Assembly (NCBI RefSeq): GCF_001047675.1
Contig: NZ_CP011975.1
Coordinates: 3,822,073 to 3,886,072 of the forward strand
DNA: 64,000 nt
Reading direction: 5' to 3'
DNA from: Yersinia aleksiciae
GTDB taxonomy: Bacteria > Pseudomonadota > Gammaproteobacteria > Enterobacterales > Enterobacteriaceae
Position numbers and translations under genes: made by a program. Below, piece after piece: positions 1 through 64,000 of this stretch. The first letter of the stretch is position 1, and each line of letters opens with the position of its first letter. The notes under the pieces are model-generated. The model was not told the DNA's origin, ran no database searches, and saw only the letters and a program-made list of their open reading frames with translations.

Positions 1-2
1 CA

Positions 3-101
3 GATGGTAAGGGCGGGCACACATTTACCACTAATTTAGCCAGTCATAACCAAGCGGTGCGGGTTTATCGCCAATCGCTAAAGGATAAGAATGAACAGTA
101 A
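3..101 (+). CDS. mltG: Endolytic transglycosylase MltG, C-terminal fragment
   Basis: Frame 3 from the window edge is open for 32 codons and ends with TAA at 99-101. It reads [20 protein letters not shown] and continues to the stop, which matches the C-terminal tail of enterobacterial MltG (YceG). MltG is the inner-membrane lytic transglycosylase that cuts nascent glycan strands. Only the tail is present, so domains cannot be judged. The stop overlaps the tmk start by 11 bases, the usual mltG-tmk arrangement, so the two genes are probably co-transcribed. Confidence 0.9.
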
Positions 102-729
102 ATTTATCGTTATTGAAGGGCTTGAAGGGGCAGGAAAAACCACCGCCAGAGAGACCGTGGTTGCCACGCTGCGCGCCCAGGGGATTAGCGATATTGTCTT
201 TACCCGTGAACCGGGAGGGACGCCGTTGGCAGAAAAGCTGCGTGATTTGATTAAGCAAGGCATTGATGGCGAAGTGCTGACGGACAAAGCGGAAGTATTG
301 ATGCTGTATGCCGCGCGCGTGCAATTGGTTGAAAACGTGATCAAACCTGCGCTAGCCCGTGGCAGTTGGGTGGTGGGTGATCGTCATGATTTGTCGTCTC
401 AGGCTTATCAGGGCGGAGGGCGTGGGATTGATAGCCAGCTTATGACCTCATTGCGTGACACCGTTTTAGGTGATTTTCGCCCTGATTTGACGTTATATCT
501 GGATTTACCGCCGACAGTCGGTCTGGCCCGCGCCCGTGCCCGTGGCGAGTTGGATCGCATTGAACAAGAGTCTCTGGCCTTTTTCGAACGCACCCGTGCG
601 CGCTATCTTGCATTGGCTGCCGCAGATTCAAGCATTAGAACCATTGATGCTTCACAACCGCTTGAACAGGTGAGTGAATCTATCAGCCAAGTGCTGAGCC
701 AATGGCTGGCCAGCCGGGAAAGCCTGTAA
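91..729 (+). CDS. tmk: Thymidylate kinase
   Basis: Phosphorylates dTMP to dTDP with ATP in the cytosol, an essential step of dTTP synthesis. The 212-residue protein has the P-loop GLEGAGKTT at residues 10-18, the DRH motif of the nucleoside-binding region near residue 97, and the arginine-rich lid with ELDRIEQE characteristic of E. coli-type enzymes. Length is normal for the family. It overlaps the mltG stop by 11 bases, and its TAA overlaps the holB start by one base (TAATG), so translation of the three genes is probably coupled. Confidence 0.97.
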
Positions 730-1736
730 TGAAATGGTATCCTTGGCTAACTGCGCCTTATCGTCAGTTGATAGGGCAGCACATCGCCGGGCGTGGGCAC
801 CATGCATTACTGCTGCACGCTTTGCCCGGTAATGGTGAAGAGGCACTGATTTATGGCCTCAGCCGTTGGTTGATGTGCCAGCAACGCCAAGGTGAAAAAA
901 GCTGCGGCGAATGCCATAGCTGCCGTTTGATGTTGGCGGGTAACCACCCAGACTGGTATGTGCTGGCACCGGAAAAAGGCAAAAGCAGCATCGGGGTTGA
1001 ACTGGTGCGTCAGCAGATCGAGAAACTTTACTCTCATGCACAGCAAGGCGGGGCCAAAGTGGTGTGGTTACCTCACGCCGAACAACTGACAGATGCAGCG
1101 GCCAATGCCTTGCTGAAAACGCTGGAAGAGCCGCCAGAGAAAACCTATTTCCTGCTCGATTGCCACCAACCGGCGAGTTTGTTAGCTACTTTGCGCAGCC
1201 GCTGTTTTTACTGGTATCTGGCGTGTCCTGATACGGCACTCAGTCTGCAATGGCTTCAACGCAAGATTCAAGCTGAACCCGTTGCGGCACTGGCGGCGCT
1301 TAAATTGAGTGAGGGCGCACCGCTGGCGGCAGAGCGTTTACTTCAACCGGAGCGCTGGACGATTCGAACCACCCTGTGTGGCGCACTCAGTAGCGCCCTA
1401 AGCAGTTTAGATCTACTGTCGCTACTACCGCAATTGAACCATGATGATGCGGCTGAGCGCTTACAGTGGCTCTCTTCGCTGCTACTGGATGCCTTGAAGT
1501 GGCAGCAGGGTGCGGGTGAGTTCGTGGTGAATCAGGATCAATTACCTTTGGTGCAACAGCTGGCACAGATAGCGACCACGCCGGTGTTACTGCATTCGAC
1601 CAAGCAGCTAGCGCAATGCCACCATCAATTATTGACTGTGGTCGGTGTCAACCGTGAGTTGTTACTCACCGAGCAACTGCTCAACTGGGAAACTGCACTA
1701 TCCAGTGGCACCTATTCCACCTTATCTTCGTTGTAA
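729..1736 (+). CDS. holB: DNA polymerase III subunit delta'
   Basis: Clamp-loader subunit of DNA polymerase III; with delta and gamma/tau it opens and loads the beta clamp. The start at 729 gives [13 protein letters not shown], which aligns with E. coli HolB; the longer open frame from 702 lies inside tmk and is not needed. Zinc-binding cysteines are C50, C59, C62 and C65. The AAA+ region contains the conserved ANALLKTLEEPP sensor stretch followed by LRSRC (SRC motif). Length is 335 residues, as usual for the family. It lies between tmk and tatD in the conserved operon. Confidence 0.97.
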   Translation: MKWYPWLTAPYRQLIGQHIAGRGHHALLLHALPGNGEEALIYGLSRWLMCQQRQGEKSCGECHSCRLMLAGNHPDWYVLAPEKGKSSIGVELVRQQIEKLYSHAQQGGAKVVWLPHAEQLTDAAANALLKTLEEPPEKTYFLLDCHQPASLLATLRSRCFYWYLACPDTALSLQWLQRKIQAEPVAALAALKLSEGAPLAAERLLQPERWTIRTTLCGALSSALSSLDLLSLLPQLNHDDAAERLQWLSSLLLDALKWQQGAGEFVVNQDQLPLVQQLAQIATTPVLLHSTKQLAQCHHQLLTVVGVNRELLLTEQLLNWETALSSGTYSTLSSL

Positions 1737-1750
1737 ATGGGTTTAATATT

Positions 1751-2551
1751 ATGTTGTTAGTCGATTCACACTGCCATCTAGATAGCCTTGATTACCAGAC
1801 GTTGCACGGCAGCGTCGATGATGTATTAGCCAAAGCGCATGCGCGGGATGTGGGCTTTGTGCTGGCGGTTGCTACTACCTTGCCGGGCTTTTCGGCGATG
1901 ACAGCGCTAATTGGTGAGCGCAAAGATGTGGCATTCTCATGTGGTGTTCATCCGCTCAATCTTGACGGTGGCTATGATTTTCAGCAGTTGAGAACACTGG
2001 CGGCGGCAGATAATGTGGTCGCTATGGGAGAAACCGGGCTGGATTACTTTTATCAGCAAGATAATATCCCGCTACAACAAGCCTCCTTTCGCGAGCACAT
2101 TCGTATTGGCCGTGAATTGAACAAGCCAGTGATCGTGCATACCCGTGATGCGCGTGAAGATACCCTCGCTATTTTACGTGAAGAGCAAGCTCAAGAGTCT
2201 GGTGGGGTTTTACATTGCTTTACAGAAGACAAAGCAACCGCAGCCACCTTGCTGGACTTAGGTTTTTACATCTCCTTCTCGGGGATCCTCACCTTCCGCA
2301 ATGCAGAACAACTGCGTGATGTTGCTCGCTATGTGCCGCTGGACAGGTTGTTGGTGGAGACCGATTCACCTTATCTAGCACCCGTTCCTCATCGTGGTAA
2401 AGAGAATCAACCTGCCTATGTCCGTGATGTCGCAGAGTATATGGCGGTATTGAAAGGCGTGAGTATTGAAGCGCTGGCCCAAGCCACCACAGACAACTTC
2501 TGTCGATTGTTTCATCTGGACTCATCGAGACTCGCCAGTGAGAAGTGCTAA
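1751..2551 (+). CDS. ycfH: TatD-family metal-dependent hydrolase YcfH
   Basis: A 266-residue TIM-barrel hydrolase of the TatD family. The metal-binding start motif DSHCHLD is at residues 5-11, followed by GETGLDY, HTRDA, LHCFTE and the C-terminal ETDSPYLAP with a metal-ligand aspartate. TatD proteins are 3'-5' exonucleases or D-aminoacyl-tRNA-deacylase-like hydrolases; the substrate of YcfH is not settled. It starts 14 bases after holB and closes the mltG-tmk-holB-ycfH unit. The order ycfH-ptsG is conserved in enterobacteria. Confidence 0.93.
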   Translation: MLLVDSHCHLDSLDYQTLHGSVDDVLAKAHARDVGFVLAVATTLPGFSAMTALIGERKDVAFSCGVHPLNLDGGYDFQQLRTLAAADNVVAMGETGLDYFYQQDNIPLQQASFREHIRIGRELNKPVIVHTRDAREDTLAILREEQAQESGGVLHCFTEDKATAATLLDLGFYISFSGILTFRNAEQLRDVARYVPLDRLLVETDSPYLAPVPHRGKENQPAYVRDVAEYMAVLKGVSIEALAQATTDNFCRLFHLDSSRLASEKC

Positions 2552-2699
2552 CTTCCTTAATAATACTTTTTTTTAAGCTCGTAATTAATCGCTGAAACGA
2601 GTAATGTTCTCACCCAATTTATTGGGTGATGGCAGGTCTTATTGACGTTTTTTTACAAAAAATGTGCGATTTGAATCAAAATCAGCGCCTTCTTGAAAG

Positions 2700-2721
2700 A
2701 AACGTGACTGCCATCAAACAT
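2700..2721 (+). promoter_or_regulatory. CRP-cAMP binding site of ptsG
   Basis: The core CGTGA-N6-TCAAA differs from the CRP consensus TGTGA-N6-TCACA at one position in each half. It occupies the position of the main CRP site of E. coli ptsG, just upstream of the Mlc-like operator. Binding is inferred from this match. Confidence 0.7.
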
Positions 2722-2731
2722 TAAGCAGGCT

Positions 2732-2758
2732 ATTTATTTTACTCTTCGTAAAAATTAA
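2732..2758 (+). promoter_or_regulatory. Mlc operator of ptsG
   Basis: An imperfect palindrome of the form TTTATTTTAC...GTAAAAATTAAA, close to the Mlc operator that overlaps the ptsG promoter in E. coli. Mlc would repress ptsG when glucose is absent and be sequestered by dephosphorylated PtsG. The call rests on sequence resemblance and position. Confidence 0.65.
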
Positions 2759-2837
2759 AGGGGTGCTTTAGACACCCTTATTCGCAAAGGCTTACTCCCC
2801 CCTTTGTAACGCCAATAAACGCGAGAAAAAGCAGAAA

Positions 2838-2869
2838 AGCACTATTACTCAGGAGCTCACTCAACTATG
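2838..2869 (+). promoter_or_regulatory. Candidate SgrS pairing region over the ptsG ribosome binding site
   Basis: The leader just before the ATG keeps the ACTCAGGAG block, which in E. coli ptsG mRNA is the target of the small RNA SgrS and also holds the Shine-Dalgarno sequence. Its conservation suggests the glucose-phosphate stress circuit acts here too. No matching SgrS gene was found in this window. Confidence 0.5.
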
Positions 2870-4300
2870 TTTAAGAACGCATTTGCAAACCTGCAAAAGG
2901 TCGGTAAATCGCTAATGCTACCGGTATCCGTCTTACCCATCGCAGGTATTCTGCTGGGTGTCGGTTCCGCGAATTTTAGCTGGCTACCAACGGTAGTCTC
3001 TCACGTAATGGCAGAAGCGGGCGGTTCCGTTTTTGCTAACATGGCATTAATCTTTGCTATTGGCGTTGCACTTGGCTTTACCAATAACGACGGTGTATCC
3101 GCGTTAGCGGCAGTGGTTGCTTATGGCATCATGGTGAAAACCATGGCTGTGGTCGCACCACTGGTCTTGCATCTGCCGGCAGAAGAAATTGCGGCTAAGC
3201 ATTTAGCCGATACTGGGGTATTGGGCGGGATCATTGCAGGTGCGATAGCCGCCTACATGTTTAACCGCTTCTACCGCATTCAGTTACCTGAATATTTGGG
3301 CTTCTTTGCGGGTAAGCGCTTCGTTCCGATTATCTCTGGTTTCACTGCGATCTTCGTGGGTGTGATTCTGTCTTTCGTATGGCCTCCAATCGGTACGGCT
3401 ATCCAGACATTCTCCCAATGGGCTGCTTATCAGAACTCCGTCGTGGCGTTTGGTATCTACGGCGTGGTTGAACGTGCGTTAGTGCCATTCGGTCTACACC
3501 ATATCTGGAACGTACCATTCCAAATGCAAATTGGTGAATACACCAATGCTGCGGGCCAGGTATTCCACGGTGACATTCCACGTTATATGGCGGGTGACCC
3601 AACTGCGGGTAAACTGTCAGGTGGCTTCCTGTTCAAAATGTACGGCTTGCCAGCGGCAGCGATAGCGATTTGGCACTCAGCTAAACCGGAAAACCGGGCA
3701 AAAGTGGGCGGGATCATGATCTCCGCTGCACTGACCTCATTCCTGACCGGTATCACCGAGCCAATCGAATTCTCCTTCATGTTCGTGGCACCAATTTTGT
3801 ATGTTATCCATGCAATTCTGGCAGGTCTGGCGTTCCCAATCTGTATCCTGCTTGGGATGCGTGACGGTACCAGCTTCTCCCACGGCTTGATTGACTTCAT
3901 CGTACTGAGTGGCAACAGCAGCCGTATCTGGCTGTTCCCTCTGGTAGGTATCTGCTACGGTCTGGTGTACTACACCATCTTCCGTGTGCTGATTGCCAAA
4001 CTGGATCTGAAAACACCAGGCCGTGAAGACAATTCTACTGAACAAACTGTACAGGGCGGCACAGAAATGTCAGCGGCACTGGTTAATGCGTTTGGCGGTA
4101 AAGAAAACATCACTAACTTGGATGCTTGTATCACCCGTCTGCGTGTCAGCGTGGCGGATATATCCAAGGTTGACCAAGCTGGTCTGAAGAAACTGGGTGC
4201 TGCGGGCGTTGTGGTCGCAGGCTCAGGTGTTCAGGCTATCTTCGGGACTAAATCTGATAACCTGAAAACAGATATGGACGAGTACATCCGTAACCATTAA
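2867..4300 (+). CDS. ptsG: PTS glucose-specific EIIBC component
   Basis: Imports glucose across the inner membrane and phosphorylates it to glucose 6-phosphate, with the phosphate passing from EIIA-Glc. The protein has 477 residues, the same length as E. coli PtsG. The N-terminal EIIC part is a string of hydrophobic helices (about residues 15-380) with the [11 protein letters not shown] substrate loop; a linker and EIIB domain follow, with the phosphorylated Cys421 in NLDACITRL. The start has a strong AGGAG. The gene ends at a hairpin terminator that doubles as the prophage attachment site. Confidence 0.97.
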
Positions 4301-4318
4301 TTCAGGTCAGGGGAGTGC

Positions 4319-4347
4319 AAAAGGGAGGCTTATGCCTCCCTTTTTTT
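4319..4347 (+). terminator. ptsG terminator (left copy, within attL)
   Basis: Stem GGGAGGC-TTAT-GCCTCCC followed by seven T residues, 20 bases after the ptsG stop. An almost identical hairpin recurs at 36901-36926, at the other end of the prophage. Confidence 0.9.
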
Positions 4348-4354
4348 ATGGTTT
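4324..4354. repeat. Prophage attachment site, left (attL core)
   Basis: The 31 bases from GGAGGCTTATGCCTCC to ATGGTTT are repeated exactly at 36901-36931. The left copy completes the ptsG terminator and the right copy lies beyond int and its accessory genes. Exact direct repeats at both edges of a complete P2-like gene set mark the integration crossover region. Confidence 0.9.
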
Positions 4355-4387
4355 ATTTGTTGATTTTATTGAATTATTTATTTTAAC

Positions 4388-4424
4388 TGTCCACATCATG
4401 GCCTCCACTCGAAGATTGTCCACC
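4388..4424. promoter_or_regulatory. Candidate integrase arm-type sites (left arm)
   Basis: TGTCCACA at 4388-4395 and TGTCCACC at 4417-4424 lie 34 and 63 bases inside attL. The reverse complement TGTGGACA is, as far as I recall, the arm-type site of P2 integrase. A matching TGTCCACA lies inside the right end at 36791-36798. Function is inferred from motif and position. Confidence 0.45.
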
Positions 4425-4433
4425 CTCAGATAC

Positions 4434-4457
4434 AAAAAAGCCCGCACGCGGCAGGCT
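4434..4457 (-). terminator. Terminator after ogr
   Basis: On the minus strand a seven-pair stem (AGCCTGC/GTGCGGGCT with one G-T pair) is followed by six T residues, 20 bases past the ogr stop. It ends the D-ogr transcript before attL. Confidence 0.75.
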
Positions 4458-4476
4458 GATTGAGAGCGGGGGAGTA

Positions 4477-4716
4477 TCAAAAGCCCAAATCAAACTGGTC
4501 ATCACCCAGATGCCCCGGCAGAAACAGATCGCGGGGTAGGGTTGCGGTGTTATTACGGCTGGGGCGGGACAGGATTTTATCGACTGATTGCAGCGTGGTG
4601 AACGTGCAGCTGCAAAGCAGGTTTTGGCATTGGTGATAATTCTCTTTTGTATTATTAGTTATCATTCTGCTGGTACGGGTGCGGGTGACGGCACCACATT
4701 GTGGGCATGACATCAT
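4477..4716 (-). CDS. ogr: Ogr/Delta-like late gene activator
   Basis: Small zinc-finger activator that lets host RNA polymerase transcribe P2 late operons. The 79-residue protein has the family signature: a CPQC pair near the N-terminus, the TSR(M)IT...TKE..HQCQN block, then a C-x-C pair completing the zinc site. The rest of the C-terminus is divergent, as is normal. It lies between D and the left attachment site, as in P2. Its predicted targets are the TGT-N12-ACA sites found at three late promoters of this prophage. Confidence 0.93.
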   Translation of the reverse strand: MMSCPQCGAVTRTRTSRMITNNTKENYHQCQNLLCSCTFTTLQSVDKILSRPSRNNTATLPRDLFLPGHLGDDQFDLGF

Positions 4717-4757
4717 GATAATAACTCCAACCTTCTCTTGCTTGGCTAAAGTATAAC

Positions 4758-5888
4758 CTATTCATTCTCCGAATTCTTTTCCTCTATTCCTTCTCCCGCC
4801 ATATCCCAGCTGGATATTTTCACTTCAAAATTCAGCGCAGTCGTAAAGCCATTATCCCCAATGGTGTGCGTGACTTGGGTAATTATCCACGCAGCCTGAT
4901 CAATCTCAGGTTTAAAACCTTGCATGACAGCGGGCAGCTCTGGAAATAAGTCAGCACGACCACGCGCCAGTGTCATAGTGAATTCAGCTGCACCCCGTTG
5001 CAGTTTTGACCAGCGGGCGGCGGCGGCACGACGGGCGGCCCGTTCTGTCTTGAATGTTTCCCGCATCACAAAGACATTTCCCTCGACACCCTCCAGATAA
5101 TTTCCCTCCTTGCTGCTCGATGCCGGGGTTTTTACTTTCGGTGGCGTTTTGGTCTTTCGTTTGCGGCGAACGCTGGTTTTTTGCGGCTTGCCGTAGTTGA
5201 GGTCCAGCCAGTAGGCGGTTACGCCGGTGTAAGCGTCACGGTCAGCCACCCGAAAATTGTGTTTGTCACCACTGGCGCGGGTGATGGTAATGGCCGGTAA
5301 CAGCTTGCCGCTTTGGGATACCGCGCGCCCCGGATGCATAAATAACAACATGCCGTTTTTAATGGTGGTTATTGCGCCGAGCTTTTCCGCCATGCGGGTT
5401 AAAAAGCTGATATCTGACTCGCTGGTCTGGTCGGCGTGGTCAATCTCTATCTTGCCTAAATCTTCACTGACGCCCGCTTTCAGGTCATAGCGTGCTGCAA
5501 TGCTGGCAACCAGTTTACCGACGGTAATATCGTGCCAGCTGTATTCCCGTTTCACATTGAAGGTGTCGCGAAAATCAGCACTGCGGGCGGTGACAATCAA
5601 CTGATCCGGTGGGCCGGTGTGGCTGATTTCATCCACGGTAAAGCGGCCTTTATTGACCAGCGGTTCACCTTTCCAGCCCAGCGCAATATCAATCTGTGCC
5701 CCGCGTGCAGGCAGGGCGACTTTCTGATCGGCGTCGTCAATAACCAGTTCCAGCATATCGGCTTCAAAACCACGGTTATCGGTCAGCGTTAAACTGATCA
5801 GCCGGTCGTTAACCGTGGTCTGGGTTTTGCCGCCTATTTTGATATCAAAGGCGGGTTGTGGGGTGAGGTCGTCCGGGAGTAATTGCAT
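4758..5888 (-). CDS. D: Late control protein gpD (tail hub)
   Basis: Baseplate hub protein related to T4 gp27 and VgrG; with gpV it forms the base of the tail tube. The 376-residue protein begins with a beta-rich GpD domain (TVNDRLISLTLTDN, ELVIDDAD) and continues to the conserved WIITQVTHTIGDNGFTT region near the C-terminus. A basic low-complexity linker (RRKRKTKTPPKVKTP) sits near residue 245. In P2, D follows U in the same operon. Here it faces away from FI-U, so the module has been inverted or moved. Confidence 0.93.
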   Translation of the reverse strand: MQLLPDDLTPQPAFDIKIGGKTQTTVNDRLISLTLTDNRGFEADMLELVIDDADQKVALPARGAQIDIALGWKGEPLVNKGRFTVDEISHTGPPDQLIVTARSADFRDTFNVKREYSWHDITVGKLVASIAARYDLKAGVSEDLGKIEIDHADQTSESDISFLTRMAEKLGAITTIKNGMLLFMHPGRAVSQSGKLLPAITITRASGDKHNFRVADRDAYTGVTAYWLDLNYGKPQKTSVRRKRKTKTPPKVKTPASSSKEGNYLEGVEGNVFVMRETFKTERAARRAAAARWSKLQRGAAEFTMTLARGRADLFPELPAVMQGFKPEIDQAAWIITQVTHTIGDNGFTTALNFEVKISSWDMAGEGIEEKNSENE

Positions 5889-5934
5889 GGGGTAATTTTG
5901 CGGGGAAACGACGCGCGGACATACCGCTGTTTAC

Positions 5935-5952
5935 TGTGTCATGCCTGATACA
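5935..5952 (+). promoter_or_regulatory. Ogr-binding site of the F operon late promoter
   Basis: TGT-GTCATGCCTGAT-ACA fits the P2/186 late activator consensus TGT-N12-ACA. Its centre is about 85 bases before FI, which would put transcription start near 5998 if the usual -55 spacing holds. Confidence 0.65.
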
Positions 5953-6028
5953 ACAGGCAGGCGGTGATTTACGCGCGAGGTTGGTTGATGATTTCGGCAA
6001 GGATTAATCCTTTTCGGAGCGTACCCCA

Positions 6029-7207
6029 ATGGCAACAAATTATCACCATGGTGTGAGCGGTGAGGAAACCACTGACACATCGACCATCATTAACGATATC
6101 GACTCCGCCGTGATTGGCGTGGTCTGTACAGCGGACGATGCTGACGCCGCCACCTTTCCGTTGAATACGCCGGTATTACTGACGCGGGTTAAAAACGTGC
6201 TCGGCAAAGCAGGGAAAACCGGCACATTGCGCCAAACCCTGAAAGCCATCTCTGACCAAGCCAGCCCGCAAACCGTGGTTATCCGCGTGGCTGAAGGTGG
6301 TACGGAAGAGGGCGAAAAAAGCACCGAAGCCAATGTGATTGGCGGCGTGGATGAGAACGGCTTATACACCGGTCTTTATGCCTTGCTGGTTGCTGAAATG
6401 CGGGTCGGCGTGAAGCCGCGCATTATTGGCGCTCCGGGGCTGGATACCTTGGCAGTGGCTAACCAAATTGCCATTTTTGCCCGCGAACTGAAGGCGTTTG
6501 CTTATATCAGTGCCAACGGCTGTAAAACCATTGCCGAGGCCAAACTTTACCGCAAGAACTTTATTCAGCGGGAAGTGATGGTGATTTATCCCGACTGGCT
6601 GGCCTATGACAGCGAAGCCGAAAGCAATGTTGTGGTACCCGCACCGGCTTATGCATTGGGGTTGCGCGCCAAGATTGACGCGGATATTGGCTGGCATAAA
6701 ACGCTGTCCAATGTGCCGGTGGATGGTGTGCTGGGCACCTCGGTTGATATCTATTTTTCCTTGCAAGGCAAAGACACCGACGCCGACGAACTGAACAGCA
6801 ACCACATCACCACGCTGATCAAACAAAAGGGCTTTCGCTTCTGGGGTTCCCGCACCTGCGAGGAAGAGGTCTTTATTTTCGAAAGTTATACCCGCACCGC
6901 GCAGATCCTGCTGGATACCGTTGCGGAGGCTCATTTTTACTATATCGATAAGCCGCTAACGCCGTCGCTGGCGAAAGATGTTATCGACGGTATCAATCGC
7001 AAATTGTCGGCCTATGTTACCGCCGGTCGCTTGCTGGGTGCCCGCTGCTGGTATGACACCGACGCCAACACCACCGACACGCTGAAGCTGGGCAAGTTGA
7101 CCATCCGCTACAACTACACCCCGGTGCCGCCGTTAGAAAATCTGGGGTTAATTCAGGAATTCACCGACGAATATTTCGCGAGTTTTGCGAATGCCGTCAA
7201 TAGCTAA
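6029..7207 (+). CDS. FI: Tail sheath protein gpFI
   Basis: Contractile sheath subunit of the myovirus tail. The 392-residue protein has the P2 FI pattern: N-terminal HHGVSGEE extension, DIDSAVIGVV, the IIGAPGLDT strand, GSRTC in the core and a C-terminal LTIRYNYTPVPPLENL handshake region. A GGAGCG Shine-Dalgarno precedes the ATG. It begins the plus-strand FI-FII-E-T-U operon, under the Ogr site at 5935-5952. Confidence 0.96.
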   Translation: MATNYHHGVSGEETTDTSTIINDIDSAVIGVVCTADDADAATFPLNTPVLLTRVKNVLGKAGKTGTLRQTLKAISDQASPQTVVIRVAEGGTEEGEKSTEANVIGGVDENGLYTGLYALLVAEMRVGVKPRIIGAPGLDTLAVANQIAIFARELKAFAYISANGCKTIAEAKLYRKNFIQREVMVIYPDWLAYDSEAESNVVVPAPAYALGLRAKIDADIGWHKTLSNVPVDGVLGTSVDIYFSLQGKDTDADELNSNHITTLIKQKGFRFWGSRTCEEEVFIFESYTRTAQILLDTVAEAHFYYIDKPLTPSLAKDVIDGINRKLSAYVTAGRLLGARCWYDTDANTTDTLKLGKLTIRYNYTPVPPLENLGLIQEFTDEYFASFANAVNS

Positions 7208-7218
7208 GGGTTATTACT

Positions 7219-7734
7219 ATGGCATTGCCAAGAAAACTTAAGTATTTCAACGTCTATGTCAATGGCGATAGCTATCTGGGGCAAGCCTCGGAGCTGACGC
7301 CGCCGAAGTTGACTATCAAGACGGAAGATTATCAGGGTGCCGGTATGCCCGGCTCGGTCGCGGTGGATCTCGGCTTTGAGGCGGGTGCGCTGGACATGGA
7401 ATTAACCCTCGGCGGGTTGGCCCCTGAATTACTGAAACTGTGGGGCACGCCTACCGCTGATGGGGTGCAGTTCCGTTTTGCTGGCTCCTATCAGGCGGAG
7501 GATACCGGCGAGGCTATCCCGCTGGAAATCCAGACGCGCGGCCGTTACACCGAGCACGATCCCGGCAGTGCAAAACAGGGTGATGATACCAGCCATAAAT
7601 ACACGCTGAAAAACACCTACTGCAAGATCACGGCAAACAACGAGGAACTTTTAGAGTTGGATGTCCTGAACATGATCTACCGAGTGAACGGTGTGGATAT
7701 GTTGGAAAAACACCGCGCTAACATTGGCCTTTAA
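7219..7734 (+). CDS. FII: Major tail tube protein gpFII
   Basis: Forms the inner tube of the contractile tail. The 171-residue protein matches P2 FII in length and pattern: MALPRKLKYFNVYVNG start, TPPKLTIKTEDYQGAGMPG, a central beta sandwich, and a C-terminal YRVNGVDML. It begins 11 bases after FI. Confidence 0.96.
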   Translation: MALPRKLKYFNVYVNGDSYLGQASELTPPKLTIKTEDYQGAGMPGSVAVDLGFEAGALDMELTLGGLAPELLKLWGTPTADGVQFRFAGSYQAEDTGEAIPLEIQTRGRYTEHDPGSAKQGDDTSHKYTLKNTYCKITANNEELLELDVLNMIYRVNGVDMLEKHRANIGL

Positions 7735-7749
7735 TCTGGGAATTTATTT

Positions 7750-8073
7750 ATGTCGAATACCATTGTTTTACAAACACCGATCAAGCGCGGCAAGACAGTC
7801 ATTAAAGAGGTATCTCTGACTGGCGCATTGAAGCAGGCCGGTTCCCTGCGCGGTCTGAAAATGTACGACATCATTACCACCGATGTTAACGCCCTAATTA
7901 AGCTGTTGCCGCGCGTCACTTCTCCAGCGCTGACCGAGATTGAATTGGTCACGATGGACACTTGGGACTTTTCCCAATTAGCACAAGAGGTTGTTACTTT
8001 TTTACAACCAGCCTCGGAGGGGGAGCCGACGCCAACGGAAACCCCTCCCGCGAATTTGGATTTAGCCAAATAG
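7750..8073 (+). CDS. E: Tail assembly chaperone gpE
   Basis: Assembly chaperone for the tape measure protein. The 107-residue product carries the phage tail protein E pattern (KRGKTVIKEVSLTGALKQAGSLRGLKM at the N-terminus is the typical region). It lies between tube and tape genes and is followed by an overlapping -1 frame open to 8201. The short form ends at the TAG at 8071-8073. Confidence 0.93.
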   Translation: MSNTIVLQTPIKRGKTVIKEVSLTGALKQAGSLRGLKMYDIITTDVNALIKLLPRVTSPALTEIELVTMDTWDFSQLAQEVVTFLQPASEGEPTPTETPPANLDLAK

Positions 8074-8201
8074 AAGATGTGATCGCAGATATCGCTTTTG
8101 TTTTTCACTGGTCATTGCCTGATCTCTGGGCGATGACCGTGCCCGACCTTTTAGACTGGCGTGAACGCGCTGCGGTACGCTGGGGAACCACGGAAGAATA
8201 A
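7750..8201 (+). CDS. E': Frameshifted chaperone gpE+E'
   Basis: A -1 ribosomal frameshift near 7998-8004 would join gpE to the overlapping frame ending at 8201. The added part reads IEDVIADIAFVFHWSLPDL and then DLLDWRERAA, which matches the E' extension of P2 and has no good start of its own. The slippery heptamer T-TTT-TTA is in the correct register. P2 E+E', like lambda G-GT, is made this way; use here is inferred. Confidence 0.85.
7998..8004 (+). promoter_or_regulatory. -1 frameshift slippery site in E
   Basis: The heptamer T TTT TTA lies in frame with E codons TTT and TTA, and slipping back one base gives TTT TTT. The E stop is about 70 bases downstream and the -1 frame continues into E'. 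Confidence 0.8.
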
Positions 8202-8204
8202 GCC

Positions 8205-11200
8205 ATGACTGACCGCAACCTATCGATAAAAGTGGCTTTAGGGGCGGTCAATAATCTGACTCAACCTTTTAATGCCGCCCAGAAGAGCACCGCCGCACTG
8301 GGGCGGCAAATCAAAGCCACGCGCGATAACCTGCGCGACTTACCCAAACAGGCCGCCAGTTTCGACAAGCTGGCCGAGTCCAGCAATAAAGCCGCCGCCC
8401 GTATAGAGAAATTGCGCCGAGCCTCCGACGCGGTGAAATCCCTCGATAATCCTACCCAGAAGCAGATCGCCGCCGTGCAAAAGTGGGATAGCCGTCTGGG
8501 TAAGTTACAGGAAAAACAGACCGTTGAAGTGCGGCGACTGGCTGAACTGCGCGCCAGTCTTTACCAGCACGGTGTTTCGGTTGCCAGTAACAGCACCGCC
8601 ACGGAGCAAATCACTCACCGCACCGCCCAATATAACCGCCAGTTGCAACTGCAAGAGCAGCGGTTAAAACGGGTGGCGGCGGCGCGCGGCAGTTACGATC
8701 GCGGGCAGGAACTGCGTGGCAAGCTGCAATCCGGCGGAATGACGGCACTCGCAACCGGTGCGGTGATGGCGGCCCCAGTCGCGCTGGCGCTGAGAAGTTA
8801 CAGCGGCATGGAAGATGCCATGAAGGGGGTGGCAAAACAGGTTAATGGCCTGCGGGATGATAACGGCCAGCGCACCGCACAATTCTATGAAATGCAAAAC
8901 GCCATTAAAGACGCGGCCGAGCAAGCCCCCTTGCCGGGGGGCGCGTCAGACTTTGCCGCATTGGTCGAAGGCGGCGCACGCATGGGGGTGGCAACCGAGG
9001 GGGCCGGCTGGGCACAGCAGAAAAAAGAGCTGTTGGACTTTGCCAATGTCTCCGCCAAGGCGTCGAAAGCCTTTGAGCTGCCCGCCGGTGAACTGGCGGA
9101 AAGCCTCGGTAAAATCTCCGGGCTGTACAAGATCCCGACCCAAGATATTGAGCAACTGGGCGACGCCCTGAACTATCTGGATGATAACGCCCAGTCGAAA
9201 GGGGCGGATATTATTGATGTGCTGCAACGCATGGGTGGCGTGGCTGATCGACTGAACTACAAGCAGGCGGCCGCACTGGGATCGACCTTCTTGTCCTTGG
9301 GGGCACAGTCTGAAATTGCCGCCAGCGCGGCTAACGCCATGGTGCGCGAACTGTCAATTGCCACCATGCAAAGCAATAAATTTTTTGATGGGTTAGACGC
9401 GCTGGGCATGGATGACAAAAAGATTGAAAAGGCGATGTCGGTCGATGCCATGGGCACCATTCGCGAAGTGTTGGGCGCAGTTAAAAAACTGCCCGATGTT
9501 GACCGGTTGCGGGTACTCACGCAGCTGTTTGGTAAAGACTTCGGTAAAGACGCCGCCAAGCTGGTGAACAATATTGATGAGCTGGACCGGCAACTCGCCT
9601 TGACCAGTTCGGCGGGCTCCAAAGGTTCGATGCAGAAAGAGTCTGATATTGATAAAGACTCTATTTCGGCGCAATTGCAGCTGTTGAAATCCGGCGGCGG
9701 TAACGCGCTGAGTTCGATGGGGGAAACCCTGCGTGCGCCGATGCTGGAGGTGGTCGAGACCTTAAAAAACATGATTGGCGGCGTGCGTCGTTGGGTCGAG
9801 GCTAACCCCAAACTGGCAGGCACTATCATGAAAGTGGTCGCGGCGCTGTCAATTGCCACTATTACGCTGGGCGGATTGGCACTGGCTGCGGCGGCATTAT
9901 TGGGGCCGATGCTGGCCCTGCGGTTGGGGTTCTCGCTGCTAGCTGGTAACGGGGGGCTGGGTGCGTTACTGCCTAAATTTACTTGGTTATCAGGGGGGAT
10001 CAGTCGGTTGGTGCCTAATATATTGCGTGTCTCTCCGGCGTTATTGTCGTGGCGAACCAGTGCCAGCGTGGCCGGTTCCGCACTGGGTGGCCTACGGTCG
10101 AAAATGGCGTTGCTCGGCTCTAATGCGCAGATGGCCCTGTCCAGCGCTTCTGGTCGTGCCGGTGCGGCAATGTCTACCGCCTTTAGTCAGCCGGGGGCGG
10201 CGCTGGGTCGTCTTGGCAATATGCTGAAATGGGTGGCGACTTCCCCGCTTCGCCTGTTGGGCAGTATTGGCGGCGCGGTGTTTGGTGCACTGGGGTCGGC
10301 GGTGGGGCTGGTATTAAGTCCGGTCGGGTTATTGGTGGCGGCCGTCATTGGGGCGGGCGTGCTGATTTATAAGTATTGGGAGCCGATAAAAGCATTTTTC
10401 AGCGGTTTCTTTACCGGATTAATCGAAGGGTTAAGGCCAATCAGAGAAGCCTTTGCACCACTGGCCCCGATCTTTGACGGCATCGGCAGCGCGATTGGGC
10501 GGGTGTGGAACTGGTTTACTCAGTTGCTTTCGCCGGTCGAGTCGTCTAAAGCCTCGCTGGAAGCCGCCACCAATGCCGGAAAAACCTTTGGTGAGGTGGT
10601 TGGTGCAGTGATTAGCGGACTGTTTTGGCCGGTTGAACAGCTGGCAAAAGGGCTGGGTTGGCTACTGGAAAAGCTGGGGGCCATCCCGAAAGCGGCGGAT
10701 GCGGCCAGCGGTGCGGTGGCGGCGATGAACGGGCCGAAAGCACCCGTGATGTACGAGTGGGATCCGGTACTGAAAAAGATGGTGGAGGCGAAATCCGCGT
10801 GGTCGTGGAGTCCTGATAAGCCGGTCGCCGGTAATAGCAGTGCTATGGCGAACGCGGCAGCATCCCCGATTGCCAGCGCCCCAGCGGCGGCCCCGTCTAT
10901 CTACGGCGCAGTTGACCGCAGTAAAAAGAAAAAAGGCAGTGGTGACAGTCTCGACAGCAGTTCGACGGCCACAGCGGCAGCGGATAACGCACGGGATAAG
11001 CTGGGTGATATCGTGTTTAAAAATGTGCCGGATTATCTGCCGCTGGCCTCGCCATATTTATCCGCCCCGGCAAAAGCAGCGGCGCAGCCCGGCCTGTTGG
11101 CAAGAATGCAGCAGAGCGCCAGCGATATGCTGGCTCGCACGCGGGACATGATCGCACCGGGTAATGATTTTGACGCGTTATCACTGGCCGGTGATATTCC

Positions 11201-11414
11201 ACAACTGGCAAGAAAGCCGCTCAGTGCGCAGCGAAATAGCGGCCCGATTTCCTATGAAGGTGATCGCTACGACATTACGATCACACTGCAAGGCCAACAA
11301 GCGGCCAGCATAGACGAAAATAAACTGGTCAATATGCTGTATGACAAAATCGCCACGCTACAGCGCCAGAAAGAGTCCCGCCGCCGCTCCACCTTTACCG
11401 ACAGGGAGCAATAA
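8205..11414 (+). CDS. T: Tail tape measure protein gpT
   Basis: Sets tail length and probably helps DNA pass the inner membrane. The 1069-residue protein starts with long coiled-coil helices (about 15-170). A conserved tape domain follows, with Gly/Ala-rich RSYSGMEDAMKGVAKQVNG and LPGGASDFAALVEGGARMGVA near 200-260. Hydrophobic stretches lie at about 535-585 and 685-725. The C-terminal third is Ala/Lys/Ser rich. P2 T is shorter (about 815 residues), so a longer tail is expected. It begins 3 bases after the E' stop. Confidence 0.95.
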   Translation: MTDRNLSIKVALGAVNNLTQPFNAAQKSTAALGRQIKATRDNLRDLPKQAASFDKLAESSNKAAARIEKLRRASDAVKSLDNPTQKQIAAVQKWDSRLGKLQEKQTVEVRRLAELRASLYQHGVSVASNSTATEQITHRTAQYNRQLQLQEQRLKRVAAARGSYDRGQELRGKLQSGGMTALATGAVMAAPVALALRSYSGMEDAMKGVAKQVNGLRDDNGQRTAQFYEMQNAIKDAAEQAPLPGGASDFAALVEGGARMGVATEGAGWAQQKKELLDFANVSAKASKAFELPAGELAESLGKISGLYKIPTQDIEQLGDALNYLDDNAQSKGADIIDVLQRMGGVADRLNYKQAAALGSTFLSLGAQSEIAASAANAMVRELSIATMQSNKFFDGLDALGMDDKKIEKAMSVDAMGTIREVLGAVKKLPDVDRLRVLTQLFGKDFGKDAAKLVNNIDELDRQLALTSSAGSKGSMQKESDIDKDSISAQLQLLKSGGGNALSSMGETLRAPMLEVVETLKNMIGGVRRWVEANPKLAGTIMKVVAALSIATITLGGLALAAAALLGPMLALRLGFSLLAGNGGLGALLPKFTWLSGGISRLVPNILRVSPALLSWRTSASVAGSALGGLRSKMALLGSNAQMALSSASGRAGAAMSTAFSQPGAALGRLGNMLKWVATSPLRLLGSIGGAVFGALGSAVGLVLSPVGLLVAAVIGAGVLIYKYWEPIKAFFSGFFTGLIEGLRPIREAFAPLAPIFDGIGSAIGRVWNWFTQLLSPVESSKASLEAATNAGKTFGEVVGAVISGLFWPVEQLAKGLGWLLEKLGAIPKAADAASGAVAAMNGPKAPVMYEWDPVLKKMVEAKSAWSWSPDKPVAGNSSAMANAAASPIASAPAAAPSIYGAVDRSKKKKGSGDSLDSSSTATAAADNARDKLGDIVFKNVPDYLPLASPYLSAPAKAAAQPGLLARMQQSASDMLARTRDMIAPGNDFDALSLAGDIPQLARKPLSAQRNSGPISYEGDRYDITITLQGQQAASIDENKLVNMLYDKIATLQRQKESRRRSTFTDREQ

Positions 11415-11416
11415 TC

Positions 11417-11842
11417 ATGATGATGGTTTTCGGGTTGTTTGTGTTTGAACTGCGCACCGCGCCTTATCAGAATCTGGGGCAGGAAAGCACCTTCCGGCAC
11501 GTCAATAACAGTCGAGTCGGCAAGTCGCCGCGCTATCAATATATTGGCCCCGGTGAGGATAAAATTACGCTGGGCGGGACGTTGTACCCGGAAGTGACCG
11601 GCGGTGATGTGTCGCTGGCGGCACTGCGCACCATGGCTTACACCGGCAAAGCCTACCCGCTGATAGAAGGCACCGGCGGGATTTATGGCATGTTTGTGAT
11701 TACTGGCATCAGTGAAACCCGTACTGAGTTTTTTAAGGACGGCAAGGCAAGGAAAATAGAGTTTTCGCTCAGCCTGGAAAAGGTCAGTGAGGATTTGCGG
11801 GAAATGCTGGCCGATGTGGATATGGGGTTGGGTTTTTTGTAA
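11417..11842 (+). CDS. U: Tail protein gpU
   Basis: Tail terminator or completion protein of P2-like phages. The 141-residue product has the GpU signatures FVFELRTAPYQ, SRVGKSPRYQYIGPGEDKITLGGTLYPE, GTGGIYGMFVI and IEFSLSLEKV. It is a little shorter than P2 U (about 159) at the C-terminus. It starts right after T and ends the plus-strand tail operon before a bidirectional terminator. Confidence 0.95.
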   Translation: MMMVFGLFVFELRTAPYQNLGQESTFRHVNNSRVGKSPRYQYIGPGEDKITLGGTLYPEVTGGDVSLAALRTMAYTGKAYPLIEGTGGIYGMFVITGISETRTEFFKDGKARKIEFSLSLEKVSEDLREMLADVDMGLGFL

Positions 11843-11885
11843 TACCGGAGAACACCGTCAGCTTTATCTGTACTGCAGCAACGTT

Positions 11886-11911
11886 AAGCCCGCAACTTAT
11901 GCGGGCTTTAT
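11886..11911. terminator. Bidirectional terminator between U and the tail fibre genes
   Basis: Perfect eight-pair stem AGCCCGCA-ACTTA-TGCGGGCT with T-rich flanks, placed between the converging U and fibre-assembly genes. Confidence 0.85.
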
Positions 11912-11913
11912 TA

Positions 11914-12393
11914 TTACATTTCTGGCGGCCAGACAGGCACGCGATACCCTTGATTTACCGCTTCAACTAATAACCATTGCGGCAGTTCGGGCAACTCAAT
12001 CAGCGGCCAGTTTTCCACGGTCGGCCATGTGCGATAGGCTGCGCGGGTGGTGGTTAACTCGGAACGTTGCGCCTCCGTCAGCAGCGTGTCGTCAATCGAA
12101 TAATCACTGACCATCATGGAGTCAGTTGCCATAATAAAATCATCACGGTGAGAGCGAGCTTTTGCTGCAAGTTCATCGGCTGTTAGTGGTTGTTGTGGGG
12201 AAGCATCTACCCACGCAGGCATTCCATCAACAGAACCGCGCACCTTACCCGCTGGCGGTTCCCCTGTGTAAAGTGCAAATATATCCTCATCAACATCTAC
12301 ACCAGACTCTGGCCACATTCCTGCTTGTTTATAATCTTCCATGCTTGAATATGGGAAAAATAGATTCTTAATATCACTGAATAAATATTTCAT
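11914..12393 (-). CDS. Tail fibre assembly protein
   Basis: A 159-residue protein of the phage tail fibre assembly (Tfa/G-like) type. Diagnostic points are the ALYTGEPPAGKVRGSVDGMPAWVD segment with its conserved PxG and W residues, and the ADELAAKARSHRDDFI helix typical of this family. Tfa proteins help fold and trimerise the receptor-binding fibre encoded upstream, here 12395-13690, with only one base between them. It is last in the minus-strand baseplate/fibre operon. Confidence 0.88.
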   Translation of the reverse strand: MKYLFSDIKNLFFPYSSMEDYKQAGMWPESGVDVDEDIFALYTGEPPAGKVRGSVDGMPAWVDASPQQPLTADELAAKARSHRDDFIMATDSMMVSDYSIDDTLLTEAQRSELTTTRAAYRTWPTVENWPLIELPELPQWLLVEAVNQGYRVPVWPPEM

Positions 12394-12394
12394 T

Positions 12395-13690
12395 TTATTT
12401 TCCTATAGCGATCCAATCGGTACCCACAGTGCTAATTGCGTTTGAGTTTAAGACCCACACGGCAAATGAAAAGCTTGTCCTACCGTCACCCAACGGCCCC
12501 ATATTTGCTGAATAACGCGTAGCCGGTGGGTTTGCAGAACTTACTGGCAATAAAGCCAATGTAAATCCGACTGCAAACGGAACGGGGAAATTTACCAATG
12601 CATAACCCGCATCGGAGCTGTTCGCCCTCCCACGCTGAATAATGGTGCCATCAGGATATTTCACCCAACCACTGCCAGAAGTGAATGAATTCATGTCGGG
12701 TATTTGTCCCGCACCGGTTCCGACATTTTTTATTGCCGCAGTCCCTAATCCAAGGTTTGTGCGAAAGGTTGCTACATTCGGAATATCACCACCATTTTTG
12801 GCCTTATCCATTTTTGCTGCCAATGCGTTGGTCATTGTTGTAGCAAAATTCGGATCATTGCCCAGCGCGTCGGCCAGCTCTTTTAGGGTGTCGAGCGCCG
12901 CCGGTGAGGATGCAACCAATGCCGCCAGTGCGGCTTGCACAAAAGCAGTGTTCGCCAACTGTTGCGTATTATTTCCCGCCGCTGGCGTGGGAGTGGTTGG
13001 TGTGCCTGTCAGTACCGGACTGGCAAGCGGTGCATAGTCTGCGACCACCTGTTTAACATGCGCTGTAGTTGCCAGTTGTGTGCTGTTGTCTGCTTTTACG
13101 GCCGTAGGGGCGGTGGGCTTGCCGGTTAATGGCGGACTGGCTTTCGGCGCGTATTGTGAGTGCGGATCAGTCGCTGCCAAATGCGCTGTCATCAACCCAT
13201 CGGCATAGGCTTTAACCTCAATTACTTTATCATCCACATACTTACGCGTTGCCAGCACTACCGACGGATCGATTTTTAATGTGACCGCCTCAGTGCTACT
13301 GACAATCAGCACCATGCGCACGGTTTGCGTGCGGCCGCTACCCTCTTGCAACTGCGGCTTATAGGTTTCCGGGCAGTTGGCAATGGCGATCAGAATGCCG
13401 TATTTATCAAACAAGCCAATCTCACGAATCCACCAACCGCCATCTGTTTCGGGTATCACTTGTTCCGCGATAATCTGGCTACTGTTGGCCGCATCAATAC
13501 TTAATGAATTCAATGCAGCGCGGCGCTTCTCGCCAATCAGCTGCGTTTGCGCGGCGTTCGGCAGCGGTAATACGCCGCCGCCGTCGCCCACGGCCATATG
13601 GGTGATCTGTAATTGGGTGCCGAGGGCCGTGGCGTTTGCCAGTTTGGCCGCCCCCAGATGGGTCAGTATGGCAAAGAATTTTGTGGTCAT
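12395..13690 (-). CDS. H: Tail fibre protein gpH-like
   Basis: Host-recognition fibre. The 431-residue protein opens with the conserved P2 H N-terminal domain (MTTKFFAILTHLGAAKLANA, then the ITHMAVGDGGG motif) that anchors fibres to the baseplate. The middle has repeated segments of the type TGxPTAPT...NNTQLATTAHV, at about 185-250. The C-terminal half ends in a collar-like domain. P2 H is longer (about 669 residues), so this is a short fibre. The C-terminal receptor-binding part cannot be matched by eye to a known host range. Confidence 0.9.
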   Translation of the reverse strand: MTTKFFAILTHLGAAKLANATALGTQLQITHMAVGDGGGVLPLPNAAQTQLIGEKRRAALNSLSIDAANSSQIIAEQVIPETDGGWWIREIGLFDKYGILIAIANCPETYKPQLQEGSGRTQTVRMVLIVSSTEAVTLKIDPSVVLATRKYVDDKVIEVKAYADGLMTAHLAATDPHSQYAPKASPPLTGKPTAPTAVKADNSTQLATTAHVKQVVADYAPLASPVLTGTPTTPTPAAGNNTQQLANTAFVQAALAALVASSPAALDTLKELADALGNDPNFATTMTNALAAKMDKAKNGGDIPNVATFRTNLGLGTAAIKNVGTGAGQIPDMNSFTSGSGWVKYPDGTIIQRGRANSSDAGYALVNFPVPFAVGFTLALLPVSSANPPATRYSANMGPLGDGRTSFSFAVWVLNSNAISTVGTDWIAIGK

Positions 13691-14295
13691 GGGTTCACGC
13701 TCACGCTGTCAATAAGATGAAGTGTGCCGCCGGTATAGCCTTGGCCGGTCACAGTAATAGTTTCAGGTAAATAGGGGTAAACGGTCAGCTCGTCACCGTC
13801 GTAACTGGCGACACTGATAGGGATCGCACCGGAGACATCCAGATTGATAGACAGGCCGACCAGATGGCGGCTACAGGGCTTGGCATCATCAATCAGCCGC
13901 TCCAGTTCAAAATACATTTCATCGGTAATGCCGGTTTCCAGCACGCCGACATCAAGGCGAAAGGTGCCGGGCGTTTCGTTGGTTTTCCACCATTCGATCA
14001 CTTTAATGAGATAGCCGAGCGGCTCAACCACGCGCCGCAATGCGCCAATAGTGCCTTTGCGTTTGTGCAGGTAAGCCGAGGATTTCACTACTGCGCGTTT
14101 GGTGGTTTCCGGCCAGCTTTCATCCCAGCGATCAACCGACCACGCCCATGCCAGATAGGGCAGCAACGGCAGCGGGCATAGGTCAGCATTCCATAACAGA
14201 CGCAGGGGGACTGGCACATCGCCCAGACGGGCGCAGGCTTGTGCAGCGGCGATTTCCAGCGGGGATGATCCGGCCGGTAGCAGGCGGTTATTCAT
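13687..14295 (-). CDS. I: Baseplate protein gpI
   Basis: Wedge protein of the P2 baseplate. The 202-residue product shows the family pattern LLPAGSSPLEIAAAQACARL at the N-terminus, LPLLPYLAWAWSVDRWDE, and KGTIGALRRVVEPLGY. It overlaps the fibre gene downstream by four bases and J upstream by eight, typical of the tightly packed J-I-H order. Confidence 0.95.
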   Translation of the reverse strand: MNNRLLPAGSSPLEIAAAQACARLGDVPVPLRLLWNADLCPLPLLPYLAWAWSVDRWDESWPETTKRAVVKSSAYLHKRKGTIGALRRVVEPLGYLIKVIEWWKTNETPGTFRLDVGVLETGITDEMYFELERLIDDAKPCSRHLVGLSINLDVSGAIPISVASYDGDELTVYPYLPETITVTGQGYTGGTLHLIDSVSVNP

Positions 14296-15196
14296 CGGTT
14301 CCCCCGACCGTCAGCACGGCGCGGGTACAGTAGGCGGCTTGTGTTTTGTCGAGTACCACGTCAGCCAGTGGCGCATTCAGTTCGACACGCTGCACCCCCT
14401 CAACATGCAGCACGGCATAAATGGCAGAAATACGGATATCTCGCCCCAGTCGGCGCTGGGTGCTGATATAAGCATTCAGTCTTGCTTCAGCTGCCGCGCG
14501 GACCGGTTCAGCTTCCGGTCCCGGATAGATATAGAGCACGGCGTCAATCTGGTATTCGACAATGGCGGCGGATTGCACGGTGATACGGTCAGCCACCGGC
14601 CGCACGTCCTCGTCATTCAGGGCGGTGCGAACAATGTCCAGCAACTGCGACGTGGCTTCACCGTTTCCAGCCCGCGCCAGCACGGTGACAGTGACGCAGG
14701 CTGGTGACGGACTCAGCGCCGAGGCATCAGCAACCTGACCATCAGCGCTGCGGGCGTGGGCTTCATAGGCTCCGGTCGGTCCGGCAACACTCAGTGCCTC
14801 AAAGGCTTGCGGGATCCGCAGGCGAAAATCGGTATCAGACTCCATCACGGCAGGAATGGGCGGAATGGCATCCGGATCGGCGGGCGTGATAATCAGACGT
14901 TGAACGTTATTATTGGCCCCTAGTTGGTCTAAATCGCTGCCGTTGGCATAGGCCACCATGACCGCCTGTGCCGCCTCATTAACCCGCTGGCGCAATACCA
15001 GCTCACGGTACGCATTTTCCTGCAATAGCTTGACTAAAGGCTCAGATTCTAACGATAAGGTGCGCATGATTGCCTCCTGTTCGTCGGCTGGATATAGGGC
15101 GATGAGTTCCGCCTTGCGTTCAGCGAGTAGAGTTTCATAATCCAGTGCTTCCACCGCCAGCGGGGCGGGCAGCTGTGACAGATCGATAGTGCTCAT
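14288..15196 (-). CDS. J: Baseplate assembly protein gpJ
   Basis: Baseplate edge protein of the gpJ/T4 gp6 type. The 302-residue product has the LPAPLAVEALDYETLLAERKA start, the VMVAYANGSDLDQLGANNNV block and a C-terminal DKTQAAYCTRAVLTVGGTDE. Length matches P2 J. It overlaps W by four bases and I by eight. Confidence 0.95.
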   Translation of the reverse strand: MSTIDLSQLPAPLAVEALDYETLLAERKAELIALYPADEQEAIMRTLSLESEPLVKLLQENAYRELVLRQRVNEAAQAVMVAYANGSDLDQLGANNNVQRLIITPADPDAIPPIPAVMESDTDFRLRIPQAFEALSVAGPTGAYEAHARSADGQVADASALSPSPACVTVTVLARAGNGEATSQLLDIVRTALNDEDVRPVADRITVQSAAIVEYQIDAVLYIYPGPEAEPVRAAAEARLNAYISTQRRLGRDIRISAIYAVLHVEGVQRVELNAPLADVVLDKTQAAYCTRAVLTVGGTDE

Positions 15197-15543
15197 GAAC
15201 CGCCTCCAACGGGGATTGCCAGATTAAAAATGTCAGCCAGATCCGTGCGCTGGCCCTGAAGCTCAAGCGTCATTTTGCCCGCCTGCGGCTCCGCCAATAA
15301 CACGCGAGTGAGTACCACACGCGGCTCCCAACGCATGATCGCGCTGTAGGCTGCCGACATGGCTTTCAATCGCAGCAGCGGGTTCTGCGGGTCGTCAATC
15401 AAATCAGACAGTAATGAGCCATAGCCCCGCCGCATACACCGTGTCGTGGTCGGTGTGGTGATGATGTCGGTGATTGACTGGGTGATATGGTCCATATCGG
15501 TAATGCGCCGCCCGGTCTGGGCATTCATGCCTAAATACATCAT
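15193..15543 (-). CDS. W: Baseplate assembly protein gpW
   Basis: A 116-residue gp25/lysozyme-like baseplate protein. Conserved features are GMNAQTGRRITDMDHITQSI, the TRCMRRGYGSLL motif and EPRVVLTRV. Length matches P2 W (115). Four-base overlaps with V and J indicate translational coupling. Confidence 0.95.
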   Translation of the reverse strand: MMYLGMNAQTGRRITDMDHITQSITDIITTPTTTRCMRRGYGSLLSDLIDDPQNPLLRLKAMSAAYSAIMRWEPRVVLTRVLLAEPQAGKMTLELQGQRTDLADIFNLAIPVGGGS

Positions 15544-16178
15544 TTGTTTGGCCCGTCCGAGCTACTCCCACCGCGCTGCACGCCGCCGTGGGTGTGGCTA
15601 TCAACCACTACGCCATTGGATGAGAAGGTGCCGCCGGAGTGCTCAATATTTCCGGTCATTTTGCCGCCTTGTTTCACTTCTAAGGTGGTAGTGGTCAGAT
15701 GCTGGGTGCATTCCACTATGGGCGTATCCAGTGTGATTTTGACCGAGGCGGTACAGGTGATTTCTGGTGCGGTGGCATGGATAGATTCACCCGCATCAAG
15801 GGTGGCGGTTTTAATGCCGCTGGCTTTCAGCGCGCCGGTGTCAGCGTTGTACTCAATCACCGCACCGTCGGGGTAGGTGGTGTGCTGGGTGTTGGCGGTG
15901 TTCATCGGCGTAGGGAGACTATGTTGATACAGGGAGGCAATGATCACACCGGCGGACAGTTCACCGCCAGCGGCCAAAATAATCACCTGCTCCCCTTCGG
16001 TCGGCGGCCACCATGTTTTAGCGGTACCGGCACGGCGAACCGACCACGGTAACCAGTCAGTGAGCAATTCACCGCAGCGCACGCGGGCTTTGGGCGGATC
16101 GAGGGTTAAATCCACCTGTTCCACGATACCGAAACGGATCAGATTCATTATCAGGCGATAGATTTCGGCGTTGGTCAT
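15540..16178 (-). CDS. V: Baseplate assembly protein gpV (membrane-piercing spike)
   Basis: Forms the trimeric needle at the tail tip. The 212-residue product has an N-terminal OB-fold (RFGIVEQVDLTLDPPKARV, LPWSVRRAGTAKTWW), a beta-helical repeat zone (about 105-180), and the iron-binding HxH motif in SHTHGG near the C-terminus. It begins the minus-strand V-W-J-I-H-tfa operon, 71 bases downstream of a predicted Ogr site. Confidence 0.95.
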   Translation of the reverse strand: MTNAEIYRLIMNLIRFGIVEQVDLTLDPPKARVRCGELLTDWLPWSVRRAGTAKTWWPPTEGEQVIILAAGGELSAGVIIASLYQHSLPTPMNTANTQHTTYPDGAVIEYNADTGALKASGIKTATLDAGESIHATAPEITCTASVKITLDTPIVECTQHLTTTTLEVKQGGKMTGNIEHSGGTFSSNGVVVDSHTHGGVQRGGSSSDGPNK

Positions 16179-16248
16179 GGGGCAATACTCGTTATTCAGC
16201 GTAACGGTATTGTTTACGCGCGCGGGCAGGGGTGCAACGCGCGGCAGT

Positions 16249-16266
16249 TGTAGGGGGGCTGTGACA
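16249..16266 (-). promoter_or_regulatory. Ogr-binding site of the V operon late promoter
   Basis: On the minus strand TGT-CACAGCCCCCCT-ACA matches TGT-N12-ACA. The centre is about 79 bases from the V start, suitable for a late promoter that starts the V operon downstream of the fic gene. Confidence 0.65.
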
Positions 16267-16292
16267 ACTTTTAGCGGGAAATGTCAGGCGGT

Positions 16293-16880
16293 TTAGCTAA
16301 TACAGCGGGCGAATAACGCAGTCATGCGTTGATAACGGCAATGGTAGCCATCAATATTGGCTTGAATCCATTCATCGGGGTTGATGCTAGCAAAGGAAAT
16401 GTGAAAGCCGCAATTGATAACAAGATGTTCGAACAGCAACCGCTGCGCCCGGCCATTACCTTCACGGAAGGGGTGGATAACATTAAGATCAGAGTAGTAT
16501 TCCGCCAGTTTTACAATCAGCGCGTCATAGGGCAGGCCAACCAGATAATTCTCTTGTGCCAGTTGATTAAATAGCCGGTTAGCTTCAGGTGTAATACGAT
16601 TGATATTGCAAAATCGGGTGGTGCCTTTGGAAATATCAATGGTGCGCAGCTCGCCAGCCCAATGATAAATATCGCCAAACAAGGCTTGATGCAGTGCGCA
16701 CCAGTAGCGCAAATCATAGGGTGGCGGGCTAAATTCGATCTCCATAATCGCCAGTTCAGAAAAATCTTTTTCCATCTCAATAAATTGGTCATCATCAGTA
16801 ATGCCGAATTTATTGATTAACACCTGACTGTTCGGGTAGGTATAAGGATCGGGGCCGTCACCGTATTTATCGCTGTTCAC
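16293..16880 (-). CDS. fic: Fic-domain protein (predicted AMP-transferase toxin)
   Basis: Fic enzymes move AMP from ATP to target hydroxyl groups; class I members are toxins held off by a small partner. The 195-residue protein has the complete active motif HPFREGNGR at residues 136-144 followed by AQR, and the DKYGDGPDPYTYP start seen in bacterial Fic proteins. The start is GTG at 16880, overlapping the partner stop (GTGA), which suggests coupled translation. It lies between S and V in the prophage late region but upstream of the V promoter. The intact catalytic His and Gly-Asn-Gly suggest activity; the target is unknown. Confidence 0.93.
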   Translation of the reverse strand: MNSDKYGDGPDPYTYPNSQVLINKFGITDDDQFIEMEKDFSELAIMEIEFSPPPYDLRYWCALHQALFGDIYHWAGELRTIDISKGTTRFCNINRITPEANRLFNQLAQENYLVGLPYDALIVKLAEYYSDLNVIHPFREGNGRAQRLLFEHLVINCGFHISFASINPDEWIQANIDGYHCRYQRMTALFARCIS

Positions 16881-17077
16881 CGCGAACTCGGCTGGCTTTT
16901 GGTGGCGTATTTATTCATCAGGCTTTGCTTCAGTTTAGCCCTTTCGTTCTTTGAGGTTGGCAACGTTTGATTGGTACTGTTCAAGCCTTCCAAACGCATA
17001 CTTTGGCGATAGTTTTCTAACTTCACACGGTCGAAGTACTGTTTTTTCTCAGCCAGACTCGTCATTACATTAGCCAT
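16877..17077 (-). CDS. YhfG/FicA-like antitoxin of Fic
   Basis: A 66-residue protein immediately before fic. The ATG at 17077 has a GGAG six bases upstream; the longer frame to 17146 lacks such support. It resembles YhfG (DUF2559), the E. coli Fic antitoxin, in the helix SLAEKKQYFDRVKLENYRQS. It carries the class I inhibitory motif S-x-x-x-E-G as SMRLEG (S26 to G31), whose glutamate blocks ATP gamma-phosphate binding in Fic proteins. The four-base GTGA overlap with fic supports a toxin-antitoxin pair. Confidence 0.85.
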   Translation of the reverse strand: MANVMTSLAEKKQYFDRVKLENYRQSMRLEGLNSTNQTLPTSKNERAKLKQSLMNKYATKSQPSSR

Positions 17078-17158
17078 TACGATCTCCGGTAGTGCATATA
17101 GAAATGTAGATAAAACAAATATACGCGATCCAGCGGAGTTTTTCATCCCAGCGTTATG

Positions 17159-17776
17159 TTAGCCACGGGCGATAAAGTCAAACACTTGGCCGAGCACATT
17201 ATCACTGTCTTTTTTAGTGATGCCGAGCAATTGACGGGCGGGGTAATCCGCTTTCACATAGGGGTTCACCTGATCGGTGCCGCCGTACTGGTGTATTTGG
17301 GCAATTTTGGCGGCGACCCCCACATAACCGACCCCGGCTGAGTCGGGTAATGCCTGAAGGCGCAAAAAGGTCGCATTGCGCAAGCGGCGAAACATCGGCT
17401 GTTTTTTACTGGTGCGTTTAGTGGTGGCCTCCGCCTCGACCGATAAAAACCGGTCAATATCGACACGGTTAAAGGTGCGGATCGCGTTACGGTTATTATC
17501 CCAGCCGGTTATCTGGCGCTTATTGCCCGACCAGTTTTTCAGGTCGCGCACCGAGCCTTGATAGATAAACCGCAGGCGTTTTTGCACGGTTTTAATGCTG
17601 TCTTTGCGTTTGGTGTACGGGGAGCCATCCGCGTTTAATTGCTGACGAATACGTTGTTGCTGACCACGGCGCAGGGTGATGGAAATGTCCCGGCTTAATT
17701 TATGCCGCGCGCCTGATTTCCCGCGATTAACCAGACGTTGTAAATACTGTTCCAGTTCCTGAAATTCGTTATCCAT
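17159..17776 (-). CDS. S: Tail completion protein gpS
   Basis: Phage virion morphogenesis protein acting in tail completion with gpR. The 205-residue product shows the family pattern: N-terminal LEQYLQRLVNRGKSGARHKL, RQQRIRQQLNADGSPYTKRK, and a C-terminal HQYGGTDQVNPYVKADYPARQLLGI. It is longer than P2 S (about 150) because of an insertion in the middle (about 90-130). Same strand as R. Confidence 0.93.
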   Translation of the reverse strand: MDNEFQELEQYLQRLVNRGKSGARHKLSRDISITLRRGQQQRIRQQLNADGSPYTKRKDSIKTVQKRLRFIYQGSVRDLKNWSGNKRQITGWDNNRNAIRTFNRVDIDRFLSVEAEATTKRTSKKQPMFRRLRNATFLRLQALPDSAGVGYVGVAAKIAQIHQYGGTDQVNPYVKADYPARQLLGITKKDSDNVLGQVFDFIARG

Positions 17777-17828
17777 AGCGCCTCTTTTCGTCTGTGGCCA
17801 ACACAGTCATTTTTGTCTGTACTCGATA

Positions 17829-18290
17829 TCATCCCGCCCAAGGTGTGTTGGCGGCGGCCCGCTCCCAATCAGCCAACATATCGCCGCGCGGGTCGGCGGG
17901 TTCGTCAAGGTGAGTTAATTCCAATCGGTCATTCACGTCCGCCACCCTGACCGCCTCAGTCAGTTCAAGGTGCAGCATGATATCGGCGGTGGCGTTATTG
18001 AGAATATCCGCCTCAAAGGTAAAGCCGGTTTTGCGTCGGTCGGGATTAAAAATCAAATCTGGCTGATGGCGGTGTATCCACAGCATGGCGGGCAACGTCA
18101 CCGTATCCATGGCGTAGGGGTAATCCATCACGATAACGTGCAGGGTGTAGCGGTATTCGAATGAGAGCGACTTTTGTCCAGTGGCGACCACGACGCCCTT
18201 ATCCAGCCAGATAGCCAGTTTATCGGGGTTATCCCGCAGATAAGGCACCGCCTGACTCAGTGCGGCGCGTAGCAGGTTAGGTTTTAGCAT
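17829..18290 (-). CDS. R: Tail completion protein gpR
   Basis: Tail completion protein. The start at 18290 (MLKPNLLRAALSQAVPYLRDNP) has GGA upstream and gives 153 residues, close to P2 R (155). The longer open frame would add residues unlike the family. LSFEYRYTLHVIVMDYPYAMDTVTLPAMLW is the conserved core. It overlaps the Rz1-like gene by 14 bases. Confidence 0.93.
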   Translation of the reverse strand: MLKPNLLRAALSQAVPYLRDNPDKLAIWLDKGVVVATGQKSLSFEYRYTLHVIVMDYPYAMDTVTLPAMLWIHRHQPDLIFNPDRRKTGFTFEADILNNATADIMLHLELTEAVRVADVNDRLELTHLDEPADPRGDMLADWERAAANTPWAG

Positions 18291-18546
18291 CGGACATTCC
18301 TTGCTGGCAGGCCAGCACGGTATCAACCTGCGCCGCGCAGGCGTGTAAAGCCGCTTCCAACTGGTCGATATCGTCGTTTAAATCGCCGTTAGTTTGTGGG
18401 TTGGCCGCCGGAAACAGGCACGCTGCGACCTTCGGACAGCCATTGACGGTAATCTGCGGCCCCAGTGAGGGCGGGGCGCTGACGCAGCCGGATAATATCA
18501 TCAGGCAGGAGAGTATCAGCCCAACGGCGTAACGTTTCATTTTCAC
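18277..18546 (-). CDS. lysC: Rz1-like outer-membrane spanin lipoprotein
   Basis: The 89-residue product starts inside the Rz-like gene in a different frame and runs past its end, the standard overlapping Rz/Rz1 design. It has a lipoprotein signal with lipobox LSGC (cysteine near residue 21), then a short Pro-containing segment. With the inner-membrane spanin it would fuse the two membranes at the last step of lysis. Either Met1 or Met3 may be the start. Function is inferred from architecture. Confidence 0.85.
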   Translation of the reverse strand: MKMKRYAVGLILSCLMILSGCVSAPPSLGPQITVNGCPKVAACLFPAANPQTNGDLNDDIDQLEAALHACAAQVDTVLACQQGMSDAKT

Positions 18547-18814
18547 GATATAACCTCTTTAACTGGCTGTTACGCTGGGCCAACAGCTGATCGGCACTGG
18601 CAACCTGTTGGCGCAATTGTGCCTGCGCCTGATTATTGGCATTGGCGGTCAGTGCCAGCGCGATAAGTTGCCCGCTTTTAATCACCGCATCGGCTGCTTG
18701 CTGGTCAATCACCGCCTGTCTAGCCTCAGACAAACGATAAGTTTGCACGCCACTGGTAAGGAGCAGCGCGGCAGCAATCGCCCATGCGATCGGGGCCGTG
18801 TTGAAGAGTGGCAT
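18389..18814 (-). CDS. lysB: Rz-like inner-membrane spanin
   Basis: A 141-residue type II membrane protein: an N-terminal helix (about residues 7-24, PIAWAIAAALLLTSGVQ) followed by a long coiled-coil helix rich in Gln, Ala and Glu (about 28-95), as in P2 LysB. It starts five bases downstream of the endolysin stop, and the Rz1-like gene is embedded at its end. It acts in the periplasm as a spanin partner. Confidence 0.85.
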   Translation of the reverse strand: MPLFNTAPIAWAIAAALLLTSGVQTYRLSEARQAVIDQQAADAVIKSGQLIALALTANANNQAQAQLRQQVASADQLLAQRNSQLKRLYRENETLRRWADTLLPDDIIRLRQRPALTGAADYRQWLSEGRSVPVSGGQPTN

Positions 18815-18818
18815 GGTG

Positions 18819-19214
18819 TCAGCCCGGATAGTGACGGGCGGGCAATTGAAAATGCGGGCCGTCTTTAAAGGCGGTCCAGTTACCGCCCCATTCCACGGCG
18901 ATCCCCAGCTCGGCAGCGGCCTGTTTCATCGCATCGGCCATCGGGTAAAAATATTTCCATTCCCAGCTAACTTTACCGTCCGGCAGCGGCACGATATCAA
19001 CCGCATGGCCGGTCAAATGGCGGCTATTCAGCGTTTGGCTGGCACCGATTTTAACCAGTTCACGCTGGCGTTCTGGCGTGCGAACACCTTCGATCACTTT
19101 AAAATCCATCGGGGTTAATGCCAGTGCGCGGCGTACCACCTTGACCAAATCAGGATGCACGCCGATCAAGTTGCTTTCGCTGGCTTTGCCGAAAATAAAC
19201 TTATTGTTTGGCAT
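18819..19214 (-). CDS. M15-family endolysin (L-Ala-D-Glu peptidase type)
   Basis: Cuts peptidoglycan cross-bridges at lysis. The 131-residue product carries the M15 zinc signature S-x-H-x-x-G-x-A-x-D as SRHLTGHAVD (H66, D73), the catalytic glutamate in VEWGG (E108) and the last zinc ligand in GPHFQL (H121). P2 uses a different endolysin (gpK, a glycosidase type), so this lysis gene was probably exchanged. There is no signal peptide, so it depends on the holin. It overlaps the holin gene by 14 bases. Confidence 0.92.
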   Translation of the reverse strand: MPNNKFIFGKASESNLIGVHPDLVKVVRRALALTPMDFKVIEGVRTPERQRELVKIGASQTLNSRHLTGHAVDIVPLPDGKVSWEWKYFYPMADAMKQAAAELGIAVEWGGNWTAFKDGPHFQLPARHYPG

Positions 19215-19587
19215 CAGGGGTTCCCACCTTTTTATTCACGATTTTAAAGACCAGTTCACGAATGGCTTGCAAGCCAATCAGCCCGATTAAGCAGCTGATA
19301 AAGATTTCTACTTTTCCGGCGGCGACTTCGGTTAATGCGCCGTTTAGCCAAGGAATGGCATCAATCAAGTGAATGAGCATAGGGGAAATCACCGGCCCAA
19401 TATTGACGCCGACCAGCCCACAGACCACCCCCTCGCCGATGCCTTCGCGCAATTTACCGCCTCCCCATACCACGCGGCGAAATGCCACAATAAAGCCGAC
19501 CAGAAAGCCGTTGATTACCGTGGAATGCGTGGAATAAAAATCCACCATCGCGCCTAGCCAGCGCGGATCTTTTTCTGGCATTTTCAT
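19201..19587 (-). CDS. Lambda-S-like holin with dual-start motif
   Basis: Forms the inner-membrane hole that releases the endolysin. The 128-residue product begins MKMPEK, the same six residues as lambda S, where Met1 (antiholin) and Met3 (holin) are alternative starts. Three hydrophobic segments are visible, about 22-40, 52-75 and 90-108, and the tail is charged. It lies directly before the endolysin. The dual-start control is known for lambda S and inferred here. Confidence 0.85.
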   Translation of the reverse strand: MKMPEKDPRWLGAMVDFYSTHSTVINGFLVGFIVAFRRVVWGGGKLREGIGEGVVCGLVGVNIGPVISPMLIHLIDAIPWLNGALTEVAAGKVEIFISCLIGLIGLQAIRELVFKIVNKKVGTPDAKQ

Positions 19588-19623
19588 GTCCGTTACCCCT
19601 TTGGGGTGCCGTGGCTGTGGCGA

Positions 19624-19827
19624 TTAGTCCCACAGCTGAATAATATTTTGTTGTGCTGATTCAGTGACGTTGGGCAGTTCCAGCCAGTGACCGACGGGCA
19701 GCACTGGCCCCAGTTCGGCCAGTCCCGGATTCGCCTGATAAACCGCCTCAGTCACCCCCTCGGTGCGGCCGTAATGACGCCAGCACAAGGCGTCGACGGT
19801 GTCATACTGTTGAGCCTGAACACGCAT
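19624..19827 (-). CDS. X: Tail protein gpX
   Basis: A 67-residue LysM-like protein matching P2 X in length and in the pattern QQYDTVDALCWRHYGRTEGV, LPVGHWLELP. It is thought to act at the tail/baseplate. The ATG directly follows the L stop. Confidence 0.92.
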   Translation of the reverse strand: MRVQAQQYDTVDALCWRHYGRTEGVTEAVYQANPGLAELGPVLPVGHWLELPNVTESAQQNIIQLWD

Positions 19828-20310
19828 TTACACCAACTCGGCAATGCCGCGTTCGCGGCCTTGCACATCACTGATGGCCCAGCGGGCATCCCGCCACAGG
19901 CCGGTGATTTGCGGATCAAGTGCGTCGGCCCGCTTATTGCCGTCGCCAGTGGTGTCCATATCGCGATAACGTTCGGTTAGATTTGCCTTGGCATGGCAGT
20001 AGACCGCCCGCCGATAGCGCTGTACCCGGATGGATTCGCCCGCGACTTGTTCCGACTCCACCGCGTCCAGCGTCATCACGCCAGCGGCTTCCTGTCCGCT
20101 ACGCCATGCCCGTAATTGACCGTTGGTGTTACTGATGGCTTCGATCACCGCCTCTTTCAGGCGTTCAGCGGTAACATTGCCGTCCAGACGCATCACCTTG
20201 CGTAAATCACCTAGCGAGATTTCCGGCCAAAACGGCGCGCTGGCGATCGTCACGTTCGGCCCTTCTGGTGGGCTTGCCGGGTGTACCGGTTCAGTGGCTA
20301 ACAGGCTCAT
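19828..20310 (-). CDS. L: Head completion/stabilisation protein gpL
   Basis: Joins the filled head so that tails can attach. The 160-residue product has the P2 L features: an N-terminal disordered segment, FWPEISLGDLRKVMRLDGNV, LTERYRDMDTTGDGNKRAD and the RDARWAISDVQGR end. It lies between M and X in the normal P2 order. Confidence 0.94.
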   Translation of the reverse strand: MSLLATEPVHPASPPEGPNVTIASAPFWPEISLGDLRKVMRLDGNVTAERLKEAVIEAISNTNGQLRAWRSGQEAAGVMTLDAVESEQVAGESIRVQRYRRAVYCHAKANLTERYRDMDTTGDGNKRADALDPQITGLWRDARWAISDVQGRERGIAELV

Positions 20311-20397
20311 ATCATCACCGTTAATAAAATGGGCGGTGGACGCGGTTATCAGGGATAAACCTCATTTCCGCGTGCCGCCCGACGTGCGGGGCACGAT

Positions 20398-21297
20398 TCA
20401 GGGGGTACGTTTGGCGCGTACCGTGTTTGTTTTTGCTTTGGCCGCCGATTTTTTGGCAGCGGCAGCAGATTGGGTTTTTCTGGCCGGTTTCGCCGGTGCT
20501 TCTGCGGCAACAACAGGGATATCGGGCGCGGTAGCGGTCACGTCAGCGCTTGCGGTCGTGATAACGTCGGTAGCGGTGGTTTGCTCGGTATCGCCTACAC
20601 CAGCACTGGCCGCGCTCGCAGCAATCAGTGCGGCTTTTTTCAGGTTCCGTTCCAGCACTTCAATATCTTTTTTCACGCCCGCATCTTTATGTGCAGCTAA
20701 AGCCCGCTGCAACCAGATCAGAGCGGATGCCTGATCGGCCAAATGGGTGCTTTCACGTTGGGTATAACCAATCGCTTTAAGCAGCTTGGCGCGGGCTTCA
20801 TCCGGCATATCTTTATCCGCCGTCAGCTCTTGCAGCCGCAGCAAGAGATCAATCTCAATCGCCGGATTATCGGTTGCCGCCCCTTTGTAGCGCAGCAATG
20901 CAGCTTCTGACACCTGATCGACAATGAAGCAGGCGGCCGTGCGCTGGTATTTGTCCGCCATTGGCAGGTTATGGCTGATCACATATTCGGCCAGGCGCAG
21001 CGCGTCGCGGTATAAACCGGCATCCACCGACCACACCATGCAGGTAGTGACCACCTCGTCACTTTGGCCGGTGTTGGCCGTCAGGACGCCGTCGATCCAG
21101 CCGTCGTAAGCGGGCAGCATTTCGCGCTTCATGCTGGCGCGGGTGATATGTGACTGGAATTGCGACAGGCGGCGCTGATCAATGCGCAACCGGTAAAGCT
21201 GTTGTTCATAGGCGGAGCCTTGCACCACATCGTCCTTGGTGCCGCGCCGTTCTGCCATCACTTTATCGTAATGGCGCTGTGCTGGAGTTAACATCAT
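20398..21297 (-). CDS. M: Terminase small/endonuclease subunit gpM with long C-terminal tail
   Basis: Cuts cos during packaging together with gpP. The first 235 or so residues follow P2 M (MLTPAQRHYDKVMAERR, YDGWIDGVL, VVTTCMVWSVDAGLY...AL.LAEYVI). Beyond about residue 235 an Ala/Thr/Lys/Pro-rich low-complexity tail of some 65 residues is added, ending in AAAKKSAAKAKTNTVRAKRTP. P2 M has 247 residues against 299 here. The tail resembles lysine-rich DNA-binding tails; a DNA-holding role would be a guess. Confidence 0.93.
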   Translation of the reverse strand: MMLTPAQRHYDKVMAERRGTKDDVVQGSAYEQQLYRLRIDQRRLSQFQSHITRASMKREMLPAYDGWIDGVLTANTGQSDEVVTTCMVWSVDAGLYRDALRLAEYVISHNLPMADKYQRTAACFIVDQVSEAALLRYKGAATDNPAIEIDLLLRLQELTADKDMPDEARAKLLKAIGYTQRESTHLADQASALIWLQRALAAHKDAGVKKDIEVLERNLKKAALIAASAASAGVGDTEQTTATDVITTASADVTATAPDIPVVAAEAPAKPARKTQSAAAAKKSAAKAKTNTVRAKRTP

Positions 21298-21348
21298 GCC
21301 CCCTAGGCGTAATGGGGCGGCAGAGCCGCCCGCGTGTACCGGCGACCG

Positions 21349-22389
21349 TTAAACCGGCTCACCGGCTTTGATACCTTCAATCAGGCAACCGAAACCGTAA
21401 TCCTCCACGCAATAAGCCTCGTTATCGGACTCATAGGTAGTGACGCGGTTAAACTCCGGTTCCTCTTTGATGGTGCGGCGGTGTGTTCCTTCCTGCACGT
21501 AAATAGCCAGATTGTCGAATGTGGTGATAAACATGGCATCAGCGGGGAAGAACGGCACGCGGTAGGTCTGCATCCCGCCGATTTGCTTCTGGGATACCAA
21601 CATCTGACCGGCCAGTGCTTCCGTATTAGGATTGCTGCCGCTGACGGTGTTCAGCACAGGGAAATACTTGTCTGCTAGCAGTTTGCGGCCACAGATAACA
21701 ATCAGGCCGGTGTCGTCCTGATACCATGGATCAATCAGGCTGTTGACGGCGTCAAAGGCCAGTGCATCAAGGTTCCCATATTGCCCCTTGGTGATAAGTT
21801 TGTTGTCCTCATCACGGGTGGATACCATCACATCAGCCATCACACGCTGTGGGGCAAACAGACGATACTTTTCTAAAAAGCCGAAATTCACGTCCTGCAA
21901 TAAAGGGTTAGCGACAATATCTGACTTGGCAGCTACTGACTTCCCGTTAAAGCCAATCATGATGCGATCCAGTGCGCGGCGCGTAATGATCTGGTTGGTG
22001 ACGCGGGTTTTAAAATCACGTTTACCGGCCCACGCATCCAGACGGGCATAGCTGATATAGGTGTCAGAGTTGGTTTGTTCGCAACGGTATGTACCGTTAT
22101 CCTCAATGGTTTCCGGTGAGTTCGGCTCACGGCGTACCGTGGTGGAGGTGTTGCGGCTGGCAATCGGGCCACTGACACCAATACCAATGCGCTGGCCTTC
22201 CTGCTCTGGCACGAGGTTAATGTTGATACGTTTTAAAAAATCACTAGATTGCTGAATTTTATCTTCCAGCGTTTGAGCAACAGACGGGGCTACCGTAAAT
22301 TGTTTGGCAACGCGATCCAGCGATAAGCCGTTGAGCTTGGCCTGTGCGGACAGGTATTCGTCCCATTTATCACGTGTTTCATTTCTCAT
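21349..22389 (-). CDS. N: Major capsid protein gpN
   Basis: Main head shell protein with an HK97-type fold. The start at 22389 (MRNETRDKWDEYLSAQA) has AGGA nine bases upstream and fits P2 N; the Met three codons earlier sits directly on the AGGA. The 346-residue protein carries KQFTVAPSV, GFNGKSVA, LADKYFPVLN and the C-terminal YCVEDYGFGCLIEGI. The P2 protein is processed at its N-terminus by gpO. Confidence 0.96.
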   Translation of the reverse strand: MRNETRDKWDEYLSAQAKLNGLSLDRVAKQFTVAPSVAQTLEDKIQQSSDFLKRININLVPEQEGQRIGIGVSGPIASRNTSTTVRREPNSPETIEDNGTYRCEQTNSDTYISYARLDAWAGKRDFKTRVTNQIITRRALDRIMIGFNGKSVAAKSDIVANPLLQDVNFGFLEKYRLFAPQRVMADVMVSTRDEDNKLITKGQYGNLDALAFDAVNSLIDPWYQDDTGLIVICGRKLLADKYFPVLNTVSGSNPNTEALAGQMLVSQKQIGGMQTYRVPFFPADAMFITTFDNLAIYVQEGTHRRTIKEEPEFNRVTTYESDNEAYCVEDYGFGCLIEGIKAGEPV

Positions 22390-22421
22390 GTTCTTCATTC
22401 CTGTGGATTCAATAGGGCGAC

Positions 22422-23276
22422 TTAGCAGTCGATAACGTCGTCGGCGCTGCCTTCCGGGCCACCTTTGGCCGGTGGCCGTTGGTTGAACTGGCTATCTTCG
22501 GATTGCAACTTGGTTGTCACGGTGGTGAGCGAAATCGACAGCTGGGCTACCTGACTTTTCAGGTCGGTTATTTCTCGCTGATTGGCGGCAAACTGTTGTT
22601 GAGTTTCCAGTAGTGTTTTTTGGCTCTCGGCAACCAGCTGCACCGCTTGGCGAATGTCATCCAAATTGCCGTCGGTTTTCTTTTCAGCACCAAACAGCAA
22701 TTCTTTGATTTTGGCGGTGAATTTCTTGCTGGTGTCGTCCGCTGCCTGCACCTCTTCAAACTCAATAAAGGTCTCTTCCAGCGCGGTAAATAGGCAATCA
22801 GGGGAATGTTTGCGACCGGCCAGCGGATTAGGTTTGGATTCAGATACTTGTTGAGCGCAGAACTGAAGCAGTTCCGTGCCTAAGCTGCCGGGGTCGTCAG
22901 TCAGCGCCAGCCCTTTCAGATAAGCGCGGCCACTGGTAGCGAAGTTCGGATCAAACTGGATAGAGCTGTAAACCTTCTGGCGGCTCTTGTTCAGCGTCAG
23001 TAATTCGTCGGTCGGGTCAATCTGGGCAAGCAGCGCCATTTTGCCCTTGAGTGCGCCTTCGGTGATCTCTTCTGTTTTCACGGCGGTGATATCGCCATAG
23101 CAGCGAAACACGCTATCAGGGTAGGGGCTTTTGTAATGCTCCAGATCCACGCGGGCACCGTAGACCTTTGGGTCGTAAGTGAGTGCAATGTCGAGTAGAT
23201 CCTGACGGTTAATCACGCGGCCGTCAGTGGTTGCCCCTTCAACGGCAACGCGGAAAAACTTGGATAATTTAGGCAT
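22422..23276 (-). CDS. O: Capsid scaffold and maturation protease gpO
   Basis: An N-terminal serine protease joined to a C-terminal scaffold. The 284-residue protein has candidate catalytic residues D18, H47 (DLEHYKS) and S104/S105 (KVYSSIQFDP), matching the Asp-His-Ser triad of P2 O. A coiled-coil scaffold follows (about 200-255). Length equals P2 O. It is first in the minus-strand O-N-M-L-X operon, with an Ogr site upstream. Confidence 0.95.
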   Translation of the reverse strand: MPKLSKFFRVAVEGATTDGRVINRQDLLDIALTYDPKVYGARVDLEHYKSPYPDSVFRCYGDITAVKTEEITEGALKGKMALLAQIDPTDELLTLNKSRQKVYSSIQFDPNFATSGRAYLKGLALTDDPGSLGTELLQFCAQQVSESKPNPLAGRKHSPDCLFTALEETFIEFEEVQAADDTSKKFTAKIKELLFGAEKKTDGNLDDIRQAVQLVAESQKTLLETQQQFAANQREITDLKSQVAQLSISLTTVTTKLQSEDSQFNQRPPAKGGPEGSADDVIDC

Positions 23277-23368
23277 ATAACAATGCTCCGGGTATCAGCA
23301 ATCGGTGTGCAATAAGCAGCGGAGACCATCATCACCCCAGCGGCTAAACCCGCGCAAAGCCTTGTTAT

Positions 23369-23386
23369 TGTAAGAGACCTGCTACA
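23369..23386. promoter_or_regulatory. Ogr-binding site between O and P
   Basis: TGT-AAGAGACCTGCT-ACA fits TGT-N12-ACA. Its centre is about 101 bases from the O start, compatible with a promoter for O. For P it would put transcription start at the P ATG, so P may use another promoter or a leaderless transcript. Confidence 0.6.
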
Positions 23387-23433
23387 ACTTTATCGCCTCG
23401 CCGACAGTCACGCGGGCGCGATAGCCTAGCCTC

Positions 23434-25152
23434 ATGAACAAATTAGCCCCCGATTCTGCACGCGATGCCCGTAGTCTTTACTGGCAGGGATACCAGATAT
23501 CCCATATCGCCAAACTGACCGGTTTCAACGTGCATACGCTGTACTCCCGGCGCAAGCGTGAGAACTGGGACAAAACCGCGCCCCTTGACCGGGTGCGCTT
23601 TACCACTGAGGCCCGTTATAACCAACTGATTGATAAAACCGAGAAAAGCGGGCGGGATTTTAAAGAGATTGATTTGCTGGCGCGCCAACTGGTGCGCTTT
23701 GACCGCCAGCTGAATAATGAGGGTGGCGAGGGTCGTAAGAAACTGCCGAAAAATCATTTCAGTGATGAACAGATCGCGCAGTTGAGAGCGCGGTTTTACG
23801 ATGGGCTTTATGAGCACCAAAAGCGTTGGTATAAAGCCAAAAGTCTGGCGATCACTATCCGCAATATCCTCAAGTCGCGCCAGATTGGGGCAACTTGGTA
23901 TTTTTCCCGCGAAGCGCTGATCGATGCATTGGAAACCGGCCGTAATCAGATATTCCTGTCCGCCTCTCGCGCTCAGGCGCATCAGTTTAAGCGCTTTATT
24001 ATCAAGTTTGCCGCCGAGGTGGGCGTCGAGTTGAAAGGCGATCCGATTATGCTGTCCAACGGTGCCGAGCTGCATTTCCTTGGCACCTCGGCGGCGTCGG
24101 CGCAATCGTATACCGGCAACCTGTATTTCGATGAATATTTTTGGACGAGTAATTTTATCAATCTGCGCAGCGTGGCCGCTGGGATGGCAACACAGAGCGG
24201 GCTGATAGAAACCTATTTCTCTACCATCTCCAGTGAGGAACACGAAGCCTATCGTTTCTGGTCGGGCGAGCTGTTCAACGACGGCCGCAAAAAGGCTGAC
24301 CGCGTCAACATTGATATCACCCACAAGAACCTGAAAAACGGCAAGATTTGCGCGGATATGCAGTGGAAGCAGATCGTGACAGTGAAAGACGCTGCGGGGT
24401 TGGGTTTTGACCGTATCGATATTGACGACCTAATCGCCAAGAAATCCCCGGATGAATTCAACAACCTGTACATGTGCCAGCCCATCACCAATGGCGAGCG
24501 GCCATTCTCTTACAGTGAGTTGATTAACTGCGGCGTGGATGGCTGGAATGCGGGCGTGTGGGACGACTGGCGGCCCTATTCGCCACGACCGCTGGGCAAT
24601 ACGCCGGTGTGGATTGGCTACGACCCCAACGGGGAAGGTGAAGGGGGCGACAGTGCCGGACTGGTGGCAATTGCGCCGCCACAGGTGGAAGGGGGTAAGT
24701 TCCGCGTGCTGGAAGCTATTCAGTTGCGCGGGATGCCGTTTGAACTTCAGGCGGAGGAGATCAGGAAAATGACCCAGCGCTATAACGTGCAGTTTATCGG
24801 TATTGACGGCACCGGCATTGGCGGCGCGGTGCATTCGCTGGTACTGAAATTCTTCCCGACCGCCGTGAAATTTGTCTACAGCATCAGCGTGAAGTCTGCT
24901 TTGGTCCTCAAGGCGCAGATGGTGATGCGTCGAGGCCGTTTTGAGTATGACGCTGGGCTAAGTGTTATCGCTCAATCCTTTATGACTATCCGTAAATCAG
25001 TGACACCGGGCGGAATGACGACCTATGTGTCTGACCGTTCCAAAGGGGCCAGCCACGGCGACGTGGCGTGGGCCATCATGCACGCATTGCAAAATGAACC
25101 GATTGGCGCAGAAACCGGCAGCACCGGCGGCGGCTTTGTACAGGAGTTTTAA
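23434..25152 (+). CDS. P: Terminase ATPase subunit gpP
   Basis: ATP-driven motor that packages DNA. The 572-residue protein has an N-terminal HTH (YWQGYQISHIAKLTGFNVHTLYSRR), a Walker A-like SRQIGATW near 150, the Walker B LYFDEYFW near 230, and a C-terminal nuclease domain with GYDPNGEG, IGIDGTGIG and SHGDVAWAIMHAL. Length is near P2 P (590). It is divergent from O and forms an operon with Q. Confidence 0.96.
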   Translation: MNKLAPDSARDARSLYWQGYQISHIAKLTGFNVHTLYSRRKRENWDKTAPLDRVRFTTEARYNQLIDKTEKSGRDFKEIDLLARQLVRFDRQLNNEGGEGRKKLPKNHFSDEQIAQLRARFYDGLYEHQKRWYKAKSLAITIRNILKSRQIGATWYFSREALIDALETGRNQIFLSASRAQAHQFKRFIIKFAAEVGVELKGDPIMLSNGAELHFLGTSAASAQSYTGNLYFDEYFWTSNFINLRSVAAGMATQSGLIETYFSTISSEEHEAYRFWSGELFNDGRKKADRVNIDITHKNLKNGKICADMQWKQIVTVKDAAGLGFDRIDIDDLIAKKSPDEFNNLYMCQPITNGERPFSYSELINCGVDGWNAGVWDDWRPYSPRPLGNTPVWIGYDPNGEGEGGDSAGLVAIAPPQVEGGKFRVLEAIQLRGMPFELQAEEIRKMTQRYNVQFIGIDGTGIGGAVHSLVLKFFPTAVKFVYSISVKSALVLKAQMVMRRGRFEYDAGLSVIAQSFMTIRKSVTPGGMTTYVSDRSKGASHGDVAWAIMHALQNEPIGAETGSTGGGFVQEF

Positions 25153-25154
25153 CC

Positions 25155-26186
25155 GTGGAAATGAAGACTATTTTACCCGCAACACCCGCTGATGCACCGC
25201 CAACCCAGCAGCCCATCTCGACAATGGAATCGTTCACTTTTGGCGACCCGACGCCGGTATTGGATCAGCGCGACTTATTGGATTGCATGGAGTGCGCCCG
25301 CAATGGTGACTGGTATGAGACGCCGATCAGCTTCTATGGGCTGGCGCGTATTTTTCACTCAGCCATTCACCACCAATCACCGCTTAATTTTAAACGCCGG
25401 GTATTGATGAGTTGCTACCGGCCGCACCCGTTATTGTCCCGTGCTGATGCCGGGGCATTCGTGCAGGATTTTCTGGTGTTCGGTAATGCCTATCTTGAAC
25501 TGCGCAAGAATCGCTTGGGCGGCCCGCTGGCACTGAAGCATGTCCCGGCCAAGTACATGCGGCGCGGGAGCGATTTGGATCAGTATTGGTTTGTGACCTA
25601 CGAGAAAGAGGACTACGCCTTTGCGGCTGGATCGGTGTTCCATCTGGCCGAGCCGGATATCCATCAGGAAATTTACGGCTTGCCGGGGTATCTGGCGGCC
25701 ATCCCGTCGGCGTTGCTCAATGAGGACGCTACGCTGTTCCGGCGCAAGTATTATATTAACGGCAGTCATGCCGGGGTGATTGTTTATCTGTCTGATGCCA
25801 TGCAGAACGATACCGATGTGCAGGCACTAAAACGCACCCTGACCGATGCCAGAGGGAAGGGAGCATTCAAGAACGTATTTGTGTACGCGGCAGGCGGGAA
25901 GAAAGACGGCCTGCAAATCATGCCCTTCAGTGAAATAACCGCCAAGGATGAGTTTAATGGCATCAAGAACGTGACTCGTGATGATTTACTGGCCGCGCAC
26001 CGCGTACCGCCACAGCTGATGGGGATCATGCCGACCAATACCAGCGGTTTTGGGGATGTGGAGAAGGCCGCGAAGGTGTTCGCCATCAACGAGCTGTACC
26101 CCATCATGGAAGATCTCAAAGCCCTGAATGATTGGATCGGTGTTGATGTATTCCAGTTCAACCCCTACGCACTGGCCGAGGCTTAA
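25155..26186 (+). CDS. Q: Portal protein gpQ
   Basis: Dodecameric portal at the capsid vertex. The 343-residue protein matches P2 Q in length and pattern: FTFGDPTPVLDQRDLLDCMEC, YGLARIFHSAIHH, FQDFLVFGNAYLE-type core, AHRVPPQLMGIMPTNTSGFGD and the closing FNPYALAE. A GTG start at 25155 has AGGAG eight bases upstream (in the P stop region); an ATG two codons later is the alternative. It is the last late gene before the cos-like gap. Confidence 0.95.
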   Translation: MEMKTILPATPADAPPTQQPISTMESFTFGDPTPVLDQRDLLDCMECARNGDWYETPISFYGLARIFHSAIHHQSPLNFKRRVLMSCYRPHPLLSRADAGAFVQDFLVFGNAYLELRKNRLGGPLALKHVPAKYMRRGSDLDQYWFVTYEKEDYAFAAGSVFHLAEPDIHQEIYGLPGYLAAIPSALLNEDATLFRRKYYINGSHAGVIVYLSDAMQNDTDVQALKRTLTDARGKGAFKNVFVYAAGGKKDGLQIMPFSEITAKDEFNGIKNVTRDDLLAAHRVPPQLMGIMPTNTSGFGDVEKAAKVFAINELYPIMEDLKALNDWIGVDVFQFNPYALAEA

Positions 26187-26656
26187 GCCTGCCTAACGGA
26201 TTCATTCAATAATTTTCATTCACATCTGCACGGGCGCACATTGCAACCCGTGCGATATTCCGATCACGCTGTAACGCGCTGTGCGCCCCTTAGCGAGGCG
26301 CAAGCCTGACGTATCCGAACACGACCCCCATCACCCAAAAGCACATCACCATGACCCACAAGCGGCGAGTCAGCCGGAGGTGCTCGACCTCCCCTAGACC
26401 CTTCAGCGCGCGATTGTCTCCCCTCCACGCCTGCACGCAAAAAGGGGTGTTTTTTGTGCATCTGTGCAAGTGGCCGCAGACCGCGCCAGTTCTGGGCTGA
26501 AAGAGAATTTAAGAAAACTAGAAATTTGTTCATTTTTGTGCAAATCTTTCAATCCAAAATAGTGTACATTGAACTCTAGTTATATGATTAAAATCACTTT
26601 GTAGCTAGTTATCAGTATGGCGAGAAAGATAGCAAGTAAATTATCATAGGGGCAAA
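26187..26656. other. Gap beside gpQ: probable cos region and cassette promoter
   Basis: 470 bases without a supported gene. In P2 the cos site lies next to Q in this position. A GC-rich stretch at about 26270-26460 with several inverted segments is the likely place. The string GGCGAGTCAGCCGGAGGTGC at 26364-26383 only loosely resembles the P2 cohesive end GGCGAGGCGGGGAAAGCAC, so the exact cut cannot be fixed. From about 26510 the sequence turns AT-rich, as expected for the promoter of the following cassette. An 89-codon antisense frame here was not accepted. Confidence 0.45.
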
Positions 26657-28012
26657 ATGAGAAAGCTAAAAAAATCAGGAAAAGAAGCATTTCTCCGCGC
26701 TTGGAATCAGCATCTTTATGTAGTGCTTCGTAGAAAGGGCAGATGTAGCTATGGAGGAAGTAACTCGAATGTAATAATTAAAGATGAAACATGTATTGTG
26801 CAAAACCCTATAGTTACGTTTATCGAAAAAATCTCATTAAAAAAAGGTGTTTCTAAGCAATTTTTTGCTAAAGAAAAAATCAGAGTTCCACGTAACTTTA
26901 GTTTTTATGATAATCCCGAAGAATCACTTTTATTTATACACTCTGCGAGTAAGTCAATATGTAGGGGGGAGCGCAAGTCTGTTACGATTGACTATACATC
27001 AGCGAAGTATAATTGTTTAGGGGCTGAGTGTTTATTAGGTATGGTTGTTACCGAAGCTAGACAGTCAAACATTAACTTTGATAGTAATGTTACTGTTAAT
27101 GGTATTTATCCCAAAAGAGAATCGCATCGTGAAATAATTAAGAGTATTGGCATTGTTAAAGAAATGGATGAAGCTAATCCAGGGATCGTAAAGGATTTTA
27201 CTAAAAAAAATGAAAACCCTAAACAAAGAATATTTAAGGTAGACTCAATAGGTAAAGAGGATCCATCAGCCTTTGCTCAGGATCGGAAAAATATAACCGC
27301 AGAAAAGTTTACTGCATATATAAACGAATGTTTGAATGACCATAGCTTAGTGTTAAAAGAAGCGGCGGAAAAACATCTTACTTCGTGCATGGGTGAGTTA
27401 TTAGATAATGCTGAAAGACATTGTGGTCTTATACAGCGCCCACGCTGGTTCGTAAGGGGGTATGTAAATAATAATGCACGTCAACCAGTTTGTGAGCTAG
27501 CAATTATAAATTTCGGTACAACAATCGCGGAAACATTTAAAAATTTACCAGATGTGCACTATTCATTAAAAAAACAGGTAGAACCATATGTAAATCGTCA
27601 CTTAAACAAAAAAGGAATGTTTGAAGAGGGATTAATAACTGTAGCTGCCTTGCAGGGACGAGTTAGTTGTAAAAATGTTACCGTTTCAGATAGCTCTGGT
27701 ACTGGGACAATTGAGTTATTAAAGTTTTTCCAAGATATGCATGATAACATAAGAAGAATCAGGGGAGTAGAAGTGGAAAAACCGCGAATGTCATTGATTT
27801 CAGGGAGAACTCATATCTCTTTTGATGGCCGTTACCCACTGATTTGTAAAGTGGAAGAGGATGAAGAGAGTGAGACTTTCTCATATCCATTTAATAGTGA
27901 GAGCCTTGCAAGTGCACCAGATCGAGCTTATCTTAATGAGATGAAAAATGCCTATTTCCCTGGCGTAATGGTTAATATTCGTTTTCCTCTTCAGAAGAAG
28001 ACACAAATTTAA
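26657..28012 (+). CDS. GHKL-type ATPase of accessory cassette (candidate defence sensor)
   Basis: I do not recognise a named family. The 451-residue protein shows GHKL (Bergerat) ATPase motifs: an N-box-like GELLDNAERH at residues 246-255, a G1-like AIINFGTTI at 282-290 and a G2-like SSGTGTIELL at 346-355. Residues about 85-140 (SLLFIHSASKS...SVTIDYTSAKYNCLGAECLL) look like a STAS-type alpha/beta segment. The neighbouring gene encodes a STAS-like protein, as in kinase/anti-sigma partner-switching pairs. The region is clearly more AT-rich than the phage late genes and occupies the old/tin position of P2. A role in phage defence is inference from location and architecture. Confidence 0.7.
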   Translation: MRKLKKSGKEAFLRAWNQHLYVVLRRKGRCSYGGSNSNVIIKDETCIVQNPIVTFIEKISLKKGVSKQFFAKEKIRVPRNFSFYDNPEESLLFIHSASKSICRGERKSVTIDYTSAKYNCLGAECLLGMVVTEARQSNINFDSNVTVNGIYPKRESHREIIKSIGIVKEMDEANPGIVKDFTKKNENPKQRIFKVDSIGKEDPSAFAQDRKNITAEKFTAYINECLNDHSLVLKEAAEKHLTSCMGELLDNAERHCGLIQRPRWFVRGYVNNNARQPVCELAIINFGTTIAETFKNLPDVHYSLKKQVEPYVNRHLNKKGMFEEGLITVAALQGRVSCKNVTVSDSSGTGTIELLKFFQDMHDNIRRIRGVEVEKPRMSLISGRTHISFDGRYPLICKVEEDEESETFSYPFNSESLASAPDRAYLNEMKNAYFPGVMVNIRFPLQKKTQI

Positions 28013-28036
28013 GGAATAGGAATAGGAATAGGAATA
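28013..28036 (+). repeat. Four tandem GGAATA hexamers forming a ribosome binding site
   Basis: The whole 24-base space between the ATPase stop and the next ATG is four perfect GGAATA units. The GGA cores are the only Shine-Dalgarno-like sequence for the STAS-like gene, so changes in copy number would add or remove ribosome binding sites. Confidence 0.9.
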
Positions 28037-28381
28037 ATGAAAATGTCTAATATTACAATAGATTTCAATAAGTTAGTTTTAGGTTCAGCGAAGAAGCTTT
28101 TTGCTGGTAGAGCTAATGGTCAGCAGGCATACGATTATTTTAAGTTAAATGAATTTAATACAGGAAGCAGTGATCGTATTTCTATTTTTATACCTAATGA
28201 CATAGTGGTTTCAAGTTCATATTTTTTAGGTATGCTCGAAAATATTCTTCCTAAGTTTTCTAAACCTTCTGATTTCTATAAGATTACTTTACTTGATGGT
28301 AAAGATTATAAAGAAGGTATGTTAGCAGAATTCGACAGAGCTGTTAAAAGAGGACTCCGGAAAAATGCACCACTATTCTAA
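28037..28381 (+). CDS. STAS-like (DUF4325-type) protein of accessory cassette
   Basis: A 114-residue protein with an alternating strand/helix pattern. The GSAKKLFAGRANGQQAYDYF segment (residues 17-36) resembles the start of DUF4325 STAS-like domains, followed by DRISIFIPNDIVVSSSYFLGMLENIL, where DUF4325 has its core strand and helix. Such proteins often pair with GHKL ATPases. The start is the ATG at 28037 or the one two codons later. It overlaps the next gene by 17 bases, so the three genes form one operon. The family call is by eye. Confidence 0.6.
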   Translation: MKMSNITIDFNKLVLGSAKKLFAGRANGQQAYDYFKLNEFNTGSSDRISIFIPNDIVVSSSYFLGMLENILPKFSKPSDFYKITLLDGKDYKEGMLAEFDRAVKRGLRKNAPLF

Positions 28382-29138
28382 TTATTTAGTTTTTTCAAGA
28401 TTGACAGTTATCACTGTCATTTTTTATATAGCATTGTCAGGCAAAGTTACATTTGCAACTAGTGGAAAACAAATATCCACTCGAGATGAGAACTTTCTAC
28501 CCAATAAAACAATGAACTTAAATGAATATGTATACACAAATTCAATTGAGAAAAATCCACTAATAATATATAAAGAAATTGATAGCTCATTTTCGCCAAA
28601 GTATTTATCGAAAGACACGAATAAATATGCCAATGAGCATTATCTCATTGGCGATGGAGAAATATATAATATTATCAAAATTCCAGATGGTAAAACGGAC
28701 TATTGGGCTATAGGTATATCAGTACTGGCGTTACTATCATCAGTGTTAGTTCCTTGGTTACTGCATCGTAAGCAAAAAAAAGATGCCATAAACGAAGGTT
28801 TTTGGTTGCGTGAGGTTATTTTCCCAAAAATCAATGGGTTAATGTTTGATTTTTGTAATGAGTTAAAAGCAAGTTTCGAGTTGGATATAACTGAATTTGC
28901 AAGACAATACGAGGATGTTGTATTGATGAAAATGGGGGAGTTACGTGATACTTTCAGTATGCTTAACTGTTTTCCAAATATGCAAGCCAGTATAGATAGC
29001 TTAGATCAAATTTGTGATGAATTAGATAATGATGTCGATAATCACCAAACTGAAGTGAAAAAAATCAGAGTTGATGATGTGTCTAGATTCAATACAAAAA
29101 TGTTATCTAGGATGCTTGATGTACATAGAAATATATAA
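28365..29138 (+). CDS. Two-helix membrane protein of accessory cassette (candidate effector)
   Basis: A 257-residue protein I cannot assign. The N-terminus has a hydrophobic segment at about 11-31 (signal anchor or signal peptide), then a polar stretch of about 80 residues. A clear transmembrane helix is at about 113-133 (YWAIGISVLALLSSVLVPWLL), followed by the positive run HRKQKK and a helical cytoplasmic tail rich in acidic residues. AGAGGA lies ten bases before the ATG. As the last gene after an ATPase/STAS pair it would fit a membrane-acting effector, which is a hypothesis only. Confidence 0.7.
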   Translation: MHHYSNYLVFSRLTVITVIFYIALSGKVTFATSGKQISTRDENFLPNKTMNLNEYVYTNSIEKNPLIIYKEIDSSFSPKYLSKDTNKYANEHYLIGDGEIYNIIKIPDGKTDYWAIGISVLALLSSVLVPWLLHRKQKKDAINEGFWLREVIFPKINGLMFDFCNELKASFELDITEFARQYEDVVLMKMGELRDTFSMLNCFPNMQASIDSLDQICDELDNDVDNHQTEVKKIRVDDVSRFNTKMLSRMLDVHRNI

Positions 29139-29165
29139 TTCTAACTTTTTCCTAACGTAAAATAA

Positions 29166-29284
29166 TTATTCTTTATTCTTTATTCTTTATTCTTTATTCT
29201 TTATTCTTTATTCTTTATTCTTTATTCTTTATTCTTTATTCTTTATTCTTTATTCTTTATTCTTTATTCTTTATTCTTTATTCT
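29166..29284. repeat. 17 tandem copies of TTATTCT
   Basis: A perfect heptamer repeat of 119 bases lies between the stop of the accessory membrane protein and the stop of gene A, in non-coding sequence. Perfect identity of all units suggests recent slippage expansion. It could be a transcript boundary or a length-variable marker; no CRISPR-like spacers exist. Confidence 0.97.
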
Positions 29285-29332
29285 TTTACTATTTCGTTAC
29301 AATGAGTATTTACTGAAAATATTTAATATTCT

Positions 29333-31615
29333 CTAACATCTATCTAGGATAATTCCTTCCCCAAAATCCACCTTCCCCCCCATTACAAACGCCCGCAATT
29401 CCCACGGCTCCGGCTCTATGCCAATTTTTCGCAGGAAACTCAGCACCTGATCCGCTAATTCGCCAACAGGCTGATACTGAGCCGCTACGTCTGCTTTTTT
29501 CACCTGGCTACTATCAGGCGCTTTTCTACCTTGATTCCCTTCATTGTGGATACGTTCGGCTAGTTCTCGCTGTTCTTTACGCCTCATATCCTCAAAAAGC
29601 TGGCTAGTTTGCTGGTGATAGCGTTTTATCTGCTTGGCTGTGGCGTTCTTGGGTAATATTGGATAACTAAATTCTGCGCTTGGCGGAGTGCTTTCAACCG
29701 ATTTTTCCGGTTGAGGATCGCTACCGCGTACAGTTATTGACAGAACTCCAAGGGGCGGCGGGCCGCCCTGAACGTCAACAGAAAAATCCGCGTCAGCTTT
29801 GATTTTAGGGACAATTTTGTAAGTGGTGGTGCGGGTATAGATAATTGAATTAGAACCCGATTCAGGGGCAAAAACGCCAGTGATCCGGCTGACGTTATCC
29901 CCGTAATCGTTGCCATTCTCGGTGATATCGTAATTGAGCCTTACGCGCAAATCTTTACGGGCGACTAGCGGGCCGCCTTGTGCGAGGGTGTAACCCGCCC
30001 AGTTACCCTCATCGGCGGCAACCTGAGCTGGTGATATCTCTGGGAATAAATACAGCTCCTTATCCCGCAGACGGCGTAATTCACGGTATACCGTGACAGG
30101 CGCGCCGCCAATTTGCTGAAACTGACGAATACGCCAACGAGAAGCCCAAGCACTGACCCGCTTGGCCGTTTCCTTCAGAGGTTTGCCGCTTTCGTCGTCC
30201 AGCTCATCATCAAGCGCGTAACCGTCGATATTCTTTGATATATATTTGGCAATGTAGCCGGTGGCGCTACCCAGTTCTTTATCAATGGGAACGACATGAA
30301 AACGGGCTTTAAGCGCATCTTGTGATTGCAGTTCTTCCGAGTCTTCCCAACGGGCATAGGTGCAAAAAATGTCGCGTGCCAATTCGATATCAGCGGGCAA
30401 CATGAACAGCAGCATATGCCAGTGGGGTGTTTCGTCATGGTGAGGTTCTACCACACGAAAACCGAATACCCGGATATCGGCGCGTTTCCAAGCTGCGCGA
30501 ACTTGTGACCAGATACGACATAAATACTTCTGCGTTTGCCGCGGACTGGCACCGCGCCACTTATGATTGCGTTTGCCACTGTTGTACATTGAATGGTATT
30601 TCGAGGGCGCGGTTAAGGTGTAGAAATCACCGGCTAAATTTTCTTGTTCAGCGATATCTTCAAACCCACGCATTCTGGTCATTAATTCGCAACGGCGGAT
30701 CGCGGGATTGGCTACGCTACCGTTGTATTTATCAACCAGCGAAATCCGGTTTCCGTCTTCATCTTCTAGTTCAAACGCCTGCAGAAATTCACGGTTAGAT
30801 TTCTTCTGTGCTTGCCATTCTTTGAGGGTGGGATCACTGCAATAGGGTGCTGATTTGGCGTGAACATAACCCGCCGCAATCATCAGGTGTTCACGCCACT
30901 GATCATGGATATGCTTCAGACGGCGCAACCACCATGAAGGGGACTCAATACGTGCAGTTGCGCGCAATGCTTCGTCGGCTGTCATCGTTCGGTTTTCGTA
31001 TAGTCCCCAACCCGGCGCACAGGTATTTAGCTGACGAGAAAGAAAACCTATATAGCCATAACCGGATACAATCGCGGTTTCTATATCACCGTCAGGCAAT
31101 CCCATTTGATGATCGTATTCGCGGATAAACTCGCCAGCCATACAATCTGACAGGCGATAGGCCAATCGTTTTATCTCACGCTTGCCATAGTACGGAATAC
31201 GGCGAAAATCATCGTAAAATGGAAGCAATACATGGGATTGGATATCAATCTGATATTGTTCCGTTACACAGTCGATACGCGGCAATAGATACTTTTCGAT
31301 TGAGTTAATTAAATAGCTATTGGCTCGTTTGGCTCCATTGTTTTGTTTGATGTTCTCCACTCGTTGGGTGTAGTAACGGCGGATATAGTGAGGCAGCGAC
31401 TCAAGGCGGCGCATAACACGACGCGCACGCGGAATGGGTTCATTGATTTGAGCAAAGCGCCTGAATAAATCCTCGCTGATCGGTTTCTCACCGGCAGCAG
31501 TCGTAATCGCTGGTCGTGGCGCATTCCATGAGTAAGCCCCGGTAAACGTTTCAGTGTTACCGGGGTAAGGTTCAGACGGGGTTGGGGCGCTACGACCGCG
31601 AGAATGGTTAGCCAT
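29333..31615 (-). CDS. A: Replication initiation endonuclease gpA
   Basis: Nicks the phage origin and stays covalently bound to start rolling-circle replication. The 760-residue protein is the length of P2 A (761). The HUH metal motif is TPHWHM (H398, H400), and the tandem catalytic tyrosines are Y454 and Y458 in GYIAKYISKN. The P2 origin lies within the A gene, so an origin is expected inside this frame though I cannot place it. The ATG directly follows the stop of the upstream methylase. Confidence 0.96.
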   Translation of the reverse strand: MANHSRGRSAPTPSEPYPGNTETFTGAYSWNAPRPAITTAAGEKPISEDLFRRFAQINEPIPRARRVMRRLESLPHYIRRYYTQRVENIKQNNGAKRANSYLINSIEKYLLPRIDCVTEQYQIDIQSHVLLPFYDDFRRIPYYGKREIKRLAYRLSDCMAGEFIREYDHQMGLPDGDIETAIVSGYGYIGFLSRQLNTCAPGWGLYENRTMTADEALRATARIESPSWWLRRLKHIHDQWREHLMIAAGYVHAKSAPYCSDPTLKEWQAQKKSNREFLQAFELEDEDGNRISLVDKYNGSVANPAIRRCELMTRMRGFEDIAEQENLAGDFYTLTAPSKYHSMYNSGKRNHKWRGASPRQTQKYLCRIWSQVRAAWKRADIRVFGFRVVEPHHDETPHWHMLLFMLPADIELARDIFCTYARWEDSEELQSQDALKARFHVVPIDKELGSATGYIAKYISKNIDGYALDDELDDESGKPLKETAKRVSAWASRWRIRQFQQIGGAPVTVYRELRRLRDKELYLFPEISPAQVAADEGNWAGYTLAQGGPLVARKDLRVRLNYDITENGNDYGDNVSRITGVFAPESGSNSIIYTRTTTYKIVPKIKADADFSVDVQGGPPPLGVLSITVRGSDPQPEKSVESTPPSAEFSYPILPKNATAKQIKRYHQQTSQLFEDMRRKEQRELAERIHNEGNQGRKAPDSSQVKKADVAAQYQPVGELADQVLSFLRKIGIEPEPWELRAFVMGGKVDFGEGIILDRC

Positions 31616-32425
31616 TCAATTGTGCCTAAGAGTAGCGATGATTTCCCCAGTGCTTTTTCTACCATCCCCCTTACAACTTATAGAGCGCGGAGCCGTAATT
31701 GAGTGGAGGGTGAAACAGCTATAGAGATCGCGGGTGATAGGGTTATCGCTATTGGACGCAACAACATGACAACCATTTTCAGCCGCTCTTGCCAGTAGGC
31801 GAGCTAACCGAAATTGCTGATCAGCGCTGAAACCGTCGGTGTGATAACTCGTAAAATCAGCGGTACGGGATACTGGGATATAAGGTGGATCGCAATAAAT
31901 CACATCGCCTGCAACAGCCATATCCAGCGCTTCGGTAAAATCGCAACATAAGAAGGTCACTTTCTTGGCTTTTTCAGCAAAGAAACGGATCTCGGCTTCG
32001 GGGAAATAGGGCGCTTTGTACTTGCCATAGGGGACGTTAAATTGCCCTTGTTGGTTATAGCGACAAATACCATTAAAACAGTGACGATTTAGATAAAGGA
32101 AGATTGCTGCTCTGGATATATCATCGCGGTTTCGCGCATTAAATATTTTGCGGAAAATATAATACTGTTCGGGGGAGTTAGCCGTAAGAAACAGTGCGGA
32201 AGCCACATTGATTAAGTCGCTCGTTTCTCTTTTGGCGACTTCATAGAAGTTAATCAGATCATCATTGATATCCGTTATCAGATATTTATCATAATCCGTA
32301 TTTAACATGACAGAACAGGAGCCAGCGAACGGCTCTATCAGTCGTTTACCTGTTGGTAAGTGTTGGCGCAAGGTTGGCATGATACGAGCCTTTGAACCGG
32401 CCCATTTCAATGGGGAGCGATTCAT
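31616..32425 (-). CDS. dam: Dam-type DNA adenine methylase
   Basis: The 269-residue N6-adenine methyltransferase of the D12 class has the SAM-binding PLKWAGSK and EPFAGSCSVML at the N-terminus and the catalytic DPPY at YCDPPYIPVS. Similar enzymes occur in P2-like phages near A and probably methylate GATC, protecting phage DNA or tuning replication; the specificity is inferred. It overlaps the downstream zinc-finger gene by four bases and abuts A, so it belongs to the early operon. Confidence 0.92.
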   Translation of the reverse strand: MNRSPLKWAGSKARIMPTLRQHLPTGKRLIEPFAGSCSVMLNTDYDKYLITDINDDLINFYEVAKRETSDLINVASALFLTANSPEQYYIFRKIFNARNRDDISRAAIFLYLNRHCFNGICRYNQQGQFNVPYGKYKAPYFPEAEIRFFAEKAKKVTFLCCDFTEALDMAVAGDVIYCDPPYIPVSRTADFTSYHTDGFSADQQFRLARLLARAAENGCHVVASNSDNPITRDLYSCFTLHSITAPRSISCKGDGRKSTGEIIATLRHN

Positions 32426-32646
32426 AAAGCACCCCGATAGTGTTTCTTTTTCTCTTCATGTATTTGCTGGCAAGTAACACAAAAAACCACTCCCGGCACG
32501 GTAACGCGCCGTTGCTCTGGAATTGCAGCCTCGCAGGATTCACAGATAAAAGCAGATGGTGCAGTTGGCTTACTGCGAGCATTGGCGATCTGAGCGGCTA
32601 ATACCATCTCTTGCCGTTCTTGGACGAGATCGATTAAATCAGGCAT
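32422..32646 (-). CDS. TraR/DksA-type zinc finger protein
   Basis: A 74-residue protein with C-x2-C...C-x2-C zinc ligands (ICESCEAAIP, FCVTCQQIHE), typical of short phage TraR/DksA homologues. Such proteins bind the RNA polymerase secondary channel; the role in P2-like phages is not established. Four-base overlap with the methylase. Confidence 0.88.
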   Translation of the reverse strand: MPDLIDLVQERQEMVLAAQIANARSKPTAPSAFICESCEAAIPEQRRVTVPGVVFCVTCQQIHEEKKKHYRGAL

Positions 32647-32873
32647 CAGTGTTGGCCCCCAGAAATGGCTTTGAGGTTGTCAGCAACTTGGCGAATTAAT
32701 TCAATAGCTTCAATGCTGTTAAGGTCACGTTGGGAAATATGATCTGAAAGGGCCGTTAACTTTTCTGACAAATTAAGCGCAAAGGCTTTTCGTTCCTCCA
32801 TTCGGGCGCTATTTAAATATTGGTGCATGGCTTCAGTTGAAGTGGATATTGCGGCAAGTCTGCGATTCATCAT
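32646..32873 (-). CDS. Small early protein (DUF2732-like)
   Basis: A 75-residue, mostly helical protein with ARMEERKAFALNLSEKLTALS in the middle. The pattern and position between the TraR-like gene and the Cox end resemble DUF2732 proteins of P2-like phages. No function is known. The start codon overlaps the next stop by one base. Confidence 0.65.
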   Translation of the reverse strand: MMNRRLAAISTSTEAMHQYLNSARMEERKAFALNLSEKLTALSDHISQRDLNSIEAIELIRQVADNLKAISGGQH

Positions 32874-32946
32874 TTTGCTATTCCTTGTTTTCAGACAATA
32901 AGAATCCCGGCGCGATATAAAACGCCTGTGGCTTTCGGGTGGTTAA

Positions 32947-33276
32947 TTACTGGTCTTGATTGATTACAGCGTCAGCATCGGGTAGTTCTTTAGGAAATGA
33001 GGCCGTTAATTCGGATAATTCTCTCATGGCCTTAATCACCCCTAATCGGTCTGATTTATCTAATTCGTGAAACTTCAATTTATGCTTATCCCGGTGCAGT
33101 CCAGCAGTGAAGTAGATCAATCCTCTGTGGCGAAATGACACACCTGATAAAAATGCGGCAACTCTGTTTGTTCTCCTTAATGCTTTGTTAAGCATTAGCC
33201 GGACGTTGGCCGTTTGAATAAGGCCGATTTTTATTTGCTCCGCTGTGAGTTCAATTGCTCTTGCAGACTTTTGCAT
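32947..33276 (-). CDS. Small early protein (DUF5347-like)
   Basis: A 109-residue protein with the pattern LTAEQIKIGLIQTANVRL...RHRGLIYFTAGLHRDKHKLKF and TASFPKELP, resembling DUF5347 proteins of P2-like prophages. Function unknown. AGGT-rich sequence precedes the ATG. Confidence 0.65.
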   Translation of the reverse strand: MQKSARAIELTAEQIKIGLIQTANVRLMLNKALRRTNRVAAFLSGVSFRHRGLIYFTAGLHRDKHKLKFHELDKSDRLGVIKAMRELSELTASFPKELPDADAVINQDQ

Positions 33277-33300
33277 AGCAATACCTCCGGCAAAGATGAG

Positions 33301-33525
33301 TTAAGCGAATATCCCCATAAGGCGGGAAAACCAGCGACGTGGTGCTCTGGGTTTCGCCATATAAGGTGTTCTCAGTCCTGGGATAAACTGCACTTCGCTA
33401 GCTTTCGGTTGGAAGTGCCGACCGTCTGGTGTTTCTAACCATCCGCGTTGGTGACGGTAATGTGTGACTTGCTGGCCGTTCACCAATAAAGCGGCGAGGG
33501 ATGGGCACTGCTGGACTTGAGTCAT
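33301..33525 (-). CDS. Small early protein (Fil/DUF2724-like)
   Basis: A 74-residue basic protein with SLAALLVNGQQ, HQRGWLETPDGRHFQP and a C-terminal RRWFSRLMGIF. This pattern resembles the phage 186 filamentation protein family (DUF2724), which blocks cell division when expressed. Assignment is by eye. It overlaps the upstream gene by four bases. Confidence 0.55.
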   Translation of the reverse strand: MTQVQQCPSLAALLVNGQQVTHYRHQRGWLETPDGRHFQPKASEVQFIPGLRTPYMAKPRAPRRWFSRLMGIFA

Positions 33526-33773
33526 GACACATTCCTCATCTGATGCAGTTGATCAACATAAGCTGTTGCCTGTGCCTGAGCATCAAACTTGCCGTACGAC
33601 TGATCGCCTTGGCTCACTTGGTAGCGAGTAATCAAATTTATTTTGTTCCGCTTCAGGCGGGTAATAGAAAATCCACGATAAACGCAGGTGTGTTCGCTGA
33701 CTTTCACCAGCGCATGACATGGGCTATAAACCAATTGGCGCGCAGCAGCAGATAGTTGCAATGGGCTAATCAA
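33522..33773 (-). CDS. Small early protein, function unknown (possibly DUF4761-like)
   Basis: An 83-residue protein containing CVYRGFSITRLKRNKINLITRYQV and a C-terminal helix. The YRGF-x-I-x-R pattern is reminiscent of DUF4761 phage proteins. Four-base overlaps on both sides tie it to the Cox-Fil segment of the early operon, which supports it being a gene. Confidence 0.6.
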   Translation of the reverse strand: MISPLQLSAAARQLVYSPCHALVKVSEHTCVYRGFSITRLKRNKINLITRYQVSQGDQSYGKFDAQAQATAYVDQLHQMRNVS

Positions 33774-34036
33774 TTCATCATCTCCACATAGCGCTCGGCT
33801 TTATAACGGGCGTTTAAGTAAATCGCATACAGATTCACTTCACGTTTTGCGCCTTTCTTTTGCTGGATGATAGGTAAACGTCCTGTATCAGCCTGAGTGC
33901 GAATTGTGTCTTGATTGATACCTTGGCGCTTTGCATAGTCAGCGATCGACTCGGATAGCTTGTTGCCAAAGGGATAATCAGGCGGCAACTCCCTGATAAT
34001 TGACGTATTCACGCTTCTATTCTGTTTCTTTGGCAT
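33770..34036 (-). CDS. cox: Cox-like excisionase/regulator
   Basis: First gene of the leftward early operon, divergent from C, the place of cox in P2. The 88-residue product has a winged-HTH-like segment SIADYAKRQGINQDTIRTQADTGRLPI followed by REVNLYAIY, similar in layout to Cox (91 residues). Cox represses the C promoter and directs excision; here that is inferred from position and fold pattern. Confidence 0.75.
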   Translation of the reverse strand: MPKKQNRSVNTSIIRELPPDYPFGNKLSESIADYAKRQGINQDTIRTQADTGRLPIIQQKKGAKREVNLYAIYLNARYKAERYVEMMN

Positions 34037-34124
34037 AAGTGCTACCCTCTATAATCACGCAGTTTAACGTAAAATTAGGTTCATTAAAGTGAACCATTCA
34101 GAAGATAGTTCATTGGAGTGAACC
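34037..34124. promoter_or_regulatory. cox/C switch region with two C operators
   Basis: Between the divergent cox and C starts lie GGTTCA-N6-TGAACC at 34078-34095 and AGTTCA-N6-TGAACC at 34107-34124, with centres 29 bases apart. The first is a perfect palindrome and the second has one mismatch. The second covers the GGAG ribosome binding site of C and touches its ATG, so bound repressor could limit its own synthesis. P2 also uses two spaced C operators here. Confidence 0.85.
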
Positions 34125-34424
34125 ATGTCAAGTGATCTGGGTGAAAAAGTAAAAGCTATCCGCAAAGTTGAGCAACTAAGCCAAGTTCAATTTTGCGAGG
34201 CGACAGGGATATCAATTAGTACCGTTAAGAAATATGAAACTGGTTTGTTAGAACCGGGTGGTGGGACTCTGATGAAAATCACCACACATCCCCAATTCAA
34301 GAAATACACAATGTGGCTAATGACAGGGGATGTCGCGCCAGAAATAGGCCAAATCTCCCCTGATCTCTCCCCTAATGGGCCAGAAAGCACATCTGCGAAC
34401 CAAAAAGGCCAGAAGGTTGGTTAA
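34125..34424 (+). CDS. C: Lysogeny repressor C
   Basis: P2-type immunity repressor. The 99-residue protein has exactly the length of P2 C and the same plan: an HTH (LGEKVKAIRKVEQLSQVQFCEATGIS...TVKKYETG), TPQFxKYTxWxMT-like PQFKKYTMWLMTGDVAPEIGQISP, and a C-terminal NQKGQKVG. It acts as a dimer on operators without a LexA-type cleavage domain, so it is not expected to be RecA-inducible. It is transcribed toward int. Confidence 0.93.
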   Translation: MSSDLGEKVKAIRKVEQLSQVQFCEATGISISTVKKYETGLLEPGGGTLMKITTHPQFKKYTMWLMTGDVAPEIGQISPDLSPNGPESTSANQKGQKVG

Positions 34425-34487
34425 TTGCCTACAAAATAAAGAATTTTTGGGGTAAAGGCGGGATTTGCTACGAAAGGAACTTCTTCG

Positions 34488-35468
34488 ATGAGTATTAAGT
34501 CACTTGGCGCTGAAGGCTATATGGTCGATGTGCGGCCACAGGGTCGTGAAGGGAAGCGTGTTCGTAGGAAATTCAAAACCAAAGCTGAAGCGCAGCAATA
34601 TGAACGCTGGGTTATTTCTACACAGAATAATAAAGATTGGGTAGATAAACCCGCAGATCAAAGACCGTTGCTAGACCTAATCGAACTATGGTGGAAACAT
34701 CACGGCCAGAATATGAAAGATGGGGTAAAGCGGGCGCATAAATTACGCGTTATGGCCGCAAAAATGGGCCATCCAAAAGCGAGCCAAATCACACGCACAT
34801 TCTTCTCTGACTATCGCGCATTACGGCTGGCTGAAGGCAAAAAAGCAAAAACCGTTAACCTCGATCAGGAAATGTTAGGTGGTGTATTTTCCGTTCTTAT
34901 TGAATTGGGACATTACCATAGTGAACATCCACTGAAGGCAATGAAAAAAATCAAGTTGCCTGCTCAGGAAATGGGCTTTCTAACAAATGATGAAATCAGG
35001 ACTTTGCTCAGTCGATTAGAGGGGGATCATCTGAAGGCTGTGAAGTTATGTCTAGCGACAGGAGCCAGATGGGGAGAAGTCGCCAAGCTTCGTAGGGATG
35101 AAGTTATCGGTAATAAGGTGATTTACCTCGATACGAAAAATAGTAAAAATAGAACAGTCCCTATATCGCATGAATTATGCGTGCAATTAACCGATGGAAT
35201 TAAAACAGGCCCGTTGTTTAAGTCTTTAAATTATCCCTATGTAAGAACCTGCGTCAAAGAAGTTGCTCCGGGCCTACCCGCAGGGCAAGCCGTGCACGTT
35301 TTACGCCATACGTTTGCCAGCCATTTTATGATGAATGGCGGCAACATTCTGGCGCTCCAGAAGATTTTAGGGCATTCAAATATTCTACAAACAATGACTT
35401 ATGCGCACTTTGCGCCTGACTATCTGGAAGATGCGGTTCGTTTTAATCCATTAATAAGAAACATATAG
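34488..35468 (+). CDS. int: Tyrosine integrase
   Basis: Site-specific recombinase for integration at the ptsG terminator. The 326-residue protein has an N-terminal arm-binding part, a SAM-like core-binding domain (about 58-155), and catalytic residues R194 (TGARWGE), a lysine in KNSKNR (217-222), H270 and R273 (HVLRH), H296 (LGHSN) and the nucleophile Y305. It lies downstream of C in P2 order and points to attR. Confidence 0.95.
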   Translation: MSIKSLGAEGYMVDVRPQGREGKRVRRKFKTKAEAQQYERWVISTQNNKDWVDKPADQRPLLDLIELWWKHHGQNMKDGVKRAHKLRVMAAKMGHPKASQITRTFFSDYRALRLAEGKKAKTVNLDQEMLGGVFSVLIELGHYHSEHPLKAMKKIKLPAQEMGFLTNDEIRTLLSRLEGDHLKAVKLCLATGARWGEVAKLRRDEVIGNKVIYLDTKNSKNRTVPISHELCVQLTDGIKTGPLFKSLNYPYVRTCVKEVAPGLPAGQAVHVLRHTFASHFMMNGGNILALQKILGHSNILQTMTYAHFAPDYLEDAVRFNPLIRNI

Positions 35469-35478
35469 AGGTTATAGA

Positions 35479-35604
35479 ATGAAGACTAGACGAGAAGTCA
35501 AAATTGGTAACCTTGTGATCATCAGAAGTATATCCACTCATATAAATGAGTGTGTAATGCTCTCCGGAGCAGGCATCATTACTTTTTGGAGAACCAAGTT
35601 GTGA
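35479..35604 (+). CDS. Small 41-residue ORF at the head of the HEPN cassette
   Basis: The ATG at 35479 has AGAGG seven bases upstream. The frame runs 41 codons (MKTRREVKIGNLVIIRSIST...) and its TGA overlaps the GTG of the next gene as GTGA. The ribosome site and the overlap favour a translated leader or small partner protein. No similarity is recognised; it could also be just a coupling leader peptide. Confidence 0.45.
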   Translation: MKTRREVKIGNLVIIRSISTHINECVMLSGAGIITFWRTKL

Positions 35605-36380
35605 TACAACCTAAATTGAAATCGGAAGAGTATTTTAACGCATTGCAAGACAGCTTAACTAATGGTGGAAAACTGTCAGAATTCGAATACAAGAAAATTA
35701 TAAAGGATTTAAATAACGATAAAAGTAGTACTGCTATATGTGCAATAGGATACGCTCATGCAGTGATGGGAAATAATGATGATGCTATTAACTGGTTCGA
35801 ATCATTCTCGCCTTTTACTGAGTTAGTTACACTAAAAGCATATGGTTCTTTACTTAGAATCTTAGGTAGAAATAGAGAACTGATAAATTTGACTTTAAAC
35901 TACTCCGATTCATTTAAAGACATTTGGTTCTCCTGGATGAGTATGGAGTATTATTATATAATTGGTGACATTGCGAACTCAGCAAGAAAAGCGAGGGAGT
36001 TTTTATCTATGTTGCCAGAAAATAAAAATAAAGAACGTGCAGAATATTCAATATCTCAACAACTTGATTCTTTATCTCGCGTCTATAAATCAGGATATTG
36101 CACGCCAGAACAGTTTAAAATGGTCTCTGATTTAACATTAGATATATTAGATAAGTATCACTACCCACTCCGCTACGTTGAACTTTTTTATTATGAAGGA
36201 GAAGGCGCTAGTTATGAAATTGGGATTTCTTTAGATAATGATGATTTCAAAACTCTTTCAAATTTAAATGATGAATTAATAAAACGGATGATAAAAATAA
36301 AAGAACTTGATACTTGCGAAGTCACACCTTGTTTCTCCGAGGGTGGTATGTCTAACTGGAGATATATTCATGGCGCTTAA
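35601..36380 (+). CDS. TPR-like helical protein of the int-proximal cassette
   Basis: The GTG at 35601 has GGAG nine bases upstream and gives 259 residues starting MIQPKLKSEEYFNALQ; an in-frame ATG at 35550 lacks a ribosome site. Helical repeats are visible, for example AICAIGYAHAVMGNNDDAINWFES and LKAYGSLLRILGRNRELINL, resembling TPR units, with no enzyme motif. It overlaps the HEPN gene by 11 bases and is AT-rich compared with int. The position next to attR fits an accessory (moron) gene. Function unknown; a partner or antitoxin of the HEPN protein is one possibility. Confidence 0.65.
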   Translation: MIQPKLKSEEYFNALQDSLTNGGKLSEFEYKKIIKDLNNDKSSTAICAIGYAHAVMGNNDDAINWFESFSPFTELVTLKAYGSLLRILGRNRELINLTLNYSDSFKDIWFSWMSMEYYYIIGDIANSARKAREFLSMLPENKNKERAEYSISQQLDSLSRVYKSGYCTPEQFKMVSDLTLDILDKYHYPLRYVELFYYEGEGASYEIGISLDNDDFKTLSNLNDELIKRMIKIKELDTCEVTPCFSEGGMSNWRYIHGA

Positions 36381-36765
36381 TAACAACGACTTCCTACTTT
36401 CAGCTATTGCTAATTTCAAATTCAATAATGAAGTAGGCTACCGTAACGCGATCTCGCGTGCATATTACTCTACGTACCATAAGAGCTTGTCACAAGTCGT
36501 AAAAATGCCCGCAACTCGTTCTAGTCATCATGTAGCACTGATTCAGTATCTTGCTAGTGAGCAGTGTTTCCAAAATGAGCAGTACGAAGAAGAAACATTA
36601 AAAGAACTTTCACGTTGTATGAAGCAGTTAAGGAATGCGAGGAATAAGGCCGACTATAAACTTGACACAACAATAAAGAAAACTGTGGCGGAAGAGAATA
36701 TGGCATTGGCACATAGGATTTTCGATTTGTGGGGGGACTCGCAGGAAAAACTTAATGACCGGTAA
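36370..36765 (+). CDS. HEPN-domain-like protein
   Basis: The ATG at 36370 overlaps the upstream stop; the longer frame to 36307 would extend into the TPR-like gene. The 131-residue helical protein has the HEPN-style YRNAISRAYYSTYHKSL (residues 24-40) and LRNARNKADYKLD (87-99), the R-x-x-ADY type found in UPF0332-like HEPN proteins. Many HEPN proteins are RNases in toxin or defence systems. The standard R-x4-6-H motif is not clear here apart from R30-x6-H37, so catalysis is uncertain. The attR hairpin would terminate its transcript. Confidence 0.7.
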   Translation: MALNNNDFLLSAIANFKFNNEVGYRNAISRAYYSTYHKSLSQVVKMPATRSSHHVALIQYLASEQCFQNEQYEEETLKELSRCMKQLRNARNKADYKLDTTIKKTVAEENMALAHRIFDLWGDSQEKLNDR

Positions 36766-36790
36766 ATCGGTATGATAACGCGTTTTAGGA

Positions 36791-36798
36791 TGTCCACA
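36791..36798. promoter_or_regulatory. Candidate integrase arm-type site (right arm)
   Basis: TGTCCACA, identical to the left-arm site at 4388-4395, lies about 103 bases inside attR. Confidence 0.4.
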
Positions 36799-36900
36799 TT
36801 CTGCCCAAACCACCCACGCTATAGCCATTTTGAGCACGCAGTTGCAGGCATCTAACTTACTGATATTACTGTAACTACTTGTTTTTATTAGGGCGAAAAT

Positions 36901-36931
36901 GGAGGCTTATGCCTCCCTTTTTTTATGGTTT
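36901..36931. repeat. Prophage attachment site, right (attR core)
   Basis: Exact 31-base copy of 4324-4354. It contains the hairpin GGAGGC-TTAT-GCCTCC plus seven T residues, so the host also keeps a terminator at this junction. The next host gene stops only ten bases further on the opposite strand. Confidence 0.9.
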
Positions 36932-36940
36932 TTCCAGGCC

Positions 36941-37879
36941 TTAAAACGGCTTTACCAGCAGCCGTTGAGCGGGGAAGTCGATGACGACGGCGAATTTAGC
37001 GAGGAAGTTATTACCGATTAATCCATCGGCATCCATCTGCTTGAATGCGCCGTCTAATAATATCGCATTCAGTTTTATGCCCTCGGTGCCCATTTCGCCA
37101 AGCTGAAACGCCGAAGCCACGCAATCGTCAATGTCTCCATCAATACGCACTTCTGCCAGCACGGCGCCGCAAGGGATATCAGTAACAGGTGATTTCAACC
37201 GCTCTCGCCAAAAAACTGAGATGGTGGCCCCGGTATCCAAAACCATGTTGTACTGTTTTTCATCGTGAGTGACTTTAATTTCAATCCCTTCTTGTGTGAG
37301 CCGTAGGGGTAATGAGAGCCAACCATCAGCCATATTGATACCTAAAGCGAGAGCGCTATCAGCAACAGAGAGGCGCTGACTTTTGTAATCAATCAACAAC
37401 GCTTTTTCTTTGAATAAGCTCAAGCCAATGACCATCGACTCTGGGATAGTGCTATCGGGGGTGATATTCAGCCCCCAAGGGGCGAAGGAAACCCCTTTAA
37501 CGTCCTTAAATGTCATGCCATTGATGAGAAGCAGTGGGATGTGAAATTTATCATTAAAAGAGACTTTTCCCGCCAGATCGATAGTGCGATGTTTTCCTGA
37601 GTCGAGTACCAATCCGGGGAGTTGAGACATAAACTCGTTGGTTAAATGCAGCGCGGTGCCGGAACCCGTATCGATTGAAAATGCTTGGCGCATGCCGTTG
37701 ATGTCAACATTAACCAAGGGTATCGACGCCTCATCCCACTCAAAAGGCATATGCATAACTTTTTCTGCCCCGTGAGCATTAAGGGTAGCCAGCGAGATGA
37801 CGCAGGATAAGAGGGCGCAGGTGATAGCTGTAATGTGATTTTTGAGTAACATTATGATTTTATTTAATAAAGGGAACAT
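36941..37879 (-). CDS. Retropepsin-like aspartic protease of the RiPP cluster
   Basis: The start at 37879 has AAGGA eight bases upstream and overlaps the exporter stop. The 312-residue protein has an N-terminal hydrophobic signal/anchor (about 17-36), so it acts at or beyond the inner membrane. Two aspartyl motifs are visible: D70-TG in FSIDTGSGTALHL and D215-TGA in MVLDTGATISVFW, each in a repeat-like half, as in a two-lobed pepsin-like fold. It is the last gene of the RiPP operon and may trim or degrade the exported peptide. The role is inferred from context. Confidence 0.8.
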   Translation of the reverse strand: MFPLLNKIIMLLKNHITAITCALLSCVISLATLNAHGAEKVMHMPFEWDEASIPLVNVDINGMRQAFSIDTGSGTALHLTNEFMSQLPGLVLDSGKHRTIDLAGKVSFNDKFHIPLLLINGMTFKDVKGVSFAPWGLNITPDSTIPESMVIGLSLFKEKALLIDYKSQRLSVADSALALGINMADGWLSLPLRLTQEGIEIKVTHDEKQYNMVLDTGATISVFWRERLKSPVTDIPCGAVLAEVRIDGDIDDCVASAFQLGEMGTEGIKLNAILLDGAFKQMDADGLIGNNFLAKFAVVIDFPAQRLLVKPF

Positions 37880-40001
37880 GAGGATTTTCCTTATCCATTT
37901 TCATTTCAGCGTGGGTGCTGAGGTCAAATACCCGGTCCGCCATGGCTATCATGGTTGGGCGGTGGGCAACAAAAATTCGGGTGATTTTCAGCGCGCGGAT
38001 CGCATCATTAATTCGGGCTTCATTATCGATATCCAGATCACTGGTCGCTTCGTCGAGAAAGAGTATTCGTGGGCGTTTGTACAAGGCGCGGGCCAGAGAA
38101 ATACGTTGCCGTTGCCCACCGGATAGGGCGCTGCCCATATCACCGACCCTGGTTTCATACTTCATTGGCATGGCTTCAATCTCAGAATGAATTGAAGAAA
38201 GTCGAGCGCACTCAAATACCCATTCGGTATCTGGATGAATATCAAATGAGCTGATGTTATCCAGCAAAGATCCGGCAAAGAGCCGATCTTCTTGCAAGAC
38301 ATAGGCGATATGTTTGCGATAGACGCTGAGGCCCAATCGGCGCACATCTACGCCATCCAATAAGATGGCACCGCGTTCTTGCGGGGCTAACCCCCCCATT
38401 GTTTTAAGCAGTGTCGATTTACCACAACCCGATGGCCCGATGATAGCGAGGCTTTCTCCCGCCTTGATGGAGAGCGAAACATTTTCAAATATGGCGGGTT
38501 CGCCGTCACCATAGCGATAGCACAGCTCTTTTACCTCGATACTGCCCGCGACGCTGCTGGGGATAACCCAATCAGCTTCACCTTCATCAGGTTCAGGTGT
38601 GGCTAGAGCGACTTCTGAGAGGCGTTCGCTGTGCATATCGATCAGGCGGAGTTTGATGATCGAGTCAACCACGCGGAGGGTTCGCGTAATGTACATGTCC
38701 GAGTAAATCAAAAACGCGAACAGCATACCGGTGGTCATGGTACCGTCATCAATCAGCCTTGCGCCCAACCACAATATCATTGCGCAAGAGAGTCCGATTA
38801 ACAGCAGGCCCATAGTCTGAGTCGCCAGATCTATTTTAAACAGGTAGATTTTTGCATTGGCCTCATCAATCACCAAATTGAGCCAATCGGAGCGCCGCCG
38901 CTCTGATAAATCAAAGATTTTAACGCAAGTGATGCCTCGCACCGTTTCAAGAAAATGCGAGTGTTGTTTCGCCTCATGAGCAATAGCTTCAAGGTTGGCG
39001 GAGCGGTAGGCGGGAAAAAGAAATAGCTGTAGGGCGACATACAAACAGGATATTGAGATAACCGCTGCCGCGAGGTAGCCATTGTAGATCCACATTAAGA
39101 AGATCAATCCAATCACCATCACGATATCCAGCAGTGACGCGACCATCTCCGCCGTAAAAGCATCTTGCACCACCGACAGCGAGTTAAAGCGCGAGGTCAC
39201 ATCACCCACATGGCGTTTTTCGAAGTAGGAAACGGGCAATCGGATCAAATGGCTAAAAAGCCCAGCACTCCATTGAATACCCAACGAGTACTTCACGGAC
39301 ATGACAGTCCAAGAACGAACCAGACTGAGCAAGGCTCTAAAGAGCAATAGAGCAATCATCCCCCACACTATAAGTGAAACTAAATCGATATCACCGGATT
39401 GTAAGGCCATATCAATCGTGAATTGCGCCGCCATCGGCGCTGCCATCGTCAGCAGCTCAATACAAAATGAGAGCACCAAGACATGGGCTATCGCCCGTGG
39501 TAACCCAGACACGTTTTTGAACATATCCAGCAGTCGGATGACTTGCTTTTCAGTGCGTCGCTGAAAATGCGGATTCGGCCAGATCTCCAGTGCGACACCA
39601 GTAAAGTGTTGAGATAGCTGAGTCAGAGTGATTCGTCTCTCGCCTTTGGCCGGGTCATGGATAATCGCCCCGTGACGAGAAAATTTCTTCAGTACCACAA
39701 AATGGTTGAATGACCAGTGCAAAATGCAGGGGGTTTTAAGCTGACGGACGGCATCTAAATCAGCGCGCACTGGACGTGCCCCTAATGAGAGTCGGTCTGC
39801 CAGTACGATAAGATCTCGTAACGTCATCCCCTTCAGCGACACTTGATAGTGTTTACGCAGTGCCTGAAGATCGATGTTAAGGCCATGATAGCTGGCAATC
39901 ATCGCCATACATGCCAGCCCGCACTCCGTAGCTTCTGTTTGCATCACCACCGGCAGGCGCTGTCGCAGGGCTGCAAAGTAGCCTTTCATCGCCAAAATCA
40001 T
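37860..40001 (-). CDS. Peptidase-containing ABC exporter (C39 type)
   Basis: Cleaves the double-glycine leader of the precursor and exports the core peptide. The 713-residue protein has an N-terminal C39 protease with C27 (QTEATECGLA), H100 (FNHFVVL) and D116 (IHDPAKG). Membrane helices at about 170-440 follow, then an ATPase domain with Walker A GPSGCGKST, signature ALSGGQRQR and Walker B ILFLDEATSDLD. All catalytic residues are present. It overlaps the adaptor gene by four bases and the protease gene by 20. Confidence 0.95.
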   Translation of the reverse strand: MILAMKGYFAALRQRLPVVMQTEATECGLACMAMIASYHGLNIDLQALRKHYQVSLKGMTLRDLIVLADRLSLGARPVRADLDAVRQLKTPCILHWSFNHFVVLKKFSRHGAIIHDPAKGERRITLTQLSQHFTGVALEIWPNPHFQRRTEKQVIRLLDMFKNVSGLPRAIAHVLVLSFCIELLTMAAPMAAQFTIDMALQSGDIDLVSLIVWGMIALLLFRALLSLVRSWTVMSVKYSLGIQWSAGLFSHLIRLPVSYFEKRHVGDVTSRFNSLSVVQDAFTAEMVASLLDIVMVIGLIFLMWIYNGYLAAAVISISCLYVALQLFLFPAYRSANLEAIAHEAKQHSHFLETVRGITCVKIFDLSERRRSDWLNLVIDEANAKIYLFKIDLATQTMGLLLIGLSCAMILWLGARLIDDGTMTTGMLFAFLIYSDMYITRTLRVVDSIIKLRLIDMHSERLSEVALATPEPDEGEADWVIPSSVAGSIEVKELCYRYGDGEPAIFENVSLSIKAGESLAIIGPSGCGKSTLLKTMGGLAPQERGAILLDGVDVRRLGLSVYRKHIAYVLQEDRLFAGSLLDNISSFDIHPDTEWVFECARLSSIHSEIEAMPMKYETRVGDMGSALSGGQRQRISLARALYKRPRILFLDEATSDLDIDNEARINDAIRALKITRIFVAHRPTMIAMADRVFDLSTHAEMKMDKENPHVPFIK

Positions 40002-41290
40002 GCCGCCCCTCCTGACTCACTTTGCACCTTGTTGCGGCTGTTGTTGAGGGGCCAAAGTAACCATTCATAGAGCGGGCGTTTTCTGATGAAAATATCGGTT
40101 TCAACCCCGATTCCGGGGCGCAGAGGGTAGGTTTTCCCCGCCATAAGCACCGCATTATTTTTGGGGGTGATGCGTATTTGAAAATACCTGCGCGGAGATT
40201 GATAAGTCCGCTCTCCACTTGCGCTTACCCCCCTGTCGGCGGCGGAAACAGTGGCGGCGGAAACGGAGGTGACAACGCCGTCGTATTGCCCAAACCATTG
40301 GTACGGATAGGCGTCGAAGCGCAATCTTACCGTCTGGCCTTCTCGTAACTCGCCAATGGCGTCAGAAGGGGCAAAAACTTCCACCTCGGACCGCCCTGAG
40401 GTGGGAACCACAGTGGCTAACTCTTGCCCCGCCTGAATAGTGTTGCCAGTAAGCCCGATAAAGCCGGTTAATATGCCCTCTATCGGCGCGGTGATATGCA
40501 GCTCCCGCTGCACTTCCGTCGCGACTAAATCGTGATCTAACTGTGCAGCTTGTCGATGCAGTCTCTCTAATGAGGCTTCAACGGCACTGTTGAGCGCTGC
40601 GAGCCTGGCCTCAATATCGAGGATCTCGCCTTGTAACTTAACCCTTTGCCGCTGGTGGGCTTTAAGCTGGACTGCGGCACTATAATACTCAGAGCGCCGC
40701 GCCATATGTTCAGTCTCAAGGGCTATCCCTTGACGAACTAACGTTTTGAAATGTTCGGTTTTTTCCAGTAGCCATGCAGTTTGCTGAGTAGATTTAGCAA
40801 TCAAATCATCCATTTTTTGCTGCTCTGCATCCCTATTTTTCAAGCGCTGAAGCAGAAAGTTGCGCTCAGTTTCTGATGCCTCAGACGTTAGGGCGATCTC
40901 CCGTTCTATCGCCGTTTTCTGAGCTTTTAGCGCCACTGTAATTTCATGGCTGGTCGCGCCATACTCTGTTTGCGTCTCCCTATTCAGGATAAAAATCACC
41001 TCGCCCGCACGAACGGCTTTTCCTTCCTCCGCAACGCTACTGACAATAACGCCATCATGGGAAGCAATAATCCGCGCCACCGCAGGTTGGTGAACCACGG
41101 TGCCAGTCAGACGAGCTCTCTGAGTGTAAGTCCCCATCACCATGAAAGTGATCAAGCTGACAATCAGTACCAGCGCGACCATTGCCCAAAGGGAGGCTCC
41201 CACTGGTGTCATCACTTGTGGGCTGCCTAACCAATAATGGGATCGATGCTCTATCGCTTCTTGCCTGAAAATAGGATGTATATTGACCAA
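39998..41290 (-). CDS. HlyD-family membrane fusion protein
   Basis: Periplasmic adaptor linking the ABC exporter to an outer-membrane channel. The protein has one N-terminal membrane helix (about 32-55), a biotinyl-lipoyl-like half (GTVVHQPAVARIIASHDGVI), a long coiled-coil hairpin (about 115-250), and the second half with APIEGILTGFIGLTGNTI. No ATG fits; TTG at 41290 has AGGAG ten bases upstream and gives 430 residues. A TTG at 41320 is possible but without a ribosome site. The outer-membrane partner would be TolC, which is not in this window. Confidence 0.9.
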   Translation of the reverse strand: MVNIHPIFRQEAIEHRSHYWLGSPQVMTPVGASLWAMVALVLIVSLITFMVMGTYTQRARLTGTVVHQPAVARIIASHDGVIVSSVAEEGKAVRAGEVIFILNRETQTEYGATSHEITVALKAQKTAIEREIALTSEASETERNFLLQRLKNRDAEQQKMDDLIAKSTQQTAWLLEKTEHFKTLVRQGIALETEHMARRSEYYSAAVQLKAHQRQRVKLQGEILDIEARLAALNSAVEASLERLHRQAAQLDHDLVATEVQRELHITAPIEGILTGFIGLTGNTIQAGQELATVVPTSGRSEVEVFAPSDAIGELREGQTVRLRFDAYPYQWFGQYDGVVTSVSAATVSAADRGVSASGERTYQSPRRYFQIRITPKNNAVLMAGKTYPLRPGIGVETDIFIRKRPLYEWLLWPLNNSRNKVQSESGGAA

Positions 41291-41337
41291 TTTATGGGTG
41301 CTCCTACACCGTTTAGCCAAAGCTGTTGGCTAACAAT

Positions 41338-42519
41338 CTATTGGCTAATTGCCGCCATAATGCGCTCTTCCTTGATGCCCATATTGAGTAGGTGAGCGGA
41401 TGCACGGCTAAGAAAACTTCTCATGGAATAGCAATAAACAGATTTGCGGTTGAAGCGATCCTCGGGGGAAAAACGATTCATGATGCGGCCACCGGCACAG
41501 ACCTTTGCCCAAATACAGTTTTCACATTCGGTGGGGAGTGATTGCCCGATTAAGGTGTACTCTTGGAATTGAGGGCTATCCAATACCTCAGAAAGGCTGA
41601 TGTCAGAAACATGACCAATGGGATCGAAAATTCGGTCTGATGTGGCGCGTAAAGTATCATCCACGCGAATAAAACCATCTGAACCAACAGTGCAGGCATA
41701 GGCACCGGTGACTTCGGGGGTATGACCCAAGACGCCAACCTTGGCACCGAGTAGAGTCGCAATGTGTGTCTGAAATAGGCGGACAAAAATCTTAGGGTTA
41801 TCATCCTTCACCCACTCATCCAACGCCTCGTTGAGAAAGCGGCCCATGCTGATGGGGTCAACGTGGTCATCACTGTAAGCGTCGTCGGGTATCAGAAGGT
41901 CAAAACCATAAACCCCCAGATCATCAACGAAGTGTCGATAGATTTCAGTACCACTTGCCTGCGGGTTCGCCACACATAAAATACCGGGGGCAGCCCGAAG
42001 TCGACCCTGTTGATGGGCATGTTGAAGTCTTCGTAGGCCACGAACAGTCCCTTCGTAGGTACTGCGCCCTTTGGTGTCTAGCCGATGGCGATCATTAATA
42101 TGTTTGGGGCCATCGATCGAAATACTGACGTGTATAGAATATTTTTCGAACAAAGATATCCATTCGTCATCAACAAGAGTGCCGTTAGTTTGTAGGGCCA
42201 AATTAATATTCGAACCACAATAGTCAGCCATCATTAATAGCTCGCACATGCTGGCGAAATTCTCTTTCTTCATTAACAGCGGCTCTCCACCATGAAGATC
42301 AATTTGGAGGGTGCCAATGCTATACTCCCGACAGGCTCGTTGTAAAAAACCGACTAACTGAAGAATATTTTTGTTGGAAATTCTAGCGGGACTGTTATCC
42401 GCGATGGTGTTACCTTTATTGTATACGTAGCAATAGTCGCAATTAATATTACAGCGCTCACTTATCTTTAATATTATTTCCAAGTGCTTAATTCTTTTCT
42501 CACTTGATATATTGACCAT
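41338..42519 (-). CDS. xyeB: Radical SAM/SPASM peptide maturase (XyeB-like)
   Basis: Predicted to form carbon-carbon cross-links in the precursor encoded just upstream. The 393-residue protein has the iron-sulfur motif C23-x3-C27-x2-C30 (CNINCDYC), the DLHGGEPLL SAM-binding strand and a C-terminal SPASM-type cysteine set (C276, C332, C335, C341, C363). A GGAG lies nine bases before the ATG. XYE maturases join an aromatic ring to the beta carbon two residues later (three-residue cyclophanes). Assignment to that family rests on the maturase, the core motifs and the transporter context. Confidence 0.88.
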   Translation of the reverse strand: MVNISSEKRIKHLEIILKISERCNINCDYCYVYNKGNTIADNSPARISNKNILQLVGFLQRACREYSIGTLQIDLHGGEPLLMKKENFASMCELLMMADYCGSNINLALQTNGTLVDDEWISLFEKYSIHVSISIDGPKHINDRHRLDTKGRSTYEGTVRGLRRLQHAHQQGRLRAAPGILCVANPQASGTEIYRHFVDDLGVYGFDLLIPDDAYSDDHVDPISMGRFLNEALDEWVKDDNPKIFVRLFQTHIATLLGAKVGVLGHTPEVTGAYACTVGSDGFIRVDDTLRATSDRIFDPIGHVSDISLSEVLDSPQFQEYTLIGQSLPTECENCIWAKVCAGGRIMNRFSPEDRFNRKSVYCYSMRSFLSRASAHLLNMGIKEERIMAAISQ

Positions 42520-42551
42520 AAGTCTACACTCCTTCCAGCGTTAATATATCT

Positions 42552-42601
42552 GGACTGTAGGGCGAATAAATCGGCGAAATAGGGGCCACCGATGGCAGTC
42601 C
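42552..42601 (-). promoter_or_regulatory. Intercistronic stem-loop between precursor and maturase genes
   Basis: GGACTG at 42552-42557 pairs with CAGTCC at 42596-42601, and within it ATCGG at 42570-42574 pairs with CCGAT at 42589-42593. No T-run follows on the minus strand. It may act as a partial terminator or RNA end protector that keeps precursor mRNA in excess. Confidence 0.5.
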
Positions 42602-42616
42602 CTATTTTGTTGAAAA

Positions 42617-42772
42617 TTAGAACGATTTCCCCCATCTTAGAAATGCATTGACCCAACCACCAGAAATCTGTTCAAGAACATCCTCCGCCAAGCGCTGAGG
42701 CTGATTTTTTTTCACTTCGCTAACATTAATAACAGTCTTAGTTGCCGTGATCTCTTTCTTCAAACGAGACAT
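42617..42772 (-). CDS. xyeA: RiPP precursor peptide (XyeA-like, double-glycine leader)
   Basis: A short gene with a strong GGAGG eight bases before its ATG at 42772. The 51-residue peptide starts MSRLKKEITATK and its leader ends LAEDVLEQISGG at residues 28-39. The Gly-Gly matches the C39 exporter cleavage site. The 12-residue core is WVNAFLRWGKSF, holding three aromatic-X-X motifs: WVN, FLR and WGK. These are the substrates of XYE-type cyclophane-forming maturases. It lies directly upstream of the maturase, adaptor and exporter on the same strand. The cross-linked product is inferred, but the precursor call is well supported. Confidence 0.88.
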   Translation of the reverse strand: MSRLKKEITATKTVINVSEVKKNQPQRLAEDVLEQISGGWVNAFLRWGKSF

Positions 42773-43246
42773 AATTTATCCCTCCATTGATTATCTATAC
42801 CAAGAAACTTCTTCCTGGATTCGTCCGTTAAGGAAAGTATTATTACGCCGATCTTGATTTTGAGTTATGGAAATAAACTAATTATATAAGGTTAATATTA
42901 TGACTAAAGGCAATTGTATGTATTCCTACTCTCCTTGAATTAGAAATATCATTGATAATGGGCTTGTGTCAAATGCTAATATCATTTTTATTCGCTGAGA
43001 TTGAGTGGTGAATATAAATAATCTTAAGCGTTAATATTAATGGGTTAATTTAAATGGAGTCGTAATTCTGCATGGACAATAAAAGTATAATATTAATGTA
43101 AACAGTTGTCCTGTTTTAATAAAATAAAGGTGGGTTATTGCCGATGTAATAATAAGAGCCTTGCAGTATAAATTACTCAATATTTGTTATTGAGTAATAT
43201 TTCATTGAGCGAATACAGTTAGTCATATTCTTAACGTGGATTGCAA
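42773..43246. other. AT-rich gap upstream of the RiPP precursor gene
   Basis: 474 bases without a supported gene. It must hold the promoter of the minus-strand RiPP operon, but no single -35/-10 pair stands out in this AT-rich sequence. A plus-strand frame of 12 codons at 42900 was not accepted. A palindrome at 43171-43198 is listed separately. Confidence 0.6.
43171..43198. terminator. Palindrome downstream of the SgrR-family gene
   Basis: ATTACTCAATA and TATTGAGTAAT form an eleven-pair inverted repeat with a short TTTGT-type loop, about 50 bases past the SgrR-like stop. It may end that transcript, but no long T-run follows; a protein-binding palindrome is the alternative. Confidence 0.4.
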
Positions 43247-45043
43247 CTATTCCGGCTCTAGCCAGGTGGTTTGGAAATCAAACCAGCCCAGATTATTCAG
43301 GTGTGCCCCCTGTGCCTGTTCAGGGGCTTTTAGGCGCATCCAGTGATGAAATAGGGGTTGTAACCAACCGCTCGCGGTCACTTCCCTGACAAATTGCTCG
43401 CTACTGAGTTTGTGATTACGCCACTCATTCTGGTGTATCTGCAAACAACTCCCATCACCGCCAGTAATGGATTGACGTAATAGTGAGGTGCCTAACAACC
43501 ATGCGCCGACATTCCACTCTTCCGGCACGGCAAAGTTCACCGTCCCGAGCCACAAGTCCGCATCCGCTTCACCCTTGGCCCAAGTGGCGTAATCCAGCTC
43601 CAATGACGTTAGCTGAATGCCCTGTGTCGCCAGAATATGAGTCATTTCTGCGATCAGCATCGAATATTCTGGGTGCTGGGCATGGTAGGCCAAGGTGAGT
43701 GTCGGCCGATCCTCGGTCGTGGTTTCCATGGCGAATGGCGAACATGCTTCCCCTGAATCTATCCCGTGGAACCAGGTAGGCAACACACTGCTGGCAGGAA
43801 CCCAAAAAGGGCGGATTGGTGCGATTAATCCTTGGATCAAATGATAAGGATTGAGGGTTTCCCGCAGCCAGCGCCGCTGCTCGATACGGTGCCAGTGCGC
43901 TGAGCGACTATCGCAGAGTAGAAAATAGCCGCCACGCTCAAGGAACATCTCCTGAGTTGAGTCCGAGGGTTTGCCGGTCAGGCTGGCCGCGAAGCCGGAG
44001 ACATAATCAATGTCGCTGATACTGGAACTCAGCCAGGTTGCGCTTTGAAGCTGGGCAATATCCAGTTGCTCAGCGAGTACGGGCGGGGTCACTACGGGTT
44101 GATTCGCTTGAGTGCGCGCCAGATCAGGGAAAATCAGCACCTCAACTTCATCCAGCAGGCCACGGAAACCAAAATAGTGATCAAAGGATTTCATCAGCAG
44201 ATGCCAGTCATCGTTTTCGGCAACCCGATAGGGGCCGGTGCCAATAGGGTGAGAGGCAAAATTCGGCTGTGCGGCATGGTCTTGCGGTAAAATCAGTGCC
44301 GAATGGTGAGCCAGTAGCAAGGGGAGATGTGGGTCCGGCTGATTCAATTCGATAACGACACTCAATGGACCGTGCGCAGTAATTTGCTGAATATGTGAGA
44401 ACAGCGGTAAGTGGGTGCAACGAGTTAATGAGCTGACCACATCATGGCTGGAAAGCTCCCGCCCATCATGAAATTGCACCGCAGGGCGTAAATAGAAGCG
44501 CCAATGTAATGGATCTAGCATGCGCCATTTATGGGCTAAATCGGTTGCGACCTCGCCATTCTCCTCATTTATCCGCGTCAGTCCGTTAAAAATTTGCCGC
44601 ACTAAATGCAGCTCGGAGCGACGTAATGGCGTGCCAGGGTAGAGATTTACCATGGTGCGGTAGTAGGGAATGCGCAGCGCTTGATAGTCATCACGTATCC
44701 GATAACCCAGCTTGCTGCGCAACAACGGCGCGATGAGCTGCTTATCTTCACCCAGCAGGGCAATCGCTTCATTGAAGCCACCAGAGTCGAGCAACTGTTC
44801 CGCTTTTTCAATCAATAATTGGTGCGTGTTCCGCAATAGTTGTAAATGTGAACGACGGCCTCGACCCGCCTCTGCCTGCCATACTAACCAGCCCGCTTGT
44901 TGCATTTGAACCAGTAAGGTCCGCATATGGCGCTTGGTGCAGCTGAGTTTGTCGGCCAATTCTTGCAGAGTAATTGACGTCGGTTGCACACCGACCAGAT
45001 TCAGTAATCTCAAATATTGTTGCTCAAGGCGTCGGCTGGTCAT
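43247..45043 (-). CDS. sgrR: SgrR-family transcriptional regulator
   Basis: Sugar-phosphate stress regulators of this family join a DNA-binding domain to a solute-binding-like domain. The 598-residue protein (ATG at 45043; the ribosome site is weak) has an N-terminal HTH (TLQELADKLSCTKRHMRTLLVQM, about 22-45) and the family block TPLRRSELHLVRQIFNGLTR...NEENGE near 140-170. It then carries an ABC-solute-binding-protein-like region ending NNLGWFDFQTTWLEP. It matches SgrR better than YbaE by eye, but is longer than E. coli SgrR (551), and no sgrS was found next to it. Orthology is therefore uncertain. Confidence 0.75.
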   Translation of the reverse strand: MTSRRLEQQYLRLLNLVGVQPTSITLQELADKLSCTKRHMRTLLVQMQQAGWLVWQAEAGRGRRSHLQLLRNTHQLLIEKAEQLLDSGGFNEAIALLGEDKQLIAPLLRSKLGYRIRDDYQALRIPYYRTMVNLYPGTPLRRSELHLVRQIFNGLTRINEENGEVATDLAHKWRMLDPLHWRFYLRPAVQFHDGRELSSHDVVSSLTRCTHLPLFSHIQQITAHGPLSVVIELNQPDPHLPLLLAHHSALILPQDHAAQPNFASHPIGTGPYRVAENDDWHLLMKSFDHYFGFRGLLDEVEVLIFPDLARTQANQPVVTPPVLAEQLDIAQLQSATWLSSSISDIDYVSGFAASLTGKPSDSTQEMFLERGGYFLLCDSRSAHWHRIEQRRWLRETLNPYHLIQGLIAPIRPFWVPASSVLPTWFHGIDSGEACSPFAMETTTEDRPTLTLAYHAQHPEYSMLIAEMTHILATQGIQLTSLELDYATWAKGEADADLWLGTVNFAVPEEWNVGAWLLGTSLLRQSITGGDGSCLQIHQNEWRNHKLSSEQFVREVTASGWLQPLFHHWMRLKAPEQAQGAHLNNLGWFDFQTTWLEPE

Positions 45044-45188
45044 AAAAGGGGAACTCAATTAAAGAAAAGTCAGCAGTTTTTTATCTCACCTTTTTAGCCG
45101 ATAATTTTTAACACAGCAAGCTTTGTTGCCCACAACGTGGTACTTACTGGGCGCATACCCTATTTACGATGATATTTGAGGTAGAAAG

Positions 45189-46007
45189 ATGACTCGGCAC
45201 TTAAATAAAGATACTACAGTCTGTATCTCGCTAGCCGCCAGACCTAGCAACTTCGGCACCCGTTTCCATAACTATTTGTATGATGCGCTGGATCTCGATT
45301 ACCTCTATAAGGCATTTACTACTACAGATTTGGCCGCGGCCATTGGTGGCGTGCGGGCGCTTGGATTCCGTGGTTGCGCCATATCAATGCCATTTAAAGA
45401 GGCCGTTATCCCGATGGTGGATGAGATGGACCCATCAGCCGCAGCGATTAATTCAGTCAATACTTTGGTTAATACTGATGGCTATTTGAAAGCGTACAAC
45501 ACCGATTATCTCGCCATCGCGCAATTGCTACAGACCTATCAGGTACCGACCGATAAGGTGTTTGCTCTGCGTGGCAGTGGCGGTATGGCGAAGGCAGTGG
45601 CATTTGCCCTCAAAAATACCGGGTTTAAGCAGGGCTTTATCATTGCGACCAATGAAGAAACAGGTAGGCAATTAGCTGAGCAATCGGGCTACGGCTACCG
45701 CCCTGATATGCAGGATGTTCAGGCCGATATGCTCATCAATGCGACGCCAGTGGGCATGGCAGGGGGCAAAGAGGCGGATAACATGGCTTTCACTGAAAAT
45801 GAAGTTAACTGCGCGGAGATCATTTTTGATGTAGTGGCACTGCCTGCGATGACCCCGCTGATCCGCTATGCCAAAGCGCAAGAGAAAACGGTGATTACTG
45901 GTGCTGAAGTGTTTGCCATTCAGGCGGTTGAGCAATTTGTGTTGTATACCGGTATTCGCCCCGATCCCGCTTTGTTTGAAAAAGCGGCGGCTTATGCCCG
46001 AGGGTGA
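45189..46007 (+). CDS. Shikimate dehydrogenase-like protein (SdhL type)
   Basis: A 272-residue NADP-dependent dehydrogenase of the AroE superfamily. It resembles the Haemophilus HI0607-type SDH-like enzyme: CISLAARPSNFGTRFHNYLYD at the N-terminus, the SMPFKE motif with its catalytic lysine, NTDYLAI, and a Rossmann segment LRGSGGMAKAVAFAL. Enzymes of this subgroup have low shikimate activity and unsettled substrates. It is not the main aroE. GAGGTAGAAAG precedes the ATG. It is divergent from the SgrR-like gene, with a shared 145-base upstream region. Confidence 0.85.
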   Translation: MTRHLNKDTTVCISLAARPSNFGTRFHNYLYDALDLDYLYKAFTTTDLAAAIGGVRALGFRGCAISMPFKEAVIPMVDEMDPSAAAINSVNTLVNTDGYLKAYNTDYLAIAQLLQTYQVPTDKVFALRGSGGMAKAVAFALKNTGFKQGFIIATNEETGRQLAEQSGYGYRPDMQDVQADMLINATPVGMAGGKEADNMAFTENEVNCAEIIFDVVALPAMTPLIRYAKAQEKTVITGAEVFAIQAVEQFVLYTGIRPDPALFEKAAAYARG

Positions 46008-46085
46008 TGATTGAGGTTGAAATCAATAGAATTTGTCGCTCATACTACGCATTCTCCATTTTTATCATGATCAAGGAAATGCGTG

Positions 46086-46439
46086 ATGGCCGAAGAAACG
46101 ATTTTCAGCAAAATTATCCGCCGCGAAATCCCTGCCGACGTGGTTTACCAGGATGAACTGGTGACCGCGTTTCGTGATATCGCCCCACAGGCACCGACCC
46201 ATATCTTAATTATTCCCAATATTCTCATTCCTACTGTGAATGATGTCACTGCGGAACACGAAGCAACATTAGGTCGCATGATCACGGTAGCTGCTAAACT
46301 TGCAGAGCAAGAAGGCATTGCCGAAGATGGCTATCGCCTGATTATCAATTGCAACCGCCATGCCGGGCAGGTTGTCTACCATATCCACATGCATTTGGTC
46401 GGTGGTCGCGATCTCGGTTCGTTGCTATCACATAAATAG
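46086..46439 (+). CDS. hinT: Purine nucleoside phosphoramidase HinT
   Basis: HIT-family hydrolase that cleaves AMP-lysine and aminoacyl-adenylate-type phosphoramidates in the cytosol. The ATG at 46086 has AAGGA eight bases upstream and gives [16 protein letters not shown], identical to the E. coli start; a GTG three bases earlier is not needed. The active site is HIHMH near residues 101-105 (histidine triad). Length is 117 residues. It heads the hinT-ycfL-lpoB-thiK-nagZ run. Confidence 0.97.
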
Positions 46440-46488
46440 GTCGCGACATAAATAGCGATATAAATGTGAGCTTATTTGAGGTAAGCCT

Positions 46489-46878
46489 ATGCGCCGTGTA
46501 AAGGCGTTCTTATTACCGGTGATGGTGTGCGCAAGTGTTGCGACATTGCTGGGGTGCAGCAGCCCGAAAGGGATTGCGGTCAATCAACAGCAAACGGTGG
46601 TAATGGATTCGTCGGTACTGACGGCGGGCATTTTGGCTTCGCAACCCGCCATATCAACCTCTGCTGGCACCAATGTTGCGCGTTCAGTTATCTCTAATAG
46701 CCAGAATAAGCCGGTAAAAATCAACTATCGCTTTTATTGGTATGATGCGCAGGGCTTAGAAGTCCCGCCACTAGAAGCGCCACGCGCGATTATCATTGCG
46801 CCGGGTGATGAGGCGGACGTTCAATCAGTGAATAATCATTTCAACGCGCGAAGTGCGCGCCTTTATTTATTTTTATAA
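46489..46878 (+). CDS. ycfL: Lipoprotein YcfL
   Basis: A 129-residue lipoprotein with a signal peptide ending in lipobox LLGC (cysteine about residue 23) and a beta-rich body with YRFYWYDAQGLE. It belongs to DUF1425/YcfL. Function is not established; its fixed place before lpoB suggests a role in the cell envelope. Confidence 0.93.
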   Translation: MRRVKAFLLPVMVCASVATLLGCSSPKGIAVNQQQTVVMDSSVLTAGILASQPAISTSAGTNVARSVISNSQNKPVKINYRFYWYDAQGLEVPPLEAPRAIIIAPGDEADVQSVNNHFNARSARLYLFL

Positions 46879-46905
46879 TAGTTCAGTCGCTATTGGAGTG
46901 GGACA

Positions 46906-47487
46906 ATGAAAAGGTATTTATCTGTGGCGCTAGCGGCACTTGTGCTGACGGGGTGTATCACTAAGCCACCTGTTGAGCCAACCACACCGCCAGTGACCAT
47001 TGAGCCGGTCACACCACCTGTCATCGAGACACCACCGCCGGTAGACACAGTACCGCAACCGCCGAAAGTGCAGCAATCTATCGACTGGGCCGCCAGTGTC
47101 GAGCCCTTAGTCGCGCAAATGGTCAACAGCAAAGATGTCGCGAATGGCAGCATCTTGCTGCTCGATAGCGTCAAAAATAACACCAACGGCGCGTTGCAAA
47201 TGGCGAAAGCCACCGCTGCGCTGCATCAGGTGCTGACATCAAATAAGAAGTTTGTTTTGATCTCGCCGCAGCAATTGGCGGTCGCCAAGCAAACATTGGG
47301 CTTATCTGAAGAGGATAGCCTGGGGTCGCGCAGCAAAGCGATTGGTCTGGCCCGTTATGTCAGTGCCCAGTATGTGCTGTACAGCGATGTGAGCGGCGAT
47401 GTGAAATCACCGACCATTGAAATGCAACTGATGCAGGCGCAAACCGGCGAAATTATCTGGTCAGGCCATGGCCCAGTCCAGCGCTGA
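46906..47487 (+). CDS. lpoB: Penicillin-binding protein activator LpoB
   Basis: Outer-membrane lipoprotein that reaches through the periplasm to activate PBP1b. The 193-residue precursor has lipobox LTGC, a long proline-rich disordered arm (about 22-58) and a globular domain with KDVANGSILLLDSVKNNTNG. Length is near E. coli LpoB (213), with a somewhat shorter arm. Its end overlaps thiK by 20 bases. Confidence 0.96.
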   Translation: MKRYLSVALAALVLTGCITKPPVEPTTPPVTIEPVTPPVIETPPPVDTVPQPPKVQQSIDWAASVEPLVAQMVNSKDVANGSILLLDSVKNNTNGALQMAKATAALHQVLTSNKKFVLISPQQLAVAKQTLGLSEEDSLGSRSKAIGLARYVSAQYVLYSDVSGDVKSPTIEMQLMQAQTGEIIWSGHGPVQR

Positions 47488-48334
47488 TCCCGCCCTGCAT
47501 GCACTGATTGAAAGCATCAATCCGGCGGTGAAAATCGCCGATTATCAGATTAGCCCTGTCTCCGGCCTGACCGGTGAAAGCTGGCGAATTACCGCGCCAA
47601 ACATTGACTGGCTAGCGCGTGAGCAATCGGTGCAGAAAATGCAATTGGGGGTGAATCGGCGGCGCGAGCGCAAGCTGTTGCGACAGGTCGCTGGCAGCGA
47701 TTTCTCTCCGACCATAATTGCCGCCAATTCACACTGGTTGGTGGTTAATTGGCTTGAAGGTGACGTTGTCACCAGTCAGCAATTCATTGAATTATCGGAT
47801 AATGGTCAATTGGCACAGCTGTTGACTCGCCTCCATGGTTTACCCGCCAGTGGTTATCGTTTGGACCTGCGTGCCCAGTTAATCCGCTATGGTGATTTGA
47901 TTGACCCCGCACGCCGCTCACCAGATTGGTTGCGGCTGCAACAAGATTTTCTGCGCCGGCCGCAACCGCAACCGATAAAACTGGCTCCCTTGCATATGGA
48001 TATTCACCCCGGCAATCTTTTAATCACCACGACTGGGTTGAAACTGATTGATTGGGAATATGCCGCTGATGGTGATATTGCGCTGGATATTGCAGCCCTG
48101 TTTCGCGGCAATAACTGGCCGCTGCCACAGCAGCAGACTTTTTTACAGCACTACTGTGGTAGCAGAAGTGGCTACCATGACGCTGTACGTCTCTCGCGCC
48201 AGATACAGCGCTGGCTGCCGTGGATTGACTACCTGATGCTGATGTGGTTTGAAGTTCGCTGGCAGCAGACGGGGGATAGCACATTTTTACAATGGGCCGC
48301 GCCGCTGCGTCAGCGATTTAATCTGTCTTTTTGA
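47468..48334 (+). CDS. thiK: Thiamine kinase
   Basis: Salvage enzyme phosphorylating thiamine to thiamine monophosphate. The 288-residue APH-like kinase has LTGESWRI in the N-lobe, the catalytic HMDIHPGNLL and the metal-binding LIDWEYA. The start lies inside lpoB, as in E. coli; another start downstream of the lpoB stop would lose the N-lobe. Confidence 0.94.
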   Translation: MAQSSADPALHALIESINPAVKIADYQISPVSGLTGESWRITAPNIDWLAREQSVQKMQLGVNRRRERKLLRQVAGSDFSPTIIAANSHWLVVNWLEGDVVTSQQFIELSDNGQLAQLLTRLHGLPASGYRLDLRAQLIRYGDLIDPARRSPDWLRLQQDFLRRPQPQPIKLAPLHMDIHPGNLLITTTGLKLIDWEYAADGDIALDIAALFRGNNWPLPQQQTFLQHYCGSRSGYHDAVRLSRQIQRWLPWIDYLMLMWFEVRWQQTGDSTFLQWAAPLRQRFNLSF

Positions 48335-48361
48335 TTTTTACTTTAAAGTTGTGGGGTTATC

Positions 48362-49390
48362 GTGGGTCCAGTGATGTTAGACGTTGCCAGCTATGAGCTG
48401 GATGCCGAAGAGCGTGAGATTTTAAAACACCCGCTGGTGGGCGGCCTGATTCTGTTTAGCCGTAATTATCATGATGCCGAGCAGTTGCGTGAGTTAGTCC
48501 GCCAAATCAGGGCGGCCTCCCATGATCGACTGGTGGTGGCGGTTGATCAGGAGGGCGGTCGGGTACAACGTTTCCGTGATGGTTTTACCCGTCTGCCTGC
48601 AGCCCAGTCATTCGCCGCCATCAATGATGCCGCCACGGCGGCGCAGTTGGCGCAAGAAGCGGGCTGGCTAATGGCGGCAGAGATGATCTCAATGGATATC
48701 GATATCAGCTTTGCGCCGGTATTGGATATTGGTCATGTCAGCGCTGCTATTGGTGAGCGCTCGTTCCACAGCGATCCGCAGCAAGCGCTGAAGATGGCCG
48801 AGTGCTTTATCCGAGGGATGCACAGCGCTGGGATGAAAACCACAGGGAAGCACTTCCCCGGTCACGGTGCGGTAACCGCAGATTCCCATAAAGAGACGCC
48901 ACGTGATAATCGACCACTGGCAGAAATACGTACTCATGATATGGTTATATTTCGCGAACTGATCGCGCGCGGGTTGCTGGATGCCATCATGCCCGCTCAC
49001 GTGATTTATACTGAGGCAGATACACGCCCAGCCAGTGGTTCGGCTTACTGGCTTCAGCAGATATTGCGTCAAGAGTTAGGGTTCAATGGCATCATTTTCT
49101 CCGATGATCTCTCGATGGAGGGGGCGGCGATTATGGGCAGTTATGCTGAGCGTGGGCAGGCATCTTTGGATGCGGGTTGCGATATGATTTTGGTGTGTAA
49201 TCACCGTCAGGGGGCTGTGAGTGTGCTAGATAACCTGTCTCCGGTCAAAGCAGATCAACTGACGAGATTGTACCATTCAGGGCAGTTCAGCCGTCAGGCG
49301 TTGATGGCGTCATCACGCTGGCAGCAGGCAAATAAGGCATTAACCGCACTCAGCGAACGTTGGGATGCTCATAAACACCTACTGAGATAG
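48362..49390 (+). CDS. nagZ: Beta-N-acetylhexosaminidase NagZ
   Basis: Removes GlcNAc from anhydromuropeptides in peptidoglycan recycling, which links to AmpC induction. The 342-residue GH3 enzyme starts at GTG 48362 ([21 protein letters not shown], as in E. coli). It has [11 protein letters not shown], the [14 protein letters not shown] loop with its Asp-His acid/base pair, and the nucleophile Asp in [10 protein letters not shown]. Cytosolic. It follows thiK by 27 bases and is ended by an ERIC-like repeat. Confidence 0.97.
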
Positions 49391-49505
49391 GTTATATACC
49401 CTAAATAATTCGAGTTGCAGCGGTCTCGCAGAGGCGAGGCCCATGGATGGGCCGAGTAATGAGTGTTGCTTACGCACATGCAGCTTGAAGTAGGAGGGGG
49501 ATAAG
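49391..49505. repeat. ERIC-like element, variant centre
   Basis: The left end TATACCCTAAATAATTCGAG with TTGCAG and the right end ACGCACATGCAGCTTGAAG match the ends of Yersinia ERIC elements. The middle is different and contains GGCCCAT-GG-ATGGGCC at 49438-49453. It fills the nagZ-ycfP gap almost completely and would lie in the mRNA if the two genes are co-transcribed. Confidence 0.75.
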
Positions 49506-49516
49506 CGAGGATAAAT

Positions 49517-50059
49517 ATGATCGTCTATCTACATGGTTTTGATTCCAACAGCCCCGGCAATCACGAGAAAGTCCTGCAACTGCAATTCATTGATCCGGAT
49601 GTGCGTTTTATCAGTTACAGCACTTTGCATCCTCGCCATGACATGCAGCATTTACTGAAAGAAGTGGATAAAGCCATCCAGCAGGGCGGTGATGCCAAAT
49701 CACTGATTTGTGGCGTTGGATTGGGCGGTTTTTGGGCTGAGCGCATCGGCTTCCTGTGCGGGATCCGTCAGGTTGCATTTAACCCGAATCTCTACCCACA
49801 GAATAATATGAGTGGCAAAATTGACCGCCCGGAAGAGTATGTCGATATCGCCAGCAAATGCATCAATAACTTCCGCGAGAAAAACCGCGATCGCTGCCTG
49901 GTGGTGTTGTCGCGCCATGATGAAATGCTCGACAGTCAGCTAACGGCAGGTGATTTGCACCCTTATTATGAAATTGTCTGGGATGAGAAACAGAGCCACA
50001 AATTTAAGGATCTTTCACCTCATCTTCAGCGTATCAAGGCGTTTAAAACGCTCGGATAA
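49517..50059 (+). CDS. ycfP: YcfP (UPF0227) alpha/beta-hydrolase-like protein
   Basis: A 180-residue protein the same length as E. coli YcfP, beginning [18 protein letters not shown]. It has an esterase-like alpha/beta fold pattern, but the nucleophile elbow position reads GVGLGG, without serine, so hydrolase activity is doubtful. Other conserved stretches are [10 protein letters not shown] and [10 protein letters not shown]. In Pseudomonas and E. coli the family has been linked to envelope stress and cell recycling; function is unsettled. AGCGAGG lies just upstream. Confidence 0.93.
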
Positions 50060-50470
50060 TACGAGCTATGGGTTGGACTAAAACTCAAGGTTAACTCGGT
50101 TTAATGTTAATGGTGGGTTAATGGCAGGGGGGTAACTCTCTGTGACTTGGCTTGGAAAAGGTGTGTAGCGTACTTTTTTCAGGCCATTTTTATGACAAAA
50201 AATGCCCAGTTTTCCCTTTTATGGCTTGGCATATAGAAAGATTCAAAATTGTGACGAAATGCTAACTATCTGAATCCTATTCTAGAAAAAATCCCGCCGC
50301 TGCCACTTTAATCAAAAAAAGTTGATATATATCAATTTTGGTATGACCAAATAACCCTGCATGATATTCTGGCTTCAGATTATTGATTTAGCATAAGCGA
50401 ACCCTATGTTATCTAAGGATATTATTCATTTACCCTTAGCTAACAATTGGTTCACATTTAGGGGGTCATT
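50060..50470. other. ycfP-ndh intergenic region
   Basis: 411 bases holding the ndh promoter, the FNR site listed separately, and a long leader. The GTAACTCTCTGTGACTTGG-rich first part shows no gene. No other element is clear. Confidence 0.6.
50322..50335. promoter_or_regulatory. FNR site upstream of ndh
   Basis: TTGATATATATCAA is a perfect match to the FNR consensus TTGAT-N4-ATCAA. In E. coli FNR represses ndh without oxygen, so the same control is likely. It lies 136 bases before the ndh start. Confidence 0.85.
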
Positions 50471-51775
50471 TTGACAACGCCGAAGAAAAAAATCGTTATT
50501 ATTGGTGGTGGTGCTGGCGGTCTTGAGCTGGCAACAAGTCTGGGGCATAAACTAGGCCGCAGTAAAAAAGCCGAGATCGTTTTGGTCGATCGTAACCATA
50601 GCCATTTGTGGAAACCACTGCTGCACGAAGTGGCAACCGGTTCTCTGGATGATGGTGTCGATGCGCTGAGCTATCTGGCTCATGCCCGTAACCACGGCTT
50701 TAATTTCCAGTTAGGTTCCTTAACTGACATCAACCGTGAAACCAAAACCCTCAGTCTGGCGGAGATTTGCGACGAACACGGCGATGTGCTGGTGACGCAA
50801 CGTGAATTAACCTATGACATTTTGGTCATGGCGCTGGGTAGTACCTCGAACGACTTCGGCACGCCGGGTGTGAAAGAGAACTGCATCTTCCTGGATAACC
50901 CGCATCAGGCTCACCGTTTCCATAATGAGATGCTCAACCTGTTCCTGAAATATTCAGCGCAGCCGGGTGAGAAGGGCAAAGTGAACATCGCCATTGTCGG
51001 TGGTGGCGCGACCGGTGTGGAACTCTCTGCTGAGCTGCATAATGCGGTGAAACAGCTGCACAGCTACGGTTTTGAAGGTTTGGATAACCAAGCACTGAAT
51101 GTGACGCTGGTTGAAGCGGGTGAACGAATTCTGCCTGCACTGCCGCCGCGTATTTCGGCAGCGGCGCATCAAGAGTTGATTAAGCTGGGTGTCCGTGTAT
51201 TGACCAAAACAATGGTAACTAGTGCTGACGAAAACGGCCTGAATACAAAAGATGGCGAGTACATTAATGCCGATCTGATGGTCTGGGCGGCAGGGATTAA
51301 AGCGCCGGACTTTATGAAGGATATCGCCGGGCTGGAAACCAACCGCATTAACCAGTTGGTGGTTGAACCGACCCTGCAAACCACCCGTGACCCAAATATC
51401 TTTGCCATCGGCGACTGTGCTTCTTGTCCGCAGCCGAATGGCGGTTTTGTGCCACCGCGTGCGCAGTCAGCACATCAGATGGCCAGCCGCTGCTACAGCA
51501 ATATTTTGGCATTGCTTAACGACCAACCGCTGAAGCCGTACATCTACAAAGACCACGGTTCACTGGTTTCACTGTCGAAGTTCAGCACTGTTGGCAGCTT
51601 GATGGGCAACTTGATGCGTGGCTCCATGATGGTCGAGGGCCGTGTGGCTCGCGTGGTGTACATCTCGCTCTATCGCATGCATCAAGTCGCATTGCATGGT
51701 TACACTAAGACTGGCTTGATGATGCTGGTGGGTGGGATTAATCGGGTTATTCGCCCACGACTCAAACTCCACTAA
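50471..51775 (+). CDS. ndh: NADH:quinone oxidoreductase NDH-2
   Basis: Non-proton-pumping NADH dehydrogenase on the cytosolic face of the inner membrane. The 434-residue protein, same length as E. coli Ndh, starts at TTG 50471 (also TTG in E. coli) after AGGGGG. The FAD site is [10 protein letters not shown], the NADH site [14 protein letters not shown], and the C-terminal FAD contact AIGDCASC. The closing [14 protein letters not shown] is the membrane-anchoring tail. Confidence 0.97.
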
Positions 51776-51791
51776 ATTCTCCTGTATCCTG

Positions 51792-51818
51792 AACGCCGCA
51801 GCATTGTTTGCGGCGTTT
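51792..51818 (+). terminator. ndh terminator
   Basis: Nine-pair stem AACGCCGCA/TGCGGCGTT with a seven- to eight-base loop and T residues after it, 17 bases past the ndh stop. Confidence 0.85.
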
Positions 51819-52194
51819 ACTCACCCGAATCACTGTCGCATGATTGATGAGGGCAGTTTGCTCAGAAACTAGCGCACAGAAAGCTAAAAGAATGCGCACG
51901 TAATGTGAAATTGTCAGCATAAAATTCCGCAGTAAAATGGCCCTCCAGTCGGATTCCTCCTAAACACATTCATTCACACCTATTATCTGGATGTTTAGTC
52001 CATTTGTCTTATTGCTAGGTCAAAGTACATTGTGCAGACTTCACCTGTCTACTGAGTTAAGACGGCGAGTCACGCACGCCGTACTCCGGTCATCAGGGTT
52101 CAGCCCTCAAAGCCAGACGCTATCAGATTTTCGGTTTATGACATTGGAATTCTGGGGCAGAAGATGCGTGGTAACACTTTCAGGAGGATTTCCT
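51819..52194. other. ycfJ upstream region
   Basis: 376 bases without a gene apart from the in-frame extension of ycfJ, which is rejected because the conserved start is at 52195. The leader includes a GGCGAG...CACGCACGCC hairpin near 52067-52083. The promoter was not located. Confidence 0.5.
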
Positions 52195-52734
52195 GTGAAC
52201 AAATCAATGTTAGCAGGTGTGGGTATCGGTATTGCGGCCGCTCTGGGAATTGCCGCTGTCGCGAGTATGAATGTCTTCTCCGGCGCACCGCAATATGCAC
52301 AAGTTCTTGCCGCAACACCGATTAAAGAGACGATCAAAACGCCTCGTAAAGAGTGTCGTGATGTCACTGTCACTCATCGTAAACCGGTGCAAGACGAGAA
52401 CCAAATCGCGGGTTCAGTGTTAGGTGCCGTTGCTGGTGGGGTGCTGGGCCATCAGGTCGGCGGTGGGCGTGGTAAAGATATCGCCACTGTGGCTGGCGCG
52501 CTGGCAGGTGGTTATGCCGGTAACCGCGTGCAAAACAATATGCAGGAAAATGATACTTATACGACCACCCAACAGCGTTGCCAAACCGTTTACGACAAGT
52601 CACAGAAAATGCTGGGATATGACGTAACCTACAAAATTGGCGATCAGCAGGGAAAAATTCGTATGGATCGTGATCCAGGCACGCAGATCCCAATCGATAA
52701 AAATGGTCAACTGATACTGAACGACCGAGCATAA
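52195..52734 (+). CDS. ycfJ: Glycine-zipper outer-membrane protein YcfJ
   Basis: The GTG at 52195 has a perfect AGGAGG seven bases upstream and yields 179 residues, exactly the E. coli length, beginning MNKSMLAGVGIGIAAALG. A hydrophobic N-terminal segment (about 5-25) is followed by a glycine-zipper helix (GSVLGAVAGGVLGHQVGGGRG, ALAGGYAGN) and a C-terminal beta region YDVTYKIGDQQGKIRMD. In E. coli it affects biofilm; the mechanism is unknown. Confidence 0.94.
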   Translation: MNKSMLAGVGIGIAAALGIAAVASMNVFSGAPQYAQVLAATPIKETIKTPRKECRDVTVTHRKPVQDENQIAGSVLGAVAGGVLGHQVGGGRGKDIATVAGALAGGYAGNRVQNNMQENDTYTTTQQRCQTVYDKSQKMLGYDVTYKIGDQQGKIRMDRDPGTQIPIDKNGQLILNDRA

Positions 52735-52877
52735 TACAAAAACTGTTGTCCAAGACCTTGTACCAAGAACCCGCGATTTAGTGTTAATTCTGATCGCTTA
52801 ACCTAATTTGTACCCAACACCCCTGCGGCGCTAAGTACGAAGAGTATAGGAGTTAAGCGAGTGGCATTAGCATTAAC

Positions 52878-52904
52878 GCGGGTCTCTCATTTCTGAGAAC
52901 CCGC
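52878..52904. terminator. Bidirectional terminator between ycfJ and mfd
   Basis: GCGGGT...ACCCGC outer stem with inner TCTCA/TGAGA pairing around a TTTC loop and one bulged C. It lies between the converging ycfJ and mfd, with ATTAA on both sides. Confidence 0.75.
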
Positions 52905-52917
52905 ATTAATCATCCGA

Positions 52918-55900
52918 TTAAGCCACGCGATGCTGAGCAAATGCCGTCAGCAATTCACTGATAAATTTCAGTCGTTGCGCTCGGTCAGTTAAATCCTGCA
53001 TAAACTTCAGCTTGGTTGGCCCTTCCAGTCGATATATTTTCGACTGCCGTTGCAGCAACCCGATCAGATAGACCGGATCGACTTTGTTCTTCTCGCTAAA
53101 CTCGACAAAACCACCGCGCTCATTGCCTTCAATCCGCTTAATTCCCAACTTCTGAGCTTGCTGACGCAATTCAGCGGTTTGTAGCAGGTAGCGGGCGGCA
53201 TCTGGCAGCTTGCCAAAGCGATCGATGAGCTCAACTTTTAACTCATCAAGTTCCGTTTCATTACGTGCACTGGCGATACGCTTATAGAACGAAAGCCGAA
53301 CATTCACATCTGGAATGAAATCATCGGGTAGCAACACGGGCATGCGCATCTCAATTTCAGTCTGATTGTTGGTTAAATCTTCCAGTGATGGCTCGCGACC
53401 CTCTTTCAGTGCATCAACAGCGTTTTCTAGCAGCTCCATGTACAGCGAGAAGCCGATGGTGGTCAGCTGGCCGCTTTGGTCTTCGCCTAACAGCTCACCG
53501 GCACCACGAATCTCCAGATCATGGGTTGCCAGTGCGAAACCAGCACCGAGATCTTCCAGTGAAGCAATGGCTTCCAGACGTTTTTTGGCATCGGTACTCA
53601 TGGCCTTCGGGTTCGGTGTTAGCAGGTAGGCATAAGCCTGATGATGCGAGCGCCCGACGCGGCCTCGCAATTGATGTAGCTGCGCTAGACCAAAATGATC
53701 GGCACGTTCGATGATAATGGTATTGGCGCTAGGAATGTCGATGCCGGTTTCGATAATCGTTGTACATACCAAGACGTTAAAACGCTGATGATGGAAATCA
53801 TTCATCACCCGCTCCAGATCACGTTCACGCATCTGACCGTGACCAATCGCGATCCGTGCTTCTGGCACTAATTCAGCCAGTCGTTGGGTAGCTTTTTCGA
53901 TGTTCTCCACGTCGTTGTACAGGTAGTAAACCTGCCCACCACGGAGAATTTCACGTAGAATCGCTTCCCGAATCACCAGACTGTCATACTCACGTACAAA
54001 GGTTTTCACCGCTAAACGGCGCGCAGGCGGTGTGGCAATAATCGACAAATCGCGCATGCCGCTCATCGCCATATTCAGTGTGCGCGGGATAGGCGTTGCA
54101 GTTAGCGTCAGGATATCCACATCCGCGCGCATCGCTTTGATGCGCTCTTTATGGCGCACACCGAAGCGGTGCTCCTCATCGACGATCAACAGGCCGAGAT
54201 CTTGCCAGCGAAGGTCACTTTGCAGCAATTTGTGGGTGCCGATAATAATATCGACTTTCCCTTCAGCGGCTTGATCCAGTATCACTTGCTGCTCTTTGGC
54301 GCTACGGAAGCGGGACATCATCTCAATCCGCACCGGCCACGTGGCAAAGCGGTCGCGGAAGTTGTCAAAATGCTGCTGAGCGAGCAGGGTGGTCGGTACC
54401 AATACTGCGACTTGCTTATTATTAGCTACTGCAAGGAATGCGGCCCGCATCGCTACTTCGGTTTTACCGAAGCCGACATCACCACAGACCAGTCGATCCA
54501 TCGCCAACGGCTGGCACATATCGCTGATAACCGCATTGATGGCCTGCTCTTGATCGGGGGTAGTTTCAAACGGGAAACTTTGGCAGAACAGCTGATATTG
54601 TTCACGATCGAGTTTAAATTTAAAGCCTGATTTAGCGGCGCGCTGCGCATAGATATCCAGCAGTTCAGCGGCGACATCCCGCACTTTTTCTGCGGCTTTT
54701 TGCCGTGCGCGACTCCAAGCTTCGCCACCCAGTTTGTGCAGCGGCGCATTTTCGTCCGCGCCACCGGAATAGCGGCTGATCAGATGCAAGGATGACACTG
54801 GGACATACAGCTTATCTTCGCCAGCATAGGTCAATATCAGGTATTCGGCTTTGATACCGCCCGCTTCAAGGGTGGTTAGGCCCAAATAGCGGCCAACGCC
54901 GTGTTCCAGATGCACCACCGGCTGACCGGGGCGCAGCTCGGCCAGATTGCGGATCAGCGTATCGGTATTGATGGTGCGGCGGTTATCTTGCCGACGGCGG
55001 CTAACGCGCTCACCCAATAAATCGCTTTCACAAATCAGCGCGAGCTGCTTATCCGTATCCAGGAAGCCACGTTCAGCCGCACCAATCATCAAATAGTGGC
55101 CGGGCGCGCGGGCTTGCGATAATTCGGTAATGAGGGTCGGGCTGATTTTTATCCGCGCCAGCAGATCTTGCAGTGTTTCGCGTCGGCCCTCACTCTCTAC
55201 GGAGAACACAAGGCTGCCGCTGAAAGCCTCAATAAAGCGGCGCAGATTATCCAATGGCGCTTTTTGTTGCGCTTGAACCGCTAAATCAGGCAGCGCCTGA
55301 TAGTGCAAGTTGGTATTGGCTGCTTTGGCCGGCACTTCTTCGGTTTTAAACTGGACTCGTGGCCAGGCTTTGAGCTCGCTGAACAGCGAGTCGACCCGCA
55401 ACCAGAGGGTTTCGGGGGCCAACAAAGGGCGCATTGGGTCAATGCGGCGGCTCTCAAAACGCTGATTCACATCCAGCCAAAAACGCTCTGCGGAGCTTTC
55501 CAGCGAGCCGGTGTTTACCAATAGGGTATTTTCAGGCAAGTAACTGAACAGTGAGGGTAATGGCTGGCTGAAGAATAGCGGCTGCCAGTATTCGATCCCG
55601 GCGGGCCAGATGCCTTTGCTCACTTGCTGATAAATATGTTCCGCATCACGGCGGACGTCGAACTGCTCACGCCATTGGCTGCGGAACAGCTCAATGGCGG
55701 CTTTATCAATAGGGAATTCGTGAGCGGGCAGTAAGTTTATCTGCTCAACTTCGGACAGCGTGCGCTGGGTATCCACATCAAACACCCGCAAGCTGTCAAT
55801 GTCATCGTCAAAGAAATCAATGCGATATGGCTCTTCGCTGCCCATCGGATAGAGATCCAGCAATGCGCCACGGGTGGCAAACTCACCGTGCTCCATCACC

Positions 55901-56364
55901 TGATCAACACTGCGGTAACCTGCCTGCTCGAGTTGGGCGCGCAACTTATCCCGTGACAGATGCTGGCCTTTTTTCATCACCAGAGCATGACCATGCAGGA
56001 ACTCATGGGGGCATACCCGTTGCATCAGGGTATTGATCGGGAGAATAATAACGCCACGCTGCATTGCGGGAAGCTGATACAAGCAAGAGAGGCGGGCCGA
56101 AATAATATCCTGATGCGGTGAGAAACTGTCGTAAGGCAGGGTTTCCCAGTCGGAGAGGGTATTCACCGGCCATGATGAGAATTGCTGGATCTCATCCCGT
56201 AGGCGCAGCGCCGTCTGCATGTCGGGGGTAATTAACATTACCGGACCCTTATGGCGCTCAATGATTTCCGCACATTCGACCGCGCAAGCAGAGCCGGTCA
56301 ACTGACCTAACTGACGGGTATCGCCACGTCGTTCAGGTAATGAATAACGATATTGTTGGGACAT
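52918..56364 (-). CDS. mfd: Transcription-repair coupling factor Mfd
   Basis: DNA translocase that removes RNA polymerase stalled at lesions and recruits UvrA. The 1148-residue protein equals E. coli Mfd in length. Features in order are a UvrB-like N-terminus (TLPYDSFSPHQDI), the RNA polymerase interaction domain with VVHLEHGVGRYLGL near 480-500, Walker A CGDVGFGKTEVA near 630, the DEEH box IVDEEHRFGV, the QLRGRVGRS motif VI, and the TRG/C-terminal UvrA-mimic domain. It is single-gene and divergent from lolC. Confidence 0.98.
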   Translation of the reverse strand: MSQQYRYSLPERRGDTRQLGQLTGSACAVECAEIIERHKGPVMLITPDMQTALRLRDEIQQFSSWPVNTLSDWETLPYDSFSPHQDIISARLSCLYQLPAMQRGVIILPINTLMQRVCPHEFLHGHALVMKKGQHLSRDKLRAQLEQAGYRSVDQVMEHGEFATRGALLDLYPMGSEEPYRIDFFDDDIDSLRVFDVDTQRTLSEVEQINLLPAHEFPIDKAAIELFRSQWREQFDVRRDAEHIYQQVSKGIWPAGIEYWQPLFFSQPLPSLFSYLPENTLLVNTGSLESSAERFWLDVNQRFESRRIDPMRPLLAPETLWLRVDSLFSELKAWPRVQFKTEEVPAKAANTNLHYQALPDLAVQAQQKAPLDNLRRFIEAFSGSLVFSVESEGRRETLQDLLARIKISPTLITELSQARAPGHYLMIGAAERGFLDTDKQLALICESDLLGERVSRRRQDNRRTINTDTLIRNLAELRPGQPVVHLEHGVGRYLGLTTLEAGGIKAEYLILTYAGEDKLYVPVSSLHLISRYSGGADENAPLHKLGGEAWSRARQKAAEKVRDVAAELLDIYAQRAAKSGFKFKLDREQYQLFCQSFPFETTPDQEQAINAVISDMCQPLAMDRLVCGDVGFGKTEVAMRAAFLAVANNKQVAVLVPTTLLAQQHFDNFRDRFATWPVRIEMMSRFRSAKEQQVILDQAAEGKVDIIIGTHKLLQSDLRWQDLGLLIVDEEHRFGVRHKERIKAMRADVDILTLTATPIPRTLNMAMSGMRDLSIIATPPARRLAVKTFVREYDSLVIREAILREILRGGQVYYLYNDVENIEKATQRLAELVPEARIAIGHGQMRERDLERVMNDFHHQRFNVLVCTTIIETGIDIPSANTIIIERADHFGLAQLHQLRGRVGRSHHQAYAYLLTPNPKAMSTDAKKRLEAIASLEDLGAGFALATHDLEIRGAGELLGEDQSGQLTTIGFSLYMELLENAVDALKEGREPSLEDLTNNQTEIEMRMPVLLPDDFIPDVNVRLSFYKRIASARNETELDELKVELIDRFGKLPDAARYLLQTAELRQQAQKLGIKRIEGNERGGFVEFSEKNKVDPVYLIGLLQRQSKIYRLEGPTKLKFMQDLTDRAQRLKFISELLTAFAQHRVA

Positions 56365-56560
56365 AAGCAGTTAAACAGTCTCTTTATCAGGACAAATTAT
56401 CTCGGCGGCTATCCTAGCACGTGAACAGCTATAGCCACAGATGGGTGCCCTTTTTTGGAATAAAAGCCGGAGATTTAGGCGGTTAATGGTTCCATAAAGC
56501 GGTAGTACCCTTTATTATCCTCGATCACTTTGCTTTAGCAACAGGATCTAAACAGATTTC

Positions 56561-57763
56561 ATGTATCAACCTGTCGCACTATTTATTGGCCTGCGCTATA
56601 TGCGCGGGCGTGCATCTGACCGCTTTGGTCGGTTCGTTTCGTGGCTTTCTACCATTGGCATCACGCTGGGTGTGATGGCATTGATTACCGTATTGTCTGT
56701 GATGAATGGTTTTGAGCGTGATTTGCAGAATAATATTTTGGGGCTGATGCCACAGGTGCTGATTACCACGCCGCAAGGCTCACTCGACCCGAACAAGATC
56801 CCAGCGTCAGCACTGAAATCACTGACGGGGGTGATCGATATTGTGCCATTGACCACGGCGGACGTGGTGTTGCAGAGCGCTCGTAATCTGTCCGCGGGTG
56901 TGATGTTGGGGGTTGATCCCACCCAGCATGAACCCTTGGCCAACTATCTGGTTAATGTGCACCTGAAGGATTTACAGCCCGGCAGCTACAACATGATCCT
57001 CGGTGAGAAACTGGCGGGCCAGTTGGGCGTTAAACGGGGCGAAACGCTGCGTTTGATGGTGCCAAGCGCCAGCCAGTTCACTCCAATGGGGCGCATTCCT
57101 AGCCAGCGGCTATTTAATGTGATCGGGACATTTGCGGCTGACAGCGAAGTGGATGGCTACCAAATGCTGGTTAATCAGCAGGATGCCTCGCGCCTAATGC
57201 GCTATCCGGCGGGTAACATCACCGGCTGGCGTTTATTCCTTTCGCACCCGCTCACAGTCGATAGCCTAAGCCAACAAACTCTGCCGGAAGGCACGGTATG
57301 GAAGGATTGGCGTGACCGCAAAGGCGAATTGTTCCAAGCCGTGCGCATGGAAAAGAATATGATGGGGCTGCTGCTGAGTCTGATTATCGCCGTTGCGGCC
57401 TTTAATATCATCACCTCGCTGGGCCTGCTAGTCATGGAAAAGCAGGGTGAGGTGGCTATTTTGCAGACGCAGGGTTTGAGCCGTCGCCAAATCATGCTGA
57501 TATTTATGGTGCAGGGTGCGACCGCGGGCGTAATTGGTGCATTGCTCGGTGCCGGGCTGGGTATTTTGCTCGCCAGCCAATTGAACACTATCATGCCTAT
57601 TCTCGGTTTACTGATTGATAGTGGCTCGTTACCGGTGGAAATTAACCCGGTTCAGGTCACGGTCATTGCCTTGTTGGCGATGGCGATTGCTTTGCTGTCC
57701 ACGCTTTATCCTTCCTGGCGCGCTGCCGCCGCACAACCTGCCGAGGCTTTACGCTATGAGTAA
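56561..57763 (+). CDS. lolC: Lipoprotein-releasing system permease LolC
   Basis: Inner-membrane subunit of LolCDE, which releases lipoproteins to LolA. The 400-residue protein has four membrane helices (about 25-48, 268-290, 315-340, 360-385), a large periplasmic domain between the first two, the conserved MNGFERDLQ after helix 1 and the ATPase coupling region [14 protein letters not shown]. It overlaps lolD by eight bases. Confidence 0.97.
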
Positions 57764-58460
57764 TCATCCTTTATTACAGTGCTTAAACTTGTGCAAACGC
57801 TATCAGGAAGGGCAACTGCATACCGAGGTTTTGAGCAATGTGTCGTTCACCATTGAGTCTGGTGAGCTAATGGCGATTGTCGGTAGCTCTGGTTCCGGGA
57901 AAAGCACTTTGCTGCATCTGTTGGGCGGCTTAGATACCCCGACATCCGGTGAAGTGATTTATCAGGGGCGCTCATTGAATCAGCTCTCCTCCAGTGCGAA
58001 AGCGGAATTACGTAACCGTGAGTTAGGTTTCATCTATCAATTTCACCATTTGCTGCCTGATTTCACTGCATTAGAAAATGTCGCGATGCCACTGCTCATT
58101 GGTGGCGCTAAACCGGCAGAAGCGCAGGATAAAGCCCGAGCCATGTTGGTGGCTGTGGGGCTGGAGAAGCGCAGTAAGCATCGCCCCTCTGAGTTGTCCG
58201 GTGGTGAGCGCCAGCGTGTGGCGATTGCCCGTTCGCTGGTCAATAACCCTTCGCTGGTTTTAGCCGATGAGCCGACCGGGAATCTGGACCAACGTAATGC
58301 GGATAGTATCTTCAATTTGCTGGGTGAATTGAATGTCCGTCAGGGTACGGCATTCTTAGTGGTCACCCACGATTTGCAGTTGGCGAAACGGATGAGTCGG
58401 CAGTTAGAAATGCGTGATGGTCAGTTACAGCAGCATTTGACGTTGGTGGGGGCTCAGTGA
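57756..58460 (+). CDS. lolD: Lipoprotein-releasing system ATPase LolD
   Basis: ATPase of LolCDE. The ATG at 57756 inside the lolC end gives 234 residues ([19 protein letters not shown]), as in E. coli; the longer frame runs into lolC. Motifs are Walker [10 protein letters not shown], signature [10 protein letters not shown], and Walker [13 protein letters not shown]. It overlaps lolC by eight bases and touches lolE at one base. Confidence 0.97.
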
Positions 58461-59707
58461 TGGGCGCTTTGCCACTTTCGCTCTTAATGGCTTTACGTTT
58501 TAGCCGTGGCCGCCGTCGTGGCGGTATGGTGTCGCTAATTTCGGTGATATCCACTCTGGGTATTGCCTTGGGTGTCACGGTATTGATCGTCGGCCTAAGT
58601 GCGATGAACGGCTTCGAGCGTGAGCTGAAAAACCGTATTTTGGCGGTCGTTCCCCATGGTGAGATTGCGGCGGTTAATCAGCCGTTTGCTGACTGGTCAC
58701 AAAGCTTACAACGGATCGAAAAAGTGCCGGGTATTTTGGCAGCGGCCCCTTACATCAATTTCACTGGACTGATTGAAAACGCCACGCAACTTCGAGCGGT
58801 ACAGGTCAAAGGGGTGGATCCCGAGGCGGAGCAGCGCCTTAGTGCACTGCCCAGTTTTGTTGTTGATCACGCTTGGGATAATTTCAAGGCGGGGCAGCAG
58901 CAGATTATCTTAGGTAAGGGCTTGGCAGATGCCTTAGGGGTGAAACAAGGCTCTTGGCTGACGGTGATGATCCCCAATAGCGATCCTGAGATGAAATTGC
59001 TGCAACCTAAGCGCATTCGTTTACAGGTGGCGGGTATTTTTCAACTGAGTGGTCAGTTGGATCACAGTCTGGCACTGGTGCCCTTGGCGGATGCACAGCA
59101 ATATCTTGAAATGGGGGACAGTGTTACAGGTATCGCCATCAAGGTAGATGATGTTTACAACGCCAACAAGCTGGTACGTAGCGCCGGTGAGGTGAGCAAC
59201 GCCTATGTCTATATCAGTAGCTGGATTGGCACTTATGGCTATATGTACCGAGATATCCAGATGATCCGCACTATCATGTACTTAGCGATGGTGCTGGTGA
59301 TTGGTGTCGCCAGTTTTAATATTGTTTCCACCCTAGTGATGGCGGTTAAAGATAAAAGCAGTGATATCGCGGTATTGCGCACATTAGGCGCTAAGGATGG
59401 CCTGATTCGCTCCATCTTCATTTGGTATGGCTTGCTGGCTGGGTTTATCGGCAGCATTAGCGGTGTGGTGGCTGGGGTGATTATTTCGCTGCAATTAACC
59501 AATATTATCCGTGGGTTAGAAAAGCTGATCGGGCATCAATTTTTGTCGGGCGATATCTATTTCATCGACTTCTTGCCGTCAGAATTGCATTGGTTTGACG
59601 TAGTCTGCGTGCTGGCAACCGCGCTGGTGCTGAGTTTGATTGCCAGCTGGTATCCTGCACGTCGTGCGAGTCGTATTGATCCAGCTCGGGTATTGAGCGG
59701 GCAGTAA
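58460..59707 (+). CDS. lolE: Lipoprotein-releasing system permease LolE
   Basis: Second permease of LolCDE. The ATG at 58460 overlaps the lolD stop (TGATG), giving 415 residues; a GTG one codon earlier is possible. Conserved parts are [30 protein letters not shown], the periplasmic domain, and the coupling segment [15 protein letters not shown]. It ends with [17 protein letters not shown], as in E. coli. A shortened ERIC-like repeat follows. Confidence 0.97.
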
Positions 59708-59713
59708 TTATTG

Positions 59714-59778
59714 CCGTCGTACTCCAAGCAGCATGTACGTGGCTACCTTCCTGCAACTTGAATTATTTAGGGCATATA
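59714..59778. repeat. Internally deleted ERIC-like element
   Basis: GTCGTACTCCAAGCAGCATG and CTTCCTGCAACTTGAATTAT with TTAGGGCATA are the two ends of an ERIC element in reverse orientation. They are joined with only a short GTGGCTA-type centre, so the middle half is missing. It occupies the lolE-nagK gap. Confidence 0.75.
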
Positions 59779-59789
59779 AGGATAAGTTT

Positions 59790-60704
59790 ATGTATTACGG
59801 CTTTGATATGGGTGGCACCAAAATAGAGTTGGGCGTTTTTGATGCCAACCTACAACGAATCTGGCATAAACGAGTCCCTACACCACGTGATGACTATCAG
59901 CAGTTGCTGCAAACATTACAGAGTTTGACACTGGAAGCCGATGCCCATTGTGGTGTTAAAGGCCACGTGGGCATCGGTATTCCCGGTTTACCTAATGCGG
60001 ATGATGGCACCGTTTTCACCGCCAATGTCCCTGCGGCGATGGGCCAATCATTGCAAGGCGATCTGTCAAAATTGATTCAGCGTGAAGTTCGTATCGATAA
60101 CGATGCCAACTGCTTCGCGCTGTCTGAAGCTTGGGACCCGGAATTTCGTGCCTATCCAACCGTCTTGGGGTTGATTCTGGGTACCGGTGTCGGCGGCGGC
60201 CTGATTGTGAACGGCAGTATTGTCAGTGGACGTAATCATATCACCGGTGAATTTGGTCACTTTCGCTTACCGGTGGATGCGCTAGATATCTTGGGTGCTG
60301 ATATTCCACGGGTGCCTTGTGGGTGCGGTCATAATGGTTGCATCGAGAATTATATTTCTGGCCGTGGTTTTGAATGGATGTATCAGCACTTTAACCAGCA
60401 ATCCTTGTCAGCGACAGAAATCATCGCCAACTATAACGCTGGTGAACCTAAGGCTGTGGCCCATATTGAGCGCTTTATGGATGTGCTGGCCGTGTGTTTA
60501 GGCAATCTATTGACCATGCTGGACCCCCATTTAGTGGTGATTGGCGGCGGATTATCTAATTTCGAAAAGATCTACGAGGAACTACCGAAACGCTTACCGC
60601 AGCATTTATTGCGAGTGGCGCGCTTACCACGCATTGAGAAAGCGCGTTATGGCGATGCGGGTGGTGTTCGTGGGGCTGCATTTCTGAATTTGAATGAGCA
60701 ATAG
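59790..60704 (+). CDS. nagK: N-acetyl-D-glucosamine kinase
   Basis: ROK-family kinase making GlcNAc 6-phosphate during cell-wall recycling. The ATG at 59790 ([18 protein letters not shown]) matches E. coli NagK and has AAGGATAA upstream; the frame from 59733 runs through the ERIC-like repeat. The 304-residue protein has DMGGTK at the phosphate site, [14 protein letters not shown] with the catalytic Asp, and the zinc motif [11 protein letters not shown]. Confidence 0.96.
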
Positions 60705-60807
60705 TCGTTACTATCAATAATAATACCCAATGTCATTGATGTTACAGGTCGGCAGCATATTACCCCTGTAACGCCAAGTGCCAAGGTTATAGAAGAGGCA
60801 AAAAGTT

Positions 60808-61644
60808 ATGCGCATTCGCCATCGGCTATGTCGGTTTCGCAAGAATAAGCATTTGCGGCATCAACGTTTTCGCTCCCGCATTTTTCATCGGGACAGTGCT
60901 GCAACCTCAGAAATGAAGAAACCCTTTGTGGTGGTGTTGACTGGGGCAGGAATTTCGGCTGAATCCGGTATTCGTACTTTCCGTGCCGCTGATGGTTTAT
61001 GGGAAGAGCATCAGGTGGAGGACGTCGCCACACCTGAGGGGTATCGCCGGGACCCTGAATTAGTTCAGGCTTTTTATAATGCCCGCCGTCGTCAGTTACA
61101 ACAGCCCGATATTGCGCCAAATGCGGCGCACTTCGCACTGGCAGACTTAGAAGCTGTGCTTGGTGATAACTTTGTTCTGGTGACCCAGAATATTGATGAC
61201 TTGCATGAAAGAGCGGGTAGTAAGCGAGTGATCCATATGCATGGTGAGCTGCTGAAAGTCCGTTGCACGCAGTCTGGTCAAGTGTTGGATTGGCCGGGTG
61301 ATCTCTCTGCTGATGAACGTTGCCACTGTTGCCAATTCCCTTCACCGCTACGGCCTCATATTGTGTGGTTTGGTGAAATGCCGATGGGAATGGATGAGAT
61401 CTATCAAGCATTGGCTGAAGCTGACTTCTTTATCTCGATTGGCACCTCCGGCCATGTCTATCCCGCAGCCGGGTTTGTTCATGAATCAAGTTTGCACGGT
61501 GCGCATACCGTCGAGTTGAATCTGGAGCCAAGCCAGGTGGAAAGCCAGTTTGATGAAAAACACTACGGTTTGGCGAGTAAAGTGGTTCCAGAATATGTGC
61601 GTGAGTTTTTAACGACACGGGGCGAGAATCGTCAGGGTGACTAA
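60808..61644 (+). CDS. cobB: NAD-dependent protein deacylase CobB (sirtuin)
   Basis: Removes acetyl and succinyl groups from lysines using NAD, for example from acetyl-CoA synthetase. The 278-residue protein has [26 protein letters not shown], the catalytic HGE in [11 protein letters not shown] and zinc cysteines, only partly of the usual type (CTQ...CHCC). An Arg/His-rich N-terminal stretch precedes Met36 (60913), so long and short forms are likely, as in E. coli. Confidence 0.96.
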
Positions 61645-61723
61645 TGACTCTGCGGCATTGGGGCTGTAGCGTTGTTAGCTGCAACGCCAATGACTTTGCA
61701 CCATATTCAATCTGCTTAATTGG

Positions 61724-61754
61724 AGCCGCCACGTTTTGACGTCGCGGCTTTTAT
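61724..61754 (+). terminator. cobB terminator
   Basis: AGCCGC at 61724-61729 pairs with GCGGCT at 61744-61749 around an ACGTTTTGACGT inner stem, followed by TTTT. Confidence 0.75.
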
Positions 61755-61793
61755 TCTGGCTTAAGTTTGTCTAAAACTGACCTGACGCAATAT

Positions 61794-61807
61794 TTGATCA
61801 TGATCAC
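61794..61807. promoter_or_regulatory. FNR site upstream of pepT
   Basis: TTGAT-CATG-ATCAC matches TTGAT-N4-ATCAA at nine of ten positions. pepT is known to be induced without oxygen through FNR in Salmonella and E. coli. Confidence 0.75.
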
Positions 61808-61812
61808 TTCCC

Positions 61813-61831
61813 CATAATGATAATCACTATT
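61813..61831. promoter_or_regulatory. Candidate Fur box upstream of pepT
   Basis: CATAATGATAATCACTATT matches the 19-base Fur consensus GATAATGATAATCATTATC at 16 positions. It lies between the FNR site and the pepT ATG, where bound Fur would block transcription or translation start. Iron control of pepT is not something I know from other species. Confidence 0.5.
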
Positions 61832-61846
61832 ATGAGGGTGGGAACC

Positions 61847-63082
61847 ATGGACAAATTACTCGACCGCTTTTTCAACTATGTCTCTTTTGATACACAAGCA
61901 AAAGCCAATGTAAAATCCGTGCCGAGCACTGAAGGGCAGCGAAAGCTTGCTCAGGCATTACAACATGAGTTGCAGGCGCTAGGTTTCTCTCAGGTTAGCT
62001 TGAGCGACCATGGCTGTGTTATGGCAACATTGCCTGCAAATGTCTCTTGGCCGGTCCCCACCATTGGTTTTATTGCCCATCTTGATACTTCCCCTGATTT
62101 CTCAGGTAAAAACGTCAATCCACAGATTTTAGAAAACTACCGAGGTGGCGATATTGCCTTAGGGATGGGCGACGAAGTTTTGTCCCCGGTCATGTTCCCG
62201 ATATTGCATCAACTACTTGGGCATACCTTAATCACCACTGACGGTAAAACGCTGTTAGGTGCGGATGATAAAGCTGGCATTGCCGAGATCATCACCGCCA
62301 TGGTGCGCTTAAGACACACCAATGTGCCTCACGGAGATATCCGCATTGCATTCACGCCAGATGAGGAAGTGGGCAAAGGTGCGCGCTTCTTTAATGTGGA
62401 GGAGTTTGATGCGCAGTGGGCTTACACCGTGGATGGTGGCGGTGTGGGTGAGCTGGAGTTTGAGAACTTTAATGCGGCATCCGTGACCATTAAAATTGTC
62501 GGTAACAATGTTCATCCTGGTAGTGCGAAAGGGGTGATGGTCAATGCTTTGTCGCTGGCGACTCGCTTCCATCAAGAGCTTCCTGCGGATGAAACACCTG
62601 AGCACACAGAGGGTTACGAAGGTTTCTACCATCTGCAAAGTATCAAAGGTACCGTTGAGCGGGCAGAAATGCACTACATCGTGCGGGATTTTAACCGCGA
62701 TGGTTTTGAAGCGCGCAAAAAGAATATGGTGGATATTGCTAAGCGGGTCGGGAAGGGGTTACACCGTGATTGCTATATCGAAATCATTATGGATGACAGC
62801 TATTACAACATGCGTGAGCATATTATTAAGCACCCGCATATTATCGAACTGGCCCAACAGGCTATGCGCGATTGTGATATCACCCCTATTATGAAGCCGA
62901 TCCGTGGAGGCACCGATGGCGCTCAGCTATCCTTCCTCGGATTACCTTGCCCAAATATCTTTACTGGGGGTTATAACTATCACGGTAAACATGAGTTTAT
63001 TACGCTGGAAGGGATGGAGAAAGCGGTCGCCGTTATCATGCGAATTGCGGAATTGACCGCTAAACGCGCTAAAGCGGTATAG
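61847..63082 (+). CDS. pepT: Peptidase T (tripeptide aminopeptidase)
   Basis: Zinc aminopeptidase that cleaves the N-terminal residue from tripeptides. The ATG at 61847 ([17 protein letters not shown]) matches E. coli PepT; GAGGGTGGG lies upstream. The 411-residue M20 enzyme has the metal motifs [29 protein letters not shown] and the C-terminal [11 protein letters not shown]. Confidence 0.97.
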
Positions 63083-63107
63083 GTTTCTTTGCGACTCTTT
63101 TAGCAAA

Positions 63108-63130
63108 ATGCCCCGTTGTTCGGGGCATGA
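63108..63130 (+). terminator. pepT terminator, first copy
   Basis: Perfect stem ATGCCCCG-TTGTT-CGGGGCAT, 26 bases past the pepT stop, without a T-run after it. Confidence 0.7.
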
Positions 63131-63258
63131 GCTTGCTGACAAACCTCATTTATAGCTCGGTGACGGGCGGGCGACTGCACCGATGGGCGCTCCGACGGCT
63201 CACGCCGTTACGACCCATTCGTCACACTTCCCCGCCAATTAACTTTGTCAACGGTCTG

Positions 63259-63282
63259 ATGCCCCGTTGTTCGGGGTATTTT
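63259..63282 (+). terminator. pepT-roxA terminator, second copy
   Basis: Same hairpin as 63108-63128 with one changed base (ATGCCCCG-TTGTT-CGGGGTAT), followed by TTTTG. It looks like the original terminator, with the first copy produced by duplication. Confidence 0.75.
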
Positions 63283-63300
63283 GTGTATAGGCAGCAAGTA

Positions 63301-64000
63301 TTAGTCGTTAAAATACCAATATCCGCTGTTCACCATTGCACTCAGCATCGCCAGGAATGAAGGGTCTTCGAGTGCGCTGCCCAGTTTCTCAGCATCAACA
63401 CTGAAGTGTTGGCACAATGCATCAGCAGCCTGCAAATACGGGGTATCAATCAACTCACCGTTAGCATAGCAATGATCTCCGATGCGCAGCACGCGTAGGC
63501 CACTCAGGCGTTGTAACGCCTCGCCTTGCTGGAGCAATTCATAGATATCACCGGCCTGATAAGGTGGTTCTGGCGGTGCGATATCCAATTCATGGCGCGA
63601 TTGAGAAATAAACTCACCGAGCCAATTTTGGAAGTGCTCAGGCTGCTGAACTAAATCCAACATCATGGTACGAAGCTTATCGACCTCTTGTGGCAACATT
63701 TCTGCGGGGTGTTCTCGCAATTGCAGGTCGGGATCACTGTAGCGGTGGCTGCCTAACTCCCGTGAAAGTATATAGTCGGCAAAGCCGCTGACCAGCTCTC
63801 GCGCATTTGGGGCGCGGAAACCGACGGAGTAATTCAATGCATTTTCAAGTGCATAGCCTTCATGAGGGAAACCAGGTGGGATATAGAGAATATCACCCGG
63901 TTCCATCTCTTCATCAATGATGGCATCGAAGGGGCCAACTTGCAGCAAATCTGGATGTGGGCAATGCTGCTTCATTTCAGTTTTTTCGCCAACCCGCCAG
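63301..64000 (-). CDS. roxA: Ribosomal protein uL16 arginine hydroxylase RoxA (5' end outside window)
   Basis: JmjC-type oxygenase that hydroxylates an arginine of ribosomal protein L16 (YcfD in E. coli). 232 codons of the C-terminal part are in the window, and the frame stays open to the edge with WRVGEKTEMKQHCPHPDLLQ. PGDILYIPPGFPHEGYALEN carries the second iron-ligand His, and FAFRAPN-type GFRAPNARELVSGF follows. The N-terminal ~140 residues, with the first His and Asp ligands, lie beyond base 64000. The C-terminal winged-helix-like part is complete. Confidence 0.95.
   Translation of the reverse strand, partial: WRVGEKTEMKQHCPHPDLLQVGPFDAIIDEEMEPGDILYIPPGFPHEGYALENALNYSVGFRAPNARELVSGFADYILSRELGSHRYSDPDLQLREHPAEMLPQEVDKLRTMMLDLVQQPEHFQNWLGEFISQSRHELDIAPPEPPYQAGDIYELLQQGEALQRLSGLRVLRIGDHCYANGELIDTPYLQAADALCQHFSVDAEKLGSALEDPSFLAMLSAMVNSGYWYFND

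What the first reader, a model, noticed from the sequence alone, without database searches (positions are those of the whole stretch)
42617..42772. Overlooked 51-residue RiPP precursor with three aromatic-X-X motifs
A short minus-strand gene with a strong ribosome site encodes a leader ending in Gly-Gly and the core WVNAFLRWGKSF. It lies right before a radical SAM/SPASM enzyme and an exporter with a C39 leader protease. The WVN, FLR and WGK motifs are the pattern expected for three-residue cyclophane (XYE, xenorceptide-like) peptides, some of which are antibacterial.
Basis: partly seen in the sequence, partly recalled or inferred. Interest (0 to 1): 0.85.

Follow-up and report, generated by a model that had tools for sequence, protein, structure and literature searches.

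The report
XyeA-family cyclophane peptide gene, Yersinia
This is a real small gene of a known family (XyeA) that should make a 12-residue, triply cross-linked, probably antibacterial peptide; the family is already catalogued, but its operon also carries a little-noticed protein-cutting enzyme whose role is open and testable.

Summary
Window 42617-42772 (minus) encodes a 51-residue peptide with a good ribosome site, a Gly-Gly leader and the core WVNAFLRWGKSF. It opens a five-gene operon: precursor, radical SAM/SPASM maturase, HlyD adaptor, C39-peptidase ABC exporter, and an exported two-lobed aspartic protease.

It is not overlooked as a kind. The precursor scores 102 bits against NCBIfam TIGR04495 (XyeA, cut-off 33), the maturase 744 against TIGR04496 (XyeB, cut-off 450), and a homologue on a Xenorhabdus plasmid is annotated xyeA. 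The three aromatic-X-X motifs hold in 15 of 15 aligned precursors, with ring-for-ring swaps. So: a new member of the triceptide/xenorceptide kind; cross-links and activity are inferred.

Not found in the papers I could search: (1) the protease is in the xye loci examined with two exceptions, yet relatives with both catalytic Asp stand alone, 15 copies in 13 regions, one in a Xenorhabdus with its own xye operon but grouping with Photorhabdus/Yersinia proteases. A Vibrio xye operon lacks it. This fits (cross-)immunity somewhat better than maturation; unproven. (2) In 8 of 9 Yersinia carriers the operon occupies one chromosomal site; alleles are exchanged between lineages and 4 of 9 are broken.

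The parts
42617..42772 (-). xyeA, 51-aa precursor; leader 1-39 ending GG, core 40-51 WVNAFLRWGKSF with motifs W-V-N, F-L-R, W-G-K
   Evidence: (TIGR04495 102 bits, cut-off 33)
42780..42785 (-). ribosome binding site GGAGGG, 7 nt before the ATG
   Evidence: sequence
42577..42607 (-). stem-loop just after the xyeA stop, before xyeB; likely RNA 3' stabiliser or partial terminator that lets the precursor be made in excess (inference)
   Evidence: 100-nt fold (the 60-nt fold pairs the window differently); stem-loops at the same place in relatives, energy z <= -2 in 12 of 15
41338..42519 (-). xyeB, radical SAM/SPASM three-residue-cyclophane maturase
   Evidence: TIGR04496 744 bits, cut-off 450; C23, C27, C30 and C332, C335, C341 invariant in 20 sequences
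39998..41290 (-). HlyD-family periplasmic adaptor (TTG start assumed)
   Evidence: PF13437 E 1.7e-16
37860..40001 (-). ABC exporter with N-terminal C39 leader peptidase
   Evidence: PF03412 E 1.4e-38, PF00664, PF00005
36941..37879 (-). two-lobed (pepsin-like) aspartic protease with an N-terminal hydrophobic helix, DTG in both lobes; overlaps the exporter gene by 20 nt
   Evidence: PF13650 39.6 bits, cut-off 24.3; alignments; AlphaFold2 pLDDT 87, pTM 0.81; Foldseek pepsin fold
36901..36916 (.). terminator-like hairpin after the last gene
   Evidence: weak: the region holds no more such sites than shuffles

Best explanation
An intact-looking XyeA-type triceptide (xenorceptide-like) operon of a Yersinia species. 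The precursor is recognised by its leader, XyeB joins the ring of residue i to the beta-carbon of residue i+2 three times (W1-N3, F5-R7, W8-K10; minus 6 H), the C39 exporter cuts after Gly-Gly and exports the 12-residue product with the HlyD adaptor, and the peptide most likely acts against Gram-negative competitors at BamA, as reported for xenorceptide A2. Shown: the genes, their order, family membership, motif conservation. Inferred from the family: cross-links, cleavage, export, target.
For: TIGR04495 and TIGR04496 far above curated cut-offs. XyeA homologue beside XyeB in 24 of 27 loci. In 15 of 15 aligned precursors core positions 1, 5, 8 are aromatic (W; F or Y; W or F) and positions 3, 7, 10 are N; R/N; K/R/N, while 6 and 9 vary: ring and beta-carbon partner are kept, as the chemistry needs. 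XyeA is mostly under purifying selection among close pairs (dN 0.11, dS 1.32, own vs G005; see full report for weaker pairs). Stem-loops after the precursor at the same place in relatives. A review passage describes XncB making Trp-Arg/Asn and Phe-Asn links (PMC11002830); another says xenorceptide A2 inserts as an extra strand between BamA strands 1 and 16 (PMC12971899). Predicted product [M+H]+ 1504.748 against 1510.795 linear.
Against: No mass, NMR or activity data. The Phe-Arg and Trp-Lys links needed here are not among those named for XncB in the passage read, so two of the three are by analogy. The core differs from tested ones. BamA in carriers shows no distinguishing change, so self-protection is unexplained if BamA is the target.
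Confidence: 0.9

Rival explanations
1. The operon works as above, and the aspartic protease is a maturation enzyme: in the periplasm it trims the exported peptide or cuts a second site.
For: It lies in nearly all xye loci examined and within Yersinia occurs in exactly the 9 of 25 genomes with xye. One precursor (L102) has GGAG before the core Trp, which might need trimming. In 4 broken Yersinia operons it is clearly intact only once.
Against: Vibrio sagamiensis has precursor, maturase, HlyD and exporter but no such protease in the 12 kb locus nor any hit in its 4.5 Mb genome (the same query rings in 23 of 394 genomes). Relatives stand alone in genomes without an XyeB hit at E <= 1e-60. C39 cleavage after GG would already yield a core beginning at the invariant Trp.
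Confidence: 0.3
2. The product is a signal or metal-handling peptide, not an antibiotic.
For: No activity data for this core; C39/HlyD export also serves signals (established knowledge).
Against: Xenorceptides are reported as BamA inhibitors (review passage only); allele exchange and repeated loss look like an interference trait.
Confidence: 0.12
3. Darobactin/dynobactin-type or thioether (sactipeptide/ranthipeptide) RiPP.
For: Same radical SAM/SPASM superfamily; XyeB hits those models weakly.
Against: DarE model 78.8 bits vs cut-off 650, DynA 120.2 vs 450; no Cys in the precursor.
Confidence: 0.02

Closest known systems
XyeA/XyeB systems (NCBIfam TIGR04495/TIGR04496), triceptides; XncA/XncB and xenorceptides
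   Same: Precursor and maturase families, GG leader, three aromatic-X-X motifs, C39 exporter
   Different: Core WVNAFLRWGKSF needing Phe-Arg and Trp-Lys links; protease gene at the operon's end (Yersinia, Photorhabdus) rather than after xyeB (most Xenorhabdus, Serratia, Sodalis loci)
Darobactin / dynobactin (DarE, DynA)
   Same: Radical SAM cross-linked peptides; darobactin acts on BamA (literature)
   Different: Maturase far below those models' cut-offs; different core and links
Pepsin-like aspartic proteases / retropepsins (PF13650; Candida Sap, plasmepsins, Ddi1, B. fragilis 9iy9)
   Same: Fold and two catalytic Asp motifs of the fifth gene product
   Different: Small, with an N-terminal hydrophobic helix, in a bacterial RiPP operon; 9-16% identity in the listed fold matches

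Membership tests
XyeA triceptide precursor (TIGR04495) | Score above curated cut-off, full length | tested here: met
   102 bits vs 33, profile 1-50 of 50
XyeA triceptide precursor (TIGR04495) | Encoded next to an XyeB maturase above cut-off | tested here: met
   744 bits vs 450; adjacency in relatives
XyeA triceptide precursor (TIGR04495) | GG leader plus a C39 exporter | tested here: met
   PF03412 in the exporter
Triceptide | Aromatic-X-X motifs conserved as ring plus beta-carbon partner | tested here: met
   15 of 15 in A3; divergent precursors left out are listed in the full report
Triceptide | C-C cross-link between ring of i and C-beta of i+2 | not testable with these tools
   needs MS/NMR
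Xenorceptide / bamabactin | Kills Gram-negatives by binding BamA | not testable with these tools
   literature passage only
Darobactin/dynobactin | Maturase above DarE/DynA model cut-off | tested here: not met
   78.8 vs 650; 120.2 vs 450
Ranthipeptide/sactipeptide | Cys in the precursor for thioether links | tested here: not met
   no Cys in P0001
Pepsin-like aspartic protease (fifth gene) | Above Pfam gathering score, catalytic Asp in both lobes, bilobed fold | tested here: met
   39.6 vs 24.3; D69 and D214 invariant in 21; predicted fold
Pepsin-like aspartic protease (fifth gene) | Proteolytic activity, substrate | not testable with these tools
   needs enzyme assay

The most novel reading that the evidence does not exclude
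The fifth gene is the (cross-)immunity factor of cyclophane BamA inhibitors: an exported pepsin-like protease that destroys the cross-linked peptide in the periplasm. It protects the producer, whose BamA shows no distinguishing change, and has been captured by non-producers and rival producers as a stand-alone immunity gene.
Probability: 0.3. Interest if true: 0.68.

Novelty: new member of a known kind. Interest (0 to 1): 0.38.

Why it matters
The window adds an intact-looking Yersinia member, with its own core, to a family reported to include inhibitors of the outer-membrane insertase BamA. More useful is the protease: how producers of BamA-binding peptides survive is open as far as I could read, BamA itself shows no distinguishing change in carriers, and a conserved exported protease with stand-alone relatives is a directly testable candidate for self-protection and for resistance that already exists in nature.

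Tried and rejected
Target change as immunity: BamA of 5 intact-operon Yersinia against 16 without xye (4 with broken operons set apart) shows no alignment column with disjoint residues. In the two stretches printed (columns 416-470 and the last 30, which I take, from memory, to hold the first and last barrel strands) the five carriers are identical to each other and to half of the non-carriers; the others vary at single sites.

A virus or plasmid origin of the operon: the viral-contig scan gave one partial 26% relative of the maturase; the phage collection had no match to the protease; the plasmid collection had one xyeA, and DNA search of the whole operon there gave 42 records; the 20 listed cover 3-4% of the query each, mostly in the exporter gene, and none of the 42 covers 80%. 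A P2-like prophage lies beside the operon; the five operon genes are outside it.

Solved structures by sequence: no meaningful hit for the precursor (best E 5.7). Defence-system library: hits of the maturase to viperin models and weak hits of the protease, best to candidate family PDC-M08B at 24.7 bits; not followed further.

Promoter and terminator scans of the operon gave about as many sites as shuffles (9 against a mean of 10.3; 7 against 6.8).

Retention of the protease after operon decay, which immunity might predict, is not seen in Yersinia: of 4 broken operons it is split in G004, has its first catalytic motif changed (DTG to DTE) in G013, is cut short near a contig end in G010, and is intact only in G023.

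I first noted that the operon lies at one site in all Yersinia carriers; on checking, G010 is an exception.

Literature searches. The primary triceptide papers (doi 10.1038/s41557-020-0519-z, 10.1021/jacs.2c00521) are not held, so they may well treat the protease.

Full report
What is there. The minus-strand gene at 42617-42772 is exactly as described. It opens a five-gene run on the same strand: xyeA; xyeB 41338-42519; HlyD adaptor 39998-41290; ABC exporter with C39 peptidase 37860-40001; and an aspartic protease 36941-37879 that overlaps the exporter gene by 20 nt. The own genome (4.0 Mb, one contig) has one XyeB match. The species is not told.

Family. P0001 is TIGR04495 at 102 bits (cut-off 33), 'XyeA family cyclophane-containing RiPP triceptide'; the maturase is TIGR04496 at 744 bits (cut-off 450). 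A Xenorhabdus bovienii plasmid record carries a 44% identical homologue named xyeA, with xyeB, and the protease as 'hypothetical protein'. The kind is known and annotated.

Core chemistry. Fifteen precursors that looked intact were aligned. Left out before this count: L016 (reads past the expected stop), L028 (no start found), L103/L005, L104, L107/L051 and L108 (broken or partial), L012, L013 and L109 (second fetches of included loci), L110 and L111, L023, L024 and L027 (divergent or partial), and L179 (fetched later). In 15 of 15 the core positions 1, 5 and 8 are aromatic, with Phe to Tyr at 5 in Photorhabdus and Trp to Phe at 8 in Vibrio; position 3 is Asn, 7 Arg or Asn, 10 Lys, Arg or Asn. 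L023 and L024 have different cores, so maturase relatives serve more than this pattern. The predicted product is 1503.741 Da, six hydrogens below the linear 1509.788.

Selection. XyeA dN is below dS in every pair that could be computed (one could not), from 0.11 against 1.32 (own, G005) up to 0.31 against 0.43 (G018, P. heterorhabditis); many dS values are near or beyond saturation, so only the close pairs carry weight.

Expression. In the 15 loci folded, stem-loops lie between xyeA and xyeB soon after the xyeA stop, with stem sequences that differ between genera; over the first 60 nt the energy is at least 2 s.d. below dinucleotide shuffles in 12 of 15.

Distribution. XyeA is in 9 of 25 genomes of the genus, own included; XyeB at E <= 1e-60 in 7 of 25, one with an internal stop. 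Five operons look intact (G000, G005, G014, G016, G018). Four are broken: G004 lacks xyeB, G013 has split xyeB and HlyD and a truncated exporter, G010 has a deletion from xyeB into the exporter, G023 has the precursor in two frames. In a sample of 394 genomes of the order XyeA is found in 4 (3 above cut-off) and XyeB above cut-off in 3, at E <= 1e-60 in 8.

Site and exchange. In the window and 6 other carriers the operon follows a second SgrR-like gene (beside aroE-like, hinT-like and nagZ-like genes); in G005 only a 28-residue remnant of that gene is left; in G010 none of these genes is found in the 7 kb upstream, so there the remnant lies elsewhere. On the other side ptsG follows in G005, G016, G014, G023, G013 and G004; it was not in the stretch held for G018. 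In the window a P2-like prophage sits between ptsG and the operon. Gene names other than SgrR, ptsG and holB are recalled from the sequences. Of 10 xye-free genomes with the SgrR-like gene I fetched 8; in 7 its 3' end faces ptsG at about 65-400 bp (6) or about 1,080 bp (1); in the eighth ptsG was outside the stretch. Y. thracica (G018) and G023 share 94.8% (aroE-like) and 93.1% (SgrR-like) DNA identity but only 73.2% in xyeB and 75.3% in the protease, the drop beginning at the 3' end of the SgrR-like gene; G023 and G013 are 90.6% in xyeB but 84.9% in aroE-like. I read this as replacement of operon alleles between lineages.

The fifth gene. The protein has two retropepsin-like repeats; D69 and D214 are invariant in 21 aligned sequences, C236 nearly so, with a second Cys in most, and an N-terminal hydrophobic helix. 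AlphaFold2 gives a confident bilobed model (pLDDT 87, pTM 0.81); Foldseek matches pepsin-type proteases (best E 9.1e-11, TM about 0.5). Among Yersinia it occurs in exactly the 9 of 25 xye genomes. It is in the xye loci of Yersinia, Photorhabdus, Xenorhabdus, Serratia, Sodalis, Providencia and others, at the operon end or near xyeB. Exceptions: Vibrio sagamiensis L019 (locus and genome) and the 5.9 kb MAG contig L022 (short, so weak). The distant L029 (34% maturase) also had none.

Stand-alone relatives. In the 394-genome sample the protease profile rings in 23 genomes at E <= 1e-10; 17 of these have no XyeB-model hit at E <= 1e-60. I fetched regions from 12 of the 17; the other 5 (G042, G096, G199, G285, G381) gave weaker or partial hits. 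Of 20 regions fetched in all, 14 held 16 copies without an XyeB-profile hit within 9 kb; 3 were xye-like (L224, L231, L232); L235 ends at a contig end beside an exporter; L236 was taken for its maturase; L234 holds a 199-aa partial copy that I left out of the tree. L220 has an exporter and HlyD about 3-6 kb away, L218 and L233 have generic ABC proteins within 9 kb, and L225 lies at a contig end, so 'stand-alone' is weaker there. Both catalytic Asp remain in 24 of 24 linked copies (L235 counted as linked) and 15 of 16 stand-alone copies; L226 is truncated. Six linked copies have DTA or DSA in the second lobe, and L227-L229 have DLG in the first.

Tree. L226 groups with Xenorhabdus copies (1.0). 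The stand-alone copies of one family of 2.4-2.9 Mb genomes (f27) fall with linked copies L111, L224 and L235, but the inner branching is weakly supported (0.31-0.75; 0.90 with L223 and L225). The four copies of L227-L229 form a separate branch (0.97) and may be a different family. Further copies: a Paracoccus plasmid and a Xenorhabdus sp. TH1 plasmid (partial, near transposases) without xye genes in the annotated stretch, and a Vibrio campbellii replicon without an XyeB-profile hit in 15 kb.

Reading. For a pure maturation protease the stand-alone copies and the Vibrio operon without it are hard to explain; for immunity they are expected, and BamA shows no distinguishing change in carriers. 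Against immunity: in decayed Yersinia operons the protease decays too (1 of 4 clearly intact), the exporter alone may protect, Vibrio survives without it, and generic periplasmic roles are possible. I put immunity at 0.3, maturation at 0.3, the rest elsewhere; the corrections made on checking did not change these odds.

Papers. PMC11002830, PMC12971899, PMC12281569, PMC10885120, PMC8939145, PMC11970506 and PMC13310878 were seen as passages only; other titles in listings only. The BamA action rests on a review passage that cites for it the same reference as for a darobactin derivative; I did not see the primary paper. That XYE stands for Xenorhabdus, Yersinia, Erwinia is recalled.

Noticed in passing
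window 43247-45058: A second SgrR-like regulator (562 bits to the SgrR model), distinct from the usual paralogue, present in 17 of 25 genus genomes and facing ptsG in xye-free genomes; it lies upstream of xyeA on the same strand.
   Followed up: partly
window about 4758-35468: P2-like prophage (baseplate hub GPD, sheath, tail tape, terminase, GPA replication protein, tyrosine integrase 34488-35468) between ptsG and the xye operon; ARAGORN finds no tRNA gene in the window.
   Followed up: partly
window 35550-36765: Two ORFs between integrase and operon: a 276-aa protein without a family above cut-off and a 152-aa weak HEPN-like protein (below Pfam cut-off).
   Followed up: no
L230 8955-9863 (G319): Stand-alone Photorhabdus/Yersinia-type aspartic protease in a Xenorhabdus that has its own xye operon.
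   Followed up: yes
L106 / L108: Operon allele replacement with a breakpoint near the 3' end of the SgrR-like gene.
   Followed up: partly
L107 (G010, matches Y. aldovae contig): A decayed xye operon at a different site, on the same contig as bamA (bamA at 23345-25657, xyeA at 39759-39887).
   Followed up: no
L102 7415-7573: Precursor with GGAG instead of GG before the core Trp, leaving two possible cleavage points.
   Followed up: no
L220 8462-10552: Two tandem copies of the aspartic protease.
   Followed up: no
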